Part shown: positions 1-59,102 of the stretch, piece after piece | Layout: the number at the start of each line of letters is the position of its first letter | Numbering within the stretch: the stretch's first letter is position 1 | From: Thermoanaerobaculia bacterium | GTDB taxonomy: Bacteria; Acidobacteriota; Thermoanaerobaculia; Gp7-AA8 | Direction: 5' to 3' | Assembly (NCBI GenBank): GCA_017883265.1 | Contig: JADGNX010000003.1 | Span: 1-59,102 of the forward strand | DNA: 59,102 nt | Notes under the pieces: generated by a model | Seen by the model: only the letters and a program-made list of their open reading frames with translations | Database searches by the model: none | Told to the model about the DNA's origin: nothing | Program-made: the position numbers and the translations under genes

Positions 1-146
1 GCGACCACCGCATGGCGATGTCGTTTGCCATAGCCGGCCTTGCTCGCGGTGGCGTCACGATTGCCGACGAGCAGGTCGTGGCCAAGTCGTATCCCCGTTT
101 CTGGAAGAGCCTCGACGAGTTGGTGGCCACGAGCGAGAAGGAATGA
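1..146 (+). CDS. aroA: 3-phosphoshikimate 1-carboxyvinyltransferase (EPSP synthase), C-terminal end only
   Basis: This is the last 47 codons of a gene that begins before the window; the reading frame is set by the GAC codon at position 3 and ends at TGA 144-146. The fragment opens with Asp-His-Arg-Met-Ala-Met and continues through a GG-V-T-I segment to a V-A-K-S-Y-P-x-F-W motif. Both are characteristic of the C-terminal lobe of AroA, where the DHR residues help bind phosphoenolpyruvate. AroA condenses shikimate-3-phosphate with PEP in the chorismate pathway. tyrA, which uses a chorismate product, lies about 12 kb away. Only the C-terminus is visible, so nothing can be said about the start or operon. 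Confidence 0.88.
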
Positions 147-268
147 GCAACTGATCGGCGGTTGTGAGGGCCATGGCAGGATCTCGCGGTGCCCGGCGCC
201 CGAAAGCGGGCGCGGTCCGACTTGTGACGAGGCGGCCCCGTGGTGCGCCGATTGATAGAATGTCCCCG

Positions 269-316
269 ATGAGCTCCTCGCTGGACACGAGAGATTCTGC
301 GCTCTCGCTGTCATGA
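269..316 (+). other. Possible 15-codon leaderless upstream ORF
   Basis: A TAGAAT hexamer (256-261) is followed after 7 bases by ATG 269, which opens a 15-codon ORF ending at TGA 314-316, ten bases before the ATG of the CNNM/CorC gene. The spacing matches that seen between -10-like hexamers and real starts elsewhere in the window. The ORF could be a leader peptide coupling translation to the downstream gene, which has no Shine-Dalgarno of its own. No conservation can be judged here, so this is tentative. Confidence 0.3.
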
Positions 317-326
317 CGGCCGGCCG

Positions 327-1652
327 ATGACAGTCTGGTACCTCCTTCTCTCGCTGGTGTTCGTCATCGCGAACGGGCTCTTCGTCGCTGCTGAATTCGC
401 CATCGTCAAGGTTCGTCCCACCCAACTCGCGGAGCTGACGGCGGAGGGAAGCAGCCGGGCCCGGATGGCCCGCCGGATCGTCAAGAAGCTCGACTCCTAT
501 CTGTCGGCGACGCAGCTCGGCGTCACGCTGGCCTCGCTGGCCCTAGGCTGGGTCGGCGAGCCGGCTTTCGCCGATCTCCTCATCCCTCATCTCGCTGCAC
601 TCGGAGTCTCCTCGACAGCGGTCGCGCACTCCATTGCTGCGTCGGTCGCCTTCATCTTCATCTCGGCCCTTCACATCATCTTTGGCGAGCTCGGACCCAA
701 GTACATCGCCATCGATAAGCCGCTGGCCACCACGCTCTGGCTGGCTCATGTTCTTCGCGGCTTCTACCTTGCGATGTTCCCGATCATCTGGGTTCTCAAT
801 CACTCCTCGAATGCCATTCTCAAAGTGGTGGGGATCAAGCCGGCCGGGAAGGCGGACATGGCTCACTCCGAGGAAGAGCTTCGCCTGATCCTGGCCAGCT
901 CAGAGAAGGCTGGGGTGCTCTCAGAGCCCAACCGGGAGATCATCGAAGGAGTCTTCCAGTTCTCGCGACGTACGGCCCGTCAGATCATGGTGCCGCGGAC
1001 CGACGTGACCGTTCTCTCGACCATGAAGACCATCGAGGAGAACCTCGAGCTGATACGCACCTCGCGGCATACCCGCTATCCGCTCTGTGACGGGACTCTC
1101 GATCAGACCATCGGCCTCATTCATGTGAAAGACCTGATGCTCGCACAGCTCCGGGGCCCGGGCCGCAGCCTGATCGATCTCAAACGAGAGGTCTTGTTCG
1201 TCCCGGAGACCAGCACTGTGAATTCGCTCCTTCGTCAGTTCATCGAGCAGAGGACCCACATGGCGGTCATCCTCGACGAATACGGGGGCGCCTCCGGGAT
1301 CGTCTCACTGGAGAACGTGACCGAAGAGCTCTTCGGTCAGATCCAGGATGAGTTCGATCGAGAACGGCCCGAGATCGAACCTCTCGAGAACGGACGCTAC
1401 CGAGTGCGAGGGGACTACCTGATCGAGGATCTGGCCGATCGACTCGACATCCATGTCGGCGATCCCGATGAGGAGACCATCGGCGGCTACGTTTCCGCGC
1501 GCCTCGGTCAGGACGTGAAGCCTGGAGATCGTTGCCAGCTCGGCGAGCTATCGATCGAGGTTCTCGAGGCTGAGCGCTTCAGGATCCGGTGGGTGATGGT
1601 GGAGCGAAAGAGCCGCCCCGTCGATGGGGCCGCCGAGGCCGGTGGGCGATGA
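327..1652 (+). CDS. CNNM/CorC (TlyC-like) family membrane protein with CBS domains
   Basis: A 441-residue protein with the three-part architecture of the CNNM/CorC family. It has an N-terminal DUF21 transmembrane domain (roughly residues 1-190, several hydrophobic helices, with an N-G-L-F-V-A-A-E-F motif in the first helix). A CBS-domain pair follows (about 210-335, including M-V-P-R-T-D and the D-E-Y-G-G motif), then a C-terminal CorC_HlyC domain. Members of this inner-membrane family are linked to Mg2+/Co2+ export or homeostasis; the old annotation as hemolysin is unreliable. The ATG at 327 lacks a good Shine-Dalgarno and follows a short upstream ORF and a -10-like TAGAAT at 256-261. The family call is firm; the transported ion is inferred. 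Confidence 0.85.
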   Translation: MTVWYLLLSLVFVIANGLFVAAEFAIVKVRPTQLAELTAEGSSRARMARRIVKKLDSYLSATQLGVTLASLALGWVGEPAFADLLIPHLAALGVSSTAVAHSIAASVAFIFISALHIIFGELGPKYIAIDKPLATTLWLAHVLRGFYLAMFPIIWVLNHSSNAILKVVGIKPAGKADMAHSEEELRLILASSEKAGVLSEPNREIIEGVFQFSRRTARQIMVPRTDVTVLSTMKTIEENLELIRTSRHTRYPLCDGTLDQTIGLIHVKDLMLAQLRGPGRSLIDLKREVLFVPETSTVNSLLRQFIEQRTHMAVILDEYGGASGIVSLENVTEELFGQIQDEFDRERPEIEPLENGRYRVRGDYLIEDLADRLDIHVGDPDEETIGGYVSARLGQDVKPGDRCQLGELSIEVLEAERFRIRWVMVERKSRPVDGAAEAGGR

Positions 1653-1703
1653 GTCCACATACGGGCAGGATGAGAGGCGAGAATGCCTCGCCGGCGCCCG
1701 ATT

Positions 1704-1709
1704 TACAAT
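1704..1709 (+). promoter_or_regulatory. -10-like hexamer of the LOG-family gene
   Basis: TACAAT ends 7 bases before ATG 1717, placing the expected transcription start at or next to the start codon. No Shine-Dalgarno and no clear -35 are visible. This fits a leaderless transcript and decides between ATG 1708 and ATG 1717, because 1708 lies inside the hexamer. Confidence 0.5.
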
Positions 1710-1716
1710 GACTCCT

Positions 1717-2517
1717 ATGGAACCCAATGAGGATCAGGGGAAACTCAACATTCCCGGCAAACCGCGAGAGGCGCTCGAAGATCGAAAGCTTCTTGACCAT
1801 CCCAGCCGCGCAGAAACACTGCAGAGCGACTCATGGCGCGTCCTGCGAATCACGAGCGAGTTCGTGCAGGGGTTCGACTATCTGGCCGAGGTTTATCCGG
1901 CGGTATCGATCTTCGGCTCTGCTCGGACGAAGGTCGCCGATCGTTACTACAGTGCAGCGGTGGAAACGGCCGAGTTGATCGGGCGCGCCGGTTTCGCCAT
2001 CATCACCGGAGGCGGGTCCGGAATCATGGAAGCGGCGAACCAGGGCGCGCGGCAGGCCGGGGCGCTGTCGATCGGCTGCAACATCGAGCTGCCGTTCGAG
2101 CAGCAGATCAATCCGTATGTCGACAAAGCCATGACGTTCCGATACTTCTTCGTCCGGAAGACGATGTTCATCAAGTACTCCGAAGCGTTCGTGACCTTCC
2201 CCGGCGGCTTCGGCACCCTCGATGAGCTGATGGGCGCTCTGACGCTCATTCAGACCAAGAAGATCTCCGACTTCCCCGTCATCCTGTTCGGCTCCGAATA
2301 CTGGAGTGGACTGCTCGACTGGATGCGGAAGTTCGTGCTCTCGGCCAACAACATCACCCAGGAGGACGTCGACAACATTCACGTCGTCGACGAGCCGGCC
2401 CGGGTGAGGGACATCGTCCTGGAGTATCACGAGAAGGCGATGCGCCACAACGAAGGGAAGCGGGGCGGCGGCTTCGAGGGGGAGCCTGTCATGACCCCAC
2501 GCGGGGCTGACTCGTAA
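1717..2517 (+). CDS. LOG family protein (TIGR00730-type Rossmann fold)
   Basis: A 266-residue protein with the two hallmark motifs of the LOG/lysine-decarboxylase-like family: G-G-G-S-G-I-M at about residues 98-104 and P-G-G-F-G-T-L-D-E at about 162-170, preceded by a conserved F-V-R-K-T-M-F segment. Characterised members are cytokinin-riboside 5'-monophosphate phosphoribohydrolases or other nucleotide 5'-monophosphate nucleosidases; the bacterial substrate is often unknown. The open frame extends upstream to 1624 inside the CNNM gene. I chose ATG 1717 because a TACAAT hexamer ends 7 bases before it. It follows the CNNM gene by 64 bases but appears to have its own promoter. Confidence 0.85.
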   Translation: MEPNEDQGKLNIPGKPREALEDRKLLDHPSRAETLQSDSWRVLRITSEFVQGFDYLAEVYPAVSIFGSARTKVADRYYSAAVETAELIGRAGFAIITGGGSGIMEAANQGARQAGALSIGCNIELPFEQQINPYVDKAMTFRYFFVRKTMFIKYSEAFVTFPGGFGTLDELMGALTLIQTKKISDFPVILFGSEYWSGLLDWMRKFVLSANNITQEDVDNIHVVDEPARVRDIVLEYHEKAMRHNEGKRGGGFEGEPVMTPRGADS

Positions 2518-2667
2518 TCCTTCTGTTCGATTTTGCGGCCTTCGCCTCCGCGCGCTCGCTGCGGTAGAGCTGCAAGCGTGATAGCCCGGTTACCTCAGGT
2601 AAATCGTGGGTTGACAAAGAGATACTCTTCGCCGCACTTTGTTCGTGACAAGGGAGTACCGAGTGGC

Positions 2668-3648
2668 GTGACCAGATTTTTTCTTGGAGTCGACGGCGGT
2701 GGATCGAAAACGGCGGCGCTCGTCGTCGATGAATCGATGCGGCGCCACGGTGGGGGCCTGGCTGGAGGATCGAACCACCTGCGCGTGGGGATCGAACTGG
2801 CTACCCGGAACGTCGAACGGGCCATCAACATCGCGCTGGTGGAGGCCGAGATCCCGATCACACAGATCGAATTTGCCTATTGCGGCATCGCCGGCTCGGA
2901 TCATCCGGTGCATCGACAGAAGGTCGTCGAGGCGCTGAGCGTCTTCTTTCCGCGCGGCAATTTCACGGTCGACAATGATGCTCGCATCGCCCTGACCGGA
3001 GCCATCGGCTGGAATCCGGGAGTGGTCGTGATCGCCGGCACCGGCTCGGTGGCCTTCGGCAGGAACGCCGAAGGCCAGGAGGCCCGTGCCGGCGGATGGG
3101 GACCGACCATCGGCGACGAAGGGAGCGGATACGCCATTGCGCGCGTCGGTCTCTCCGCCGTGGTTCGCGCGTTCGACGGTCGTTCTCCGGCCACGAAGAT
3201 GACCGACATCCTCTGTCAACGGTACAACATGTGTCACCCGGCCGATCTCCCGCGCGTCATCTATGCGCCCGACACCCATTCAGACGACATCGCCGTCTAC
3301 TGCCGGATGGTCATCGAGGCGGCCGAGGCCGACGACACCATCGCCAAGAGGATCCTCGACAACGCGGGGCGCGAGCTGGCCAGGAGTGCCATCGCCGTGT
3401 CACGAAAGCTGGAGATGCTCGACCATCCGATCATCGTGGCCTACGTGGGGGGCGCCTTCAACGCCGGCCGCTTCGTGCTCGATCCGATGAACGAAGTGCT
3501 GCTCGAGCAGGCACCGCTGGCAAAGCTGCAGCCGCCTCTGCACACCCCCGTCGAGGGCGCCGCCATGATGGCGCTGCGCGGTCCTGGCGGGCCGAGGCCT
3601 ACGCGAGACGCCATCGTGGGTGGTGGTAGCCGGGGGACGACTCCGTAG
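2668..3648 (+). CDS. BadF/BadG/BcrA/BcrD-family ATPase, N-acetylglucosamine kinase-like
   Basis: A 326-residue ASKHA-fold protein. The phosphate-1 motif D-G-G-G-S-K-T lies at residues 9-15, the phosphate-2 motif G-T-G-S-V-A-F-G near residue 130, and a G-G-x-x-N-A-G segment near the C-terminus. This length and layout match single-domain GlcNAc kinases of the BadF family, which phosphorylate aminosugars salvaged from peptidoglycan or chitin. The GTG at 2668 is preceded by AGGGAG at 2651-2656 and begins right at the conserved fold; the longer open frame from 2533 adds an unconserved stretch. Sugar specificity cannot be read from sequence. No peptidoglycan-recycling neighbour is present apart from a lytic transglycosylase 20 kb away. 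Confidence 0.78.
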   Translation: MTRFFLGVDGGGSKTAALVVDESMRRHGGGLAGGSNHLRVGIELATRNVERAINIALVEAEIPITQIEFAYCGIAGSDHPVHRQKVVEALSVFFPRGNFTVDNDARIALTGAIGWNPGVVVIAGTGSVAFGRNAEGQEARAGGWGPTIGDEGSGYAIARVGLSAVVRAFDGRSPATKMTDILCQRYNMCHPADLPRVIYAPDTHSDDIAVYCRMVIEAAEADDTIAKRILDNAGRELARSAIAVSRKLEMLDHPIIVAYVGGAFNAGRFVLDPMNEVLLEQAPLAKLQPPLHTPVEGAAMMALRGPGGPRPTRDAIVGGGSRGTTP

Positions 3649-3651
3649 TCC

Positions 3652-4314
3652 TTAGAACCGAAGCGACAGGCCGCCCGAGAAAATTACCGGATTGATCTTC
3701 ACCTTTTGCGACTGGTTTGGACCGGTGGCGAAGACGGCGTCGGCCGAGGACTTGACCGGAACGTACTTGCCGTCGGCGACCAGGGCCAGGTTCTTCGACA
3801 GGGCGAAGCCGATTCCGGCATTGAGCACCAGACCGGCGTCGTTCTTGAAGTTGATGTTGCGAACCCCGAGGTTGCCGACGTCATTGATGTTGGAGAGATT
3901 GTCGAACAGGACGTAAGCCGCCCCTGCCCCGATGTACGGATCGACCGTGGCGTTCGGCGCGAAATGAAACTGCAGGACGCCGGTGATGGGGATCATCTTG
4001 ACCGTCCCCAGGTTGCCGCTGGTCGGCGCGGCCGCGTGCGATCGGAACTGGGCGTCGGGCCGGACTTCCGAGGCTGCGAATTCCGTCGAGATGTGATCTC
4101 CCCAGAAGATATTCGCGGCGATCCCGTAACCCATCTTCGAGTTGAAGCTGATGTCGAAGGGCTGATTGGGATTGGTGGCGTTGAAGGTGCCGCTGCTGTT
4201 CGGATCGACCCAGCTGACCATGCCGGTCAGATCGAACGTGCGGTCCGCGGCGAGAGTTGGGTATGCGGCCAGGATCAGAATTGCTGCGGTTGCTGCAAGG
4301 CGAAACAGTTTCAT
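3652..4314 (-). CDS. OmpW-like outer-membrane beta-barrel protein
   Basis: A 220-residue exported protein. Residues 1-22 form a signal peptide (MKLFR, hydrophobic core, cleavage near Y-P-T-L-A-A-D). The mature part alternates short amphipathic strands, includes a conserved Y-I-G-A-G-A-A-Y-V segment typical of OmpW/OprG-like eight-strand barrels, and ends in L-S-L-R-F with the terminal Phe expected for BAM recognition. It probably forms a small hydrophobic-solute channel or structural barrel. The start at 4314 has a strong GGAGG eight bases upstream. It is convergent with the kinase gene (3 bases between stops) and downstream of secA on the same strand, with a 197-base gap. This is direct evidence for a diderm envelope. 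Confidence 0.78.
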   Translation of the reverse strand: MKLFRLAATAAILILAAYPTLAADRTFDLTGMVSWVDPNSSGTFNATNPNQPFDISFNSKMGYGIAANIFWGDHISTEFAASEVRPDAQFRSHAAAPTSGNLGTVKMIPITGVLQFHFAPNATVDPYIGAGAAYVLFDNLSNINDVGNLGVRNINFKNDAGLVLNAGIGFALSKNLALVADGKYVPVKSSADAVFATGPNQSQKVKINPVIFSGGLSLRF

Positions 4315-4486
4315 TAGACATCCTCCCGTTTGATTACGACGGGAGTCGTCCATAGCAAAAGAGCCGCCTGATCTTCTTACGGCCGCGGCCGGTTGGTGGC
4401 TGGGGAGCCTTCCGGAGTGCCGTCAATGCATGAGGCTGCCGGAACCGGCATTCACTGCCGCTGAGGCGTAACGCGCACCCGGAGTC

Positions 4487-4507
4487 GGAGCGGACGACCG
4501 CCGCTCC
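4487..4507. other. GC-rich hairpin between secA and the OmpW-like gene
   Basis: Perfect 7-bp inverted repeat GGAGCGG / CCGCTCC around a 7-base loop, starting five bases beyond the secA stop codon. It could stabilise the secA 3' end, or be a remnant of the GGAGCGGCGG palindromic repeat family seen elsewhere in the window. No T-run follows on either strand, so I do not call it an intrinsic terminator. Confidence 0.35.
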
Positions 4508-4511
4508 GCGA

Positions 4512-7229
4512 TCAGGCCGCGGTGCCGTGACATTTCTTATACTTTTTCCCCGAACCGCAGGGACAGGGGTCGTTCCGACCGACCTTAGCCTCGCGACGCT
4601 TGAGCGTCTGGGGCATCTCTTTGGGCGCTCCTGAGAAGGTCAGTTGCTGCCGCGGCGGGGCGGGCATGACTCGCTGAGGCTTCTCGTCCTCGCGCTCCAC
4701 GACCACGTCGATTTTCCAGAGGTATTTGACGACGCGATCCTGGATGCGCTCCATCATCGACTGGAAGAGATCGAACGATTCCTTCTTGTACTCGATGAGC
4801 GGATCACGCTGGCCGTAGCCGCGCAGTCCGATTCCTTCCTTGAGGTGATCGAGAACGAGCAGGTGATCTTTCCACTGCTGATCGATGACCTGGAGGAGGA
4901 GATATTTCTCGTGAAGGCGCATCATCGGCTCGCCGACTTCGGCCTCTTTCGCCTCGTACCGGGCCCGCACCATCTCGACGATCTCAGCCTTGAGCTGCTC
5001 ATGCGGTGTGTGGGCAAGGTCGAACTGTTTCGTCCGGATGTCGACGCCGAAGAAGTCGAACAACTCTGCCTTCAGCTCGTTTTCCTGAATCTCTTCCTTG
5101 GCATCCTCCGGTACGTGGGTCTCCACGAGATAATCGACGATGTCCTCGGCGGCATTGAGGATGTACTCGCGTCCTTCGCGACCTTCCAGAATGCTGCGCC
5201 GCAGCGTGTAGATCGACTCACGCTGCTTGTTCATGACGTCGTCGTATTCGAGGAGGTGTTTGCGGGCCTCGAAGTTGCGCCCTTCGACCTGCTTCTGCGC
5301 CCGCTCGATGGCACGGCTGACCATGCCATGCTCGATGGGAACGCCTTCCTCCATCCCGAGACGCTGCATCAGACCGGAGATCCGATCGGATCCGAAGATG
5401 CGCATCAGATCGTCTTCCAGTGAGAGATAGAAACGGCTCGAGCCGGGGTCGCCCTGGCGGCCTGATCGGCCGCGAAGCTGGTTGTCGATGCGTCGCGACT
5501 CGTGGCGCTCAGTGCCTATGATGTGCAGTCCACCGGCGGCAACGACCTCTTTGTGGTCGGCGTCCCACTTCTCGCGGATCTCGGTCTCGATGGCCAGTCG
5601 CTCGGCGGGATCGGCTACGTCACGAGTCTTCTGCTGAGCCGCGAACTCCGGATTGCCGCCGAGGAGAATGTCTGTTCCACGCCCGGCCATGTTCGTGGCG
5701 ATCGTCACGGCACTGATGCGCCCGGCCTGAGCCACGATCTCGGCCTCACGCTCGTGATACTTGGCGTTGAGGACGACGTGAGGGACGCCCTCGCGCTTGA
5801 GGAGGCTTCCAAGGTGCTCGGAGCGCTCGATGGAGATCGTGCCGACCAGGGTCGGCTGACCGTTCGAATGCTTGACCTTGATCTCGTCGACGATGGCCTT
5901 GAACTTCTCTTCCTCAGTACGGAAGACGAGGTCGGCCTGATCCTTCCGCACCATCGGACGGTTGGGCGGGATGACGACGACCTCGAGCTTATAGATGTTG
6001 TCGAACTCGGCAGCCTCGGTATCGGCTGTACCGGTCATGCCGGCCAGCTTCTCGTACATCCGGAAGTAGTTCTGGAAGGTGATGGTGGCCAGAGTCTGGT
6101 TCTCGGCCTCGATGCGCACACCCTCCTTCGCTTCCACGGCCTGATGCAGACCGTCGGACCAGCGGCGGCCCGGCATGAGCCGGCCGGTGAATTCATCGAC
6201 GATGATGACCTCGCCGTCCTTGACCACATATTCGACGTCGAGCTTGTAGAGCGTGTGTGCACGAAGAGCCTGATTGACGTGGTGCAGCGCGTCCATGTTC
6301 GAAGGGTCGTAGAGGTTCTCGATGCCCAGCAGCTTCTCGGCGTGGAGCACCCCCTCTTCGGTCAGGACGGACTGGTGTTGTTTCTCATCGATCTGATAGT
6401 CGGTCTCCGCGATGAGACGGGGGACGATGCGGTCCACCTTGTAGTACTGGTCGACCGACTCCTCGGACGGGCCGCTGATGATGAGTGGAGTGCGGGCCTC
6501 GTCGATCAGAATCGAGTCGACTTCATCGACGATGCCGAAGACATGGCTGCGCTGCACCATGGCCTCGAGATCGAACTTCATGTTGTCGCGGAGGTAATCG
6601 AACCCGAACTCGTTGTTCGTTCCGTAGGTCACGTCGCTGCCGTAAGCCTCCTGCCGCTCGCGATCGCCGAAGTGGTTCTGGATGACGCCGACCGTGAGGC
6701 CGAGGAAACGATAGAGGCGGCCCATCCACTCAGAGTCGCGGCGGGCAAGGTAATCGTTGACGGTGACGACGTGCACTCCACGCCCTGTCAGCGAGTTGAG
6801 GTAGACCGGGAGGGTGGCAACCAGTGTCTTCCCTTCACCCGTCTTCATCTCGGCGATCCTGCCGTTGTGCAGGACGATCCCGCCGATGAGCTGAACGTCG
6901 AAATGACGCATGTTGAGGATGCGCTTGCCGCCTTCGCGGCAGACGGCGAAAGCCTCCGGCAGGAGGGCGTCGAGCGCTGCCTTGAGGTCATCCTTGGCCG
7001 CTTTGACCGCCATTTCATCGCGAGGAACTTCGCGTTGCGCGGCTTCGAGGGCCTCGACGACCGGGCGGAGGCGTTGGCGGAACTCCACGGTCTTCGCGCG
7101 CAGGCCCTCGTCTGAGAGGCGGGATGTCTCCGGTTCCAGGGCGTTGATTTGAGCTACGACGGGCAACATCCGCTTGACGTCGCGCTCGTGTTGCGAGCCG
7201 AACAGGGTGGTCAATACTTTATTTATCAT
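4512..7229 (-). CDS. secA: Preprotein translocase ATPase SecA
   Basis: A 905-residue SecA, the cytosolic/peripheral ATPase that drives unfolded proteins through SecYEG. Visible landmarks are the Walker A motif M-K-T-G-E-G-K-T (about residue 130), the [15 protein letters not shown] helicase segment, [29 protein letters not shown], and the C-terminal zinc-binding SEC-C tail [13 protein letters not shown]. An insertion of roughly 25 charged residues (about 60-85) precedes the Walker A motif compared with E. coli SecA. The open frame extends to 7355, but M-I-N-K-V-L at 7229 is the canonical N-terminus. A REP-like palindrome sits in the upstream gap. Confidence 0.97.
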
Positions 7230-7368
7230 TCGAGAAGAGCCTTTATTTCGAAGTGCGGCGGCTGGATGCTGCCACGGGCCGCAAGTGCCGGAGCGGCAAA
7301 CGGGTAGCCTATCAAACGAAGAACATGCCAACAACAATCCCGGACGCGCCGCCATGGATCGACGGCCA

Positions 7369-7403
7369 AATGGAGCGGCGGCCGCCTCGGCCGCCGGAGA
7401 GGG
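7369..7403 (+). repeat. Single REP-like palindrome (GGAGCGGCGG family)
   Basis: TGGAGCGGCGGCCGCCTCGG, followed by CCGCCGG and a GAGAGGG tail, closely matches one arm of the 87-89 bp elements at 37198-37286 and 42009-42095, here in the opposite orientation. It contains a self-complementary core (GGCGGCCGCC and CGGCCG). It lies in the 205-base gap between secA and the M50 protease gene. No second arm is present. Confidence 0.65.
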
Positions 7404-7434
7404 TGGCTGAGCCTGTACAGCGCGAGTTCGCGGC

Positions 7435-8376
7435 TCAGACCCGAAGAGCCTGCAGGCGATCGTAGGTCATCATCGCCTGATGCCCCAGGAAGACCACGAT
7501 CGCGAAGTAGGCCAGAGCGATAGTGATCCGCTGGGCAGCGGTCAGCGCGTAGAAGTCGCTCTCTTTCTCGTGCACGATCGAGTTGTAGACCTGGAAAGCC
7601 GACAGAATCAGGATCAGAACGAGCAGGGGATTGTGCTGGCGGACCGTCTTGTAGACGAGGATGGCCCCGCCAAACAGCCACATCCACTTGCTGACCGCAC
7701 CTGAAATGCGTCCGCCGTCGAGCGGTCCGACCGGCAGGAGGTTGAGCAGATTGATGAGAAACCCTGCAAAGGCGATGGCCAGGAATAGTGGTTTGTCGCT
7801 CCATTTGAAGATCTGCAGTGAGACCAGACAGGCCAGGGTGCCGGCGATCGGACCGGCCAGCCCGATCTGTGCGTCGACGTAAGCCGAGCGCGGCTGATCC
7901 TTCAGCGTCACCGCTCCGCCGACGAACGGGATGAAGACCATCATGCCGGTGCGCAGGCCCTTGGCGCGGATGATGAGCGCGTGTCCCAGCTCGTGGATCA
8001 CAGTGATCAGAACAAAGCCGAGGACGAAACCGAACGGCATCTTGACCGCGTAGGCGGCGATGGTGACGACCATGGAGACGGCGGCGACAGCGAACTGCAT
8101 GGCCCCGAATCCTTCGAACGGATTGACGAGCAGCAGCTTGAATTTCGCCAGAAGAAGAAAGATCACCGCTTTGAGCTTGAGCAGAACCACGCCGATCGTG
8201 ACGAAGGCGCCGGAGATGATCTTCCATACGCCTCGGCGCGCCGGCAGAGGGTCCGGGGCCGAGGAGCCCGCGATCTGAGGCGAAAGCGTTGAAGGCGCCA
8301 CGGGCAGTGGAACCGGCGTCGAGGGGTCGGCGGCGGTTTCGGGAGCAGTCTCCGTACGGATGGCGGAGGATGGCAT
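7435..8376 (-). CDS. Site-2 protease family (M50) membrane metalloprotease
   Basis: A 313-residue polytopic protein with the zinc-ligand motif H-E-L-G-H at residues 128-132 and a second motif [12 protein letters not shown], where the Asp is the third ligand expected of M50 proteases. Hydrophobic helices surround both motifs, and the first ~50 residues are Pro/Ala/Thr-rich and probably cytosolic. M50 proteases cleave transmembrane helices of anti-sigma factors or signal peptides. No PDZ domain is seen, unlike RseP, so it fits the shorter stand-alone site-2 protease group. It has no obvious sigma/anti-sigma neighbour; the substrate is unknown. A frameshifted open frame extends over it to 8392 and is spurious. 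Confidence 0.85.
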
Positions 8377-8461
8377 TGACGGTGATCTTCACAACGCCGG
8401 CACCGTGATGTTATTCCGGCTTTGCGGCGATCTGTGACCGATTCTCGCTCCTCTCGTCTGC

Positions 8462-8467
8462 GACAAT
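8462..8467 (+). promoter_or_regulatory. -10-like hexamer before the phosphatase-superfamily gene
   Basis: GACAAT ends 6 bases before the GTG start at 8474, with no Shine-Dalgarno between. The spacing puts the predicted transcription start at the GTG itself. Confidence 0.4.
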
Positions 8468-8473
8468 ACAGCT

Positions 8474-10120
8474 GTGTCGGATGGCGTTGAAGAGTTGCGG
8501 GGCAGGCTGCGAGAGCTCGGATATCTGAGCCATCGCATCGAGCGCTGGTTTGGTCTCGACCCATGGAGCTCGCGAACGTTCTGGATCGAACTGGCGCTCG
8601 TCGCGGCGAAAGCAGCACTGCTGCTGTGCGGCTTCGCCGCCGCTCCGATGGTGGCCGTCATGTGGATCCGCAATGCGCCGCTCGGCCCGGCAGACCTCGC
8701 GCTGCTCTTCTCGCTCTACGGCGGTGGATGGTTCGTCCTCTCGTTCCTGCTGACCGTGGCACTGGCGCTCCTGCTGAAATTGAGGCCGGCACTACCGCTG
8801 GATCAGCCTGGCTTCCTCCTGGGCATCTCCATCGGCGCGACGGCTTTCATGGCATTGACCATCGCCGGCTGGTGGTATCGCTTCGACAGTCCCCCCTCGA
8901 TCCTCGAGGGCGCAGCAGGAGTCGCTCTGGTTCTCCTGCTCTTCGCCCTGGGCACCATCGTGATCTCCGCAGCGCTCCTTTCGTTCTCGATCTACGAGCT
9001 TCAGAGGGTCCCCTCGTTCCACCAGCGATCGCGCACCGTTCCGATCGCATTCGGAGCGGCCGGCATCCTGGCGATTCTCTTTGTGCCTGCCTGGGCCGCT
9101 CAGAGGGAACGGCCGCCCCGGGAGCCGGTTCAGGTGGTGACCACCCCCACGAGGCATCGGATCGCTCTGGTAGCCGTCGATGGGCTGACCTACGACATGC
9201 TGGTGGCCTCGACCACGCGATCCGAGCTGCAATACAGTGCCGCCGCCGGGCCGGCCGGCGGGGCATCCGCGGCGGAACGCTGGGCCACTGTTGGAACGGG
9301 GACGCCTCCGCCGCTCCATCGCGTGCGGGCCATCGCGGCCCTTCAGGTCGCGGGGGCAGATGACCTGCTGCAAAGCATCTCGCGAGTCGACTTCCTACTC
9401 GACGACCTCGCACCCCTCGTCGGCGCCGGCCGTCTCCGGGCTCTTCCACCTGCAGTGCGGCGGCGCGATTACGTCTGGGAGATCTTCGCCACTCGAGGAG
9501 TCCCCAGTGCGGCCGTCGACTGGTGGGCCATGGAACAGCGTTCCACGCCGGTTCTCCAGATCCTGGGCCAGGAGGAGATCTTCCGCAGCGCGACGGCGAC
9601 GCATCCGGGCGCGACTGCCGCGGCAGCTGTGCGGATCGACGAGATGGCGGCGGCGGCGCTGCTGAAGATCGCCGATCAACGCTCGCCGCAGTTCGTGACA
9701 GTCTATCTCCCCGGAGTGGACATCATCCTGAACCGGCTCGAGCTCGACGCCGGAGCCCGCGTGTCGCTGACGCTGGCGGCGCTGGAGGGTCTGAGGCGCC
9801 TTGTCCATGAGCTCCGCAGTCGTGGTTATGACTGTCTCGTCGTCGGCATGCCAGGCGACCGCCAGGCCGGACGTGCCGTCATCGCCGCGAACATCCGCCT
9901 CGATGCCAACCGGCCTCAATCGGTGTTCGACGTCGCTCCGACACTCTGCGTCCTTCTCGGGTTTCCCGCCTCGAACGAGATGCCCGGACGCTCTCTCATC
10001 CCGGGAGATCGCTCGATACGCATCGCCACGTATGGTGAACGGAGGATGGCTCCGCGGCTGGCCGCTCCCGCCGATCAGGAGTACTACAACAATCTCCGAT
10101 CGCTCGGCTATGTGCGGTGA
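8474..10120 (+). CDS. Membrane protein with degenerate alkaline-phosphatase-superfamily domain
   Basis: A 548-residue protein in two parts. Residues 1-~220 hold about five hydrophobic helices; the rest resembles type I phosphodiesterase/nucleotide pyrophosphatase domains. The fold signature is I-A-L-V-A-V-D-G-L-T-Y-D followed by W-A-T-V-G-T-G-T-P-P-P-L-H-R-V, and a D-V-A-P-T-L-C-V-L-L-G-F-P motif near the C-terminus like sulfatase/phosphodiesterase ends. The usual D-H-x-x-H and S-D-H-G metal ligands appear replaced (P-G-V-D-I-I-L-N-R-L and V-V-G-M-P-G-D-R-Q), so catalysis is doubtful. The start is a GTG placed directly after a -10-like hexamer. Its stop lies 13 bases from the stop of the convergent YfhO-like gene. 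Confidence 0.55.
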   Translation: MSDGVEELRGRLRELGYLSHRIERWFGLDPWSSRTFWIELALVAAKAALLLCGFAAAPMVAVMWIRNAPLGPADLALLFSLYGGGWFVLSFLLTVALALLLKLRPALPLDQPGFLLGISIGATAFMALTIAGWWYRFDSPPSILEGAAGVALVLLLFALGTIVISAALLSFSIYELQRVPSFHQRSRTVPIAFGAAGILAILFVPAWAAQRERPPREPVQVVTTPTRHRIALVAVDGLTYDMLVASTTRSELQYSAAAGPAGGASAAERWATVGTGTPPPLHRVRAIAALQVAGADDLLQSISRVDFLLDDLAPLVGAGRLRALPPAVRRRDYVWEIFATRGVPSAAVDWWAMEQRSTPVLQILGQEEIFRSATATHPGATAAAAVRIDEMAAAALLKIADQRSPQFVTVYLPGVDIILNRLELDAGARVSLTLAALEGLRRLVHELRSRGYDCLVVGMPGDRQAGRAVIAANIRLDANRPQSVFDVAPTLCVLLGFPASNEMPGRSLIPGDRSIRIATYGERRMAPRLAAPADQEYYNNLRSLGYVR

Positions 10121-10133
10121 CGACCGGGCTGTC

Positions 10134-12551
10134 TCAAAGCGGGACGGGCAATGACGATCTGCCTGGTGCAACGCGCTTCCCCATGAGGGCGGCAGCTCCG
10201 GCCAGTCCTAGAATCGTCAGCAGCGATAGGGCCAGACCGACTTTGAAACTCGGCGGGTCGTAGAAAACGCGAATGCCCGTCGTTCCCGGCGGGACGACGA
10301 AGCCGAGGAAGACGCCGTTGACTTCCTCGGGCCGGATGCTCCTGCCGCGATCGGTCTCGATCTTCCAGCCGGGCCACGATGGCAGACTGCTGACCACGAG
10401 GCTCCATCGCGGAGCCTGGACGGTCATGCGATAGTCCGACCCGCTGGCGTATCCGATGGTGACTCCCGCCACACGCGAATCGTGCAGCCTCGGCGCGAGA
10501 AGATCGAGCTGCTCGCGTTGCGAAGCCGGTTTGAGGTCGGCCAGGATCGCGGTATGGGCCCAGTCCTTCTGCGTCAGGAGGAGGTGCGTGTACACATCCT
10601 TCCTGAATTCGAGGACTACGTTCTTCACGGCGAAGAATCGCGGCAGCACCGACCGGTTCTCGTAAATCTTTCCCTCCAGAGAGCTGAAGATGAGGCGGTA
10701 CCGGTCGCTGTCGTATGTCTCCTCAGGCGACGTCACGACATAGCGCACGTTGAGATAGTCGAGCAGCGTCGTGTCGTTGTTCTCCCAGAGCGCGAAGTAG
10801 GTTTGCGTCTTGTACTTCGCCAGAACGCGTAGCAGTCCCATGTAGCGGCCGTTGGCCATCGGATCGTGCGTCCGGATGTCCTCCAGACCGTACATGGCGG
10901 CGAGGTTCGGGAAGAACCAGGCGCCGGTGCCGACGATCCGCGGCGGAGGCTGATTGCCACGCCGCCCGGCCACTTCGACGAGCTTTCGGATGAGCGGCGT
11001 GGACGGATACAACGACTTACCCTCGATGACCGGATTTGTCTTCGAGCCGATGTTCCAGAGCTCCACCACGATCGCAGCGCAAAGTCCCAGCAAGGCGACG
11101 TGGCGGGTTCGACGAAAGGCAGCTGCCACGGTTCCAACCATCAGTACGATGACGCTCGGGAGCGCCGCTCCGAACGCGCCGTCGTGAGCCCAGGCGGTGG
11201 GGTAGGCGGTGCACCACAGCAGAGCGGCCAGGGCCAACGTCGTTACGGCAATGCCGACGAGGAGTTGGCGGGAGGCGCCGCGGTTGAGTCGGTCGATGAT
11301 GGCGGCCGCCTGCACAGCCAGGCACCAGCAGAGAAGGAGGCGCAGCCGTCCATTCGCGGCCAGCGAGAAAATCGGCAGATGGTGAAAGGCTTCGCTGATG
11401 ATCGGCCATCCGAGAAAAATTCCGAGGGCCAGAGGTGTTGCGATGACGAAGAAAGTCTCCCGCTCACGCCAGCGGCGCCTCACAGCCAGACGAGCCAGAA
11501 GGGCAATCCACGCGGCGATTCCGAAGACTCCGGCGAAGCCGGAAGTGAACTCCGCCGGCTCCCATCTCCAGGGCTTGTCCTCCGGGACATCTCCGAAAAA
11601 ATGTGGCTGAAGGAGCAGCTCCGTGGTCGGCAGGTCGGCAGTGGAAATCTGATTCTTCTGGACCTGCAACGACTGATACCTTTGGCTCCTGCGAAGGCCT
11701 TCGGCGAATGGAAGGAGGAGCGGCAGGCAAATCAGTACGGCCAGGACCACCGCCACCACGTATCGGCCCAGAAGCAGGAGAGCATCCCGGCGCCGATCGG
11801 CTACCAGAACGAAGAGAAGATACAGACCGCTGGCCAGAGCGGCATGAGAGGCGGTTTCCGGGTGTCCGCCGAGGAACAGGACTACCCAGACGACGACGAA
11901 GAACAGAAACCGTTTGTACGAGGGCCGCTCGATCAGCAGCTCCAGACCGTAGAAGACGGCCGGCAGGAATGCGGCAACTGTGACATGGGGGAAATGCAGC
12001 CAGACGGTGAGAAACGTCGAGAAGCCGAACGAGACAGCCCCGATTGCGCTCGGCAGCTCCCCATATCCGCGCCGACGACAGTAGAGGTAGGTGAAGGTGA
12101 GTGCCGCAAGCAGCTTCATCGCCGCTTCCGCTGTCATGCTGGGACCCAGGTCGAGAGGAAGTGCGATCAGTCGTAAGGGAGAGAGCGCGGCGCTCTGGCA
12201 GTTCCCCAGGAGGGGATAGCCGCAACCGGCAGCCGGATTCCATAACGGAATATGAAAAGAGTGCCACGCCTCCCGTACCTGATGTGCCCACGGCACCATC
12301 TGCAACGCCACATCGTTCATCTCGCTGTTGACGGCGTGGTAATGCGGCCAGATGCTGGACCACGGTGGCATGAGATAGATGTAGTCGACCGGTACGTCGA
12401 TGTACTGCTGCGTCATCGGCCGGAAGAGGAAGAGGAGGACCAGAGCGTAAAAGAAGGCGGCCAGCCGCCAGGGGAGCTCCGCCCCTGCTCTTCTTCCGGC
12501 CCAGACGGCCAATGCGTAGATGGCGGCTACGTAGAGGAAGGCGGGATTCAA
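10134..12551 (-). CDS. YfhO-like multi-pass membrane protein
   Basis: About 805 residues with a dozen or more hydrophobic helices in the first two-thirds and a soluble C-terminal part that closes with one more helix. The Y-L-M-P-P-W segment, long luminal loops and the C-terminal P-P-G-T-T-G-I-R-V-F-Y-D-P motif resemble the YfhO/DUF6541-type family, which includes proteins implicated in glycosylating lipoteichoic acid or other polyprenol-linked surface glycans. The open frame extends to 12722 inside tyrA. No ATG or GTG exists near the family N-terminus, so I propose TTG 12551, which has GGAGG 11 bases upstream and overlaps tyrA only by leader. Function as a C-type glycosyltransferase is inferred. 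Confidence 0.65.
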   Translation of the reverse strand: MNPAFLYVAAIYALAVWAGRRAGAELPWRLAAFFYALVLLFLFRPMTQQYIDVPVDYIYLMPPWSSIWPHYHAVNSEMNDVALQMVPWAHQVREAWHSFHIPLWNPAAGCGYPLLGNCQSAALSPLRLIALPLDLGPSMTAEAAMKLLAALTFTYLYCRRRGYGELPSAIGAVSFGFSTFLTVWLHFPHVTVAAFLPAVFYGLELLIERPSYKRFLFFVVVWVVLFLGGHPETASHAALASGLYLLFVLVADRRRDALLLLGRYVVAVVLAVLICLPLLLPFAEGLRRSQRYQSLQVQKNQISTADLPTTELLLQPHFFGDVPEDKPWRWEPAEFTSGFAGVFGIAAWIALLARLAVRRRWRERETFFVIATPLALGIFLGWPIISEAFHHLPIFSLAANGRLRLLLCWCLAVQAAAIIDRLNRGASRQLLVGIAVTTLALAALLWCTAYPTAWAHDGAFGAALPSVIVLMVGTVAAAFRRTRHVALLGLCAAIVVELWNIGSKTNPVIEGKSLYPSTPLIRKLVEVAGRRGNQPPPRIVGTGAWFFPNLAAMYGLEDIRTHDPMANGRYMGLLRVLAKYKTQTYFALWENNDTTLLDYLNVRYVVTSPEETYDSDRYRLIFSSLEGKIYENRSVLPRFFAVKNVVLEFRKDVYTHLLLTQKDWAHTAILADLKPASQREQLDLLAPRLHDSRVAGVTIGYASGSDYRMTVQAPRWSLVVSSLPSWPGWKIETDRGRSIRPEEVNGVFLGFVVPPGTTGIRVFYDPPSFKVGLALSLLTILGLAGAAALMGKRVAPGRSSLPVPL

Positions 12552-12588
12552 CGGGTGGCGAACCTCCGCCCCTGTTTTTTGTGGCGCC

Positions 12589-13395
12589 TCATCGCTTTCG
12601 CCCGCCGGCAGATTCCCAGAGGCGATTGGCGCGCTGGAATAGAGAAACGGCCTCTCCGGCGAGGATCGCCTCGGCGTATTGGCGGACCGCCTCGAGGTGA
12701 GGCGCGAGCTCCGTCCCCGCATGCTCCAGGAGGGGCGCCCAGACAGAGGCCGGGCTGCCGGCCAGTCTCATGAAGGTCCGGAACCCGGACCCGCCGAAGC
12801 GTTCGACGTCGATGTGTTCGTTTTCGATGTGAACTGCAAGGGCCGTCGAGAGCAACTGAGGAAGGTGGCTCACGAGGAGCATCGACCGGTCGTGTTCCGC
12901 CGGATCGACGCTGTCGACCTCCGCCCCGGCGTCATCGATGAGTCGACCGACGAGCGGCTCGTGCTGCTGCCTGTGGCTGAGGAACCATCGCCGCCCCTCG
13001 AAGAGATCGATCCGGGCGGCGTCGATCGATCGCTCCTCCGATCCGGCCATGGGGTGACCGGCGGTGAACGAGATGCCGCCTCTCTGGGCCGCCTCGATCA
13101 GTGGCGTCATGAGGCCGCAGACCGAGGTTACGATGGCCCCGGACGGCGCTTCGTCGATCGCCGACAGCGAAGCGTCGAGCGGCGCAGCCAGCACGACGAT
13201 GTCGGCGTCCGATTGCTCGAGTCGTTCCAGGCGCCGATCCGCCGCATTCGAACCGATCGCTCTCTCCTCCGCCACCTCGGGGTCGACATAGGAGACGTGC
13301 CAGCCTCGGCTCCGCAGGCGTATCCCCAGCGATCCGCCGATGAGACCAAGGCCGAAGATGGTGATCGCCGGCGTGCCTGACTCCTGCTTTCTCAA
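12589..13395 (-). CDS. tyrA: Prephenate dehydrogenase
   Basis: About 268 residues of a TyrA-type dehydrogenase, which oxidatively decarboxylates prephenate to 4-hydroxyphenylpyruvate in tyrosine synthesis. The NAD-binding motif [12 protein letters not shown] lies at the N-terminus, followed by A-G-H-P-M-A-G-S-E (substrate-binding His) and [13 protein letters not shown], the other active-site His segment. No ACT or chorismate mutase domain is fused. The frame is open to a GTG at 13446, which has GGAGG 11 bases upstream. I prefer TTG 13395 because a TACAAT hexamer at 13405-13410 would start transcription downstream of that GTG. It is divergent from queC and followed closely by the YfhO-like gene. 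Confidence 0.82.
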
Positions 13396-13404
13396 GGGAG
13401 CCGT

Positions 13405-13410
13405 ATTGTA
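13405..13410 (-). promoter_or_regulatory. -10-like hexamer of tyrA
   Basis: On the minus strand TACAAT is followed after 9 bases by TTG 13395. It would fall inside the coding sequence if the upstream GTG 13446 were used. Confidence 0.4.
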
Positions 13411-13474
13411 GTCAGATTGAGACTGGAGGTGACTCGACCCTCTCACCTCCGCAACGGCCTCCAGCCCGTTCGGC

Positions 13475-13480
13475 TACGAT
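13475..13480 (+). promoter_or_regulatory. -10-like hexamer of queC
   Basis: TACGAT ends 7 bases before ATG 13488 with no Shine-Dalgarno in between, consistent with a leaderless queC transcript. Confidence 0.45.
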
Positions 13481-13487
13481 TACGGCC

Positions 13488-14162
13488 ATGACACGCGCGG
13501 TCGTACTTCTCAGCGGCGGACTTGACTCGGCTACGGTGCTGGCCGTTGCGCGAAGGGAGGGGCGGCAAATCCTGGCTCTCTCGTTCGACTACGGGCAGCG
13601 GCACGTCAGCGAACTGGAGGCAGCGCGGGAGATCGCCCGGCGCTTCGCAGTCGAGGAGCACGTGGTGTTCCCCCTCGAGCTGTCCCGCTTCGGAGGGAGT
13701 GCCCTGACGGCCCCCGATATCGCCGTGCCGAAGGACGCGCTCGAAGGCGGAGGGATCCCGGCGACCTACGTGCCGGCGCGAAATACCGTCTTCCTGTCGA
13801 TCGCCCTGGCCTATGCGGAGGCGCGCAGCGCCGACGAGATCTGGCTTGGGGTCAACGCCATCGACTACAGCGGCTATCCCGATTGCCGGCCCGAATTCAT
13901 CGATGCCTTCCAGCAGGTGATCCTCCGGGGAACCCGCAGCGGAATCGAGGATGGAACGCCATGGATCGTGGCGCCGCTGGCCGATCTTTCCAAAGCCGAG
14001 ATCATCCGCTGCGGGATCGAGCTGGGAGTCGACTACTCGATCACCCGCTCCTGCTACGACCCCGACGCGGCCGGGCGGGCCTGCGGGCACTGCGACTCCT
14101 GTCTCCTGCGCCGGCGCGGCTTCGAGGATGCCGGCATCGAAGACCCGACCATCTATCGATGA
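13488..14162 (+). CDS. queC: 7-cyano-7-deazaguanine synthase
   Basis: A 224-residue PP-loop ATPase that converts 7-carboxy-7-deazaguanine to preQ0 for queuosine. The pyrophosphatase loop S-G-G-L-D-S is at residues 9-14, [10 protein letters not shown] is the QueC-specific motif, and the C-terminal C-Y-D-P... C-G-H-C-D-S-C cluster supplies the structural zinc ligands. Length matches the family. The gene is probably leaderless (TACGAT 7 bases before ATG). Its pathway partner queE lies 1.9 kb downstream on the same strand with asnB, on the opposite strand, between them. QueD and QueF are not in the window. Confidence 0.95.
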
Positions 14163-14170
14163 TATTGTCT

Positions 14171-15766
14171 TCAGTCGCCTGATTTTCCGTAGTTCGCCAG
14201 GACTCTGGCAGAGGGATCGGTGACATTACAGCCGGGCCACTCTCTGTTGGGCATCCAGAAATCCTTGATCAGATCAGCGTGACCGCTGAAATGCTTCTCA
14301 AATATGTCGCGATAGAGAAGGGACTCTTTCGTAAAGGGGGGGCGATAGGAGTATCGGGCGCAACCCGTTTCGAAATCATGATCTGAGTATTGTTCCTCGG
14401 CAAATTCTTTCAGATAGTCGACCATGGAGTGCCCGACGGCATCCGAAAAAGCGGCCTTTTCGCGCCACAAGATCTCCGCGGGAAGATAGTCGGTCCCCTC
14501 GAAAGCCTTTCTCAAAATCCACTTACCCATGCCCGTGGTGTTCATCTTCAACGCCGGATTGATATGCATCACCATGGCCACGAAATCCAGATCGCCGAAA
14601 GGGACGCGGGCCTCGAGAGCGTGTGCCGCGATACATCGATCCGCACGAAGCACATCGTACATATAGAGCTCATCGACACGCTTCTTCGCTTCTGACTGAA
14701 AAGCTTCGGGGGATGGGGCGTAGTCGGTGTACTTGTAGCCGAACAGCTCATCCGAGATCTCACCCGTCAGCAAGACCTTGATGTGAGTCTTCTCGCGCAC
14801 GTATCTGGCCACGAAGTACATGCCAATGGAGGCTCGGATCGTGGTGATATCCCACGTCTCCAGATTCCAGATCAGCTTATCCAGCACGCTTAACGTATCG
14901 GCCTTGTTGAAGTAGACCTCGTGATGATCGGTCTTCAGGTACTGGGCTACGATCTTCGCGTACCCGATATCGATCGGATTGTGGTCGAGGCCAACGGCAA
15001 ACGTAGAGATGGGCCTGTCCAGAATCTTCTGAGCGATGGCACAGACGAGACTCGAATCGAGTCCACCGGAAAGCAGAAAGCCGACAGGCACATCGGCCAC
15101 CAGGCGTTTCCGAACGCCTTCGATGAGCTTTTCACGAATGTCCTTCAGGTGTTTGTCCAGATTCCTGGGGGCATATTGGAGAACCGTCGTGACATCACGG
15201 TACTGAACGAATTTCTCTCCATCGTAGTAATGGCCGGGAGGAAAGGCGTGGACCGTGGTGCAGAAAGGCGCCAGGGCCTTCATCTCTGAGGCGAACATGA
15301 TCTTGTTGTCTTTCGTGTATCCATGAAAGAGCGGGCGGATGCCGATGGGATCGCGGCCGGCCATGAGCTTCTTCTTCTTGTCGTCCCACACCACCAGCGC
15401 GAACTCGGCATCCAGATGCTGGCACATCTCTTCGATGCCCAGGTCTCGATACATGGGAATCAGAACTTCACAGTCTGAGTGCGATTTGAACTCATAGCTC
15501 GACTCATAGTCGTGCTTCAAAGTCTCGTAGTTATAGATCTCGCCGTTACAGATGATGACGTTGCCGGAGTCGTGGTCGACGAACGGCTGATGACCCTTTT
15601 GAGTGGGGTCCATGATGGCCAGTCGATGAAAGCAGAGGGACGCCCGCTCGTCGGCGACGAGCAGGATCTCGGTATCGTCGGGACCGCGATGGCGAAGCTC
15701 ATCAAAGTCCCTTTCGAAGTCCGGGAGCCGGAGGACGTCTCCGGCGTACGCTAGAATTCCACACAT
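14171..15766 (-). CDS. asnB: Asparagine synthase (glutamine-hydrolysing)
   Basis: A 531-residue AsnB. Cys2 after the initiator Met is the glutaminase nucleophile (M-C-G-I-L-A-Y), followed by R-H-R-G-P-D-D, N-G-E-I-Y-N-Y and the ATP-binding S-G-G-L-D-S-S motif near residue 235; L-L-T-G-E-I-S-D-E-L-F-G-Y-K-Y and A-R-V-P-F-G-D-L-D-F complete the synthetase domain. It is the E. coli AsnB-like type with a long C-terminus. ATG 15766 is fixed by the requirement for Cys2; the frame upstream to 15931 is spurious. Its base composition looks clearly less G+C-rich than its neighbours, and it separates queC from queE, so horizontal acquisition is possible. The stop lies 8 bases from the queC stop. Confidence 0.93.
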   Translation of the reverse strand: MCGILAYAGDVLRLPDFERDFDELRHRGPDDTEILLVADERASLCFHRLAIMDPTQKGHQPFVDHDSGNVIICNGEIYNYETLKHDYESSYEFKSHSDCEVLIPMYRDLGIEEMCQHLDAEFALVVWDDKKKKLMAGRDPIGIRPLFHGYTKDNKIMFASEMKALAPFCTTVHAFPPGHYYDGEKFVQYRDVTTVLQYAPRNLDKHLKDIREKLIEGVRKRLVADVPVGFLLSGGLDSSLVCAIAQKILDRPISTFAVGLDHNPIDIGYAKIVAQYLKTDHHEVYFNKADTLSVLDKLIWNLETWDITTIRASIGMYFVARYVREKTHIKVLLTGEISDELFGYKYTDYAPSPEAFQSEAKKRVDELYMYDVLRADRCIAAHALEARVPFGDLDFVAMVMHINPALKMNTTGMGKWILRKAFEGTDYLPAEILWREKAAFSDAVGHSMVDYLKEFAEEQYSDHDFETGCARYSYRPPFTKESLLYRDIFEKHFSGHADLIKDFWMPNREWPGCNVTDPSARVLANYGKSGD

Positions 15767-16026
15767 GATCGGATCCTGAGAGTCGGGAGAGATTTCCCTT
15801 TGTCGGCCTTGCCCTGCTGAGAAAAACCAACTGAAGGAGTGGTTTCGGCACCCAGTCTGAGGCCGATGCTCTCGAATGTCTCTCCCGCGATCGCGCGATT
15901 CCGTAGGGAAGCCGCACGCCGTTTGCGCCATCCGCCATTCCTAACTCATTGAGTGGCATTCGTTTTACGCGTAAGGCAAGCCTGCCACTTGATCCCGAGG
16001 GGTCCTTCCTTCATCGTGATTCTGCA
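15767..16026. other. 260-base intergenic region between divergent asnB and queE
   Basis: This is the longest gap in the window. It must hold the asnB and queE promoters, but I see no convincing -35/-10 pair, riboswitch or terminator in it. In particular I could not assemble a preQ1-type aptamer. Confidence 0.4.
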
Positions 16027-16659
16027 ATGCGCGTCACCGAGATCTTTCACTCCATTCAGGGGGAGTCGACCCATGCCGGGCGACCTTGCGTCTTCGTCCG
16101 TCTGACCGGCTGCAATCTCCGCTGCCGCTGGTGCGACTCTGAATACACCTTCACCGGTGGCGACAGGATGACCCTCGAAGAGGTCGTGGACAGAGTTCTC
16201 AGCTATGGCTGTGACCTGGTCGAGGTTACCGGCGGTGAGCCGCTGGCGCAGGCAGAGGCCTTCGAGCTCATCGAGACTTTGTGCGACCGGGGGCTGGAGG
16301 TGTTGATCGAGACTTCCGGCTCGATCGACGTTTCGCCCACCGACCCGCGCGCAAAGCTCATTCTCGACGTGAAGTGCCCTGGTTCCGGTGAGGTCCATTC
16401 GAATCGATGGACGAATCTCGCTCTTCTGCGCCCGCACGATGAGATCAAGTTCGTGATCGCCGACCGGGCGGATTACGAGTGGGCGCGCGAGGTGATTCTG
16501 ACTCGAGGGCTGGCCCGCTGGCCTGTACTGTTGTCGCCGGTGTGGGGTGAGATGGAGCCTCGCCTCCTGGCCGAATGGATGCTTGCCGACCGACTTCCGG
16601 CGCGATTCCAGACCCAGCTCCACAAGCACATCTGGGGCGCTGAGGCCCGCGGCGTGTAA
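16027..16659 (+). CDS. queE: 7-carboxy-7-deazaguanine synthase (radical SAM)
   Basis: A 210-residue radical-SAM enzyme that rearranges 6-carboxy-tetrahydropterin to 7-carboxy-7-deazaguanine, the step before QueC. The N-terminus reads V-T-E-I-F-H-S-I-Q-G-E-S-T-H-A-G-R-P, which is QueE-specific, and the [4Fe-4S] motif is C-N-L-R-C-R-W-C (CxxxCxxC). V-T-G-G-E-P-L is the SAM-binding GGE motif. ATG 16027 begins at the canonical N-terminus; the frame is open to 15949 without conserved sequence. The epimerase gene follows after 9 bases, so the two are probably co-transcribed. Confidence 0.93.
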   Translation: MRVTEIFHSIQGESTHAGRPCVFVRLTGCNLRCRWCDSEYTFTGGDRMTLEEVVDRVLSYGCDLVEVTGGEPLAQAEAFELIETLCDRGLEVLIETSGSIDVSPTDPRAKLILDVKCPGSGEVHSNRWTNLALLRPHDEIKFVIADRADYEWAREVILTRGLARWPVLLSPVWGEMEPRLLAEWMLADRLPARFQTQLHKHIWGAEARGV

Positions 16660-16668
16660 GGAGGAACG

Positions 16669-17076
16669 TTGAGTAAACCCGAACTGGATCACATCGGCAT
16701 CGCCGTCCGATCGATCGAAGCCGCCTCGATCTATGAAGCCCTCGGGCTGCAGGTCGATCACCTCGAGACGGTGGAGAGTCAGGGCGTCAGGACAGCGTTT
16801 CTTTCGGTCGGCGATTCCAACCTGGAGCTTCTGGAGCCGACCAATCCTGACTCCCCCGTGGCCAGGTACATCGAAAAACGAGGCGAAGGGATTCATCACC
16901 TCTGTTTCCGCGTGGACGACATCGATGCTCACCTCCAGCGCCTGGCTGCCGCCGGCTATCGGCTCATCAATGAATCGTCTGTCCCCGGCGCGCACGGCTG
17001 CCGGGTCGCTTTCCTTCATCCATCCGCGGGAAGCGGCGTTCTCATCGAGTTGAGCGAGCGGGAGAAGAAGTCATGA
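16669..17076 (+). CDS. mce: Methylmalonyl-CoA epimerase
   Basis: A 135-residue VOC-fold protein matching methylmalonyl-CoA epimerase, which interconverts the (R) and (S) forms of methylmalonyl-CoA in propionate/branched-chain metabolism. Metal-ligand segments are visible: L-D-H-I-G-I-A-V at the N-terminus, a mid-protein N-L-E-L-L-E-P, G-I-H-H-L-C-F-R-V, and L-I-E-L-S-E at the C-terminus. Translation starts at TTG 16669 with a strong AAGGAGGA seven to eight bases upstream. The stop overlaps the next gene's ATG by four bases (ATGA). No mutase subunit is in the window. A generic glyoxalase is the alternative, but the motif spacing favours the epimerase. Confidence 0.85.
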   Translation: MSKPELDHIGIAVRSIEAASIYEALGLQVDHLETVESQGVRTAFLSVGDSNLELLEPTNPDSPVARYIEKRGEGIHHLCFRVDDIDAHLQRLAAAGYRLINESSVPGAHGCRVAFLHPSAGSGVLIELSEREKKS

Positions 17077-17402
17077 CCATGACCGAAGGCTTCGCCAGAG
17101 ATTCGATCATCATCGTCAATCTCGTGAATCCGAAGGAGAAATTCTGGGGGCATCTGTCGACCCTCTCCACCGCCGGCCTGACGATGCGCGGGATCAACCT
17201 CGACTCATTCGAGGACTGGGTGCGACAGCTGGCGCGTGGCGATGAGCCGAACCTCGACCTCGTCACCATGTTCGTGCCGCTCTTCCGGGTCGAGCGGATT
17301 TTTCTCGATGAGCCGGTCGGCGCCGTCCGCTCCTACAGCGACTTTTTCGAGGACGTGGTGCAGACTCCGGTCCGAAAGTTTCTGGGCATCGAGGGGCTGT
17401 AG
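17073..17402 (+). CDS. Small protein of unknown function coupled to the epimerase gene
   Basis: 109 residues, not recognised. The N-terminal third (D-S-I-I-I-V-N-L-V-N-P-K-E-K-F-W-G) looks like two beta strands followed by a Gly/Ser/Thr-rich turn, and the remainder is acidic and helical; no signal peptide, membrane segment or Cys is present. The ATG overlaps the epimerase stop by four bases, so translation is coupled and a shared role in CoA-ester metabolism, or a regulatory one, is possible. A second ATG lies six bases in. Its TAG stop is part of the first terminal repeat of the palindromic element at 17399-17571, which may have inserted at this stop codon. Confidence 0.6.
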   Translation: MTMTEGFARDSIIIVNLVNPKEKFWGHLSTLSTAGLTMRGINLDSFEDWVRQLARGDEPNLDLVTMFVPLFRVERIFLDEPVGAVRSYSDFFEDVVQTPVRKFLGIEGL

Positions 17403-17571
17403 CACAGACACTTCTGTCTGTGCTTGGCTGTGCTACTGGCCGAGAGAAGAGGCGCACAGGCAGAAGGCGCACAGGCAGAAGGTGCACTGGCAGAGGGTGC
17501 ACAGACAGCAGAAGGTGCACTGGCAGAAGGCGCACAGACAGAAGGCGCACAGACAGAAGTGTCTGTGCTAC
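17399..17571. repeat. 173-bp MITE-like element with perfect 22-bp terminal inverted repeats
   Basis: The left end (17399-17420, beginning GTAGCACAGACACTTCTGTC) is the exact reverse complement of the right end (17550-17571, ending GACAGAAGTGTCTGTGCTAC). The left end is also palindromic: AGCACAGACA-CTTC-TGTCTGTGCT at 17401-17424 forms a 10-bp stem. Between the ends lies a seven-unit 15-bp tandem repeat. No ORF with independent coding signals lies inside, although one frame is open and runs into deoA. A related palindrome occurs at 58590-58624. Confidence 0.85.
17451..17558 (+). repeat. Tandem repeat, seven units of about 15 bp
   Basis: Units follow the consensus GGYGCACWGRCAGAA at 17451, 17466, 17481, 17496 (18 bp, with an extra CAG), 17514, 17529 and 17544. 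The unit resembles the element's terminal repeat (GCACAGACA), suggesting amplification from the palindrome arm. Read in one frame it encodes Ala-Gln-(Ala/Thr)-Glu-Gly-like pentapeptides, which would appear as a false N-terminal extension of deoA. Confidence 0.85.
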
Positions 17572-17582
17572 AGGAAAGCGCC

Positions 17583-17588
17583 GATAAT
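17583..17588 (+). promoter_or_regulatory. -10-like hexamer of deoA
   Basis: GATAAT (alternatively TAATAT two bases later) ends 9 (or 7) bases before ATG 17598, just outside the palindromic element. No Shine-Dalgarno is present. A promoter here supports starting deoA at 17598, not upstream in the repeats. Confidence 0.45.
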
Positions 17589-17597
17589 ATTTGTCCT

Positions 17598-18911
17598 ATG
17601 AATGACTTCAACGTTTACGAGGTGCTGAATCGCAAGCGGCGGGGCGCACCGATGGAGTCGCGGGAGATCGAGCAGTTCATCGATTTGTATACCCGCGGCG
17701 ACATTCCCGACTACCAGATGTCCGCGCTCCTCATGGCCGTTGCCATCAATGGAATGACAACGGCCGAGATGGCGACGTTGACGCAGTCGATGCTCCGCTC
17801 CGGCGAGCAGTGGCGGCTGCGCGACGAATACGATTTCATCGCAGACAAACACTCCACCGGCGGAGTGGGCGACAAGGTCTCGCTCGTCCTCTCGCCATGG
17901 GTAGCAGCCTGCGGCATCAGGATCGGCATGCTCTCGGGACGCGGCCTCGGTCATACAGGCGGCACGCTCGACAAGCTGGAGGCCATTCCGGGATTCAACG
18001 CCCGTCTCTCTCGCCCAGACTTCGAGCGCTGTCTCAAAGACGTCGGTTGTGTCATCTCTACCTCGACCGAAGGGATCGCCCCGGCCGACAAGAAGATCTA
18101 CGCCCTGCGGGATGTGACCGGAACGGTGGAATCGCTGCCTCTCATCACAGCATCCATCATGTCGAAGAAGCTGGCCATGGGCGCTTCAGCCCTGGTCCTT
18201 GACGTCAAGACCGGCAGCGGGGCGTTCATGAGACTTTACCAGGACTCTCGAGCGCTGGCCCTCAGCCTCATCGCCGCCGCCGAAGGCTCCGGGACGCGTG
18301 TCGAAGCGCTCATCACCGACATGGACCGCCCGCTTGGAGTGGCCGCGGGAAACGCCAACGAGATCATCGAGACGTTCGAAGTGCTCAAGGGTCATGGACC
18401 GGCGGACGTCCAGGAAGTCACGCGGGCCCAGGCCGAGCGGGTTCTGGTCATGTCGGGCAGATTCGATGAAAAATCGGCGAACCTCAAGCTGGCGGAGACG
18501 CTCGAGTCGGGAGCGGCGCTGGAATGCGCCCGACGATGGATCGCAGCGCAGGGCGGTGATCCGGCGGTCATCGATGACTATTCGCTACTCCCACAGCCGC
18601 GCAAAGTCCTCGAGGTCAAGGCGCCGCAGAGTGGCTACATCACGTTCATCGATACCTACCAGGCTGGTATGTTCACCGTCGACCTCGGCGCCGGGCGCAA
18701 GAGAGCCGACGACGTGATCGACTATGCGGCGGGCGTGCTCTTCGATCGCAAGAGCGGCGACGCAGTGGCCAGCGGGGACGTCATCGCCCGGATCCAGCTC
18801 GGTGATCGGGCGCGCCACCAGTCCGAATTGACTGCACGTTTCCTCTCCTTCGTCACCTTCGGCGATGAGGCGCCGGAAGCGAAGCCGTTGATCCACGAAC
18901 ATCTGAAATAG
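17598..18911 (+). CDS. deoA: Thymidine/pyrimidine-nucleoside phosphorylase
   Basis: A 437-residue enzyme that cleaves pyrimidine (deoxy)nucleosides with phosphate to a base and (deoxy)ribose-1-phosphate. K-H-S-T-G-G-V-G-D-K is the phosphate-binding loop, and S-G-R-G-L-G-H-T-G-G-T-L-D-K-L-E matches the family signature. The C-terminal beta-rich domain (about residues 330-437) is complete. The frame is open back to 17424 through a 15-bp tandem repeat, but ATG 17598 gives the family's usual length and follows a -10-like hexamer. deoB begins 27 bases downstream and uses the pentose-1-phosphate product, so the pair forms a nucleoside-salvage unit. DeoA and Pdp subtypes cannot be separated with confidence here. 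Confidence 0.93.
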   Translation: MNDFNVYEVLNRKRRGAPMESREIEQFIDLYTRGDIPDYQMSALLMAVAINGMTTAEMATLTQSMLRSGEQWRLRDEYDFIADKHSTGGVGDKVSLVLSPWVAACGIRIGMLSGRGLGHTGGTLDKLEAIPGFNARLSRPDFERCLKDVGCVISTSTEGIAPADKKIYALRDVTGTVESLPLITASIMSKKLAMGASALVLDVKTGSGAFMRLYQDSRALALSLIAAAEGSGTRVEALITDMDRPLGVAAGNANEIIETFEVLKGHGPADVQEVTRAQAERVLVMSGRFDEKSANLKLAETLESGAALECARRWIAAQGGDPAVIDDYSLLPQPRKVLEVKAPQSGYITFIDTYQAGMFTVDLGAGRKRADDVIDYAAGVLFDRKSGDAVASGDVIARIQLGDRARHQSELTARFLSFVTFGDEAPEAKPLIHEHLK

Positions 18912-18924
18912 GACGGACACCGGC

Positions 18925-18930
18925 TATCAT
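18925..18930 (+). promoter_or_regulatory. -10-like hexamer of deoB
   Basis: TATCAT ends 8 bases before ATG 18939, inside the 27-base deoA-deoB gap. deoB may therefore have its own leaderless transcript in addition to readthrough from deoA. Confidence 0.35.
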
Positions 18931-18938
18931 CGCAGCTC

Positions 18939-20111
18939 ATGAACGAACCGCGCGCCATCGTCATCGTCTGCGACTCGCTCGGGGTCGGCGCGCTGCCAGA
19001 CGCCGCTGACTTCGGTGACCAAGGCTCGAATACCCTCGGGCACATCCTGCGCGATGAGAGCCCGAGTCTGCCGACGCTGACCCGGCTCGGTCTGCTGCAT
19101 ACCCTGCCGTCTCCGGTCTCCGATGTGGCTCCTCAGAGCGCCCACGGCCGGATGGCGGAGATCTCCGCGGGGAAGGACACGACGACCGGCCACTGGGAGA
19201 TGATGGGTCTCATCGTCGATGAGCCGTTTCGCACATATCCGAACGGGTTTCCCCCTGAGATCATCGCGGAGTACGAGCGGCGCATCGGCCGGAAGACTCT
19301 CGGCAACAAGGCAGCATCGGGAACAGTGATCCTCGACGAGCTGGGTGAGGAGCATGTGAAGAGTGGCTCGCCGATCGTCTACACCTCAGCCGATTCGGTT
19401 TTCCAGGTGGCGGCACACGAAGAGGTCATCCCGCCGGAGGAGCTATGGCGGATCTGCGGGGTGGCGCGCGAGCTGATGCGTGGCGAGAACAATATCGGCC
19501 GTGTCATCGCCAGACCTTTCACCGGCTCGGGCAGAGGACACTTCAAGCGGACGGCGAGGCGCCGCGACTTCTCGGTGAGGCCGACGGGTGAGACGGTCGT
19601 GGAGCGGGCGCAGAAGGCCGGTCGCGGCGTCATCGGACTCGGCAAGATCGCCGATATATTCGACCGCGTCGGCATCGACGAAGAAATCCGCACGGAGTCG
19701 AATAGCGACGGCATGAGCAGGACGATGGATCTGGTTCGAGATTCCGATGCCCGCTTCCTGTTCACGAACCTGGTCGATTTCGATTCCAAGTACGGACATC
19801 GCAACGACGCTTCAGGATATGCCAGGGCTCTCGAGACGTTCGATGGCGAACTGGAGACGTTGCTGCGGACCATGAGGCCAAACGACCTTCTGTTCATCAC
19901 CGCCGATCACGGCTGCGATCCGACCGATGTCTCGACGGATCACACGCGCGAGTACGTTCCACTGCTTGTTGCCGGTCCAGGAGTTCGAGAGGGCCGCTCT
20001 CTGGGAACACGTCGAACGTTTGCGGACCTCGGAGCGTCGATCTGCGAGCTGTTGCAGATCGACGCCGAAGGCCTGCCCGGAACCAGCGTCTTATCCGAGG
20101 TGAATCGATGA
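18939..20111 (+). CDS. deoB: Phosphopentomutase
   Basis: A 390-residue alkaline-phosphatase-superfamily mutase that converts (deoxy)ribose-1-phosphate to the 5-phosphate. The metal/nucleophile region reads V-C-D-S-L-G-V-G-A-L-P-D-A with D-T-T-T-G-H-W-E-M-M-G containing the phosphorylated Thr, and the C-terminal ligands are in I-T-A-D-H-G-C-D-P-T and T-D-H-T-R-E-Y-V-P. The family cap domain lies between. Length is typical. It follows deoA, whose product is its substrate, and its stop overlaps the next gene's ATG by four bases. Confidence 0.95.
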   Translation: MNEPRAIVIVCDSLGVGALPDAADFGDQGSNTLGHILRDESPSLPTLTRLGLLHTLPSPVSDVAPQSAHGRMAEISAGKDTTTGHWEMMGLIVDEPFRTYPNGFPPEIIAEYERRIGRKTLGNKAASGTVILDELGEEHVKSGSPIVYTSADSVFQVAAHEEVIPPEELWRICGVARELMRGENNIGRVIARPFTGSGRGHFKRTARRRDFSVRPTGETVVERAQKAGRGVIGLGKIADIFDRVGIDEEIRTESNSDGMSRTMDLVRDSDARFLFTNLVDFDSKYGHRNDASGYARALETFDGELETLLRTMRPNDLLFITADHGCDPTDVSTDHTREYVPLLVAGPGVREGRSLGTRRTFADLGASICELLQIDAEGLPGTSVLSEVNR

Positions 20112-21043
20112 AACGATTGCTCATCATCATGGTCGCGGGAGTCGCTGCAGGAATGCCGCTGGCTCGTGCCGACGTCACCAAGATCACCCAGGTGTACGAC
20201 GACGCCAAGGCGATCGATCGCTTCGCCGAGGCCAGCAAGCGCGGGGACCTGCCGAAAGACATCATCGAGCGGATCGTCGAACAGGACATCGATTTTCTGC
20301 GCGGGAAACGGACGGACGGGACGTTTCAATACGCCTCATACGAAAGGGTGGAATCAGGCAGGATCGGCGACAACTATTCGGTTCAGCCTTCCGCAGACAA
20401 CGAGCATCTCACCAAGATCGACCTCCGCGGCGACTTCGTCTATCGCCTGATTGTCGAGCTGCCGTCGCGGCGGATGATGGTCACCAAGAATCGGAAGCTG
20501 TGGCTGGACCGCGTGGAGGTCGAATACATACCGCAGGACAACTCCACGGCAAAGTCCCAGACGGTGAAGGTCGGCCAATGGCTGGCTCCAGGAGACGTGA
20601 AGACGTTTGAGCTGCCGGAGGTGGGGCGGCAGACGACGGCTCGGATCTGGATGCGAGCCGATAAGAAGGAGGGTTACGGCAACGTATCGCTGACGCTCCT
20701 GAAGGCTCGCGTGGCGGACAATCCGGACAGCCCCTACGCGGCGGTCGTGGCCAACGAGCGGGCCCTGGTGAAGGCCCTCGACTACGGCGATGCCGGATCG
20801 GTCCGGAACCTCGCAGGGCACATACGGGAGGGCCTGCAGGCCGAAATTGGAGTTTCTGCGGCCGGCATCGCCGCCCCTCCGCGAGGGCTGGAACCGATCG
20901 CGCCAGCATTGCCGCCGGCGGCTGATTCGGCTGCGATCGTCCGTGAGCTTCAGACGATCGAGGATCTGATGACCGGGACTGAGACGGAGCGGCGTGAAGG
21001 AGTCGACCGGCTCCATCAGTTGCTGCGACGAATCCGTCAGTAG
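20108..21043 (+). CDS. Exported protein of unknown function
   Basis: 311 residues, not recognised. Residues 1-21 form a signal peptide (MKRLL, hydrophobic core, cleavage at A-R-A-D). The mature part is soluble, with an acidic helical start, a strand-rich middle around the positively charged R-R-M-M-V-T-K-N-R-K segment, a Pro/Ala-rich linker near residues 255-280, and a C-terminal helix. Its ATG overlaps the deoB stop (ATGA), so it is translationally coupled to nucleoside salvage, yet a periplasmic or surface location is predicted. No lipobox or catalytic motif is visible. Co-expression may simply reflect operon position. Confidence 0.65.
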   Translation: MKRLLIIMVAGVAAGMPLARADVTKITQVYDDAKAIDRFAEASKRGDLPKDIIERIVEQDIDFLRGKRTDGTFQYASYERVESGRIGDNYSVQPSADNEHLTKIDLRGDFVYRLIVELPSRRMMVTKNRKLWLDRVEVEYIPQDNSTAKSQTVKVGQWLAPGDVKTFELPEVGRQTTARIWMRADKKEGYGNVSLTLLKARVADNPDSPYAAVVANERALVKALDYGDAGSVRNLAGHIREGLQAEIGVSAAGIAAPPRGLEPIAPALPPAADSAAIVRELQTIEDLMTGTETERREGVDRLHQLLRRIRQ

Positions 21044-21230
21044 GAGAGGGGCGAAGGTGTGGTCCGATACGCGAGGGCGCCTCCCGACTCCAAAGCGTCT
21101 GGACATCGCGGCGCCGTGCGTGTCGAGGCACCGGGCACTACGGCGGATATGGGCCGACGCCGGGGCGAGAAACCGGCGCCGATATGGCAGATCTGCTCGT
21201 GTCGGACTCAACCTATTGAGCCCCTGCGGT

Positions 21231-21259
21231 TTGACCGATCGCCGCTTATGGCTTAAGAT
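21231..21259 (+). promoter_or_regulatory. Promoter of carD (TTGACC-17-TAAGAT)
   Basis: -35 TTGACC (21231-21236) and -10 TAAGAT (21254-21259) are separated by exactly 17 bases. Transcription would begin near 21266, giving a leader of about 28 bases that carries an AAGGAG Shine-Dalgarno (21282-21287). This is the best classical housekeeping promoter in the window. Confidence 0.65.
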
Positions 21260-21293
21260 GCCTCTCCCTTAGCCTTTCAGGAAGGAGCCTCTC

Positions 21294-21800
21294 TTGCCTC
21301 TCAAATCATTCAAAGTCGGGGAAAAACTCGTTTATCCCAACCATGGCGTAACCATCGTCGAGCAGATCGGCGAGTCCGCCGTGATGGGAGCGGGTGATAC
21401 GTATTACCACCTCAGACTCCTCGCGAACAACTCGCGTCTGATGGTCCCGATCAGCAACACAGACCGCGTCGGTCTGCGCCGGCTGTATCAGCAGAAGGAA
21501 ATCAAAGGTCTCATCTCGCTCCTCGAGGAGCGGGTCACCAAGGGCCATACCGATTGGAAAGGTCGTTACCGCGAGAACCTGGAAAAGATGAAAACAGGAC
21601 GTCTGGAGGATGTTGCAGACGTACTGAAGAATCTCAACGAGGTCTCGAAGAAGAAGAGCCTGTCGTTCCGCGAGAAGAAGATGTATGAGCGGGCGAAGTA
21701 TCTGATCGTGTCGGAAGTGGCGATCGTCAAGGGCATTCCGGAGCCGGAAGCCGAAGTCCTCATCGAGCGATCTCTCGACAAGTCGCTCGTCGGCCACTAG
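21294..21800 (+). CDS. carD: CarD-family transcriptional regulator
   Basis: 168 residues. The N-terminal RNA-polymerase-interaction (Tudor-like) domain begins F-K-V-G-E-K-L-V-Y-P-N-H-G-V, the canonical CarD/CdnL start, followed by Y-Y-H-L-R-L-L and L-M-V-P-I-S-N. The C-terminal helical domain (about 75-165) is the basic DNA-binding region. CdnL-type proteins bind the RNAP beta subunit and stabilise open complexes at housekeeping and rRNA promoters. The start is TTG 21294, six bases after AAGGAG. The gene has a clear promoter and a strong intrinsic terminator, so it is monocistronic. Confidence 0.92.
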   Translation: MPLKSFKVGEKLVYPNHGVTIVEQIGESAVMGAGDTYYHLRLLANNSRLMVPISNTDRVGLRRLYQQKEIKGLISLLEERVTKGHTDWKGRYRENLEKMKTGRLEDVADVLKNLNEVSKKKSLSFREKKMYERAKYLIVSEVAIVKGIPEPEAEVLIERSLDKSLVGH

Positions 21801-21843
21801 CCTCCAGACCTTCCTCTCGCAGCGCGGTCCCGACCCTGCATCG

Positions 21844-21870
21844 AAAAGCCGCCCATCCCGGGCGGCTTTT
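21844..21870 (+). terminator. Rho-independent terminator of carD
   Basis: A perfect 11-bp stem, AAAAGCCGCCC / GGGCGGCTTTT, with a 5-base loop (ATCCC) and a terminal T4 run, 43 bases after the carD stop. The A-run on the left arm could also make it work on the minus strand. Confidence 0.85.
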
Positions 21871-21910
21871 GTGCGTGCGCCGGATTGGATACGACGTCCG
21901 GCGTGGCTGG

Positions 21911-21916
21911 TAAGAT
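21911..21916 (+). promoter_or_regulatory. -10-like hexamer of lipA
   Basis: TAAGAT is followed by a 23-base leader containing AGGAG (21924-21928) before the TTG start at 21940. The -35 region is weak (a TTGGAT lies 20 bases upstream). Confidence 0.35.
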
Positions 21917-21939
21917 AGCCGTCAGGAGCGCCATTCATC

Positions 21940-22836
21940 TTGTCAGCACGTCCGCAGCTTCCATCCTGGATCCGGGAGAAGAGGATCAATCTCCAGCAGT
22001 TGCATGAGGTCAAGAGCCTCTTCCGAGCCCGCGACCTCCATTCCGTCTGCGAGTCGCTGGCCTGTCCCAACCGGACGGAATGTTTTTCCCGTGGTACGGC
22101 GACCTTCATGATTCTCGGCGACGTCTGCACGCGGTCGTGTGGCTTCTGCAATGTCGAGACGGGGCGCCCGTGGGCTCCCCCCTCGCCCGACGAGCCGCAA
22201 GCGGTCGCCGAGGCCGCGGTGCGCATGGGACTGCAGCACGTGGTCGTCACGTCGGTCACCCGCGACGATCTCTCTGACGGCGGAGCTCGGCACTTCGCAG
22301 AGACGATCGCCGCGCTGCGGATTGCGCTCCCCGATTCGGCCATCGAAGTCCTGACCCCCGATTTCCGCGGCAATCTCGACGCAGTGCAGATCGTCGTCGA
22401 GGCCCGCCCCGATTACTACAACCACAACGTCGAGACCGTTCCCCGTCTGTACGATTACGTCCGTCCTGGTTCACGCTTCGACCGTTCGCTGTCCGTCCTC
22501 GAGCACGTCAGGAGCGCCGATCCATCGATCGTCAGGAAGTCGGGGATCATGCTCGGACTGGGAGAGCGACGCGACGAGGTCATCGACGTTCTCCACCGTC
22601 TTTTCAGTTCCGGATGTGAGATCGTCACGATCGGCCAGTACCTGCAGCCGAAGAAGGAGAAGCTGGACGTCGTCGAGTACGTGCACCCTGACGTCTTCGC
22701 CGAGTTTCGGGAGATCGGTGAGGCCATCGGTTTCCGCGCAGTGTTCTCCGGCCCCTTCGTCCGGTCGTCCTACATGGCCGATGTCGTAGCGACGCGCGCC
22801 GGGTACGGAGCATCGGCGGGCGCACTAGGCTCTTGA
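21940..22836 (+). CDS. lipA: Lipoyl synthase
   Basis: A 298-residue radical-SAM enzyme that inserts two sulfurs into protein-bound octanoyl chains. The auxiliary cluster motif C-E-S-L-A-C-P-N-R-T-E-C (CxxxxCxxxxxC) and the radical-SAM motif C-T-R-S-C-G-F-C (CxxxCxxC) are both intact, and the C-terminal R-S-S-Y motif, whose Ser ligates the auxiliary cluster, is present. Translation starts at TTG 21940, with AGGAG 11 bases upstream. LipB is not in the window. The gene sits between the carD terminator and a palindrome-rich gap. Confidence 0.96.
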   Translation: MSARPQLPSWIREKRINLQQLHEVKSLFRARDLHSVCESLACPNRTECFSRGTATFMILGDVCTRSCGFCNVETGRPWAPPSPDEPQAVAEAAVRMGLQHVVVTSVTRDDLSDGGARHFAETIAALRIALPDSAIEVLTPDFRGNLDAVQIVVEARPDYYNHNVETVPRLYDYVRPGSRFDRSLSVLEHVRSADPSIVRKSGIMLGLGERRDEVIDVLHRLFSSGCEIVTIGQYLQPKKEKLDVVEYVHPDVFAEFREIGEAIGFRAVFSGPFVRSSYMADVVATRAGYGASAGALGS

Positions 22837-22870
22837 ACATGGGGAATGGGGGGCTTGTGAGTCGCATTTC

Positions 22871-22912
22871 GAAACCAGAAACCAGAACCGCCTTCTTCTG
22901 GTTTCTGGTTTC
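22871..22912. repeat. Perfect 17-bp inverted repeat (hairpin) after lipA
   Basis: GAAACCAGAAACCAGAA (22871-22887) and its exact reverse complement (22896-22912) flank an 8-base loop. Each arm is itself a direct repeat of GAAACCA, and further GTTTCTGGTTTC-like copies continue to about 22926. It may act as a lipA 3' stabiliser or bidirectional terminator, but lacks a classical GC stem, so a mobile palindromic repeat is equally likely. Confidence 0.7.
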
Positions 22913-23011
22913 TAGTTTCTGGTTTCCTCATCTCGTCGGTCTGAGGCGAAGCCTCGTTAGTGGTCCATTCCGCACCCCTGGCGACGGCGGACTGAGCGCT
23001 GGGAGCCTCCG

Positions 23012-23956
23012 GTGACCGGAACGCTGAAGAAACCGCGCAGCATCGACCCGGAAGCACCGGAGAAGAGCCAGTTCTTCGTGACGTTTCTGCCGATCTACCT
23101 CGACTTCCTCACAGTCGAGAAGGGTCTGGCTCCCAACTCGCTGGCGGCATACCGGCGGGATCTCCGGCACTTCGGGCATTTTCTTCAAGACCAGAGTCTC
23201 GAGCTGTCGGGTGTGGAGCGCCTCCACCTGGTACGCTATTTTCAAAGTCTGCGCAGCGCCGGGATCTCGGCCCGATCGGTGGCGCGGGCCCTGGCGGCAA
23301 TCCGCGGTCTTTTTCGTTTTCTCAGTACCGAGAAGCACCTCGAGCGCGATCCGACTGAGAATCTCGAGAATCCGAAACTCTGGTCGAGCCTGCCGCGCAC
23401 CCTCCATGCCACGGAGATCGAAGCCCTCCTCCGCGCGCCGGACGTTTCGAGCTCAGCCGGGCTTCGCGATCGGGCGATGCTGGAGCTCCTCTATGCCACA
23501 GGCCTCAGGGTAAGCGAGCTCATCCATGTCAAGCTGGAGGACCTTGTCATGGATGCCGGCTTCCTGCGAACCATCGGCAAGGGATCGAAGGAGCGGATCG
23601 TCCCTTTCGGCGATTCGGCGAAGGAGGCCATGCTCGACTACATCGAGCGCGGCCGCTCGTCATTCCAGAAGCACGGCGATCCTCACCTTTTTCTCACGAA
23701 CCGGGGACGGCCGATGTCCCGTCAGCTCTTCTGGATGAACATCGTCCGGTATGCCCGGCAGGCGGGTATCGAGGTCCACATCTCGCCTCACGTCCTCCGC
23801 CATTCCTTCGCCACGCATCTGCTGGAGAACGGAGCGGACCTCCGAAGCGTCCAAATGATGCTGGGCCATGCAGATATCTCGACCACTCAGATTTACACTC
23901 ACATTTCGAGGGCCCGGCTGCAGAAGCTCTACGACGCCTATCATCCGCGGGCATAA
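23012..23956 (+). CDS. xerD: Xer-type site-specific tyrosine recombinase
   Basis: A 314-residue XerC/XerD-type recombinase, which resolves chromosome dimers at dif with FtsK. The SAM-like N-terminal domain occupies about residues 25-120. The catalytic residues are visible: Arg in A-T-G-L-R-V-S-E-L, Lys in G-K-G-S-K-E-R, H-V-L-R-H-S-F-A-T-H-L-L (HxxR), the G-H-A-D-I-S-T-T-Q-I-Y-T-H segment with the second His, and the nucleophilic Tyr within it. It starts at GTG 23012 after GGGAG. XerC and XerD cannot be distinguished with certainty. No phage, attC or cassette context is present, so a housekeeping role is most likely. Confidence 0.88.
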   Translation: MTGTLKKPRSIDPEAPEKSQFFVTFLPIYLDFLTVEKGLAPNSLAAYRRDLRHFGHFLQDQSLELSGVERLHLVRYFQSLRSAGISARSVARALAAIRGLFRFLSTEKHLERDPTENLENPKLWSSLPRTLHATEIEALLRAPDVSSSAGLRDRAMLELLYATGLRVSELIHVKLEDLVMDAGFLRTIGKGSKERIVPFGDSAKEAMLDYIERGRSSFQKHGDPHLFLTNRGRPMSRQLFWMNIVRYARQAGIEVHISPHVLRHSFATHLLENGADLRSVQMMLGHADISTTQIYTHISRARLQKLYDAYHPRA

Positions 23957-23990
23957 AGGGTTGTCGTCGCACGTTTTGCGGAGAAGTCCA

Positions 23991-24728
23991 ATGAAACATA
24001 ACCGTCTGATCCGCTTCATCCTGGGCCTCAGCCTGCTCGCAGGAACCGCCGCAAGGGCAGATATCGTCCTTTTCAGCGATGGGAGAGCCCTCAAGGTCCA
24101 GTCGTATGTGGCAACAGAAGATACCCTCGATCTGACACTGCCTGGCGGCGGCAAGGTCAGCGTGCCGCTTCACCGGGTGGAGCGCATCGTCAACGATGAA
24201 GTGTTACCGCCGCAGGCGGCCGCTGAGATCAAGAAGATCATCGAGGCTGAAGGTGTCTTCCCAAAACGTTCCTGGCGATTCAACGAAGCCAGCGCCCCTC
24301 TGTTCAAGACGAGGTACAACCAGACCATCATCGACGCTGCCCGGAAATTCGATGTCGATGCCGCGCTCGTCTCCGCGGTGATCAAGGCGGAATCCGATTA
24401 CGATCCGCATACTCTCTCCAACAAAGGGGCGCGAGGATTGATGCAGCTCATGCCGGCGACGGCGGAGCGATTCGGCGTCACCGATTCTTTCGACCCGGTG
24501 GCAAACATCTATGCCGGCACGCGTTACCTTCGCTGGCTGCTCGAGACCTTCCAGGGGAACGCCGATCTGGCCGTGGCGGCCTACAACGCCGGCGAGGGAA
24601 ATGTCTGGAAGTACAACGGGGTGCCTCCTTTCCGGGAGACGGTGACTTACATCCACCGGATCGCGAACCACATCCTGCGTGGTGCCGCGGCGTCCGTCCC
24701 GTCCGCGACTGCTGCGGCATCGCGGTAG
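23991..24728 (+). CDS. Lytic transglycosylase (SLT domain)
   Basis: A 245-residue exported murein hydrolase. Residues 1-22 form a signal peptide (basic M-K-H-N-R-L-I-R, then a hydrophobic core ending A-R-A-D). A short strand-rich domain (about 25-90) precedes the SLT goose-lysozyme-like domain. The catalytic Glu is in V-I-K-A-E-S-D-Y-D-P, followed by G-A-R-G-L-M-Q-L-M-P-A-T-A and A-A-Y-N-A-G-E-G. It cleaves peptidoglycan to 1,6-anhydromuropeptides in the periplasm. The start at 23991 has a GGAG eight bases upstream and begins at the signal peptide; the frame is open back into the xer gene without meaning. Confidence 0.9.
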   Translation: MKHNRLIRFILGLSLLAGTAARADIVLFSDGRALKVQSYVATEDTLDLTLPGGGKVSVPLHRVERIVNDEVLPPQAAAEIKKIIEAEGVFPKRSWRFNEASAPLFKTRYNQTIIDAARKFDVDAALVSAVIKAESDYDPHTLSNKGARGLMQLMPATAERFGVTDSFDPVANIYAGTRYLRWLLETFQGNADLAVAAYNAGEGNVWKYNGVPPFRETVTYIHRIANHILRGAAASVPSATAAASR

Positions 24729-24793
24729 ACCAGCGACCCCTTACCGCAACGAGCGCCCCTTCGTCGAGCTCTTCGATTCTGTTACGCCATGAA

Positions 24794-26797
24794 TCAGCTG
24801 GTGGTGACGGCGGGGGCCAGGAGCGTGGTCTCGTTGTCGGCGAGGTTATGCCCGCTCACCGGCAGTTGATCGAACCGCAGCACCATGACAGTCCTGTCGT
24901 CGTCGGCCGGGCGAGTGCCCGAATGGCGCGCCACCGCCGCCAGGATCGTCTCCTGGATCTCGGGTGGCATCTGCCCTGAAACCGCGGCCAGAAGCGCTTC
25001 GAGCTGGTCGAATCCGAACGGCTCGCCTGTTTCGTCCTGAGCCTCCACAATGCCGTCGGAGAGGTAAACGAGCGCGTCGCCTTCGTGTAGATCGAGCTCT
25101 ACCGTTCTGGCCGTCGCGTTGTTCCGCACGCCGAGCGGCAGCGAGGGACACTCGATGGCGTAGGGCGGCTCGCCGGCGCGCAGCAGGTACGGGTAGAGGT
25201 GGCCGGCGTTGGTGTGGCGGATCCTGGCGTGCTCGAAATCGAAGATGGTGAAGGCCAGCGTCATGAAGGCGCGGCGCTCGGTCGACCGGTGCACGAGATC
25301 GTTGAGGCGGGCGAAGATCGAGAGCTCGTCGGCCCCTTCCTCCACCAGGGTGGTGATTGCGGCTTTGACCATAGCCATGACCAGACCGGTGGACAGTCCA
25401 TGTCCCGAGACGTCGCCGATGGCCACGCCGAGCCGCGACTTGTCGATCGAGAAGAGATCGTAGTAGTCGCCGCCGATCGAGGCGGTCGGTTCAAAGTGTG
25501 CCGAGAAGGTGACTCCTCGAAGGCGCGGACCTTCCTTCGGCAGAAGGTTCCTTTGAATCGAGGCGGCGATGTCGATCTCGCTCTGAAGGCGCTCCTTCTC
25601 GGCGACCTTCACCAGGAGCGAGGCGATCGATTCGGTCATGTGGTCGAACGACTGGGCCATCTGTCCCAGCTGATTGCGCGGCTTCATGGCGATCCGGTAC
25701 GAGAAGTCGCCGCGCTCGACTGCCTGGGTGCCCTTCTCGATCCGGTTCACGGCGCGAGAGATCGAGAATATGAGGATGGCCGCGAAGAGCGAGGCCATCA
25801 CATAGATCAGCATGAGGAGAGCAACCACGCCGACGATGATCCGAACGAGGATGCGGATGTACTCGTCGTTCGATGCTCCGAAGTAGAACTGCACCAGATT
25901 GCTGATGGGGTTCGAAATGAACGTGAAGAGCTGATGGTCGGCGGCTGTGCCGCCGGTTTCCCAGTTCGTGAGATCGGTCAGATCGCCCCAGATGACCCGG
26001 TTCAGCCCCCAGGCGCGCCGGAAGAAGGAGTTGAAGTTATCCCCTGTCTCGATCTCGATGTCCTGGTCCTTCTTGCGGACACGGATCTTGTTGCCGCTGC
26101 TATCGCGGTGGTTACGGGTCTGCTCGAAAGAGATGATCATGCCTCCCTGTTCCTCGAGCCATTTCACCCATTCCTTGTCCAGCGGCTGCACGAAGACCAC
26201 CGACCTGTTGTCGGGGGAGTATTGCCGCGCGGAAACGAAGAGCGGCGCCGAATCGCGCCAGGCCGTTCCGCTGAACGTCGTTTTCCTCAGCCATTCAGGC
26301 AGCTTCTCCGTCGAGCCGTCGGCACTGTCGTAGATCTCCAGAGTCGAGAGACCGTCGGTCGGCTTCTTCCCCAGCATGGCGTATTCGAGGCTCCATGCCT
26401 CCATCTGCCCGAGGGTGGTCTGGCGCTCTCCGCGCAGGGCGGCCTGGCTCATCACCCCGGCCGTGGTCCAGGCCACGATGAAGCCGAGCACGGTCATCAG
26501 GATGAAGGGGAGTACGCCGATGAGAACGTAGCTGAGGAACAGCCGCCGGCCGACGCGCCAGAAGACCTTGCGCAGAATCCACCGGATAGCCAAAGCGATC
26601 CAGTAGAGGGTGATGGCCAGCAGAATCAGCCAGGCCAGGAATGAGATGAAGCCGAGGAACCCGGAGCTCCGGTGAAACATCCGAAGCAGCCGCGACACCT
26701 GGCTGTCGACGATCAGAGCGGCGAGTGCGACGAGCCAGACCACCAGTGCCCGGCTGGCGATCCTGCGCGCAGTCTTGTTGCTCGTGGTCTCAGGCAT
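24794..26797 (-). CDS. Membrane-anchored PP2C/SpoIIE-type serine phosphatase with HAMP domain
   Basis: 667 residues. Two or three hydrophobic helices at the N-terminus (about 15-125) and another near 325-350 bracket a periplasmic sensor-like region; a HAMP linker follows (about 345-405, with A-V-N-R-I-E-K-G-T). The C-terminal domain (about 430-650) is an RsbU/SpoIIE phosphatase with G-G-D-Y-Y-D-L-F and A-I-G-D-V-S-G-H-G motifs carrying the metal-binding Asp residues. Such enzymes dephosphorylate anti-sigma-antagonist proteins in partner-switching cascades. No STAS or anti-sigma kinase gene is adjacent, so its target is unknown. It is convergent with the transglycosylase gene. Confidence 0.88.
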   Translation of the reverse strand: MPETTSNKTARRIASRALVVWLVALAALIVDSQVSRLLRMFHRSSGFLGFISFLAWLILLAITLYWIALAIRWILRKVFWRVGRRLFLSYVLIGVLPFILMTVLGFIVAWTTAGVMSQAALRGERQTTLGQMEAWSLEYAMLGKKPTDGLSTLEIYDSADGSTEKLPEWLRKTTFSGTAWRDSAPLFVSARQYSPDNRSVVFVQPLDKEWVKWLEEQGGMIISFEQTRNHRDSSGNKIRVRKKDQDIEIETGDNFNSFFRRAWGLNRVIWGDLTDLTNWETGGTAADHQLFTFISNPISNLVQFYFGASNDEYIRILVRIIVGVVALLMLIYVMASLFAAILIFSISRAVNRIEKGTQAVERGDFSYRIAMKPRNQLGQMAQSFDHMTESIASLLVKVAEKERLQSEIDIAASIQRNLLPKEGPRLRGVTFSAHFEPTASIGGDYYDLFSIDKSRLGVAIGDVSGHGLSTGLVMAMVKAAITTLVEEGADELSIFARLNDLVHRSTERRAFMTLAFTIFDFEHARIRHTNAGHLYPYLLRAGEPPYAIECPSLPLGVRNNATARTVELDLHEGDALVYLSDGIVEAQDETGEPFGFDQLEALLAAVSGQMPPEIQETILAAVARHSGTRPADDDRTVMVLRFDQLPVSGHNLADNETTLLAPAVTTS

Positions 26798-26954
26798 TTT
26801 CTTGTGGTCCGTTCGTCCCTACGATATCAATCGGCAAGCCGTGCCGACGCAACGGACTGGCTCCTCCGCGCTTGAAGAGTCATGCGGCGCGGATTCGGCT
26901 AAACAGGTTCCCTGAGTTATACGACAGATCTTGAAGAGAGTTACAGCCCGCAGC

Positions 26955-28118
26955 TCAGATCTCGCGGAGGGCGCGGGTGATCGGAAGACGAGCGGCGCTG
27001 ATCGCCGGCAGCAGGCCCCCGATCACCCCGGCGACGACGGCCAGCAGGATGCCGCGGAGTGCCACCGCAGGCCCCATGTTGAAATTGAAGGCGACCTCGG
27101 AGAAGGTCTTGAAATTGGTCGTTCCGGTGGAGATGAGATTGACCGGCAACGCCAGGAGCACTCCGGCCAGCCCTCCCAGCAGGGAGACGAATGCGCTCTC
27201 GATGACGACGGTCATGAGGATTGCCCGACGCTTGAAGCCGAGCGCCCGGAGCGTCGCCAGCTCGCGGGTGCGGCTGGCAACGGCTGTGAACATGGTATTC
27301 ATCGCTCCGAGAGTGGCCCCGATGACCATGAAAAACGTGACGAATCCGACCAGGACCTTGATCCCGACGAGGCCGCTGGTCTGTTCGTCGTAATACTGAT
27401 ACTCGCTCTTGGCCTGGAGCTTGAGGCGGTTGTCGTTGTCGACTGCCGCCTTGATGCTCGTGGCGGCGTCGTGATCGGCCGGACGGATGACCACTGTGGA
27501 GTAGGACTCGCGCTTTCTCACAGAGCCGAGGTAGCCGACGTCAGTCCAGATCTCGGAATCGAAGCTGGTTCCTGCGCCGTCGAAGATGCCGACCACGTTC
27601 CAGTCCTGCGGTCCGAAGTGGAAGCTGTCGCCGACGTTGCAACCGACGAAGCGGTCGCGAATTCTGCGGGAGACAATGACCTCGTTCACTCCCGGCCGGA
27701 ACATCCGCCCTTCGATCACTTTCAGGTAGGGACGCATTTCGAAGCCCATGGGTGTCACACCTCGGACATTGACGTTCGAGCCCTTCGGATTGTCCTTTTT
27801 CGGCAGCTTGAAAACGATGATGATCTCGGGTGAGATGACCGGCTGTCCCTGAGCATCTTTCTGAATGCCCGGCAGCGTTCGCAGGACCTGAAACTTCGCC
27901 TTGTCCACCCAACTGTCGAGCTCAGTGTCAGAGCCATCGCGCATGATCATCAGGTTGTCCTTCGATCCGGTGGAGATGATCGCGGAATTGACTCCATTCG
28001 ATAGCGCCATCATCGACAGCATCACAGCGATGACGATTCCGATCCCCAGTACCGACATGAGGGTGGAGACGCGGCGGCTGCTGATATTGCCGATGTTGTA
28101 CTTGAGAGGTATGGCCAT
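26955..28118 (-). CDS. ABC transporter permease, FtsX/MacB type (permease 2)
   Basis: 387 residues with the MacB-like layout: one N-terminal helix (about 15-40, M-S-V-L-G-I-G-I-V-I-A-V-M), a large periplasmic MacB_PCD-type domain (about 50-240), and three C-terminal helices forming the FtsX domain with the R-T-R-E-L-A-T-L-R-A-L-G-F motif at the helix junction. It overlaps the upstream permease stop by four bases (ATGA), fixing the start at 28118. It is the last gene of a four-gene minus-strand export operon. This protein class uses ATP to drive periplasmic mechanotransmission, exporting lipoproteins, peptides or siderophores. Confidence 0.88.
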   Translation of the reverse strand: MAIPLKYNIGNISSRRVSTLMSVLGIGIVIAVMLSMMALSNGVNSAIISTGSKDNLMIMRDGSDTELDSWVDKAKFQVLRTLPGIQKDAQGQPVISPEIIIVFKLPKKDNPKGSNVNVRGVTPMGFEMRPYLKVIEGRMFRPGVNEVIVSRRIRDRFVGCNVGDSFHFGPQDWNVVGIFDGAGTSFDSEIWTDVGYLGSVRKRESYSTVVIRPADHDAATSIKAAVDNDNRLKLQAKSEYQYYDEQTSGLVGIKVLVGFVTFFMVIGATLGAMNTMFTAVASRTRELATLRALGFKRRAILMTVVIESAFVSLLGGLAGVLLALPVNLISTGTTNFKTFSEVAFNFNMGPAVALRGILLAVVAGVIGGLLPAISAARLPITRALREI

Positions 28119-29260
28119 CACACCACCTTCCGGAGGCCGTCGACGACGCTCAGGTTCGCCGCGCGATACGCCGGGTATCCACCGGCCACGATGCCCACGA
28201 GCGCCGAGGCGCCGAGGCAGAGCGCCACCGTCTGCCAGTACACTCTGAACCCTGCCAGAAAGCCCGACGTCGCTCTGGCCATGTCGAACACTTGATAGAA
28301 ACCCTTCGCCGCGAGCGTACCGGCGAGGCCGCCGAAGAGCGTGAGCAGAACGAACTCGACGAGCATTAGCCCGAGCACGAGTCCGGGGCGATACCCGAGG
28401 GCCTTCAACACTGCAATCTCGGTCACGCGCTCGCGCGCGGACATGCTCATGGTGATCGCCGCCAGGAGGATGACCATGAAGATGGCGCAGACGCTGACAC
28501 TGGTGAAGAGGAGCTTGATGTTGCCCATCATGGAGATGAAGTTCTTCTGGAACTCCTTCTCCGTGAATGTCTCAGTCGGATACTCGGAGTTCTTGAACAT
28601 TTCGTCGATCTGCTGACTCACCGCGGCCATCTTCCGCGTATCGCTCACCCGGACCCAGACCGTGCCGGTGAGACCCTGCCCTCCCAGTCCCGCTTCGCGA
28701 AAGTACTCCGTGTGGAAGTAGAGCGACGATACGTTGACCGGGTGGTAGTAGACGCCGCGGATGGTCAGCTGCGGATCGAACGGAAAGATGGTTCCTTTCA
28801 GGACGATCTTCTGCCCCACCTTCCAGTCGAAACGCTTGAGAAGCTCCGGACCTACGAGGCAACCCTGACGGTCCGCTTTGAAGGCTTCGAACTGCGCCGG
28901 ATCGATGGCATAGTCGGTCCAGACGGCCTTCATCTTGTCGGCATCGACGGCGAAGTTCGCGAAGAAGTTGCGTGAGTCTTTGTAGTAAGCCCCGATCCAC
29001 TGCAGTTTGGCCGTCTCGGCGACGCCGGGAACCTCTCGGATCTTCTGCTCGTGCGAATACGGGAGCATCGTCGTCAGTGAGATCGCCGACTGGACTGCCA
29101 GACGATCGACGCCGGACGCCTCGCTGGCATTGTCGAAAGTGGCCAGGATCGAAAGGAGCGTGGTGACGAAGAAGAAGATGGCCGCCATCAGACAGACTGT
29201 CAGGAGCGATCTAACTTTGTTGCGGAAGAGATTGCCTCGAATGAGGTGAAGGAATCGCAT
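28118..29260 (-). CDS. ABC transporter permease, FtsX/MacB type (permease 1)
   Basis: 380 residues with the same topology as its downstream partner: N-terminal helix (about 15-37), a periplasmic domain, and three C-terminal helices with the conserved E-R-V-T-E-I-A-V-L-K-A-L-G-Y motif. The two permeases are diverged from each other and probably form a heterodimer with one ATPase pair. It begins two bases after the ATPase stop codon and its own stop overlaps the next start, so the four genes are tightly coupled. The substrate cannot be inferred from sequence. Confidence 0.88.
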   Translation of the reverse strand: MRFLHLIRGNLFRNKVRSLLTVCLMAAIFFFVTTLLSILATFDNASEASGVDRLAVQSAISLTTMLPYSHEQKIREVPGVAETAKLQWIGAYYKDSRNFFANFAVDADKMKAVWTDYAIDPAQFEAFKADRQGCLVGPELLKRFDWKVGQKIVLKGTIFPFDPQLTIRGVYYHPVNVSSLYFHTEYFREAGLGGQGLTGTVWVRVSDTRKMAAVSQQIDEMFKNSEYPTETFTEKEFQKNFISMMGNIKLLFTSVSVCAIFMVILLAAITMSMSARERVTEIAVLKALGYRPGLVLGLMLVEFVLLTLFGGLAGTLAAKGFYQVFDMARATSGFLAGFRVYWQTVALCLGASALVGIVAGGYPAYRAANLSVVDGLRKVV

Positions 29261-29262
29261 GG

Positions 29263-29979
29263 CTATGTCCTCACGACGGCCGGTTCGGCCTCGTAGCCGT
29301 ACTGTCCCTCGGCCAGAACCCCTTTATCGAGGTGCAGGGCGTGCTTCGCCCTGCCGGCCGCCTTCGGATCGTGGGTCACCATGACGATGGTCTTTTCGAA
29401 CTCGGCGTTCAGCCGCTGAAGAAGATCGAGGGTCTCGTCGGCATTCTTCGCGTCGAGGTCGCCGGTCGGCTCATCGGCCACCAGAATGGTCGGATCGGTG
29501 ACGATGGCCCGGGCGATGGCTACGCGCTGCTCCTGACCGCCGGAGAGCTGACGCGGATAGTGAGTCATCCGATCGGCCAGCCCGACGATGGCCAGAGCGT
29601 TCTCGACGTGCTGCTTGCGCTGTTTCCTGTTGAGCTTCGTCAGCAGGAGCGGCAGCTCGACGTTCTCCGCGGCATTCAGCACCGGAATGAGGTTGTACAT
29701 CTGGAAGATGAAACCGACGTGTCGCGCCCGCCAGCTGGCCAGAGCGGTCTCGCTATAGGAGGAGACTTCCTGACCGTCCACGAGGATCCGGCCGCTGGTC
29801 GGGCGATCGATGCCGGCGATCAGGTTCAGCAGAGTCGTCTTGCCGGAGCCCGAAGGCCCCATCAGGGCGAGAAAATCTCCGCGCGGTACTCCGAGCGTGA
29901 TGCCGTTGAGCACAGGGATTTCGAACTGATCCCGTTTGTAGACCTTGCGCACATCGTGAATCTCAACCAGGGTCTCCAC
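29263..29979 (-). CDS. ABC transporter ATP-binding protein, LolD/MacB type
   Basis: A 238-residue nucleotide-binding subunit. Walker [10 protein letters not shown] is near residue 40, the signature [13 protein letters not shown] near 145, Walker [13 protein letters not shown] near 165, and the switch His in M-V-T-H-D-P. The length and the N-terminal E-I-H-D-V-R-K-V-Y match the MacB/LolD group, which pairs with FtsX-type permeases. It lies between the membrane-fusion adaptor and two permeases, so it powers the same export complex. Confidence 0.92.
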
Positions 29980-29987
29980 ACGCCCTC

Positions 29988-31172
29988 CTATTTTTCGTCG
30001 TCACTCAGCCGGACCAGCTCTCCGGATTTCAGCGTATCAGCCTGTTTGGTGATCAGGCGGTCACCTTCGCGAAGGCCGCTGAGGATCTCGATTCTGTTTT
30101 CACGCAGGGCGCCGGTCGTTACCGCCTTGAGAATGACGCGATGCTGGTCGTTGACCACGGCGACCTTTTTGGGCTGTCCCTCGATGATTGCCGGCAGAGG
30201 CACCCACAGCTTTGCCGGCTCGCGCAGCTCGGCATCCGTCCGCGCCGTCTGGAGAAACGACACGGTCGACGCCATCTCCGGCAGAAGCCGGTCGGATGGA
30301 TTGATGATGGCCACCTTGACCTTGACGATTCCCTTGGAGCGGTCGGCGGTCGGGATGATCTGTCGGAGGAAGCCTTTCCACTTCTGCCCGGGGAAGGCGT
30401 CGACCGAGACTTCCGCCGGCTGCCCTTCGCGCAACTGAGCGAGGGTGTTCTCATTGATGTCGGCTTCCACTTCCAGGGTTCGAAGGTCGACGATCGTGGC
30501 GATGGCTCCGCTGGGCAGCGTTCCTGCGATCTGCCCCATAGTCACCGACGAGATCACCTCTCCCACCTCGGTGTTCTTCGTGGCTACCACGCCGTCGAAC
30601 GGCGCGCGGACGACCATGTCGGTCATGTTGATCCGGATCTGATCGACTCGTGCCCTCATGACCTTCAACTGAGCGTCGGCGCTGTCGAGAAGAGCGTGCG
30701 TCGTCACTCCGTCCTTCCACAGCGCGGCCTGGCGGTTGTATTCGCGCTCCGCTTCCGAGAGTGAGGCCTGAGCCTCGTCGAGCTGAGCCTGCAGGTTCGT
30801 GCTCTCCAGGACTGCCAGAACGTCTCCCGTATGCACTTTGGTTCCGGTGTCGAAGTTGAGGCGAATGACCTTTCCGGAGATCTTCGGCGTGATCTTGGCC
30901 TGCTTATTGGCCACCAGGTAACCCGTGGCGGTGAGGAGCGCCGGATTGGCGACGCTGACGGTCGGCTTGACGAGCACGGTGTCGACGAGCGGCGCTCGCG
31001 ATGGCGCGATGAAGCGCGCATTGATGAAAAGGGCGCCCACGGCCAGAGCCGCCAGGAGAACGATCCAGACGATGATCTTCAGCCAGCTTTTTTCGGGGCG
31101 CCTCGGCTCCTCATCGTGATGAATGCGGAGTGCCGAAAGGTCTCCCCGCGGGCGCTCTGGTGCTACGGTCAT
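29988..31172 (-). CDS. Periplasmic adaptor (HlyD/MacA-like membrane fusion protein)
   Basis: 394 residues. A single N-terminal helix (about 30-52) anchors it in the inner membrane after a cytosolic Arg/Glu-rich tail. A lipoyl half-motif, an alpha-helical hairpin with heptad-like repeats (about 115-180, A-Q-A-S-L-S-E-A-E-R-E-Y), the second lipoyl half with R-A-P-F-D-G-V-V, a beta-barrel and a membrane-proximal domain follow in order. It should link the ABC permeases to a TolC-like outer-membrane channel, which is not in the window. ATG 31172 is chosen because GGGAG lies just upstream; the frame stays open to 31604 through unrelated sequence. Confidence 0.88.
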   Translation of the reverse strand: MTVAPERPRGDLSALRIHHDEEPRRPEKSWLKIIVWIVLLAALAVGALFINARFIAPSRAPLVDTVLVKPTVSVANPALLTATGYLVANKQAKITPKISGKVIRLNFDTGTKVHTGDVLAVLESTNLQAQLDEAQASLSEAEREYNRQAALWKDGVTTHALLDSADAQLKVMRARVDQIRINMTDMVVRAPFDGVVATKNTEVGEVISSVTMGQIAGTLPSGAIATIVDLRTLEVEADINENTLAQLREGQPAEVSVDAFPGQKWKGFLRQIIPTADRSKGIVKVKVAIINPSDRLLPEMASTVSFLQTARTDAELREPAKLWVPLPAIIEGQPKKVAVVNDQHRVILKAVTTGALRENRIEILSGLREGDRLITKQADTLKSGELVRLSDDEK

Positions 31173-31255
31173 TGATCTCCCTCGACGGGTGGCAGGTGGC
31201 GCAATCTTATCAGGACGAGTGTGTTCACAAATCCGGCAGAGTTGACCGTTGCCGG

Positions 31256-32014
31256 TTATCGATTGAGCCAGACGGGCGGGCGTTTCTCGAGGAAAGCCGC
31301 GAGGCCCTCGTTCGCGTCCGTGGTGGCCATCAGCTCGTCGAGGTAAAGCCGCTCGACCTGAGACAGGCGCTTGTCGAAGTCGTCCGCCTGGGCCATCCGA
31401 AAGGCTTTTCTCGCCAGGCGCAGGGACGAGGCGCTGTGCCGTGTCAGCCGCTCGAGCCATGCGGCCGCACTGTTTTCGAAGTCGGCCATGGGAAAGACGA
31501 CGTTGACCATACCGAGCTCGGCAGCTACCGCGGCGCCAATTGATTCTCCACTGAGTAGAAGTTCGAGCCCTTTTCGCGGCGGAAGTTGATGGGAGAGTTG
31601 CCACGCCGCAACAGGGGGAAAAACTCCCAGGGAGATCTCAGGCTGACTGAAGCGCGCCCGGTCGGAAGCCAGGACGAAATCGCAGGCCATGGCGAGCTCG
31701 CAGCCGCCTCCAAGCGCTGCGCCGCGGACCAGGGCCACGGTCACCAGCTCCAGGCGGCTCAGGATCCTGAAGCAGTCGTGGAAGTTCGCCAGCATCAACG
31801 CAACGCGATCGCCGACGTGGTCCTGAACGCTCGCACCCGCCGAGAAGGCCTTCTCTCCGGCCGCATCGATGATGAGCAGATGCCTGTCGTTCCGAACCTT
31901 GCCCAGCGCTTGTTTGAGCTCGCCGAGAAGCTCGATGTCGAGGATGTTGTGGGGTGGAGCATCGAGCGTGACGCGGTAGGCCCGCTCGTCGACTGCAAAC
32001 CGGATCTTCGTCAT
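31256..32014 (-). CDS. Enoyl-CoA hydratase/isomerase family protein
   Basis: A 252-residue crotonase-fold protein. Both catalytic glutamates of enoyl-CoA hydratases are present: G-G-G-C-E-L-A-M-A-C-D and F-S-Q-P-E-I-S-L-G, with the oxyanion-hole segment at A-F-S-A-G-A-S-V. The wording D-H-V-G-D-R-V-A-L-M-L-A-N-F-H-D-C-F-R recalls cyclohexa-1,5-diene-carbonyl-CoA hydratases of anaerobic aromatic degradation, but no other genes of that pathway are here, so a fatty-acid or other acyl-CoA substrate is as likely. A CATAAT hexamer ends 8 bases before the ATG, consistent with a leaderless transcript. Confidence 0.82.
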   Translation of the reverse strand: MTKIRFAVDERAYRVTLDAPPHNILDIELLGELKQALGKVRNDRHLLIIDAAGEKAFSAGASVQDHVGDRVALMLANFHDCFRILSRLELVTVALVRGAALGGGCELAMACDFVLASDRARFSQPEISLGVFPPVAAWQLSHQLPPRKGLELLLSGESIGAAVAAELGMVNVVFPMADFENSAAAWLERLTRHSASSLRLARKAFRMAQADDFDKRLSQVERLYLDELMATTDANEGLAAFLEKRPPVWLNR

Positions 32015-32022
32015 AGTCGCGA

Positions 32023-32028
32023 ATTATG
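32023..32028 (-). promoter_or_regulatory. -10-like hexamer of the enoyl-CoA hydratase gene
   Basis: On the minus strand CATAAT is followed by 8 bases and then ATG 32014. No Shine-Dalgarno lies between them. Confidence 0.4.
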
Positions 32029-32040
32029 CATCGGGGGATA

Positions 32041-34842
32041 TCAGCGCGCTGCGTGTCTCTTCACTTTCGGCTCTTGCGCGACGGTCGACCAGACCTCGAG
32101 AGAGCGTTCGGTGAGCAGGTAGAAATATCCCGGCCGGGAGGCGACCGACCGGATAGCGGAAGGAATCGCCGGGGTGGCGTTCGCCCGCCAGTTGACCGGA
32201 CCATCGATCGCGTAGAGCTGCGGGGCATCCGTCCGTCCTGCTATCAGGGCGCAGCTGCCATCGATCCGCACGCTTTGTCCGAACGACGACGTGGCGGCCG
32301 GGATCGCCACCTGTCGCATCGGTAAGAGCTCGGACTCGGCGAAGGCGTAGAGCTTGTCGGCCAGCAGGTACACCGTCGCCACTCCTGGCGCGTAAGCGAC
32401 CGAAGCCGGCGGCGTGGCCGAGAGTCCAGCTGTCGAGAAGCTGTTAGAGAGCGATGGATGGAATGGATCGCCGATATCGAAGATGCGAAGCTCGCCGGGC
32501 AGATCGAAGAGCGCATACGCTCGCGAGTTGCCCCCCGTGCTGCTGATGGCGACGTCGATGACGGCGCCGGTCAGGGTCATCGCGGTCGGCACCAGCGCGC
32601 TGTTCCGCGGATCGAAGATGGTCGTGACCTTCTGGCAAGGGCCCGGCACGCAGCCTTTGGATACCGAGACCCAGATCGCTCCTCCAACGTTGTAGACGGA
32701 AAGCGGGAGGGCATCCCGGGCGCTGTCGACGACCAGTTCCGAGAGAACGACGCCCGTGGCCGAGAGGAGCGAAAGCTTTCCTGATCCGCCCAGGACGACA
32801 AAGCCGCGCGGGATTGCGGCGACATCGATGATCCCCTGCACGCCTGAGAGCCCGAGGAAGTCGTAGGGAAGGCCTCCGCCCTGAAGAAACGAGTAGGAAT
32901 CGACTGATCCGCGATCGAGAAGTCCGAGCCGGTCGGCGCTCACGGTCACCTTGCTGTAGTTGGCGTTTTGCGAGGCGATTCCGGTTGACGCTGGTTGCTG
33001 GCTGGCCGTCTTCCAGTTGACCGTGGCGAAGGAGTCGCTGGTCAGCGCGGCAGCAGTCGTTCCACTCTCGTCGACCGCGATCGCCACGGGCACAGGCGGA
33101 AGGGCCAGAGTCCTTGTCAGGGCGCCGGAAGCGATGTCGAAGACCTGCACGCCGCTGTCGGTGAGGAGAAACAGCGTCGAGCCTGCCAGCGCCAGCTGGG
33201 TGCCGAAGGCCCCGACGCTGCCGGACAGGATCCTCGTCGACGGCGTGGCGCCGGTGAAATCGACCACGTTCAGGCCGCGGAAAGTCAGCGCCGCGACACG
33301 TCCCAGCGAGAGGCTGATGCCGCTCGTGGCCGCTCCTGCGAAGGTGGCGGTCTGTGGAGTCGTGGTCGGGTCGCCGGTTGCGAAGTAGCGGATCGTCGTG
33401 GTGCCGTCGTCATTGATATTGCCGAGAGCGAGAGCAATTGGTGTTCCGTTCAATGTTTCCGAACGCGCCACAAAGGAGGGAGACGACGGGGTGGGAACGC
33501 GGGTGGCGATCGATTCTGCCTGCGTCACCGGCGCTGACCAGAGAACGCGGTCGGAAGTCACGGCGTATACGTTGGTCCCGATCAGCACGGCCGAGCGGAT
33601 GCTGCTGAGCGGAACGTTCGAGACGACCGTCGGGGTCGCAGCGATCGTGGACCAGAGCGTCATGTCGCTATCGGTCGAAGTCAGCAGGAGGCCGGGCAAG
33701 GCGTCGCGCACGATCTCAGCCTTGCCGGAGGACCATTGGCGCAGTGAGGTGACGCCTGAAGTACCGATCGACAGTTCCTGGAGGGCTGTCGTTCCGGCGA
33801 CGAAGGCACTGGTGCCGACGACGCGAAGCGAGCTCAGACCGGGAAACGGAAAACTGCGGATCGGATACGGCGGCCTGAAGGCGGCGATGTCGAACGAGCG
33901 CAGGCCGGCATCGCCGGCAGCCACATAAGCCTTGTCGGCTGTTGTGACGATCCGAAAAACGCGGTTGGAGTTGCCCGCGCCGGCCGGCAGGTCGGCGGCG
34001 AAAAGGTTCACCGGCGTCGGTGTCGAGAGGTCGAGTGCGCGCAGCCGGAGATCCGCTCCCGCCGTGAGAGCAACGCCTCCGGAGATCGAGCCGAGCTCAG
34101 TTACTGCCGTCGCGAACGGTGTCCCGAGCGGTGTCCCGAGCGGTGTCATCTGAGAGCCCGAGACGCTGAAGGTCTGTGTCTGGAAGCCGTCGGAAATGAA
34201 GAGCTGTCCGTTGTGTGCGTTGACTGAGAGCGGGCGCGGAAAGGTGGAGAAGGAGCCGATGCGTATCGCCGTACCGGAGTCTATCGAGAACACTTCGACG
34301 GACGAGTCGCCATCGATCACGTAGAGAGCATTGCCGAGCGTCGCCAGCGAGACGGCGGCTCCGGTGGATGTCTGCAGAGTGGAAGGGCCCTGAACTACCG
34401 ACGGATGCTGTGGTTCGACCAGGCTCACGACGCTCAAGCCGTTCGAGGCCCCCACGAACAAATACGATCCGCTGAGTAGCATGTCGTTGATGGTGCCGCC
34501 GAGGTCGGCGATCTCGGTGGCCAGCAGACGGCTGGAGTCTTTCGTTACTCGATAAAGGACGCTCCCGCTTCCAACCAGAGCGTAGCCGCTGGTGGCTCGC
34601 ACGGAAGTAGTCCGTCCGGCGATGGCCAGCGATCTCCGGAGGACCGGCGGATCGTTCGTGGCGTCATACAGCGCCACGCCGTAGCCGGTGGCAGCCCAGA
34701 GATCGGTGCCATCGACGGCGATGTCGTAGATGGTCGAGCGGAACTGGCCGGAGGAAATGGGGACAAAAGCGCAGTCGGACCTCAGCCGGAGAGGAAGGGA
34801 TAGCAGCACACCGAAAATGAGGAGTACACGCCCGCGCATCAC
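32041..34842 (-). CDS. Large exported protein with beta-propeller-like repeats
   Basis: 933 residues with an N-terminal signal peptide (R-V-L-L-I-F-G-V-L-L-S-L-P-L, then S-D-C; possibly a lipobox-like Cys). The mature protein is built of recurring 40-60-residue strand-rich units such as I-Y-D-I-A-V-D-G-T-D-L-W-A-A-T-G-Y-G-V, typical of LVIVD/YVTN-type beta-propellers on cell surfaces. It is rich in Ser, Thr and Ala. A 12-bp direct repeat (34118-34147) adds a L-G-T-P duplication. Start is GTG 34842 or the adjacent ATG 34839; a TAAAAT hexamer ends 6 bases before the GTG. No enzymatic motif is seen; a structural or binding role is inferred. Confidence 0.7.
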   Translation of the reverse strand: MMRGRVLLIFGVLLSLPLRLRSDCAFVPISSGQFRSTIYDIAVDGTDLWAATGYGVALYDATNDPPVLRRSLAIAGRTTSVRATSGYALVGSGSVLYRVTKDSSRLLATEIADLGGTINDMLLSGSYLFVGASNGLSVVSLVEPQHPSVVQGPSTLQTSTGAAVSLATLGNALYVIDGDSSVEVFSIDSGTAIRIGSFSTFPRPLSVNAHNGQLFISDGFQTQTFSVSGSQMTPLGTPLGTPFATAVTELGSISGGVALTAGADLRLRALDLSTPTPVNLFAADLPAGAGNSNRVFRIVTTADKAYVAAGDAGLRSFDIAAFRPPYPIRSFPFPGLSSLRVVGTSAFVAGTTALQELSIGTSGVTSLRQWSSGKAEIVRDALPGLLLTSTDSDMTLWSTIAATPTVVSNVPLSSIRSAVLIGTNVYAVTSDRVLWSAPVTQAESIATRVPTPSSPSFVARSETLNGTPIALALGNINDDGTTTIRYFATGDPTTTPQTATFAGAATSGISLSLGRVAALTFRGLNVVDFTGATPSTRILSGSVGAFGTQLALAGSTLFLLTDSGVQVFDIASGALTRTLALPPVPVAIAVDESGTTAAALTSDSFATVNWKTASQQPASTGIASQNANYSKVTVSADRLGLLDRGSVDSYSFLQGGGLPYDFLGLSGVQGIIDVAAIPRGFVVLGGSGKLSLLSATGVVLSELVVDSARDALPLSVYNVGGAIWVSVSKGCVPGPCQKVTTIFDPRNSALVPTAMTLTGAVIDVAISSTGGNSRAYALFDLPGELRIFDIGDPFHPSLSNSFSTAGLSATPPASVAYAPGVATVYLLADKLYAFAESELLPMRQVAIPAATSSFGQSVRIDGSCALIAGRTDAPQLYAIDGPVNWRANATPAIPSAIRSVASRPGYFYLLTERSLEVWSTVAQEPKVKRHAAR

Positions 34843-34848
34843 GGTGTC

Positions 34849-34854
34849 ATTTTA
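34849..34854 (-). promoter_or_regulatory. -10-like hexamer of the beta-propeller gene
   Basis: TAAAAT on the minus strand ends 6 bases before GTG 34842 and 9 before ATG 34839, with no Shine-Dalgarno. Confidence 0.4.
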
Positions 34855-34874
34855 CACGGCGGGCGGCAGCATCA

Positions 34875-35945
34875 TTACAGCAGGCCGGCGATATCGAGCG
34901 CCTTTCGTACGTACGAAGGGTGCGGAACCGCTGCCAGTCGCTTTGGATCGACCCAGAAGAAATCGCCGGGTCCGTCAGCGACGTTCTCCGGCTCCGAGGC
35001 CAGGACGTTGAACTGGATTCGGCGGTTCGTGATGGTGTGTCGAAATCGGCCGAGCCTCGGGCCGGGCGGAAGCGACGCTCCGGCTGACTGGAAGAGGCCG
35101 GGGGTCTGGGGCAGATGGTACATGCCGGCCATGAGTGGCCCGGTGGCCGCCTCCATCAGGACCGATCCGTCTGCCGATTGGACGACGAAGAGATCGATTT
35201 TCAGCGCCCGAGTCTCGGCCGGGGCGCGACGGACAGGCAACCGCTCCGCTTCGCCCGAAGCCCGTCCGTGACAATGGTCCTGAAGGGGACAGGAGGTGCA
35301 TCGCGGAGCGCGCGGCGTGCAGAAGAGCGCGCCGAGCTCCATGAGGCCCTGATTGAGATTCCGGGGAGATCTCGCGGCACCGACCAGCCGCGCTGCCAGG
35401 GCCCAGGTCTGTCGTGTAAAGACGGCCGAGCCGAAAGGATCTTCGATCTGCTCGAGCCGGGCGATGACGCGTGCGACGTTCCCGTCGACGATTGCCGCCC
35501 TCTCGTCGAAGGCGATCGAGGCGATCGCGCCCGCGGTGTAGCGTCCGATTCCGGGTACCGCGCGCAAAGCCTCGATGTCTCGCGGCAGACGGCCTTCGTG
35601 ATGCCGCATGAGGTGTCTGGCGCCTTCTCGCAACATGCGCGCGCGCCGGTAGTAGCCCAGTCCCGACCATGCGGCGAGAACCTCGGACTGGCTCGAGTGC
35701 GCCAGCGTGGCCACGTCCGGAAAGCGCTCGAGGAACCGGTGAAAGTGCCGATCGACGACGACCTCCATCCTGGTCTGCTGCAACATGACCTCGGAGATCC
35801 AGATCTGATAGGGATCGTAGGCCGCGCGCCATGGCAGCGCGCGCTGAGACGCCTTGAACCACTGCTCGACTCCTCGCGCCACGGCCAGGAGCCGGCGGTC
35901 TTTCGCGTTCGGCGCAGGCCGCTGGGCGTCGGAGATCGGAGGCAT
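34875..35945 (-). CDS. mutY: A/G-specific adenine glycosylase
   Basis: A 356-residue base-excision repair enzyme that removes adenine mispaired with 8-oxoguanine. The helix-hairpin-helix region reads V-P-G-I-G-R-Y-T-A-G-A-I, followed by the catalytic Asp in I-V-D-G-N-V-A-R-V. The early catalytic Glu lies in I-S-E-V-M-L-Q-Q-T, and the [4Fe-4S] ligands are C-T-P-R-A-P-R-C-T-S-C-P-L-Q-D-H-C (C-x6-C-x2-C-x5-C). The C-terminal NUDIX-like domain (about 235-356) recognises 8-oxoG. It is transcribed divergently from the gas-vesicle operon, with only 44 bases between the two start codons. Confidence 0.95.
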   Translation of the reverse strand: MPPISDAQRPAPNAKDRRLLAVARGVEQWFKASQRALPWRAAYDPYQIWISEVMLQQTRMEVVVDRHFHRFLERFPDVATLAHSSQSEVLAAWSGLGYYRRARMLREGARHLMRHHEGRLPRDIEALRAVPGIGRYTAGAIASIAFDERAAIVDGNVARVIARLEQIEDPFGSAVFTRQTWALAARLVGAARSPRNLNQGLMELGALFCTPRAPRCTSCPLQDHCHGRASGEAERLPVRRAPAETRALKIDLFVVQSADGSVLMEAATGPLMAGMYHLPQTPGLFQSAGASLPPGPRLGRFRHTITNRRIQFNVLASEPENVADGPGDFFWVDPKRLAAVPHPSYVRKALDIAGLL

Positions 35946-35953
35946 ACCGCTTG

Positions 35954-35960
35954 TATTATA
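35954..35960. promoter_or_regulatory. Shared bidirectional -10 region of mutY and gvpF1
   Basis: TATTATA reads as consensus TATAAT on the minus strand (35960-35955, 9 bases before the mutY ATG) and as TATTAT on the plus strand (35954-35959). On the plus strand it is followed by a ~30-base leader with GGAGG (35979-35983) before gvpF1. The two promoters overlap almost completely, so they may compete. No clear -35 boxes are visible. Confidence 0.5.
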
Positions 35961-35989
35961 GTTTCCGTCAACTTCCCTGGAGGTCAGCG

Positions 35990-36784
35990 ATGGATGAGGC
36001 AGCGCAACCAGTGCAGCCTGACGGCGAGCAGGGAAAGTATGTCTACTGCATCATCAGGAGCGAGTCTCCCCACAGCTTTGGCGCAGTCGGCATCGGCCGC
36101 CGCAACGATCAGGTTTACACCGTCCATTACAAGGAGTTTGCGGCGGTCGTCTCCAACTGCCCCCTGATCGTCTTCGATCCCACGCGCGAGAATGCTCTTG
36201 CTCACGAGCACGTGAACGAGTTGGTCATGAAGGACTTCACAGTGCTGCCGATGAGCTTCGGAACGGTCTTTCGCACCGAGAACGACATTCGCGAGTTCCT
36301 CAAGGGTACCTACGAAGCGCTCAGCGATGTGCTCGGGAAGATGGAAGGGAAAATCGAGTTCGGCCTCAAGGTGAACTGGGACAAGGATGCCGTAATCCGG
36401 GAACTGGAGCATGATGATGAGGAGATCCGCCGTCTGAAGGAAGAGATCTTCTCGAGCACGAGCAGCTCGAGCTACTTTTCGCGCATGCAGCTCGGGCGGG
36501 TGGTGGAGTCGGCGCTTCAGGCGCGTGCCGACTCGTACGTCAGCGAGATCTACGAGAGCCTGCGCGACGCGGCGATCGCGTCGCGCTCCAACAAGCCGAT
36601 CGGCGACAAGATGATCCTGAACGCCGCATTTCTAGTGGCACGTGAGAAGACGCGCGCCTTCGACGAGCAGATCTCCGACATCGCCAGAAAATACGAGAAT
36701 AAGCTGTCATTTCTCTATACCGGTCCCTGGCCCCCGTACAACTTCGTAAACATCCGTTTGAAACTGGAGCGCGCGGAGAGATGA
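35990..36784 (+). CDS. gvpF: Gas vesicle protein GvpF/GvpL family (copy 1)
   Basis: A 264-residue GvpF/L protein. The family N-terminus is G-K-Y-V-Y-C-I-I, the central segment V-L-P-M-S-F-G-T-V-F is diagnostic, and the protein ends in a two-domain layout with F-L-Y-T-G-P-W-P-P-Y-N-F-V-N-I near the C-terminus, the family's G-P-W-P-P-Y motif. GvpF/L proteins bind GvpA and help nucleate the gas-vesicle shell. ATG 35990 is chosen because GGAGG lies six bases upstream; an in-frame ATG at 35951 overlaps the promoter region. It opens the cluster, with gvpG 21 bases downstream. Confidence 0.93.
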   Translation: MDEAAQPVQPDGEQGKYVYCIIRSESPHSFGAVGIGRRNDQVYTVHYKEFAAVVSNCPLIVFDPTRENALAHEHVNELVMKDFTVLPMSFGTVFRTENDIREFLKGTYEALSDVLGKMEGKIEFGLKVNWDKDAVIRELEHDDEEIRRLKEEIFSSTSSSSYFSRMQLGRVVESALQARADSYVSEIYESLRDAAIASRSNKPIGDKMILNAAFLVAREKTRAFDEQISDIARKYENKLSFLYTGPWPPYNFVNIRLKLERAER

Positions 36785-36805
36785 CTCGAAGCGGCGACCA
36801 ACAGC

Positions 36806-37129
36806 ATGTTCCTTATCGATGACATTCTGATGCTTCCGTTCAAGCTGCCCGTGGCCGGCTTCAACTGGGTCATGAGACAAATCCAGACGATGGCCGATGA
36901 AGAGCTTCTGAACGATCAGGCCTGGAAGGAGAGGCTCATCGAGTTGCAGATGATGCTGGAGGTGGGCGACATCTCCGAGGAGCAGTTCGCGGCGGAAGAG
37001 GCGATCGTCTTCCTGCAACTTCGCGAGATCCGCGCGCGCCGCGAGGAGATAGCCCGTCATGCTGCCGCCTCTCGCGGTGAAGAGGAGCCTGAGAGCGCGA
37101 TCGGCATCTACACCGGTTACGGCAAGTAG
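36806..37129 (+). CDS. gvpG: Gas vesicle protein GvpG
   Basis: A 107-residue GvpG-family protein. It has the hydrophobic N-terminal M-L-P-F-K-L-P-V-A-G-F-N-W-V segment, then a charged helical body with G-D-I-S-E-E-Q-F-A-A-E-E-A, and a C-terminal Arg/Glu-rich helix. Family members are usually about 80-90 residues; the extra C-terminal tail (S-R-G-E-E-E-P-E...) is unconserved. GvpG is an accessory protein found with GvpF/L in assembly complexes. A 184-base gap with palindromic repeats separates it from the ATPase gene downstream. Confidence 0.9.
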   Translation: MFLIDDILMLPFKLPVAGFNWVMRQIQTMADEELLNDQAWKERLIELQMMLEVGDISEEQFAAEEAIVFLQLREIRARREEIARHAAASRGEEEPESAIGIYTGYGK

Positions 37130-37156
37130 GCCGGGATAACGCGCTCCCGCCCGCCC

Positions 37157-37185
37157 CGGCGGCCGAAAGCGACCGCCGCTCCACT
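37157..37185 (-). repeat. REP-like palindrome after gvpG
   Basis: A 29-bp sequence matching, with one extra A, the right arm of the neighbouring 89-bp element (cggcggccga...ccgctccact). It begins 27 bases after the gvpG stop and lies in the same orientation as the right arm at 37258-37286. Confidence 0.75.
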
Positions 37186-37197
37186 GGGCGCCGGTTC

Positions 37198-37286
37198 AGT
37201 GGAGGGGCGCCCGCTCACGGGCGCCCGCGCGCGAACCGGGGCTGCTTCCAACCCGTCCCGGCGGCCGAAGCGACCGCCGCTCCACT
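37198..37286. repeat. REPIN/MITE-like element, copy 1 (89 bp)
   Basis: It begins AGTGGAGGGGCGCCCGCT and ends AGCGACCGCCGCTCCACT; the ends form imperfect terminal inverted repeats of about 25 bp (7 of the outer 7 bases match, then GGCG and CGCT blocks). A closely related 87-bp copy lies at 42009-42095 in the same orientation. It sits between gvpG and the ArsA-like ATPase gene. No transposase (RAYT/TnpA_REP) is in the window. Confidence 0.8.
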
Positions 37287-37313
37287 GTCGGTTGTAAGCT
37301 TCGATATCCATCC

Positions 37314-39188
37314 GTGAGCCTGCCTCGAGACAGAACCGCCGAGCTGCGCCGGGCGATCGACGAGATCGCCGGCCGGCGCATCATTCTGGTCGGAGGAAAA
37401 GGGGGAGTCGGCAAAACGACGATCGCTTCTCTCGCCGCTCTCCATCTGGCCCTCAGCCGCAGAGTCGTACTCTTTACGACCGATCCTGCATCGAACCTCG
37501 ACGACCTGTTCGCGTCAGCCACCGTGGACAACCTGACGATCGAGAAGGTCGATGCGGATCGGCTTTATCGACGATTCCTGGAGCGGAACCTGTCGTCGTT
37601 TCTCGAGCTCGGCGACCGCGGAACGTACCTGGAAAAGGAGGAGCTGCAACGTTTCTTCGAACTGGCTCTCCCCGGCATCGATGAGTTGATGTCGTGGATG
37701 AGAATCGGAGAACTGGCCGAAGAGGATCCCGGCCGCCTCGTCATGGTCGATACCGCACCCACCGGGCATACGCTCCGGATGCTGGGCTCCGGAGCGCACT
37801 TCCTGCAACTGGCCTCGGCACTCGATGCCATGCAGGCCAAGCACCGGAACATGGTCCGCCAGTTCACGCGGCGCAATAGCCGTGACGCCATGGACTCGTT
37901 CATAGACGCCTTTCGCCTGGAGGGAGAGAAGAGGCTGGCGTTGCTTCGCGACGCCGCCAGCACCGCGTTCATTCCCGTCCTGCTCTCGGAGCCGTGGGTG
38001 GTGGAGCAGTCGCTGAGGTTGATCGCGGAGCTTCAATCCGAGGGAATCGCCATTCCGTTCGCCATCCTGAATCGCAGTGCGGATGACGAGGGGTGCCAGA
38101 AATGCAGCGCGCGCCAGGAACGCGATCGGGCAGCGCACGCGTCGTTAGGGTCGCTCCTGGTCACCGACGCACCAAGGTCGTGTGTGCCGCTGGATACGAT
38201 CGCCAGACTCACCGCGTTTCTCCGTGGCGACCTCCCGGAGAACGGGAACGTCGTCGATGTAACCCCGGGAGGTGGCGTAACTGCCGAAAAGCGATTGATC
38301 CTTCCTCCCCGGGCCAGACTCCTTTTCGTGGCCGGGAAAGGAGGAGTAGGGAAGACGACCGCAGCGGCGGCGATCGCCAGCCAGCTCGCCCGCGAGAATC
38401 CAGACCGGCGGTACACGGCGATCTCAGTTGATCCGGCGCACACCCTTCCGTCCGTGTTCGCGGATCAACCTCCGCCGGAGAACCTGACGATCGAAGCGAT
38501 CGACACACGTGCGCGTTGGCGGAGCTTCCGCGAGTCTCTGGGAGAAGAGATCGAGCGAGCCGTCGATGCGCTGACTCCGGGGAACATCTCGCTGGCCTAT
38601 GACGCTGATGCGATGCGGAAGCTGCTGGAGATCGCCCCGCCGGGGGCAGACGAGCTCTTCGCCATCAGCAGGATGGCCGATCTTCTGGCCGACGAGTCGC
38701 AGGCCATGATTGTCGTCGACACGGCCCCGACCGGCCACTTCCTCCGCCTTCTCGACCTCCCGCAGAGCGCAGGCGACTGGGTACGCGAGCTGATGCGGAT
38801 CCTTCTCCGCTATCGGCAGATCGTTCCCGCCGGGTCTCTGGGAGAGGACCTCGTCGCAGCATCGCGCTCGCTGCACGCGCTCGAGGCTGCGCTTCACTCG
38901 GAGCGCTCGGCGGTTGTGGTGGTCTGCCGTCCGGAGAGGATCGTAGTCGCCGAGACCGAGCGGCTGATCGCGGAGATCGCCCGTCGCGGCATGACCCTCG
39001 GCGGCGTGATTGCGAACTACGTCACCCCCCTCATCGATTGCCGCTGCGACCGCATCTCCAGAACCTATGAGCTCGAGGTGCTGGCGACAATCGACCAGGC
39101 GCATCTCATCCTGATAGGACGCCGCGATGCACCGATCGAGGAGCCCGGCGATCTTCCGGAGTTGCTCGAGACCGACAACCCCGCTTGA
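37314..39188 (+). CDS. ArsA/Get3-like tandem ATPase in the gas-vesicle cluster
   Basis: A 624-residue fused dimer of two ArsA-type ATPase halves. P-loops G-K-G-G-V-G-K-T-T occur at about 28-36 and 341-349, and the switch II motif D-T-A-P-T-G-H at 146-152 and 469-475. Half 1 has a Get3-like C-x-x-C (C261, C264). The segments where arsenite-pump ArsA carries its metalloid-binding cysteines read A-L-P-G-I-D-E-L and A-P-P-G-A-D-E-L instead, with no Cys. No arsR, arsB or arsD is near. The GTG start is 27 bases past the REPIN element; a GATATC hexamer ends 5 bases before it. Its place among gvp genes without a gvpN suggests a role in handling GvpA-type subunits. This is inference. Confidence 0.85.
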   Translation: MSLPRDRTAELRRAIDEIAGRRIILVGGKGGVGKTTIASLAALHLALSRRVVLFTTDPASNLDDLFASATVDNLTIEKVDADRLYRRFLERNLSSFLELGDRGTYLEKEELQRFFELALPGIDELMSWMRIGELAEEDPGRLVMVDTAPTGHTLRMLGSGAHFLQLASALDAMQAKHRNMVRQFTRRNSRDAMDSFIDAFRLEGEKRLALLRDAASTAFIPVLLSEPWVVEQSLRLIAELQSEGIAIPFAILNRSADDEGCQKCSARQERDRAAHASLGSLLVTDAPRSCVPLDTIARLTAFLRGDLPENGNVVDVTPGGGVTAEKRLILPPRARLLFVAGKGGVGKTTAAAAIASQLARENPDRRYTAISVDPAHTLPSVFADQPPPENLTIEAIDTRARWRSFRESLGEEIERAVDALTPGNISLAYDADAMRKLLEIAPPGADELFAISRMADLLADESQAMIVVDTAPTGHFLRLLDLPQSAGDWVRELMRILLRYRQIVPAGSLGEDLVAASRSLHALEAALHSERSAVVVVCRPERIVVAETERLIAEIARRGMTLGGVIANYVTPLIDCRCDRISRTYELEVLATIDQAHLILIGRRDAPIEEPGDLPELLETDNPA

Positions 39189-39271
39189 GCAACTGAGGCG
39201 CCGAATCAGTTTCTGCCTTCTGCGATTACCTGCCGGTTGCCTCCTTCGTTTCGATACGGCACACTGAATCG

Positions 39272-40069
39272 GTGAGCGGGACCGTACTCTACGTTTATGC
39301 GATCCGCGCGGAGGGTCCGTCAAGCGGTCGGGCCGCCGCCATTTCGCTGGCGACGGACGCGGTCGACCGCTCCCGTAATTTCAGATCGGTGACCGCGGCC
39401 GGACTGGCGGCCATCGTCACCCCGGTTCCGCTCGGCGAGTTCTCTCAGGAGGCGGTCGACCGCCGCGCAGGCGATCTCGAATGGCTCGGAGCGATTGGCT
39501 ATCGACATCAGGGGGTCATCATCGAGTTGATGAAGGAAGGGGATGTCCTCCCTCTCCGGGCATTCTCGCTTTTCAGCTCCGACACCATGCTCGGGCGCTA
39601 CCTGGAAGAGAACGCCGGGCGTCTCGGGAATGTGCTGCAGCGATTGGCCGGAAAGCGAGAGTGGACTCTGCGTGTCGAGTTCGATCCCGAGCCGTGGAAC
39701 GTTGCTCTGGGGCGACGGGTCTCTTCCCTCGCGGAGCTGACGAGGGAGATCGAGATCGCCGGCGCGGGGAAGAGCTTTCTCCTGCGAAAGAAGCTCGACG
39801 AAGAGAAGAAGCGGGTCTCGAGGCAGGCCGAGGAGCAGGTCGTATCGGAGATCGAGAGCTCGATTGTCGAGAAGCTGGCATGCCAGACCGTGGCGGAATC
39901 GCGCCAGCAGCGGGGCGGGGCATTCCCTCAGCTCAACGTTCTCATCAACCGGGACGAGGAATCTCTGCTGCAGGATCTGCAACTCGAGCTCACAGGCAGG
40001 TACCAGGGCGACGGAGTCTCCATCGCTCTGAGCGGACCGTGGCCGCCGTACACCTTCGCCCATGTCTGA
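39272..40069 (+). CDS. gvpL: Gas vesicle protein GvpF/GvpL family (copy 2)
   Basis: A 265-residue second GvpF/L paralog. It starts V-L-Y-V-Y-A-I-R-A-E, contains D-V-L-P-L-R-A-F-S-L-F in the family's central position, and ends S-G-P-W-P-P-Y-T-F-A-H-V. The middle (about 165-200) is a long charged helix, K-K-L-D-E-E-K-K-R-V-S-R-Q. It starts at GTG 39272, 83 bases after the ATPase gene. Its stop overlaps the next gene by 8 bases, so translation of the gvpF2-gvpM-gvpF3-gvpK block is coupled. Whether it is closer to GvpF or GvpL cannot be decided. Confidence 0.9.
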   Translation: MSGTVLYVYAIRAEGPSSGRAAAISLATDAVDRSRNFRSVTAAGLAAIVTPVPLGEFSQEAVDRRAGDLEWLGAIGYRHQGVIIELMKEGDVLPLRAFSLFSSDTMLGRYLEENAGRLGNVLQRLAGKREWTLRVEFDPEPWNVALGRRVSSLAELTREIEIAGAGKSFLLRKKLDEEKKRVSRQAEEQVVSEIESSIVEKLACQTVAESRQQRGGAFPQLNVLINRDEESLLQDLQLELTGRYQGDGVSIALSGPWPPYTFAHV

Positions 40070-40268
40070 CCGCAGCGAAGAATTGTCGCTTCTCGAAACC
40101 CTCGATCACCTTCTCGATCGCGGAGTGGTCATCGCCGGCGAGGCTACCATCTCCATCGGCGGAGTCGATCTCCTCTACCTCGGACTCAATGTCGTTCTGG
40201 CAAACATCGACACGCTGATGCGAGGCCGCGACATGAGGCTGGGCGTCGGGACGAAGAAGGTGGAGTGA
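40062..40268 (+). CDS. gvpM: GvpA-family minor shell protein, GvpM/GvpS type
   Basis: 68 residues with the GvpA fold: an N-terminal helix L-L-E-T-L-D-H-L-L-D-R-G-V-V-I-A-G, strand pair E-A-T-I-S-I-G-G-V-D-L-L-Y-L and second helix G-L-N-V-V-L-A-N-I-D-T-L-M. The L-L-Y-L-G-L-N wording and the Gly-Glu before the first strand match GvpM/GvpS better than the main shell protein GvpA (which has D-A-W-V-R). Such minor GvpA homologs nucleate or cap vesicles and bind GvpF/L. The start overlaps gvpF2 by 8 bases and the stop overlaps gvpF3 by 4. Confidence 0.87.
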   Translation: MSDRSEELSLLETLDHLLDRGVVIAGEATISIGGVDLLYLGLNVVLANIDTLMRGRDMRLGVGTKKVE

Positions 40269-40930
40269 GCATGGATGACGCCAGCCAGGCGGCGAAGCTG
40301 ATCGCCATCGGAATCCACGGCCAGCTCTCTGACATTCCGGATGGGGGAGAGGCTACGGCCGTCGGCGTCGGGAACGTTTTCGTCAGCGTTCTCGGAGTTC
40401 CGCATGAACAGCCGCTTGCCGATCGGGAGCTGCTGTTGCGCGTGGCCGGGATTCGCCGCCAGTTGCTGGAGTCGGCAACATTCATCGGCATCCGGTATGG
40501 CGCCGCCTTCTCCAGCGTTGAAGAGCTGAAGAGCCGGTTCATCGGACGCGTTGCGAACGCGGCGGAGATTCTCCGAATGCGTCGCGGTTGCGTGGAGATG
40601 ACCATGAAGTTCCCGGTGGGGGGGGCTGCTGCGCCACCCGATCGACACGATTTCTCGAGCGGAGGCGATTACCTGCGCGCTCTCCAGTTCCATCGCAAGG
40701 CGGCGAAGCTGGATCCGGAGTTCAGCACGCTCGTTGAGCAGCGCCTGGCCCCTCTGGCGGTGGAATTTCGCTGGCGTCCGCGCGACGCGTCGTCGGTCGA
40801 GCTCGTGGCGCTCATTCTGCGGGGAGAGACCGATCGATTTCGAGCTGCGGCGGAAACGTTGCGAGACAGCCGGCAGGCGTTTCTTCTTTCGGGTCCATGG
40901 CCGCTGGAGGTGTTCGGTGAAGCCGTCTGA
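40265..40930 (+). CDS. Short, divergent GvpF/GvpL family protein (copy 3)
   Basis: 221 residues. The C-terminus A-F-L-L-S-G-P-W-P-L-E-V-F is the GvpF/L signature, and A-T-F-I-G-I-R-Y-G-A-A-F occupies the place of the central L-P-x-x-F-G-T motif. The usual V-Y-G/A-I start is weakly represented (A-I-G-I-H-G), and the protein is about 40 residues shorter than the other two copies. It starts at GTG 40265 in a 4-base overlap with the previous stop, or at ATG 40271. gvpK starts inside its last codons. Probably an assembly factor specialised for one of the GvpA homologs; this is inference. Confidence 0.78.
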   Translation: MSMDDASQAAKLIAIGIHGQLSDIPDGGEATAVGVGNVFVSVLGVPHEQPLADRELLLRVAGIRRQLLESATFIGIRYGAAFSSVEELKSRFIGRVANAAEILRMRRGCVEMTMKFPVGGAAAPPDRHDFSSGGDYLRALQFHRKAAKLDPEFSTLVEQRLAPLAVEFRWRPRDASSVELVALILRGETDRFRAAAETLRDSRQAFLLSGPWPLEVFGEAV

Positions 40931-41261
40931 GGCAGTGATCGTGAGCAACGATGAAGAGGCGCTGCTGCGGGAGCTGTCTTTCACAGATTCGGCGATTCCC
41001 GATCGTATCTCAGCGGATTCCGACTCGGTGGAAAATGGACTGGCTAAGCTGGTGCTATCGATCATCGAGCTGGTCCGTCGCCTTCTGGAAAAGCAGGCCC
41101 TCCGGCGCATGGACGCCGGCAACCTGAGCGAAGAAGAGATCGAGCAGCTCGGCTCCTCTCTGATGAAGCTCGAAGAGAAGATGCTGGAGATGAAGAAGGT
41201 TTTCGGGCTGGAGGGCGACGATCTGAACCTCTCGCTGGGCCCCATCCGGACTCTCGAGTAG
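40917..41261 (+). CDS. gvpK: Gas vesicle protein GvpK
   Basis: A 114-residue GvpK. The family core is present: S-V-E-N-G-L-A-K-L-V-L-S-I-I-E-L-V-R-R-L-L-E-K-Q-A-L-R-R-M, followed by L-S-E-E-E-I-E-Q-L-G and the C-terminal D-L-N-L-S-L-G-P-I. It is mostly helical and hydrophilic, and is required for vesicle formation in characterised clusters. GTG 40917 is chosen because GGAGG (40906-40910) lies six bases upstream and the start overlaps the preceding gene by 14 bases. The longer open frame from 40734 is a shadow of gvpF3. Confidence 0.92.
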   Translation: MKPSEAVIVSNDEEALLRELSFTDSAIPDRISADSDSVENGLAKLVLSIIELVRRLLEKQALRRMDAGNLSEEEIEQLGSSLMKLEEKMLEMKKVFGLEGDDLNLSLGPIRTLE

Positions 41262-41336
41262 AAGCTGAGGGCGCCTCGCATTCACCTCATGCTATCGTTA
41301 CGCTCCGCGTACGCGAATTGATTGAGGAGGTCGGCC

Positions 41337-41693
41337 TTGGCTATCGAAGATCGAGGGCTTCAGCGGCAGCCGCAAGGGCTCGTCGACATCCTCGACAAGA
41401 TTCTCGATAAGGGACTGGTCGTCGCTGGTGACATCAAGGTTTCCCTGGCCAACGTCGAACTACTGACGATCCAGCTTCGACTGGTGATCTGTTCCATCGA
41501 CAAGGCTGAGGCTATCGGCATCAACTGGTGGCGAGCGGACAGGTTCTATTCGAGTGATGCAAGGGCTGAGCTGGCCTCGGGTCAGGATGTAAAGGCCCTC
41601 GAGCAGCGTATCAAGGAACTCGAGCAGCGCCTCGGAGCGAACGAGACTCCATCCGCATCGATTGAAACGAAAGAGAACACGAAAGGCAGGTAA
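41337..41693 (+). CDS. gvpJ: Gas vesicle protein GvpJ
   Basis: 118 residues. The GvpA-like core G-L-V-D-I-L-D-K-I-L-D-K-G-L-V-V-A-G-D-I-K-V-S-L-A-N-V-E-L-L-T-I-Q-L-R-L followed by G-I-N-W-W is diagnostic of GvpJ. The C-terminal tail (about 85-118) is a short coiled coil, K-A-L-E-Q-R-I-K-E-L-E-Q-R-L. TTG 41337 follows a strong AGGAGG by six bases; the in-frame TTG 41322 lies before that site. GvpJ is a minor shell protein thought to form vesicle tips. It is separated from gvpK by 75 bases, which may hold an internal promoter, and from gvpA by 3 bases. Confidence 0.93.
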   Translation: MAIEDRGLQRQPQGLVDILDKILDKGLVVAGDIKVSLANVELLTIQLRLVICSIDKAEAIGINWWRADRFYSSDARAELASGQDVKALEQRIKELEQRLGANETPSASIETKENTKGR

Positions 41694-41696
41694 ATC

Positions 41697-41981
41697 ATGG
41701 CCGTGGAACGGGCGCCAGGCGGCACCAGTCTCATCGACGTACTCGATCGCATCCTCGACAAAGGCATCGTCATCGACGCCTGGGTCCGCATCTCATTGGT
41801 GGGCATCGATCTGATCACTGTCGAGGCACGCATCGTCATCGCCTCGATCGATACCTACCTGAAGTACGCCGAAGCAGTCGGCATCACGGGAACGATCTCC
41901 CGCCCTGCCGTGTCGAGCGGCGAGGGTTCTGGAAGCATGGGCAGCTCGACGCCTGTGGCCAGCCGCGGAACCGTACCGTAG
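41697..41981 (+). CDS. gvpA: Gas vesicle structural protein GvpA
   Basis: 94 residues. The core [21 protein letters not shown] and [30 protein letters not shown] is almost invariant GvpA, the hydrophobic ribbed shell protein. The C-terminal tail of about 25 residues is longer than usual and rich in Ser, Gly and Pro. Unusually, gvpA is the last gene of the cluster, directly after gvpJ. A strong promoter for this major protein is not obvious; the 75-base gvpK-gvpJ gap is the nearest candidate region. A REPIN-like element follows the stop by 27 bases. Confidence 0.96.
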
Positions 41982-42008
41982 CGCAAAGATTGCGCGCGGT
42001 GCGGCTTT

Positions 42009-42095
42009 AGTGGCGGGGCACCCGCTCTCGGATCCGCGCGTTGAACCACCGCTCGCCGCCCTCCCCTCGGCGGCCGAAGCGACCGCCGCTCCACT
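42009..42095. repeat. REPIN/MITE-like element, copy 2 (87 bp)
   Basis: It begins AGTGGCGGGGCACCCGCT and shares the whole right arm of copy 1 (cggccgaagcgaccgccgct plus the closing ccact). It also shares the internal GCGCG-GAACC block. It lies between gvpA and the S9 peptidase stop, in the same orientation as copy 1, so the pair flanks 37314-41981 as direct repeats. It may also serve as a hairpin between the convergent gvpA and peptidase genes. Confidence 0.8.
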
Positions 42096-42137
42096 CGTTG
42101 CGGGGCCGCACTATGGCACCGCCCCGCAGGCATCGCG

Positions 42138-44168
42138 TCATTTCTTCAGGAAGCCATCGAGCCAGCCGGTGACCGTCTGGTACCAGAGCCGCGAGTTCTG
42201 CGGCTTGAGCACCCAGTGACCTTCGTCGGGGAAATAGAGAAAGCGCGACGTGACTCCGCGGCGCTGCAGCGCCGTGAAGAGCTCCATACCCTGGCTGACC
42301 GGAACGCGGTAATCGAGCTCTCCGTGGACCACCAGTGTCGGTGTCTTGAAGTTCTTCGCGAAGCGATTGGGCGACCACTTCTGATAGAGCTCCGGGTTGT
42401 CCCACGGGTTGCCGCGGAACTCCCACTCCGGGAACCAGAGCTCCTCGGTCGACCCATACATCGCTTCGAGGTTGTAGACGCCGTCGTGCGTGACCAGAGC
42501 CTTGAAGCGGTCGGTGTGCCCGAGAATCCAGTCGATCATGTAGCCGCCGTAGGATGCTCCCGCGGCGCCGATCCGGTCCGGATAGACGTACGGCATCGCA
42601 GCCAGCTTATCGACGCCGTTCATGATGTCGGTGTAGGCCTTGCCACCCCAGTCGCCGGAGATTTCCTCGACGAACTTCTGGCCATAGCCAGTCGAGCCGC
42701 GTTGGTTCGGCATCAGAACGACGTAGCCCGCCGCCGCGAACATCTGCGGATTCCAGCGGTAGCCCCATGCGTCGTTCCATGCTCCCTGCGGGCCGCCGTG
42801 GATCAGTACGAGCCCCGGGTATTTCGTGTGGGCGTCGAAGTTTGGCGGCTTGATTATCAGCGCTTGAACATTGGCGCTTTCCGCCCCCGTGTACCAGATA
42901 TCCGAGGTCTCTCCCATCTGGATAGCGGAGAGGAGCCCGTCGTTGTCATGCGTCAATTGTGTAGCGGAACCGCCGCTCCGCGCGACGGAGAAGAGATCGG
43001 CAGGACGAGTCAACGACGAACGTGCGAAGAAAAGCGTACGACCATCCGGGCTGACCAAAACAGAGTCCGACGATCCTTCACCGTAGATGCGTCGGAGCGC
43101 ACCGCCTGGCAGTGAGACCTCGAAGATCGGCTGCTTCGACTTCTCCTCGGCAGTGATGAAGATCGACTTGCTGTCGGGGGCCCAGGTAATGGAAGAGACG
43201 CCGTTCTCCAGCGTCTTCGCCGTGCGGGTGATCGCGCCTGTCGATCGGTTGTAGAGCGTCAGCTCCCACAGATCGGATTCATATCCCGCCCGGGCCTGGG
43301 AGATGTAGGCGATCCACTTGCCGTCCGGCGAGTAATGCGGCGAGGTATCGCCGCCCTTTCGCGTGGTGATGCGCCGGCTCAGGCCTCCTGCGGTCGGAAC
43401 CAGGAAGAGATCGCTGTTGGTCGAGACTTCCTGATGGTCCTCGACGTTGCGCGTGTAGACGACCTCTTTTCCGTCCGGTGAAATGTCGAATTCGTCGCCG
43501 CCACCCAGCGAGAAGAAGGGAGCGTCAAACCTGCCCTGAGTCAGATCGACCGGATTGCCACGGAGCGGCACGTAAAGGATGTGGCTTCTCGTCGGCCCCT
43601 GCCAGCTCTTCCAGTGCCGGTAGAGAAGCGAGTCGATGACGCGCGCCTTGACCGGGTTGGCGTCGGCCAGGTCCATGCGGCTCTTCGCGCATTGCGGGTC
43701 TACACCGCAATCAGGATAGATGTCGGACGTGGCCAGCAGGGCCGAGCCGTCCGGTACCCAGCGAATGGCGGATGCCCCACCAGGAAGGGTCGAGACTTTG
43801 GTCAGTGATCCGCTGGCGACGTCGGCCAGATAGATCTGAGTCGTGTCGCCGTCCCGATCGGATACAAAGGCGATGAACTTGCCGTCCGGCGACCACATCG
43901 GACTCTGATCCAGATGCCCCTCGTCAGTCAGCCGTCTGGAAGCCCCGCCAGCTGCAGGGATCAGAAAAAGCGAACTTCTATTCTTGTTAGCCGCAAGGTC
44001 AGGAGTGGTGCCGACGTAGGCCAGCCACTGACCGTCGGGCGAAAGTTGAGGTGAGCCGATGCGCCGGATGCTCGCCATGTCGTTGAATGTCATCGGGTGC
44101 GTTGTCGTCTGTGCCGGTAGCGTGGCGGCGAGGGTCATCATCGACGCAGCTACGATCAGTCTCTTCAT
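42138..44168 (-). CDS. S9 family (prolyl oligopeptidase/acylaminoacyl-peptidase-like) exported peptidase
   Basis: 676 residues with a signal peptide (M-K-R-L-I-V-A-A-S-M-M-T-L-A-A-T-L-P-A-Q). Residues about 25-400 form a TolB/WD40-like beta-propeller with repeated S-P-D-G-K-W-I-A-Y units. The C-terminal alpha/beta-hydrolase domain carries the nucleophile in G-A-A-G-A-S-Y-G-G-Y-M, the acid in G-E-L-D-Y-R-V-P and the His in D-E-G-H-W-V. R-G-S-T-G-Y-G-Q-K-F is the usual oxyanion-region motif. It probably degrades short peptides in the periplasm. It is convergent with gvpA and has no functional link to the gas-vesicle genes that I can see. Confidence 0.9.
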   Translation of the reverse strand: MKRLIVAASMMTLAATLPAQTTTHPMTFNDMASIRRIGSPQLSPDGQWLAYVGTTPDLAANKNRSSLFLIPAAGGASRRLTDEGHLDQSPMWSPDGKFIAFVSDRDGDTTQIYLADVASGSLTKVSTLPGGASAIRWVPDGSALLATSDIYPDCGVDPQCAKSRMDLADANPVKARVIDSLLYRHWKSWQGPTRSHILYVPLRGNPVDLTQGRFDAPFFSLGGGDEFDISPDGKEVVYTRNVEDHQEVSTNSDLFLVPTAGGLSRRITTRKGGDTSPHYSPDGKWIAYISQARAGYESDLWELTLYNRSTGAITRTAKTLENGVSSITWAPDSKSIFITAEEKSKQPIFEVSLPGGALRRIYGEGSSDSVLVSPDGRTLFFARSSLTRPADLFSVARSGGSATQLTHDNDGLLSAIQMGETSDIWYTGAESANVQALIIKPPNFDAHTKYPGLVLIHGGPQGAWNDAWGYRWNPQMFAAAGYVVLMPNQRGSTGYGQKFVEEISGDWGGKAYTDIMNGVDKLAAMPYVYPDRIGAAGASYGGYMIDWILGHTDRFKALVTHDGVYNLEAMYGSTEELWFPEWEFRGNPWDNPELYQKWSPNRFAKNFKTPTLVVHGELDYRVPVSQGMELFTALQRRGVTSRFLYFPDEGHWVLKPQNSRLWYQTVTGWLDGFLKK

Positions 44169-44247
44169 GAAGCTCCTTTCGGCGCGGCCTCATATGCTCC
44201 CACCGCGCGAATGGGAAACAATATCAGAGGCGGAAAAAGAAAGAGTA

Positions 44248-44325
44248 AAGGGTGAAGATTGAAGAGTGAAAGCGCTTTGCGGCCGGGTTGCTTCTTTCCG
44301 CGGCCCCATTTCACTCTTCACCCTT
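44248..44325. repeat. Inverted repeat made of GTGAAGA-type units
   Basis: GAAGAGTGAAA (44261-44271) pairs exactly with TTTCACTCTTC (44309-44319), and AAGGGTGAAG (44248-44257) is the reverse complement of 44316-44325. The loop of about 37 bases is GC-rich. It lies in the 238-base gap between divergent S9 peptidase and thiG. Similar units recur at 49158-49180. Confidence 0.6.
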
Positions 44326-44406
44326 CGCTCATCATGAAGTCCTCACTTGAAACTTGAGACCCGAACCGCCACACTCCAGAGACAAGTCCGCTAACCGGAG
44401 ACCCAT

Positions 44407-45225
44407 ATGACCACGACTCTCATTGAATCCGCAGCCACCAACGCAGTGGCCGCAGCCGATCCGTTCATCCTCGGCGGGCGCACCTTTCAGTCGCGACTGA
44501 TCGTCGGTACGGGCAAGTACGCGACGATGGACCTCATGGCCAGGTCGCTGGAGGCATCGGGTGCCGAGGTGGTGACGGTCGCAGTCCGCCGGACCTCGAT
44601 CGCCGACCCCAGCCAGCCGCGTCTGTTCGACTATCTCGACCCTAAGAAATACTTTCTCCTCCCGAATACCGCGGGTTGCTACACCGCCGAGGACGCCATT
44701 CGATATGCGCGTCTGGGACGCGAAGTCGGTCTCTCCGATTGGGTGAAGCTCGAAGTCATCGGGGATCAGAAGACGCTCTTTCCTGACAACGCGGGCCTCC
44801 TGGAGGCGGCTGAAGTCCTGATTCGAGAGGGATTTACGGTCCTGCCGTATACGAATGATGATCCGATCGTCTGCCGGCGGCTTGAGGATCTCGGTTGCGC
44901 CGCGGTCATGCCGCTTGGTGCGCCGATCGGTTCGGGCCTCGGAATCCGCAACAAGACGAACATCAGGATCATCAAAGAGTTCGCGGGCGTCCCAGTGATT
45001 GTCGATGCCGGCGTCGGCACCGCATCCGATGCCACCGTTGCCATGGAGCTCGGGATCGACGCCGTGCTGATGAACACCGGAATCGCCGGCGCCGGGGATC
45101 CCGTAGCGATGGCTACGGCGATGAACTACGGCGTCAAGGCGGGGCGGTTGGCCTGGCGTGCAGGACGGATCGGCCGCAAGCTCTACGCGACGGCTTCCAG
45201 CCCGCTGACGGGCATGATCGAGTAG
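44407..45225 (+). CDS. thiG: Thiazole synthase
   Basis: A 272-residue ThiG, which builds the thiamine thiazole ring from deoxyxylulose-5-phosphate, dehydroglycine and ThiS-thiocarboxylate. It contains L-I-V-G-T-G-K-Y, the Schiff-base Lys in [19 protein letters not shown] and [11 protein letters not shown]. It has an N-terminal extension of about 20 residues. The ATG follows a GGAG seven bases upstream. No thiS, thiH/thiO, thiE or thiF gene is in the window. No convincing TPP-riboswitch core is visible in the leader. Confidence 0.94.
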
Positions 45226-45237
45226 ATCCGCGTCGCG

Positions 45238-46761
45238 TCACCCGGCGGAGGCTTGTCTTACGATCGCTACCGATCCAGCGATCATGATCAGCACGATCGG
45301 CAGGAGTGAGGTGGCGTGTCCCGGACCGAAGAACGGCTCGCCCAGGTTGAAGCTCGCCCACTCGCTGGCCGCTCCGTCTGGCGGGGCGGTGACGAAGGGC
45401 GCCGGCTCGTCGGCCGCCACCCGATTCACGGAGGTGTGGCCGGTGAAGGTCGCGGCACTCCACGGCGGCGTGATTGGCACTCTGCTCGAGAAGTGACCAG
45501 TGAAGAGCAAAGGGAGGATGTACTGCTCCATGGGCCGGGGAATCGAGCCTGACGGCTGGGGGTCGACGGCTACGGCTGCGAAATTGAAAAAGATCGACAG
45601 TGCCCCGATCGCGACGGCCAGGCGACGCAAGCCGCCCCTCACCTCGAGAATCATCAGTCCGAGAAATGGAATGGCGATGACCAGATATCGCGATCCGATT
45701 CCGAACCCCCCTTCCCAACCGTTGAATCCGGCGTTGAAGAGAATCCAGAAGGCGATCAGCAACGTGATCAGACGCAGTTCCGCGATGGCGCGCCGGCTGC
45801 GATTCCAGAACAGGGCGCCCGCGATGGCCGTGAGCAGGACCGGAGCAAAGTAGAACAAGCCGCGGTAGGGGGAGAACGTGATGCCCCAGAGCGCGTCCCA
45901 TTGAGGCAGACGAAGAATGCCGAGGAGGGCCTGCTTCGATACGAACCGGGCATCCATGGTGTCGATCGGCGTGCGGAAAAACCCGCCGCAGGTGATCTTC
46001 TGGTAGACGGCCAACGCCAGAAGCGGCGGAAGGGCCCCGAGCGCGCACAGGCCGACGGCATGCGCGCTGTCTCCCGTCCGGCGTCGCCTGAGAATCGCCA
46101 GCAGGGCAAGAACACCAAGAGCCGGGACGCAAAGGTAGTTGGTCAGGGCGCTGGTTCCGGCAGCCAGTCCAGCTCCGACGAGACGGCGAGGGGAGACGGG
46201 ATGATCATTTGTTTCAGGCAGAAGGGCGAAACCGAGGAAGAGGAATGCGGCGCTCGGCACGTGGGCCATGAGTACGGTGGAGTACGCCCAGAGCTGCGTG
46301 CCGAGCGCGAGGAGCAGGGAGACTGCCGCTGCCCACAGCGGCTCGACCTGACGCCGTCGCGCCAGGCGAAAGAGCAGCATGGGGATCAGAGCGCCGGTGA
46401 GCCCGCAGGTCACGAGCGTGCAGACGTAGCAGTTGAACGTCTTGACGATCGATGTGTCTGGATCGGTTCCAGCCGCTCGCTCCGCCGCGTACAACAGCGC
46501 ATAGGGGGCGGCAGCCAGGAACGACGCCCCCGGACTCTTGTTCGCGTAGGTGTGACCGCCCCAGGTGGAGATGTCGCCCGAGCTCCGCTGAAGACCATCC
46601 AGAGCGAAGGTATGCCGCTCGACAATGGCTCGGGTCAGATCGAACTGCGCGTTCTGATTCCACCCTCCGCCGGCATAGAAGTATGAGTAGCAGACGAACG
46701 AGAGAAGGAAGAGCCTGACGCTGATCTGGCGGTCGACGAGCGACAGCGCGGGTGTGGCCAC
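45238..46761 (-). CDS. Multi-pass membrane protein, glycosyltransferase-like
   Basis: 507 residues with about ten or more hydrophobic helices. The first luminal loop contains the D-L-T-R-A-I-V-E-R-H and Y-A-N-K-S-P-G-A-S-F-L segments typical of bacterial dolichyl-phosphate-mannose-type (PMT/ArnT-like) glycosyltransferases, and F-S-P-Y-R-G-L-F-Y-F-A-P and G-S-R-Y-L-V-I-A-I-P-F further support this. It probably transfers sugars from polyprenyl phosphate to an envelope glycan or protein. The frame is open to 46875, but GTG 46761 lies 7 bases after TACAAT and gives the normal N-terminus. The substrate is unknown. Its stop is 12 bases from the thiG stop. Confidence 0.7.
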   Translation of the reverse strand: MATPALSLVDRQISVRLFLLSFVCYSYFYAGGGWNQNAQFDLTRAIVERHTFALDGLQRSSGDISTWGGHTYANKSPGASFLAAAPYALLYAAERAAGTDPDTSIVKTFNCYVCTLVTCGLTGALIPMLLFRLARRRQVEPLWAAAVSLLLALGTQLWAYSTVLMAHVPSAAFLFLGFALLPETNDHPVSPRRLVGAGLAAGTSALTNYLCVPALGVLALLAILRRRRTGDSAHAVGLCALGALPPLLALAVYQKITCGGFFRTPIDTMDARFVSKQALLGILRLPQWDALWGITFSPYRGLFYFAPVLLTAIAGALFWNRSRRAIAELRLITLLIAFWILFNAGFNGWEGGFGIGSRYLVIAIPFLGLMILEVRGGLRRLAVAIGALSIFFNFAAVAVDPQPSGSIPRPMEQYILPLLFTGHFSSRVPITPPWSAATFTGHTSVNRVAADEPAPFVTAPPDGAASEWASFNLGEPFFGPGHATSLLPIVLIMIAGSVAIVRQASAG

Positions 46762-46768
46762 GCCGTCG

Positions 46769-46774
46769 ATTGTA
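46769..46774 (-). promoter_or_regulatory. -10-like hexamer of the membrane glycosyltransferase-like gene
   Basis: TACAAT on the minus strand, 7 bases before GTG 46761, with no Shine-Dalgarno. Confidence 0.45.
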
Positions 46775-46862
46775 CGGCTGCTTGACGGCGCATCCGTGGA
46801 GATGCGACGGTATGCGCTTCGAAAACGCCAGGCGATAGATCGAGGCGGATCGAGGAGGCACC

Positions 46863-47252
46863 ATGACCAGACCACTATCCATCTCCCGGATCATGCAGCT
46901 TGCCGTCAACGTTCAGGATCTGGCGCGTGCGACTGCCTTTTATCGCGACGTGCTCGGGCTGCCCCTGCTGTTCGAGGTCCCGACGATCTCATTTTTCGAT
47001 TGCGGCGGAGTCCGACTGATGCTGACCAGAGCGGAGACGCCGGAGCTCGACCACCCCTCCTCCATCATCTATTTTCAGGTCGACGATATCCGCTCGTCCT
47101 TTGAGGCCCTGCGGGAGTGCAACGTGAAGACCGTGTCCGAGCCGAGTCTGATCGCGCGAATGGAGGACCGCGAGGTCTGGATTGCCGCCTTCCGCGATTC
47201 GGAAGAGAATCTGCTGGCTCTGATGAGCGAGCCGCCGATCGATGTTCCGTGA
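46863..47252 (+). CDS. VOC (glyoxalase/bleomycin-resistance-fold) family protein
   Basis: A 129-residue single VOC module pair. I-M-Q-L-A-V-N-V-Q-D-L-A-R-A-T-A-F-Y-R-D-V-L-G-L is the classical first beta-alpha-beta unit, and F-D-C-G-G-V-R-L-M and D-P/S-E-E-N-L-L-A-L-M the following ones. The expected first ligand position holds Gln instead of the common His, so the metal dependence is uncertain. Members bind or modify small molecules; the substrate here is unknown. GGAGG lies just before the ATG. It is divergent from the membrane glycosyltransferase-like gene. Confidence 0.78.
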   Translation: MTRPLSISRIMQLAVNVQDLARATAFYRDVLGLPLLFEVPTISFFDCGGVRLMLTRAETPELDHPSSIIYFQVDDIRSSFEALRECNVKTVSEPSLIARMEDREVWIAAFRDSEENLLALMSEPPIDVP

Positions 47253-47374
47253 CAGGTCCGGACCGGCGATTGATCGGTGGACGGGGCTGAGACTGACAGG
47301 CGACGGACAAGCGATCAGCGGATCGTGGGTGGCGCCTGGTTGATCGCAACGTGGCCGGGAGAGTGAGGAAGGAA

Positions 47375-47599
47375 ATGGCGACGAAAGCGGTGAAGGATCC
47401 TGAAGAAAAGAAGGGAACCCGCCGGATTCCGATCTTTTTGAGTGAGGAACAGATCGCGTGGCTCAAAAAGGATAAGGATGGAGCTTCGGCGGCCGTCCGG
47501 GCCCTGATCGCGGAGGCCATGGCCATGGAGAATCTCGCCCGCAGCGTAGGCAAGACCCGCAGCGCAGGCAAGAAAGGCGCGGTCCGAAAGAAGAAGTAG
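47375..47599 (+). CDS. Small basic protein, ribbon-helix-helix-like
   Basis: 74 residues. R-R-I-P-I-F-L-S-E-E-Q-I-A-W-L-K-K followed by A-S-A-A-V-R-A-L-I-A-E-A-M looks like the strand-helix-helix pattern of CopG/Arc-type DNA-binding proteins. The C-terminal tail is Lys/Arg/Ser/Gly-rich (K-T-R-S-A-G-K-K-G-A-V-R-K-K-K) and resembles nucleic-acid-binding tails. ATG 47375 follows GAGGAAGGAA directly; an in-frame start at 47351 is less well placed. No toxin gene is adjacent, so an antitoxin role is not supported. A small DNA-binding regulator or nucleoid protein is the best guess. Confidence 0.6.
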   Translation: MATKAVKDPEEKKGTRRIPIFLSEEQIAWLKKDKDGASAAVRALIAEAMAMENLARSVGKTRSAGKKGAVRKKK

Positions 47600-47611
47600 A
47601 AAGGCGGAGGG

Positions 47612-48412
47612 TCAGGTCTGCTCGGAATTGCTGACCGCCCTCAGCTGATCGCGCCGTTGGAGCATCTGGGCGATGATGCTTACGGCGATCTCGTACGGAT
47701 GTCTCGTGCCGACCTCGAGGCCGATGGGACAGATGAACGCTTCCTGCAGGTCGGGAGAAAGGCCTGCTTCCGCCATGTCGCGTCTGAGAGCGATCGCTTT
47801 GGAGTGGCTGCCGATCGCGCCGAGGTAGGGAAATCCGCGGGTTCGGAGAATCTCGAGGAGGATCGGTTTATCGGTCGTGTGGCCCATCGTCATCAGGACC
47901 ACGAATGCGTCATCGGGCAGGGCACTGACCATTCCAGGCATGTCCGCGGCCACCTTGGTCTCGAGCTTCTCCGACAGGGGAAGACGGTCGATCCACTCCT
48001 GTCGGGGATCGATGCAGAGAATGTGGCAGTCGAAGTGGACCAGCAACGATACCAGGGCGTTGGCCACATGGCCGGCTCCGAAGACCACGATGTTCCAGCG
48101 TCCGAAGTTATGAGCCTCGAAGTAGAGCTTAACGATTCCTCCGCAGGTCATGCCGACGTCCTTGTTCAGATTCCACGCAGCGAATTGTGTCGCGCGCCGG
48201 CCGGTACCGGCCAGCATCTTCTGCGCTTCTGCGATCGCCTTCGTCTCTACCTTGCCGCCGCCGACCGTTCCCCAATGGCGGCCGCCGGAAGTCACGATCA
48301 TCTTCGCGCCCGGGTCCTGCGGCGCACTCCCCGCCGTGTCGACCACGGTGACGGTGACGAGAGGCTCGCCGGTTGCCATGAGCTCGTTGAGTGTTTCGAA
48401 GAACGTGGGCAT
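47612..48412 (-). CDS. xdhC: XdhC/CoxI family protein
   Basis: A 266-residue protein with the family's two halves. The N-terminal XdhC_CoxI domain includes T-V-V-D-T-A-G-S-A-P-Q-D-P-G-A-K-M and G-T-V-G-G-G-K-V-E, and the C-terminal Rossmann-type domain has V-V-F-G-A-G-H-V-A-N-A-L, M-T-M-G-H-T-T-D and L-G-A-I-G-S-H-S-K. XdhC binds molybdenum cofactor and inserts its sulfurated form into xanthine-dehydrogenase-type enzymes. None of those enzymes lies in this window, so the partner is elsewhere. A TAGAAT hexamer ends 12 bases before the ATG. It is convergent with the small basic protein gene (12-base gap). Confidence 0.9.
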   Translation of the reverse strand: MPTFFETLNELMATGEPLVTVTVVDTAGSAPQDPGAKMIVTSGGRHWGTVGGGKVETKAIAEAQKMLAGTGRRATQFAAWNLNKDVGMTCGGIVKLYFEAHNFGRWNIVVFGAGHVANALVSLLVHFDCHILCIDPRQEWIDRLPLSEKLETKVAADMPGMVSALPDDAFVVLMTMGHTTDKPILLEILRTRGFPYLGAIGSHSKAIALRRDMAEAGLSPDLQEAFICPIGLEVGTRHPYEIAVSIIAQMLQRRDQLRAVSNSEQT

Positions 48413-48424
48413 GTCCGTGGGCCG

Positions 48425-48430
48425 ATTCTA
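48425..48430 (-). promoter_or_regulatory. -10-like hexamer of xdhC
   Basis: TAGAAT on the minus strand, 12 bases before ATG 48412. No Shine-Dalgarno follows; the leader would be about 5 bases. Confidence 0.4.
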
Positions 48431-48621
48431 ATGTCTCCGGATGCCCATGCCCCCGGCGTGTTGGGAACGACGTGCGGGACGTCTCCCGGGTCTCGCGCCG
48501 TGATGACGCTTGTCCACTCCGTGCGGAGAGCGGAATCGGAGCAGTTGTTGCGCAGGCGTTTCAGCGCGGCGTTGTGGAACGGGCCTTCCATCTCTACACT
48601 TCTCGCTCGAGGAGAACGACG

Positions 48622-49146
48622 ATGACCGATCCGCGCTATCCAGTCGGGAGGTTTGCCAGGCCCGGTGAGCTGTCGATGGACGATCGAAAGGTGCTCATCG
48701 ATCAGATCGCCGCGGCGCCCGCGGCCCTGAGGGGGGCCGTTGCGGGACTGTCGGCGGCACAGCTTGGAACGCGCTATCGCGAAGGCGGATGGACCGTGCA
48801 GCAGGTGGTTCACCACCTCCCCGACAGTCATATGAATGCGTACACCCGGTTCAAGAAGGCGCTGACCGAGGACAATCCGACCATCAATCCGTTCATGGAA
48901 GACAAATGGGCGGAACTGAGCGATTCGCGCGAGGTTCCGCACGAGGTGTCGCTGACGCTGCTCGACTCCCTTCATACCCGCTGGCTTTCGATCCTCCGAG
49001 CCATGAAGGCCTCGGATTTTGCCAGGACACTCTTCCATCCGGAACATGGACAGATGCGACTCGACGACATGCTCGCGCTCTATTCCTGGCACGGCCGCCA
49101 CCACGTTGCGCAAATCACCTCGCTGCGAGAGAGGGAAGGGTGGTAG
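48622..49146 (+). CDS. YfiT/DinB-family putative metal-dependent hydrolase or thiol transferase
   Basis: 174 residues. The N-terminus D-P-R-Y-P-V-G-R-F and L-G-T-R-Y-R-E-G-G-W-T-V-Q-Q-V-V-H-H-L-P-D-S-H-M-N match the YfiT/BstA subgroup of the DinB four-helix-bundle superfamily. The metal-binding His triad is visible as H-H-L-P-D and Y-S-W-H-G-R-H-H-V-A-Q-I. YfiT-type proteins include bacillithiol transferases; whether this organism makes bacillithiol is unknown. ATG 48622 follows GGAGAACGACG; the open frame upstream to 48391 belongs to no conserved sequence. It is divergent from xdhC. Confidence 0.82.
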   Translation: MTDPRYPVGRFARPGELSMDDRKVLIDQIAAAPAALRGAVAGLSAAQLGTRYREGGWTVQQVVHHLPDSHMNAYTRFKKALTEDNPTINPFMEDKWAELSDSREVPHEVSLTLLDSLHTRWLSILRAMKASDFARTLFHPEHGQMRLDDMLALYSWHGRHHVAQITSLREREGW

Positions 49147-49157
49147 AAATTGAATCA

Positions 49158-49180
49158 AGAGTGAAGAGTGAAGGGTGAAG
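49158..49180 (+). repeat. Short GAGTGAA/GGGTGAA direct repeat
   Basis: Three tandem 7-8-base units (GAGTGAA, GAGTGAA, GGGTGAA plus G) lie 12 bases after the YfiT-like gene. The same unit builds the inverted repeat at 44248-44325. No coding or transcriptional role is evident. Confidence 0.6.
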
Positions 49181-49264
49181 CAGAGTGAGGTGTTAGCTTG
49201 TAAAGTGGGCAGTCGATGGAAGGCGTCCGCCGATCTCTTCCATAGCAGCCTTCCACGATAAGTG

Positions 49265-49987
49265 TTACTGCTCCAGGGCGTCGACGATCGCGTTGCCGAT
49301 CTCCTCGTAGCGTCCATCGAAGTGATGCCCTCCCGGCTCCGGGAGCTTTCGAATCAGCTGCGGATCGAGCGTGCGGCAAAGCGAGTCCGGCTCCTTCTCG
49401 CCATACACGCAAAGCATGCGGTAGCCGCGCATCCTCTCGAGCTCCGGCGCCACCGGAAACTGAGCTTCGCGCGGGTGGTAGAACGGGATCCAGCTGGGGT
49501 GATATCGGAAGTCGATGGCCGGCTCGAGACCGAGAAAAGCGACGAGCCGTACGCGTTCGCGGAGGTCGGCTGGAAGGCGGCTGGCCATGAACGGCAGGAT
49601 GTCGGCTCCTCGCGAATAGCCGAGCAGGAGGATCGTGGAGCGATTCCAGCGGAGCATGTACGTCCGAAGGATCCGTTCCAGAGCGCACGCTGATTCTTCC
49701 GCGGTCCGCCTGTCGCGAAAGAAGGCCGGCGTCGAGAAGCCGACAACCGGGATTCCCCGCGCCCGAATGGGGTCGGTCACCTTCGCGTCGATGCGGCGCC
49801 ATCCGCCGTCGCCGGTCAGCATCACCGCAAACGCAGTGTTGGTCGCCCCCGTGGCCGGGAGCTCGACGAGCGGAAGACCGGCGACGTCGGCTCGAGCCGG
49901 GCAAGGCTCAATCGGAGCGCTCTGCGCCGGCGAAGGCGCCGATATGGCAAAAAGCAGGATCGCGCAGATCGGTAGACGGCAATGCAT
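49265..49987 (-). CDS. VirJ/AcvB-type periplasmic alpha/beta-hydrolase (copy 2)
   Basis: A 240-residue exported protein with a signal peptide (M-H-C-R-L-P-I-C-A-I-L-L-F-A-I-S-A-P-S-P-A-Q). The VirJ domain shows L-T-G-D-G-G-W-R near residue 60, the nucleophile elbow G-Y-S-R-G-A-D-I-L-P-F and a C-terminal G-G-H-H-F-D-G-R-Y with the likely catalytic His. AcvB/VirJ proteins of Agrobacterium hydrolyse lysyl-phosphatidylglycerol. Here two copies follow mprF, the enzyme that makes that lipid. It begins 62 bases after copy 1. ATG 49987 is the signal-peptide start; the longer frame to 50161 is shadow. Confidence 0.82.
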   Translation of the reverse strand: MHCRLPICAILLFAISAPSPAQSAPIEPCPARADVAGLPLVELPATGATNTAFAVMLTGDGGWRRIDAKVTDPIRARGIPVVGFSTPAFFRDRRTAEESACALERILRTYMLRWNRSTILLLGYSRGADILPFMASRLPADLRERVRLVAFLGLEPAIDFRYHPSWIPFYHPREAQFPVAPELERMRGYRMLCVYGEKEPDSLCRTLDPQLIRKLPEPGGHHFDGRYEEIGNAIVDALEQ

Positions 49988-50049
49988 GCGGCGAGGAGAA
50001 CCGCTTGCCGGGCACACGTCATCCCGATGGCTGAACGAAGCCGGTGACG

Positions 50050-50745
50050 CTACTCGAGGTGGTCGAGAATGAGTTGAGCCAGCTTCTCGTATCCGCCGTC
50101 GAAGTGATGGGCCCCTTTCAGCGTCTGGATCACCACATTGGGCGCGCTCAGCTGCGGACAAAGCGAATCCTTGTCGTCCTGACCCCAGATGCAGAGGACC
50201 CTCTGCTGAGTGATCTTATCGAGCTCGGGACGAACTGGAAGGCCGACGGCCGCGTCGCGGAGCCAGTCGCTCATGTGAAACTCGAACTGCACCTTTGGAC
50301 TGGGGCCGAGCAACGCGATCAGGCGCACCCGCCCGAGTGCCTCCGGTGGCAATCGATTCGCCATCGCCGGAAGCACATCCGCTCCGCGCGAGTATCCGAT
50401 CAGGATCACGCGGCCTCTCTGCCAGATGGCAGCGTAGTGCTCGATGATGCGCTGCAGGTCGCGGGAGGCGTTTTCGGGAGTGCGCCGGGTCCAGAAATAA
50501 TCGAGCGCGTTCAAGCCGACGACCGGCATGCCTCGATCGGCCAGCACGCGCGCTATCGATCGGTCGATGCTGGCCCAGCCCCCGTCGCCCGAGATGAAGA
50601 TCACAAAAGTGTCCGAAGCTCCCTTGCTGGGAACCTCGATCAGGGGCAGCCCGAGCGCAGCGGCGCCGGTTGCCGCCCCCAACCGCGTGGAGGGAGCGGC
50701 CGCGAGGAGCAACGCCAGTCCGAGGACAGCGACGCGGGGGCTCAC
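50050..50745 (-). CDS. VirJ/AcvB-type periplasmic alpha/beta-hydrolase (copy 1)
   Basis: 231 residues, paralogous to the next gene. It has a signal peptide (V-A-V-L-G-L-A-L-L-L-A-A-A-P), F-I-S-G-D-G-G-W-A, the nucleophile motif L-I-G-Y-S-R-G-A-D-V-L-P-A-M and G-A-H-H-F-D-G-G-Y near the C-terminus. The GTG start overlaps the mprF stop by four bases (GTGA), so it is translated with mprF. Retention of the Ser-His motifs in both copies argues that both are active, perhaps on different aminoacyl-phospholipids. The substrate is inferred from family and context. Confidence 0.82.
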   Translation of the reverse strand: MSPRVAVLGLALLLAAAPSTRLGAATGAAALGLPLIEVPSKGASDTFVIFISGDGGWASIDRSIARVLADRGMPVVGLNALDYFWTRRTPENASRDLQRIIEHYAAIWQRGRVILIGYSRGADVLPAMANRLPPEALGRVRLIALLGPSPKVQFEFHMSDWLRDAAVGLPVRPELDKITQQRVLCIWGQDDKDSLCPQLSAPNVVIQTLKGAHHFDGGYEKLAQLILDHLE

Positions 50746-53294
50746 TTGGAGACCACTCCGCGGATACCACCGGATATGAGCGCGGCCAGGTTGGTCAGAA
50801 TGATCGGCAGGACGAGTCCGCCGGGGGAGGCCAGATACGTCGGCTCCCAGTGCGGATCGAACTTCTCCTTGTATTGTCGAAGCCCCTGAAAATTGTAGAA
50901 GTTCTCACCAAAGCGATATGTCAGTGCCCCCAGGCGATTCCAGAGAGGTCCCAGCGAGCGATTCTCCAGTCCCGAGAGCGGGGCCATTCCCAGGTTGAAC
51001 CAGCGATAGCCTTCCGCCTTGCCCCATAACATCAGCTCGAGGAACATGTAGTCCATCGTCCCCGAGGGTGCGTCTGGTGTCTGGCGCATGAGGTCGACCG
51101 AAAACTCTTTCTTTTCACCGCCGCACCACAGATTCGCAAAGGCCACGATGCGGTCGCCCCGTTTCACGACGCAGAGCGGAAAGCGGCGTATGTAGTCCTC
51201 GACGAAGAATCCGAGGGAGAAGCCTTTCTCTCGGGTTCTCTTCTCGGCCAGCCAGGCGTCTGAGATCGCCCGGATCTCGGCGAGATGCCCATCGACATCG
51301 GGCTGCGGAATGATCTGAAAGCTGCAACCCTCCGATTCGATCCGACGCTGCAGCTTCCGAAGCCATTTGCGGGATCCGCCCTCCAGGGAAAAGTCGTCCA
51401 GCGGGACGCGTGCTTCCTCGCCGATCTTCTGGATAGCCAGTCCGAGATCGATGTAGTACGGAAGATTATCGCGCTGCACCTCGTAGAAGACAGGCCAGCC
51501 TGCGTGCAGATCGCAGAGCTGTCGGAACTTCCAGATGAGCTCTCTTCTCTCTTCCGACGGACCGACCGGGTCGCCCATGGAGATCCAGCTGCGCCCTTCG
51601 ACCCCGTACATGATGAAAGCACGTCCGCTGTCGCTGAAGAGAAGCGGCTTGTCGCCCAGAAGTGCCAGGGAGGCCGCGCTGCTGGGATCGAAGGCTGCTA
51701 TTTCCTGGGCCCGCTGCAGAACCATGGCGCCGGGCAGGTCCGGATCGGGAGGGCTCGGCCGCAGCAGGCGGGCGATGGCGAAGAAGAGAACCCCGCCGAG
51801 AACACCGACCGATGCGCGGAGAAAACGGGGTGCGTCGCCGCGAAAGCTGAATCGCCACCAGAGATCCTGAGAGTAGTCCACATGCTTGTAGGAGAAGAAA
51901 CCGAGCCACAGCGAGCAGATGAGAACCAATGCGATGGCAGCGATCCATCCAGGGGTGAACGCTTCGCTGAAGAGCTTGGTCCGCCGATAGAAATGCCGCC
52001 GCGAGGCGATGAGCGTCAGCAGCATGACCAGGACAATTCCGGCTTCCTCGAAGTCGAGCCCCTTGAAGAGTTGAAAGACCATGGCCGCGCTGAGCACCAC
52101 GACCGTCAGATGGTATGCAGCATCCAGTCTCCGCTGCAGTCCTCGCGCGAGCAGGAGCAACCCGGCCCCTGCGATGCTGCCGAGAAAGTGGGAGAGCTCG
52201 ACGATTGGCAGGGGAAAGATGTGGCGGAGCTGCGCCGTGCGGCTGTGAATCGTCGGGGTGGCTCCGGAGAAGAGCAGGACAGCGCCGGCAACGAATGTGG
52301 CGAAGGCCAGAATCGTCGGCGTGATCCCCGGTGCCCATCGACCGAAGAGCCGCCCTACGCGAGCCACCCCCTCACGTCGCTCGAGAACCTCGTGCGTCCC
52401 GAGGAGAATCGTCGCAACGATCAGAGGAAAGAGATAGTAGATGGCGCGGAAGGCCAGCAGCGATCCGAGGATTGCCGCCGCCGGGAAATAGGGCGCCAGG
52501 AGCAGCAGCATGAGCGCTTCGAAAACCCCCAGCCCTCCTGGGACGTTGCTGGCGACACCTGCGATCTGAGCGAGGAGAAAGAAGGCCAGAAACCGGATGA
52601 AGGTGAGAGGGAGCGCATCGGGGAGCAGGACATACAACACGCTCGCCGCAATCAGCCAGTCGATCAGAGAGATCGCTGCCTGGCCGATGAAAATCGGGAT
52701 GGTCGGAAGCGGGAACTCCCAACCGCGCACCTGGATCGGCCGGCGGTGGCCGATGATCCACGCTGCGTAAAACACGGGGGGGATGAGCAGCAGCACTCCA
52801 AGGAGCCGGATGGAGGCGAACGGGATGTGGACCGACAGCGGAAGGGGCGGAGGGTGGAGCAGAAAAATGCCCCCGGCGAGCAGAACGAAGCCAAGCCAGA
52901 AACTGATGGCGCAGAATGCGATGACCTTGGCCACGTCGATGGTCGACAGCCGCCATGCGGTGTAAAGGCGATAGCGGAGCGATCCACCGACCAGCCCCGA
53001 CATTCCCATGGTGTTGTTGAACGCGTAGCCGATGAAGGAGGCCAGAGCGATCCGCCCGTAGGCCATCGGCTGCTGGATGTAGCGGAAGGCCAGCGTGTCG
53101 TAACCGGTCATGACCATGTAGCCGCATAGCGTCAGCAGCACCGAAAGCATGAGGCGCTCGGTTCCGATCGTGCCGAGATACGCCATCACCTCGCGGTAGC
53201 GGTACGCAGCCAGAGTGTGCTGGAGGATCCTGAGCGAGATCGCGAAGAGCGCGACGACGATCAGCGGTTTTAGGAAAGGCTGAAGCCGCTTCAT
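50742..53294 (-). CDS. mprF: Lysyl-phosphatidylglycerol synthase/flippase MprF
   Basis: An 850-residue bifunctional membrane protein. The N-terminal two-thirds hold about 13-14 transmembrane helices: a flippase domain of the UPF0104/LPG_synthase_TM type with N-N-T-M-G-M-S-G-L-V-G-G-S-L-R-Y-R and the N-V-P-G-G-L-G-V-F-E motif, then more helices. The C-terminal ~300 residues form the cytosolic GNAT-like DUF2156 domain, which transfers lysine (or another amino acid) from tRNA to phosphatidylglycerol. This lowers surface charge and affects cationic-peptide resistance. A TAGAAT hexamer ends 8 bases before the ATG. It heads an operon with two VirJ-type hydrolase genes. Confidence 0.93.
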   Translation of the reverse strand: MKRLQPFLKPLIVVALFAISLRILQHTLAAYRYREVMAYLGTIGTERLMLSVLLTLCGYMVMTGYDTLAFRYIQQPMAYGRIALASFIGYAFNNTMGMSGLVGGSLRYRLYTAWRLSTIDVAKVIAFCAISFWLGFVLLAGGIFLLHPPPLPLSVHIPFASIRLLGVLLLIPPVFYAAWIIGHRRPIQVRGWEFPLPTIPIFIGQAAISLIDWLIAASVLYVLLPDALPLTFIRFLAFFLLAQIAGVASNVPGGLGVFEALMLLLLAPYFPAAAILGSLLAFRAIYYLFPLIVATILLGTHEVLERREGVARVGRLFGRWAPGITPTILAFATFVAGAVLLFSGATPTIHSRTAQLRHIFPLPIVELSHFLGSIAGAGLLLLARGLQRRLDAAYHLTVVVLSAAMVFQLFKGLDFEEAGIVLVMLLTLIASRRHFYRRTKLFSEAFTPGWIAAIALVLICSLWLGFFSYKHVDYSQDLWWRFSFRGDAPRFLRASVGVLGGVLFFAIARLLRPSPPDPDLPGAMVLQRAQEIAAFDPSSAASLALLGDKPLLFSDSGRAFIMYGVEGRSWISMGDPVGPSEERRELIWKFRQLCDLHAGWPVFYEVQRDNLPYYIDLGLAIQKIGEEARVPLDDFSLEGGSRKWLRKLQRRIESEGCSFQIIPQPDVDGHLAEIRAISDAWLAEKRTREKGFSLGFFVEDYIRRFPLCVVKRGDRIVAFANLWCGGEKKEFSVDLMRQTPDAPSGTMDYMFLELMLWGKAEGYRWFNLGMAPLSGLENRSLGPLWNRLGALTYRFGENFYNFQGLRQYKEKFDPHWEPTYLASPGGLVLPIILTNLAALISGGIRGVVSK

Positions 53295-53302
53295 CCGGTG
53301 AG

Positions 53303-53308
53303 ATTCTA
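53303..53308 (-). promoter_or_regulatory. -10-like hexamer of mprF
   Basis: TAGAAT on the minus strand, 8 bases before ATG 53294, without a Shine-Dalgarno. It would drive the mprF-virJ-virJ operon. Confidence 0.45.
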
Positions 53309-53418
53309 TAAGTGAACGGTTCCGCGGGCTGTGACGGGCGTGTCATCAAGGCCGTGATGAGGCAGGAAACTGTGTCGGAGTGCGACGCCTCAGGCCTCAG
53401 GCCGCAGATCCATTGCCA

Positions 53419-53751
53419 TCATCGCCCGACCATCGGCACCGTCTGCGCCTCGGCGCTTCGGCCCACTCCTCGTCCGTCTGCGAGCTCCGGCCAGATCGCT
53501 TCGACCGGTCGCTTCTCACCAGCGGCGAAGCGTGCGTCGATACGCCGCACATAAGCGGTCGGGGCCGAAGTGTAACGAGCCCCCTGGCCTCCTTTGCGTA
53601 GCAACACCTGTTCATGTCCCAGAAGCGTGCGGACGTAGAGCTCTTTCTCGCTCCCGCCCATCCCCTGCCACCCCTCGCGAGAAAGAGGGTGAGGAGCGCA
53701 GGCCACGAGCAGGAGGATCGCAGCCGTCGCCCATGGCCATCGGGCGCTCAT
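53419..53751 (-). CDS. Small lipoprotein coupled to nadE
   Basis: 110 residues, not recognised beyond its targeting signal. A short hydrophobic stretch ends in the lipobox L-V-A-C (about residues 15-18), so it should be lipidated and anchored in the envelope. The rest is charged, with L-Y-V-R-T-L-L-G-H-E-Q-V-L-L near residue 40 and R-R-I-D-A-R-F-A-A-G-E-K-R-P-V-E-A-I-W-P-E-L, a pattern suggesting a small alpha/beta domain. The ATG overlaps the nadE stop by four bases. There is no known link between NAD synthesis and such a lipoprotein, so the coupling is notable. Confidence 0.6.
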   Translation of the reverse strand: MSARWPWATAAILLLVACAPHPLSREGWQGMGGSEKELYVRTLLGHEQVLLRKGGQGARYTSAPTAYVRRIDARFAAGEKRPVEAIWPELADGRGVGRSAEAQTVPMVGR

Positions 53752-55394
53752 CGCGGCTGCTCGGAGCGCCAGCGTTGTGCGATCGGCATCTGCCGTCCGC
53801 TGCCGAATGCTGTAGTCGACACCTTGATCGTCGGGGCCGCCTGACGGCGCTTGAATTCGCTGGTGTCGACCATCCGCAGCACCCTCTTCACCAGCTCGCG
53901 ATCGTAGCCGGCCGCTGCGATCTCATCGACCTCCTTCCACTCTTCGATGTACAGCCTGAGGATTCCATCGAGGATGTCGTACGGCGGCAGCGAGTCCTGA
54001 TCGGTCTGGTTAGGCCGCAGCTCCGCGGAAGGCGGCTTGGTAATCGTCGATGGAGGGATGACCGCACCCTTCCGATTCAGCCATTGCGCCACTTTGTAAA
54101 CGGTCGTCTTGTAGAGATCGCCGAGGAGCGAAAGCCCGCCCGCCATGTCGCCATAGAGAGTGCAGTAGCCGACCGCCATCTCCGACTTGTTCCCGGTGCT
54201 GAGGACCATGGCCCCGGTTCTGTTCGACCAGGCCATGAGGATGTTGCCGCGAATCCTGGCCTGCACGTTCTCGTTCGTGACGTCGAAGCGCCGGGTACCG
54301 AAAAGCTGATCGAAGGACGCTTCATACGCGCTGTAAATCGAGTCGATGGGGATGAGGCGGAATTCGATGCCGAGGTTCTCGGCCAGAAGACGGGCGTCGT
54401 CGACGCTGCCCTGCGAAGAGAATCGCGACGGCATGGCGATTCCGGTGACGTGTCCCTCGCCCAGGGCCTCGACAGCGATGGCCGCCGTGACGGCCGAGTC
54501 GATTCCGCCCGAGAGGCCGATGACGACGTCTGTGAAGCCGCATTTGCCGATGTAATCCCGCAGGCCGAGGATCAGGCCCCTGCCGATTTCTTCGTCTTCG
54601 GCCAGCAGCAGCACGGAGTCGCATGGCGATCCGGAAAGGCTGACCAGAGTGCCATCCGATTCAAACGGTCTGGCGCAGTAGATGGTCCGGCCGCTGGCGT
54701 CGATGACGATGCTCGATCCGTCGAAGAGCAACTCGTCGTTTCCTCCGACCTGATTGCAGTAGACCAGCGGCAACCTGTAGCGTCTGGCGATCTCCGAGAA
54801 GAGCTCGTACCGTGTCCGCCGCTTCCCGACGTTGAAGGGAGATGCCGAGATGTTCAGGAGCATCTGACATCCCTTGCCGGCCAGCTGATCGACCGGATTG
54901 TTGCGGTAGAGGCGGCTGCCGCCGATCTCTTCCTGGAACCAGAAATCCTCGCAGATCAGTACGCCGGCCGTTTGCCCGAAAAGCTGAACGGTGTGAACCG
55001 CGGCGGCTGGCTCGAAGTACCGAAGCTCGTCGAAGACGTCGTACGTCGGCAGAAGCGTCTTGTGTTGCTCCAGCAGGACCCTGCCGCGTTGAGCGATGAC
55101 CGCCGAGTTGCGCAACCGTTTCCCATGGGGCTCGCTGTTGCGGGTGACGCAGCCGAAGATCAGAGCGGTCTCGCCGGTCATGGCGGCGAGCGAGTCCCGG
55201 ATGGCCAGATTGGCGTCGACGAACGCGCTGCGGTCGAGGAGGTCGCGCGGCGGGTAGCCGGTGACTGCAAGCTCCGGAACCATGACGATTTCAGCTCCTG
55301 CCCGGGCGCCCTCCGAGTAGGCGCGGCGGATCAACTCGGCGTTTGCCTCGAGAGCCCCGACGGTCGGGTTGAGCTGGCCGAGATAAATCTTCAT
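53748..55394 (-). CDS. nadE: Glutamine-dependent NAD+ synthetase
   Basis: A 548-residue two-domain enzyme that amidates nicotinate-adenine dinucleotide. The N-terminal nitrilase-type glutaminase (about 1-260) has the catalytic triad: Glu in V-P-E-L-A-V-T-G-Y-P-P-R-D, Lys in H-K-T-L-L-P-T-Y-D-V-F-D-E and Cys in V-L-I-C-E-D-F-W. The C-terminal synthetase has the PP-loop G-L-S-G-G-I-D-S-A and S-T-G-N-K-S-E-M-A-V-G-Y. I chose ATG 55394 (M-K-I-Y-L-G-Q-L-N-P-T-V-G), the family start; an ATG lies three codons upstream and a TAGAAT hexamer ends 11 bases before 55394. Confidence 0.94.
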   Translation of the reverse strand: MKIYLGQLNPTVGALEANAELIRRAYSEGARAGAEIVMVPELAVTGYPPRDLLDRSAFVDANLAIRDSLAAMTGETALIFGCVTRNSEPHGKRLRNSAVIAQRGRVLLEQHKTLLPTYDVFDELRYFEPAAAVHTVQLFGQTAGVLICEDFWFQEEIGGSRLYRNNPVDQLAGKGCQMLLNISASPFNVGKRRTRYELFSEIARRYRLPLVYCNQVGGNDELLFDGSSIVIDASGRTIYCARPFESDGTLVSLSGSPCDSVLLLAEDEEIGRGLILGLRDYIGKCGFTDVVIGLSGGIDSAVTAAIAVEALGEGHVTGIAMPSRFSSQGSVDDARLLAENLGIEFRLIPIDSIYSAYEASFDQLFGTRRFDVTNENVQARIRGNILMAWSNRTGAMVLSTGNKSEMAVGYCTLYGDMAGGLSLLGDLYKTTVYKVAQWLNRKGAVIPPSTITKPPSAELRPNQTDQDSLPPYDILDGILRLYIEEWKEVDEIAAAGYDRELVKRVLRMVDTSEFKRRQAAPTIKVSTTAFGSGRQMPIAQRWRSEQPR

Positions 55395-55405
55395 GTCAGG
55401 CATCG

Positions 55406-55411
55406 ATTCTA
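55406..55411 (-). promoter_or_regulatory. -10-like hexamer of nadE
   Basis: TAGAAT on the minus strand, 11 bases before ATG 55394 (2 bases before the in-frame ATG 55403, which is then unlikely to be used). Confidence 0.4.
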
Positions 55412-55479
55412 AGCCATGGTGAGAGCGAGTCACGGCTGGGGGGCTCGCTGGTTGCAGCGTTCGCCTCGTTTTTGCAAGG

Positions 55480-56364
55480 ATGATGTGGGACAGCGAGGTG
55501 ACGGGAATGGCCGAGGACGAAGAGTGGAGCACATTGAGTGTCAAGGGGCAGAGTCGTTCCCGCGAGATCGAAGTAATCCGGCACCGGTATCGCGAGCATC
55601 TCGCCGCTTTGCAGCGACTGGCGGCCGACTCGCCTACCGAACGGCTGGCGGGCGAATATCGGCGCCTTCAGGAGGACATTCATCGTTCCATCTCCAAGCT
55701 CGACGAGATCGATGGCAGCGGCCTCGCAGTGGACCCGCGGGTCGACACCGCTGTGGGAAGAGCGACGACGCGCTCAGTCCCGGCGGGAGAGCGGGCCATC
55801 GAACCGGCCGGCTCAATCGATCGCGCCATCTACTCGGATGACGCGACTCGAATCGGTCACGGCGGGCCGGGCTCCGGAGCGCGTGTCATGCTGATTGCCC
55901 TCGTCGGAATCGTCGTCCTGGCCGTCCTCGGATTCTTTGTGTGGCGAGCCTCCTCGCACTCCAAAGAGCCCGATCGCATCGTGGAGGAGCGCACCGCGAC
56001 TGCCGGGACCGTCCACGAAGAACAGCCCGCCGTGGCAGCCACAGCTCCCCCCGAATCGCTGCTCAAGATCGTTCCCGCTTCGGCCGACTACGGCACGATC
56101 CGCAAGGGGACACGCGCCGTCCGCCAGTTCGAGATCACCAACGGAGGAACGGCTCCTCTCCCTATCCGCGCTTCGCGATCGAACTGCCGTTGTCTCTTCT
56201 ACGAATACTCCGGACAGATTGCTCCGAAGAAGAAGGAGAGCATCACCGTCACCATCGATGGAGCCAAAGCGAAACGAGGGCCGCTCGACGAAACGGTTCA
56301 GGTAGCATCGAAGAACGATCAGACGATGACGGCGTCATTCTCAATCCACGCGGTCATCAAGTAG
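55480..56364 (+). CDS. Single-pass membrane protein with C-terminal DUF1573-like domain
   Basis: 294 residues. The first ~135 are cytosolic, charged and helical (R-H-R-Y-R-E-H-L-A-A-L-Q-R-L, possibly a short coiled coil). One transmembrane helix (about 137-157, M-L-I-A-L-V-G-I-V-V-L-A-V-L-G-F-F-V-W) is followed by a linker and a C-terminal Ig-like domain (about 195-294): D-Y-G-T-I-R-K-G-T-R-A-V-R-Q-F-E-I-T-N-G-G, R-S-N-C-R-C and the closing strands resemble DUF1573/ASPM-type beta-sandwiches. The start is uncertain: ATG 55480 or ATG 55507, the latter with GAGGTG upstream. Function is unknown. Confidence 0.62.
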   Translation: MMWDSEVTGMAEDEEWSTLSVKGQSRSREIEVIRHRYREHLAALQRLAADSPTERLAGEYRRLQEDIHRSISKLDEIDGSGLAVDPRVDTAVGRATTRSVPAGERAIEPAGSIDRAIYSDDATRIGHGGPGSGARVMLIALVGIVVLAVLGFFVWRASSHSKEPDRIVEERTATAGTVHEEQPAVAATAPPESLLKIVPASADYGTIRKGTRAVRQFEITNGGTAPLPIRASRSNCRCLFYEYSGQIAPKKKESITVTIDGAKAKRGPLDETVQVASKNDQTMTASFSIHAVIK

Positions 56365-56375
56365 TTGGAAGTCCC

Positions 56376-58478
56376 TCAGTGCGGCCGCGACTGCAGAAAC
56401 CGCAGGTACGAGTCGATGTTCGCGGGCGAAGGTTTGAGATGCAGCGCATTCGTCAGCAGTGTGTTGCTGCCGTCATGGTCGATGGCCATGGCCTTCGTGA
56501 CGTGGCCGATCGCATCTCCGATCCGGCCCTGCCTGGCCTCGAGTAGCGCCGTGTAGATCAAAGGCTCGGGTGAGCCGGTGCGGAGCGCTGCGGCGCGGCT
56601 GAACTTCTCGAGCGCTGCGGCATCGCGCTCATGCCGGGTCAGAATGGCGCCGAGGTTCATCAGTGCATCGTAGAGTCCGGGCTCCAGACGCAGCGCGCTC
56701 TGGTAGTGGCGGATGGCGTCGTCATCACGGCCCACCCTGGCCAGCGCCGCCCCGAGATCGTTCTCTATCTCGGCCGAGTCGGGATCTTCCGCGGCGGCCT
56801 GCTCGTAGAACGCGATTGCCTCAGCCGGTTTCTCCTCGGCAATCCGAAGATCGCCCTCCAGCTTCGGACTGCGTCGAATGCCCAGCGCCGTCTGCAGTTC
56901 GCGCGTTGCCGCTGCCCGATCGCCGCGCACCAGCTCGAGCGCGCCGAGGTTCTGGTGCGCTTCGACACTTTGCGGCATGAGCCGGATGGCCATCGCAAAC
57001 TCGCCGCGCGCGGCATCGGTCCGACCCTGGCTCTGCAGCACCAGGCCCAGCGCGTTGTGCGCCTGCGCATCGTTGGGGTTCATGGCCAGCGCTCTCGACA
57101 GCTCCGATGCCGCTCGATCGTAGTCATGCCGGTCGAGCCACGCCGTGCCGAGATAGCGGTGGGCGAGAAAGTTCGGATCGGTGGAGTGGGCAGCATGGGC
57201 GAAGAGAGTGACCGAGTCGCGAAAGTATCGCGCCTCCGTCGCCGAAGCTACCGCGCATCCCGCGATCAGCAAGGCGCCGGCCATTGCCAGCCATCGGCGT
57301 GCTTCCCGGGCGGGGAACAGATCGGCCGCCAGCCAGACCGCGCCGATGAAGATGCCGATCAGCGGCACGTAGGTGTAGCGGTCGGCCATCGCCTGCTCTC
57401 CAACCTGGACGATTCCGATGACCGGGACCAGCGATCCGATGAACCAGAGCCATCCCGTCACGAGATAGCGGCGCCGCGCGCCGTATACGAGAACGGCAAC
57501 GGTGATTGCGAGGAGCAGCAACGTTGCGCCGGTGGCCAGAGAAGGCGAGATCACGCGACGGTACGGATAGACGATGGCCAGACCGGCCGGCAGAAGGGTC
57601 TTGCCAAGATAGCCGGCGTAGGCAATCGAAGCATTCGCGGCGCGCGCCAGCAGTGGCACGTTGACCACGCTGGCCATCGCGGATCGCTGAGCCGCCAGGG
57701 TCACGGCACTGGAGATTGCCACCATGATGAAGAGCGGCACCTTTTCGATGATCAGCGGATCGATCGTCCTGCGATCCAGTCGCTTCATGCGGTCGAGAGG
57801 CCACCAGTCGAGGAGCAGCATGAGAAACGGAGCCGTCACCAGCATCGGTTTGGCCATGAGACCGAGGGCGAACGAAGCGATCACGAGGCCATACCAGAGT
57901 GGCTTTCTCGTCCAGCTCCATCGAGCGTAGAACAGAAAGGTGAGCATCAGTAGAACGGTGCTCAGCACATCCTTCCGCTCGGACAGCCAGGCGACCGATT
58001 CCACATGGAGCGGGTGAACGGCGAAGAGCGCGGCGACCATCGCGCTGCGCCAGAGGGCGCCGGTGGCCTCCGACAACAGCAGAAAGAGGACGGCGGCCGC
58101 CGCTGCATGCAGGGCCACGTTCACCAGGAGGTGCAGTCCCGGCCGCATCCCGAACAGCTGGACGTCCAGCATGTGAGAAAGCCATGTGACAGGATGCCAG
58201 TTGGAAGCGTGAAAGGTGGTGAAGGCCCAGCGGAAGCCTTGCGCCGTCAGGCCGCTCTTAACCTGCGGATTCCGCGAAACGTAATCGGGATCGTCGTAGA
58301 TGAGGAAGGTGTGGGTGGCGAGCTGTCCGAAAACTGCGGCGACGATGGCGCAGAGGCCGGCGATGATGGCCATTGATGGAGGACCGAAGGGGAGTGCGCC
58401 GGAGAGGACCGCGTCGGCGGAGACCGCATCGCGACCCTCGAGCCGCTGTTCCTTTTTCGATCGTGAACGCTTTCCCAT
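56376..58478 (-). CDS. TMTC-like membrane protein with C-terminal TPR repeats
   Basis: 700 residues. The N-terminal ~430 hold about ten transmembrane helices with the T-F-L-I-Y-D-D-P-D-Y-V, H-P-V-T-W-L-S-H-M-L-D and H-P-L-H-V-E-S-V-A-W-L-S-E-R-K-D motifs of TMTC/PMT-like O-glycosyltransferases. The C-terminal ~260 residues form about six TPR units (for example A-L-A-M-N-P-N-D-A-Q-A-H-N-A-L-G and A-L-R-L-E-P-G-L-Y-D-A-L-M-N-L-G). Eukaryotic TMTCs O-mannosylate cadherins; the bacterial role is unknown. It is convergent with the DUF1573-like gene (11-base gap). A self-complementary GCCCGCGCGCGGGC lies in its leader. Confidence 0.83.
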   Translation of the reverse strand: MGKRSRSKKEQRLEGRDAVSADAVLSGALPFGPPSMAIIAGLCAIVAAVFGQLATHTFLIYDDPDYVSRNPQVKSGLTAQGFRWAFTTFHASNWHPVTWLSHMLDVQLFGMRPGLHLLVNVALHAAAAAVLFLLLSEATGALWRSAMVAALFAVHPLHVESVAWLSERKDVLSTVLLMLTFLFYARWSWTRKPLWYGLVIASFALGLMAKPMLVTAPFLMLLLDWWPLDRMKRLDRRTIDPLIIEKVPLFIMVAISSAVTLAAQRSAMASVVNVPLLARAANASIAYAGYLGKTLLPAGLAIVYPYRRVISPSLATGATLLLLAITVAVLVYGARRRYLVTGWLWFIGSLVPVIGIVQVGEQAMADRYTYVPLIGIFIGAVWLAADLFPAREARRWLAMAGALLIAGCAVASATEARYFRDSVTLFAHAAHSTDPNFLAHRYLGTAWLDRHDYDRAASELSRALAMNPNDAQAHNALGLVLQSQGRTDAARGEFAMAIRLMPQSVEAHQNLGALELVRGDRAAATRELQTALGIRRSPKLEGDLRIAEEKPAEAIAFYEQAAAEDPDSAEIENDLGAALARVGRDDDAIRHYQSALRLEPGLYDALMNLGAILTRHERDAAALEKFSRAAALRTGSPEPLIYTALLEARQGRIGDAIGHVTKAMAIDHDGSNTLLTNALHLKPSPANIDSYLRFLQSRPH

Positions 58479-58560
58479 CAGGAGCCCGCGCGCGGGCGGC
58501 GGCTAGTCTGTACGAGGTCATGGCGAGTGACAAGGGTCCAGGTGGCCGCGGAGCCGATCC

Positions 58561-58588
58561 ATTGGAGCAGCGGCCGCTTGGGGCGCCT
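58561..58588 (+). repeat. Degenerate REP-like palindrome
   Basis: ATTGGAGCAGCGGCCGCTTG plus GGGCGCC resembles, with several changes, the arm AGTGGAGCGGCGGTCGCTTC of the elements near the gas-vesicle cluster. It abuts the palindrome at 58590-58624, so two repeat families meet in one gap. Confidence 0.45.
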
Positions 58589-58589
58589 T

Positions 58590-58624
58590 GTAGCACAGAC
58601 AAGCACAGACACTTCTGTCTGTGC
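58590..58624. repeat. Palindromic repeat of the GCACAGACA family
   Basis: GCACAGACA-CTTC-TGTCTGTGC (58603-58624) is a perfect 9-bp stem with a 4-base loop, preceded by a partial direct copy GTAGCACAGACA. The same sequence forms the ends of the element at 17399-17571. It lies in the 172-base gap between the TMTC-like and iron-permease-like genes, and could act as a hairpin at the latter's 3' end. Confidence 0.8.
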
Positions 58625-58650
58625 CGCGGGTGGCTGACTCGCCACGAGCG

Positions 58651-59102
58651 TTACTGAGGGCTGACCGTCGCCTGATCGGACGTACGCGGCCCTACCTTCC
58701 TTCGCCGTTCGCGCTTGAAGGCGTGGCGTGCATCCGCCTCTTCGATGGAATGCGATTCGGTGATCCGCCCCTCGCTCGCCGCCATCGACGCCAGCCGTTT
58801 GTAATGGCCGCGCAGCATCCTCAACTCTTCTTCGGAGAGATCCTCGACGCTGATGAGGCGGTTGCTGGCCCCCTCCACTGCTGCGACGATCTCGTTGAGC
58901 TTGAGCTGGACGGCCAGCGACTCCTTGTTCTGGGCTCGCTGAATGAGAAAGACCATGAGGAACGTCACGATCGTGGTGCTGGTGTTGATGACGAGCTGCC
59001 ACGTGTCGGAGTAGTGGAAGATCGGTCCGAGAGCGCCCCAGACCACGACAGCGATCACGGCGAATGCGAAAGCCGGACTCGATCCTGTCCAGACGGTTAC
59101 GC
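58651..59102 (-). CDS. Low-affinity iron permease family protein, N-terminally truncated by the window edge
   Basis: The frame stays open to the end of the window; at least 149 residues are visible. V-I-A-V-V-V-W-G-A-L-G-P-I-F-H-Y-S-D-T-W-Q-L-V-I-N-T-S-T-T-I-V-T-F-L-M-V-F-L-I-Q-R-A-Q-N matches the bacterial low-affinity iron permease (Fet4-like) family: two transmembrane helices followed by a charged cytosolic tail. The V-T-V-W-T-G-S-S-P-A-F-A-F segment before the first internal GTG (59058) also fits, so the true start lies beyond 59102. The tail, with R-K-R/E-R-R-R-K-V, is longer than usual. An iron role is inferred from the family name only. Confidence 0.78.
   Translation of the reverse strand, partial: VTVWTGSSPAFAFAVIAVVVWGALGPIFHYSDTWQLVINTSTTIVTFLMVFLIQRAQNKESLAVQLKLNEIVAAVEGASNRLISVEDLSEEELRMLRGHYKRLASMAASEGRITESHSIEEADARHAFKRERRRKVGPRTSDQATVSPQ

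Follow-up and report, generated by a model that had tools for sequence, protein, structure and literature searches.

Turnover of aminoacyl phospholipids has mostly been described as one synthase working against one eraser. AcvB and VirJ have both been proven to hydrolyze lysyl-phosphatidylglycerol (Lys-PG), and lpiA and acvB have been proven to form an operon (PMC13197417; PMC13135905). The window analyzed here, a 59,102-nucleotide stretch of DNA from a Thermoanaerobaculia bacterium, contains an mprF gene followed by two genes for hydrolases of the VirJ/AcvB type, here called copies A and B. Why would one synthase be accompanied by two erasers? Comparison with relatives and with characterized enzymes suggests, with a probability that we put at roughly 0.6, that the three genes form an operon for aminoacyl-phospholipid homeostasis in which copies A and B divide their work by substrate. 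Two long-diverged erasers conserved in one operon offer a natural pair for finding the determinants of substrate choice. The operon also bears on whether the MprF of Acidobacteriota makes more than one product; we found no study of lysyl-PG in this phylum in the open-licence literature.

An mprF gene followed by two hydrolase genes

The three genes are consecutive and all on the minus strand (49265-53294). The first, mprF (50742-53294, minus strand), encodes a full-length bifunctional aminoacyl-phosphatidylglycerol flippase/synthase of 850 residues. Residues 6-842 match the NCBIfam model bifunc_MprF (NF033480) with 970 bits, passing the cut-off of 600 of this equivalog for proteins that combine flippase and synthase. 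The synthase domain (PF09924, 7.3e-98) is encoded at 50829-51683 on the minus strand, and the score for PF03706 is 32.3, marginally under that model's own cut-off of 33.4. Among solved structures, the protein matched MprF (586 bits) and LpiA (562 bits) over its full length with almost tied scores; we take the better of the two to be the Ala-PG-type MprF of P. aeruginosa. Positions D765, R768, and K840 of P. aeruginosa MprF, which are presumably catalytic, are kept in the window protein. LPG_synthase_C has a single match in the whole assembly.

Copy A (50050-50745, minus strand) encodes 231 residues from a GTG start codon that shares four bases with the TGA of mprF (GTGA, 50742-50745, minus strand), and the two genes are likely translationally coupled through this overlap. 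Copy B (49265-49987, minus strand) encodes 240 residues when read from the ATG at 49987, 62 nt beyond the end of copy A. This start is preferred and a GTG at 50017 is possible; the TTG at 50161 that opens the longest mechanical frame falls inside copy A. Both products are single-domain VirJ/AcvB-type hydrolases with a signal-peptide-like N-terminus. The Pfam model VirJ (PF06057, cut-off 22) covers the whole catalytic domain of each, with 206 bits for copy A and 164 bits for copy B, and has only these two matches in the assembly, a 3.9 Mb draft genome. Copies A and B share 42% identity. The original prediction of an mprF gene with two such hydrolases behind it, the first overlapping mprF by four bases and the second a diverged copy, was therefore accurate.

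The closest solved relative of both copies is Agrobacterium AcvB (PDB 9xhm/9xhn), matched by sequence through its catalytic C-terminal domain (E = 9e-49 to 4e-44 for copy A and 1e-29 to 4e-30 for copy B, with 4e-44 and 1e-29 for the C-domain of 9xhn); sequence comparison found no other solved relative of either copy. AlphaFold2 models of the two proteins (mean pLDDT 90 each) have the alpha/beta-hydrolase fold. A Foldseek comparison of these models with the PDB gave generic alpha/beta hydrolases and domain 1 of Brucella VirJ (9rc4); the AcvB structures were absent among the matches listed, and we use the comparison as confirmation of the fold only. Neither copy has the two-domain architecture of AcvB, in which an inactive N-terminal domain is fused ahead of the catalytic one. 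We rejected the possibility that AcvB has been split here, with one gene for its N-domain and one for its C-domain, since both products match the catalytic C-domain.

The two copies are an old, vertically inherited pair

Co-occurrence was assessed in 61 related genomes. VirJ and a strong MprF were found together in 14 of them and a strong MprF alone in 3; VirJ was never found alone, and 44 genomes had neither (Fisher 3e-11, uncorrected for relatedness). The relatives in the window's own family group are MAGs named Thermoanaerobaculia, Acidobacteria/Acidobacteriota, or gp7. Within this Thermoanaerobaculia family VirJ was detected in 11 genomes; all 11 carry copies A and B side by side, and 7 of them have the order mprF-A-B on one strand. 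Three genomes of one genus have the pair intact with mprF elsewhere, and a more diverged pair is placed ahead of mprF in one genome (G015). Wider synteny was rejected: of 11 further genes that neighbor the operon in the window, none was kept within about 6 kb in the relatives, in a search for which the three operon genes served as positive control.

A phylogeny of both copies had been suggested as a check. In a FastTree phylogeny of the VirJ proteins, copies A and B fell into separate clades with support of 0.998 and 0.982 when the diverged G015 pair was set aside; the deep branching order was poorly supported. The distance matrices of the two groups correlate (Mantel r 0.77-0.90), and both copies have dN/dS values between 0.09 and 0.24. 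The separate clades with correlated distances indicate that the pairing is old and vertically inherited, and the dN/dS values indicate that it is under purifying selection. The divergence of A from B is probably older than the Thermoanaerobaculia family.

Both copies look like working enzymes

Mutational evidence is available for AcvB residues Ser336 and His433, for Asp271 and Asp340 of the acidic head-group site, and for Trp378 and the hydrophobic residue 379 of the membrane loop (PMC13197417). Our alignments place counterparts of Ser336, His433, Asp271, Asp340, and Trp378 in both window copies. The nucleophile corresponding to Ser336 lies within a GYSRGAD motif in each and is Ser119 in copy A (50389-50391, minus strand) and Ser125 in copy B (49613-49615, minus strand). 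Loop positions 378/379 are W-L in copy A and W-I in copy B. The catalytic serine and histidine and Asp271 are kept in all 11 orthologues of copy A and all 11 of copy B, and Asp340 is kept in 11/11 and 10/11, respectively, with Glu in the remaining copy B protein. Because the catalytic, head-group, and loop residues of AcvB are present in both, the copies look like two working enzymes and not like an enzyme with a relic, and we infer by analogy with AcvB and VirJ that both are aminoacyl-PG hydrolases.

The G-Y-S-R-G and H-H-F-D-G motifs pointed out originally are indeed found in both window copies. The Asp of the second motif is not a feature of the copy B group, since 9/11 copy B orthologues carry H-H-F-A instead. 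The N-termini of both groups, judged by eye, are hydrophobic and signal-peptide-like and have no lipobox; they lend no support to the suggestion that the two hydrolases act in different compartments.

Residues that set copy B apart

To describe copy-specific residues, we compared the 11 copy A and 11 copy B proteins with 63 other catalytic domains. The residue at AcvB position 302 is Trp in 59 of the 63 and in every copy A protein; it is Arg, Gln, or Glu in copy B (Trp in 0/11). Position 366, which adjoins the substrate glycerol in a published docking model only, is Ser in copy A and Glu in 10/11 copy B proteins, and Glu occurs there in 5/63 of the other domains as well. The membrane loop is one residue shorter in copy B than in copy A. 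Given the loss of Trp302, the gain of Glu366, and the shortened loop, a changed lipid preference of copy B is plausible; no other feature of the sequences speaks for a division of labor. The earlier idea that the hydrolases act on different aminoacyl-lipids is thus possible and gains some support from positions 302 and 366 and the loop.

Position 370 is the one specificity residue that has been published, with Asp as a marker of Lys-PG selectivity (PMC13197417). The window has Gln at this position in copy A and Asp in copy B, so an Ala-type and a Lys-type enzyme could be proposed. From position 370 alone this assignment was rejected: 8/11 copy A orthologues carry Glu, and an acidic residue predominates here in copy A as well as in copy B. 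Because copy A has mostly Glu and copy B Asp, position 370 does not cleanly separate the two. A Ser-to-Thr replacement at position 269 in copy B was considered as a sign of lost activity and dismissed, since Thr is found in 18/63 other catalytic domains. Most copy B orthologues have one Cys near the N-terminus and another within an ESACAL motif (Cys29 and Cys101 of the window protein), both absent from copy A, and a B-specific disulfide is possible.

Proposed function and alternatives

In the mechanism that we propose, MprF would transfer an amino acid from tRNA to phosphatidylglycerol in the inner leaflet and the product would be flipped outward. Copy A would be exported to the periplasm, use its Trp/Leu loop to dock on the outer leaflet, and cleave the aminoacyl ester to give PG and the free amino acid. 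Copy B would be exported to the same compartment and use the same Ser-His ester cleavage, with a distinct head-group/glycerol pocket retained since a divergence that preceded the family. Its preference would most likely be for another aminoacyl-lipid, one with a different amino acid or with a different lipid that the same MprF makes or scrambles. The MprF step and the cleavage by both copies are modeled on the biochemistry of AcvB and VirJ (PMC13197417; PMC13135905), and the tuning of copy B on residue patterns. At somewhat less than even odds, copy B may constitute a new specificity class, recognizable by the missing Trp302, Glu366, and the shortened loop, that clears a second MprF product, for example one with another amino acid or aminoacyl-cardiolipin. 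If this is true, a single synthase is countered by a pair of dedicated erasers across a family of soil Acidobacteriota. The locus was originally described as a lysyl-phospholipid make-and-remove operon. Homology to AcvB and VirJ and the co-occurrence with MprF support the make-and-remove part; the lysyl part is not established, since the amino acid used by MprF is not readable from its sequence.

Copies A and B might instead be redundant, or differ in dosage or regulation and not in substrate, which we consider unlikely. The catalytic residues are intact in both, two copies in one operon could simply serve to raise dosage, and for a strain with two Lys-PG hydrolases the published explanation is regulation and not substrate (PMC13135905). 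Separate regulation, however, fits poorly with two genes in a single operon, and redundancy rarely persists across many genera when pure. Redundant copies would also not be expected to be only 42% identical, each constrained (dN/dS about 0.1-0.2) and each with group-specific fixed residues.

It is less probable still that copy B is merely co-transcribed and acts on something other than an aminoacyl-phospholipid, for instance another periplasmic ester. Such a role would fit the absence from copy B of Trp302, which is otherwise near-universal, and the pocket change at Glu366, as well as the separation of the A+B pair from mprF in three genomes and the existence elsewhere of a related third paralogue without Asp340, Trp378, or an mprF neighbor. 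Nevertheless, copy B retains the head-group residues Asp271 and Asp340, and among the 61 relatives the pair was never seen in a genome without a strong MprF.

A role for copy B as a regulatory or docking partner of copy A or MprF, in the manner of a stand-alone inactive AcvB N-domain, is highly improbable. This idea draws on the usual adjacent gene, which encodes two hydrolase-fold domains of which the first is inactive, where the window has two genes, and on the proposal that the AcvB N-domain restrains the membrane loop (PMC13197417). Yet copy B scores 107 bits against the AcvB C-domain and -0.5 bits against the N-domain, and its catalytic Ser and His and Asp271 are invariant in 11/11 orthologues. 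Finally, a recent local duplication or an assembly artefact, as the tandem location on a draft metagenome contig could suggest, is refuted by the 42% identity, by the separate clades, and by the presence of the pair in 10 further genomes.

Comparison with known systems and other arrangements

As in the window, the gene for a bifunctional MprF/LpiA synthase-flippase precedes one for a VirJ-family Ser-His hydrolase in the lpiA-acvB operons of Agrobacterium and Rhizobium (AcvB, AtvA). There the hydrolase is periplasmic and acts on aminoacyl-PG, and AcvB shares its catalytic, acidic-pocket, and membrane-loop residues with both copies. In AcvB, however, an inactive N-domain and the catalytic domain make up a single protein, whereas the window has two single-domain genes with complete catalytic sets. 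The VirJ protein of octopine Ti plasmids is like the window copies in having a single catalytic domain and in being a second hydrolase in its cell; it has a signal peptide, and the window copies have signal-peptide-like N-termini. It differs in being encoded on another replicon, not in an mprF operon and under vir regulation, and it is a truncated acvB derivative, whereas copy B is an ancient tandem partner. In the mprF-PA0919 pair of Pseudomonas (Ala-PG synthase and hydrolase), mprF also adjoins a gene for a VirJ-family hydrolase, and the window MprF is about equally close to P. aeruginosa MprF and LpiA; that system has one hydrolase gene only, with Thr/Ser at position 370. Two Pseudomonas species grow less well in fungal exudates, in terms of fitness, when either mprF or virJ carries an insertion (PMC10516422). 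Cells thus seem to depend on the synthase as well as the hydrolase of such modules, with polar effects possible.

In named genomes, mprF is commonly followed by the gene for a two-domain AcvB. Wider samples of 396 Acidobacteriota, 399 Pseudomonadota, and 150 Gemmatimonadota genomes contained no two adjacent catalytic single-domain copies outside the window's family. Seven other Acidobacteriota (L117-L123) likewise have two VirJ-family hydrolase genes per mprF operon, but the front one lies upstream of mprF and has diverged far (D271E), and behind mprF comes a gene of the two-domain AcvB type; L130 is a weaker eighth case. Because this layout differs from that of the window, operons with two hydrolases probably had more than one origin in Acidobacteriota. 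The pairing of synthase and hydrolase is known; an mprF operon in which two complete single-domain hydrolases are conserved in tandem appears to be new, since we found no report of one in the open-licence literature.

Several more diverged VirJ-type genes were encountered among the relatives. In G041 (L043:6556-9984), mprF is followed by a single, strongly diverged gene of this type with Gly at the Asp340 position. The third VirJ paralogue lies next to a PAF-acetylhydrolase/PETase-like alpha/beta hydrolase in G008 (L044:6235-7224) and G006 (L046:6691-7437), with no mprF nearby. In G010 (L045:4990-9470), this paralogue carries D340G and has lost Trp302 and Trp378. It is flanked there by a glutamine-synthetase-like gene on one side and a FemAB-like/GNAT transferase on the other, with an arginase-family gene after the transferase. 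All of these genes share one strand, and the group is possibly another module for attachment and removal of amino acids.
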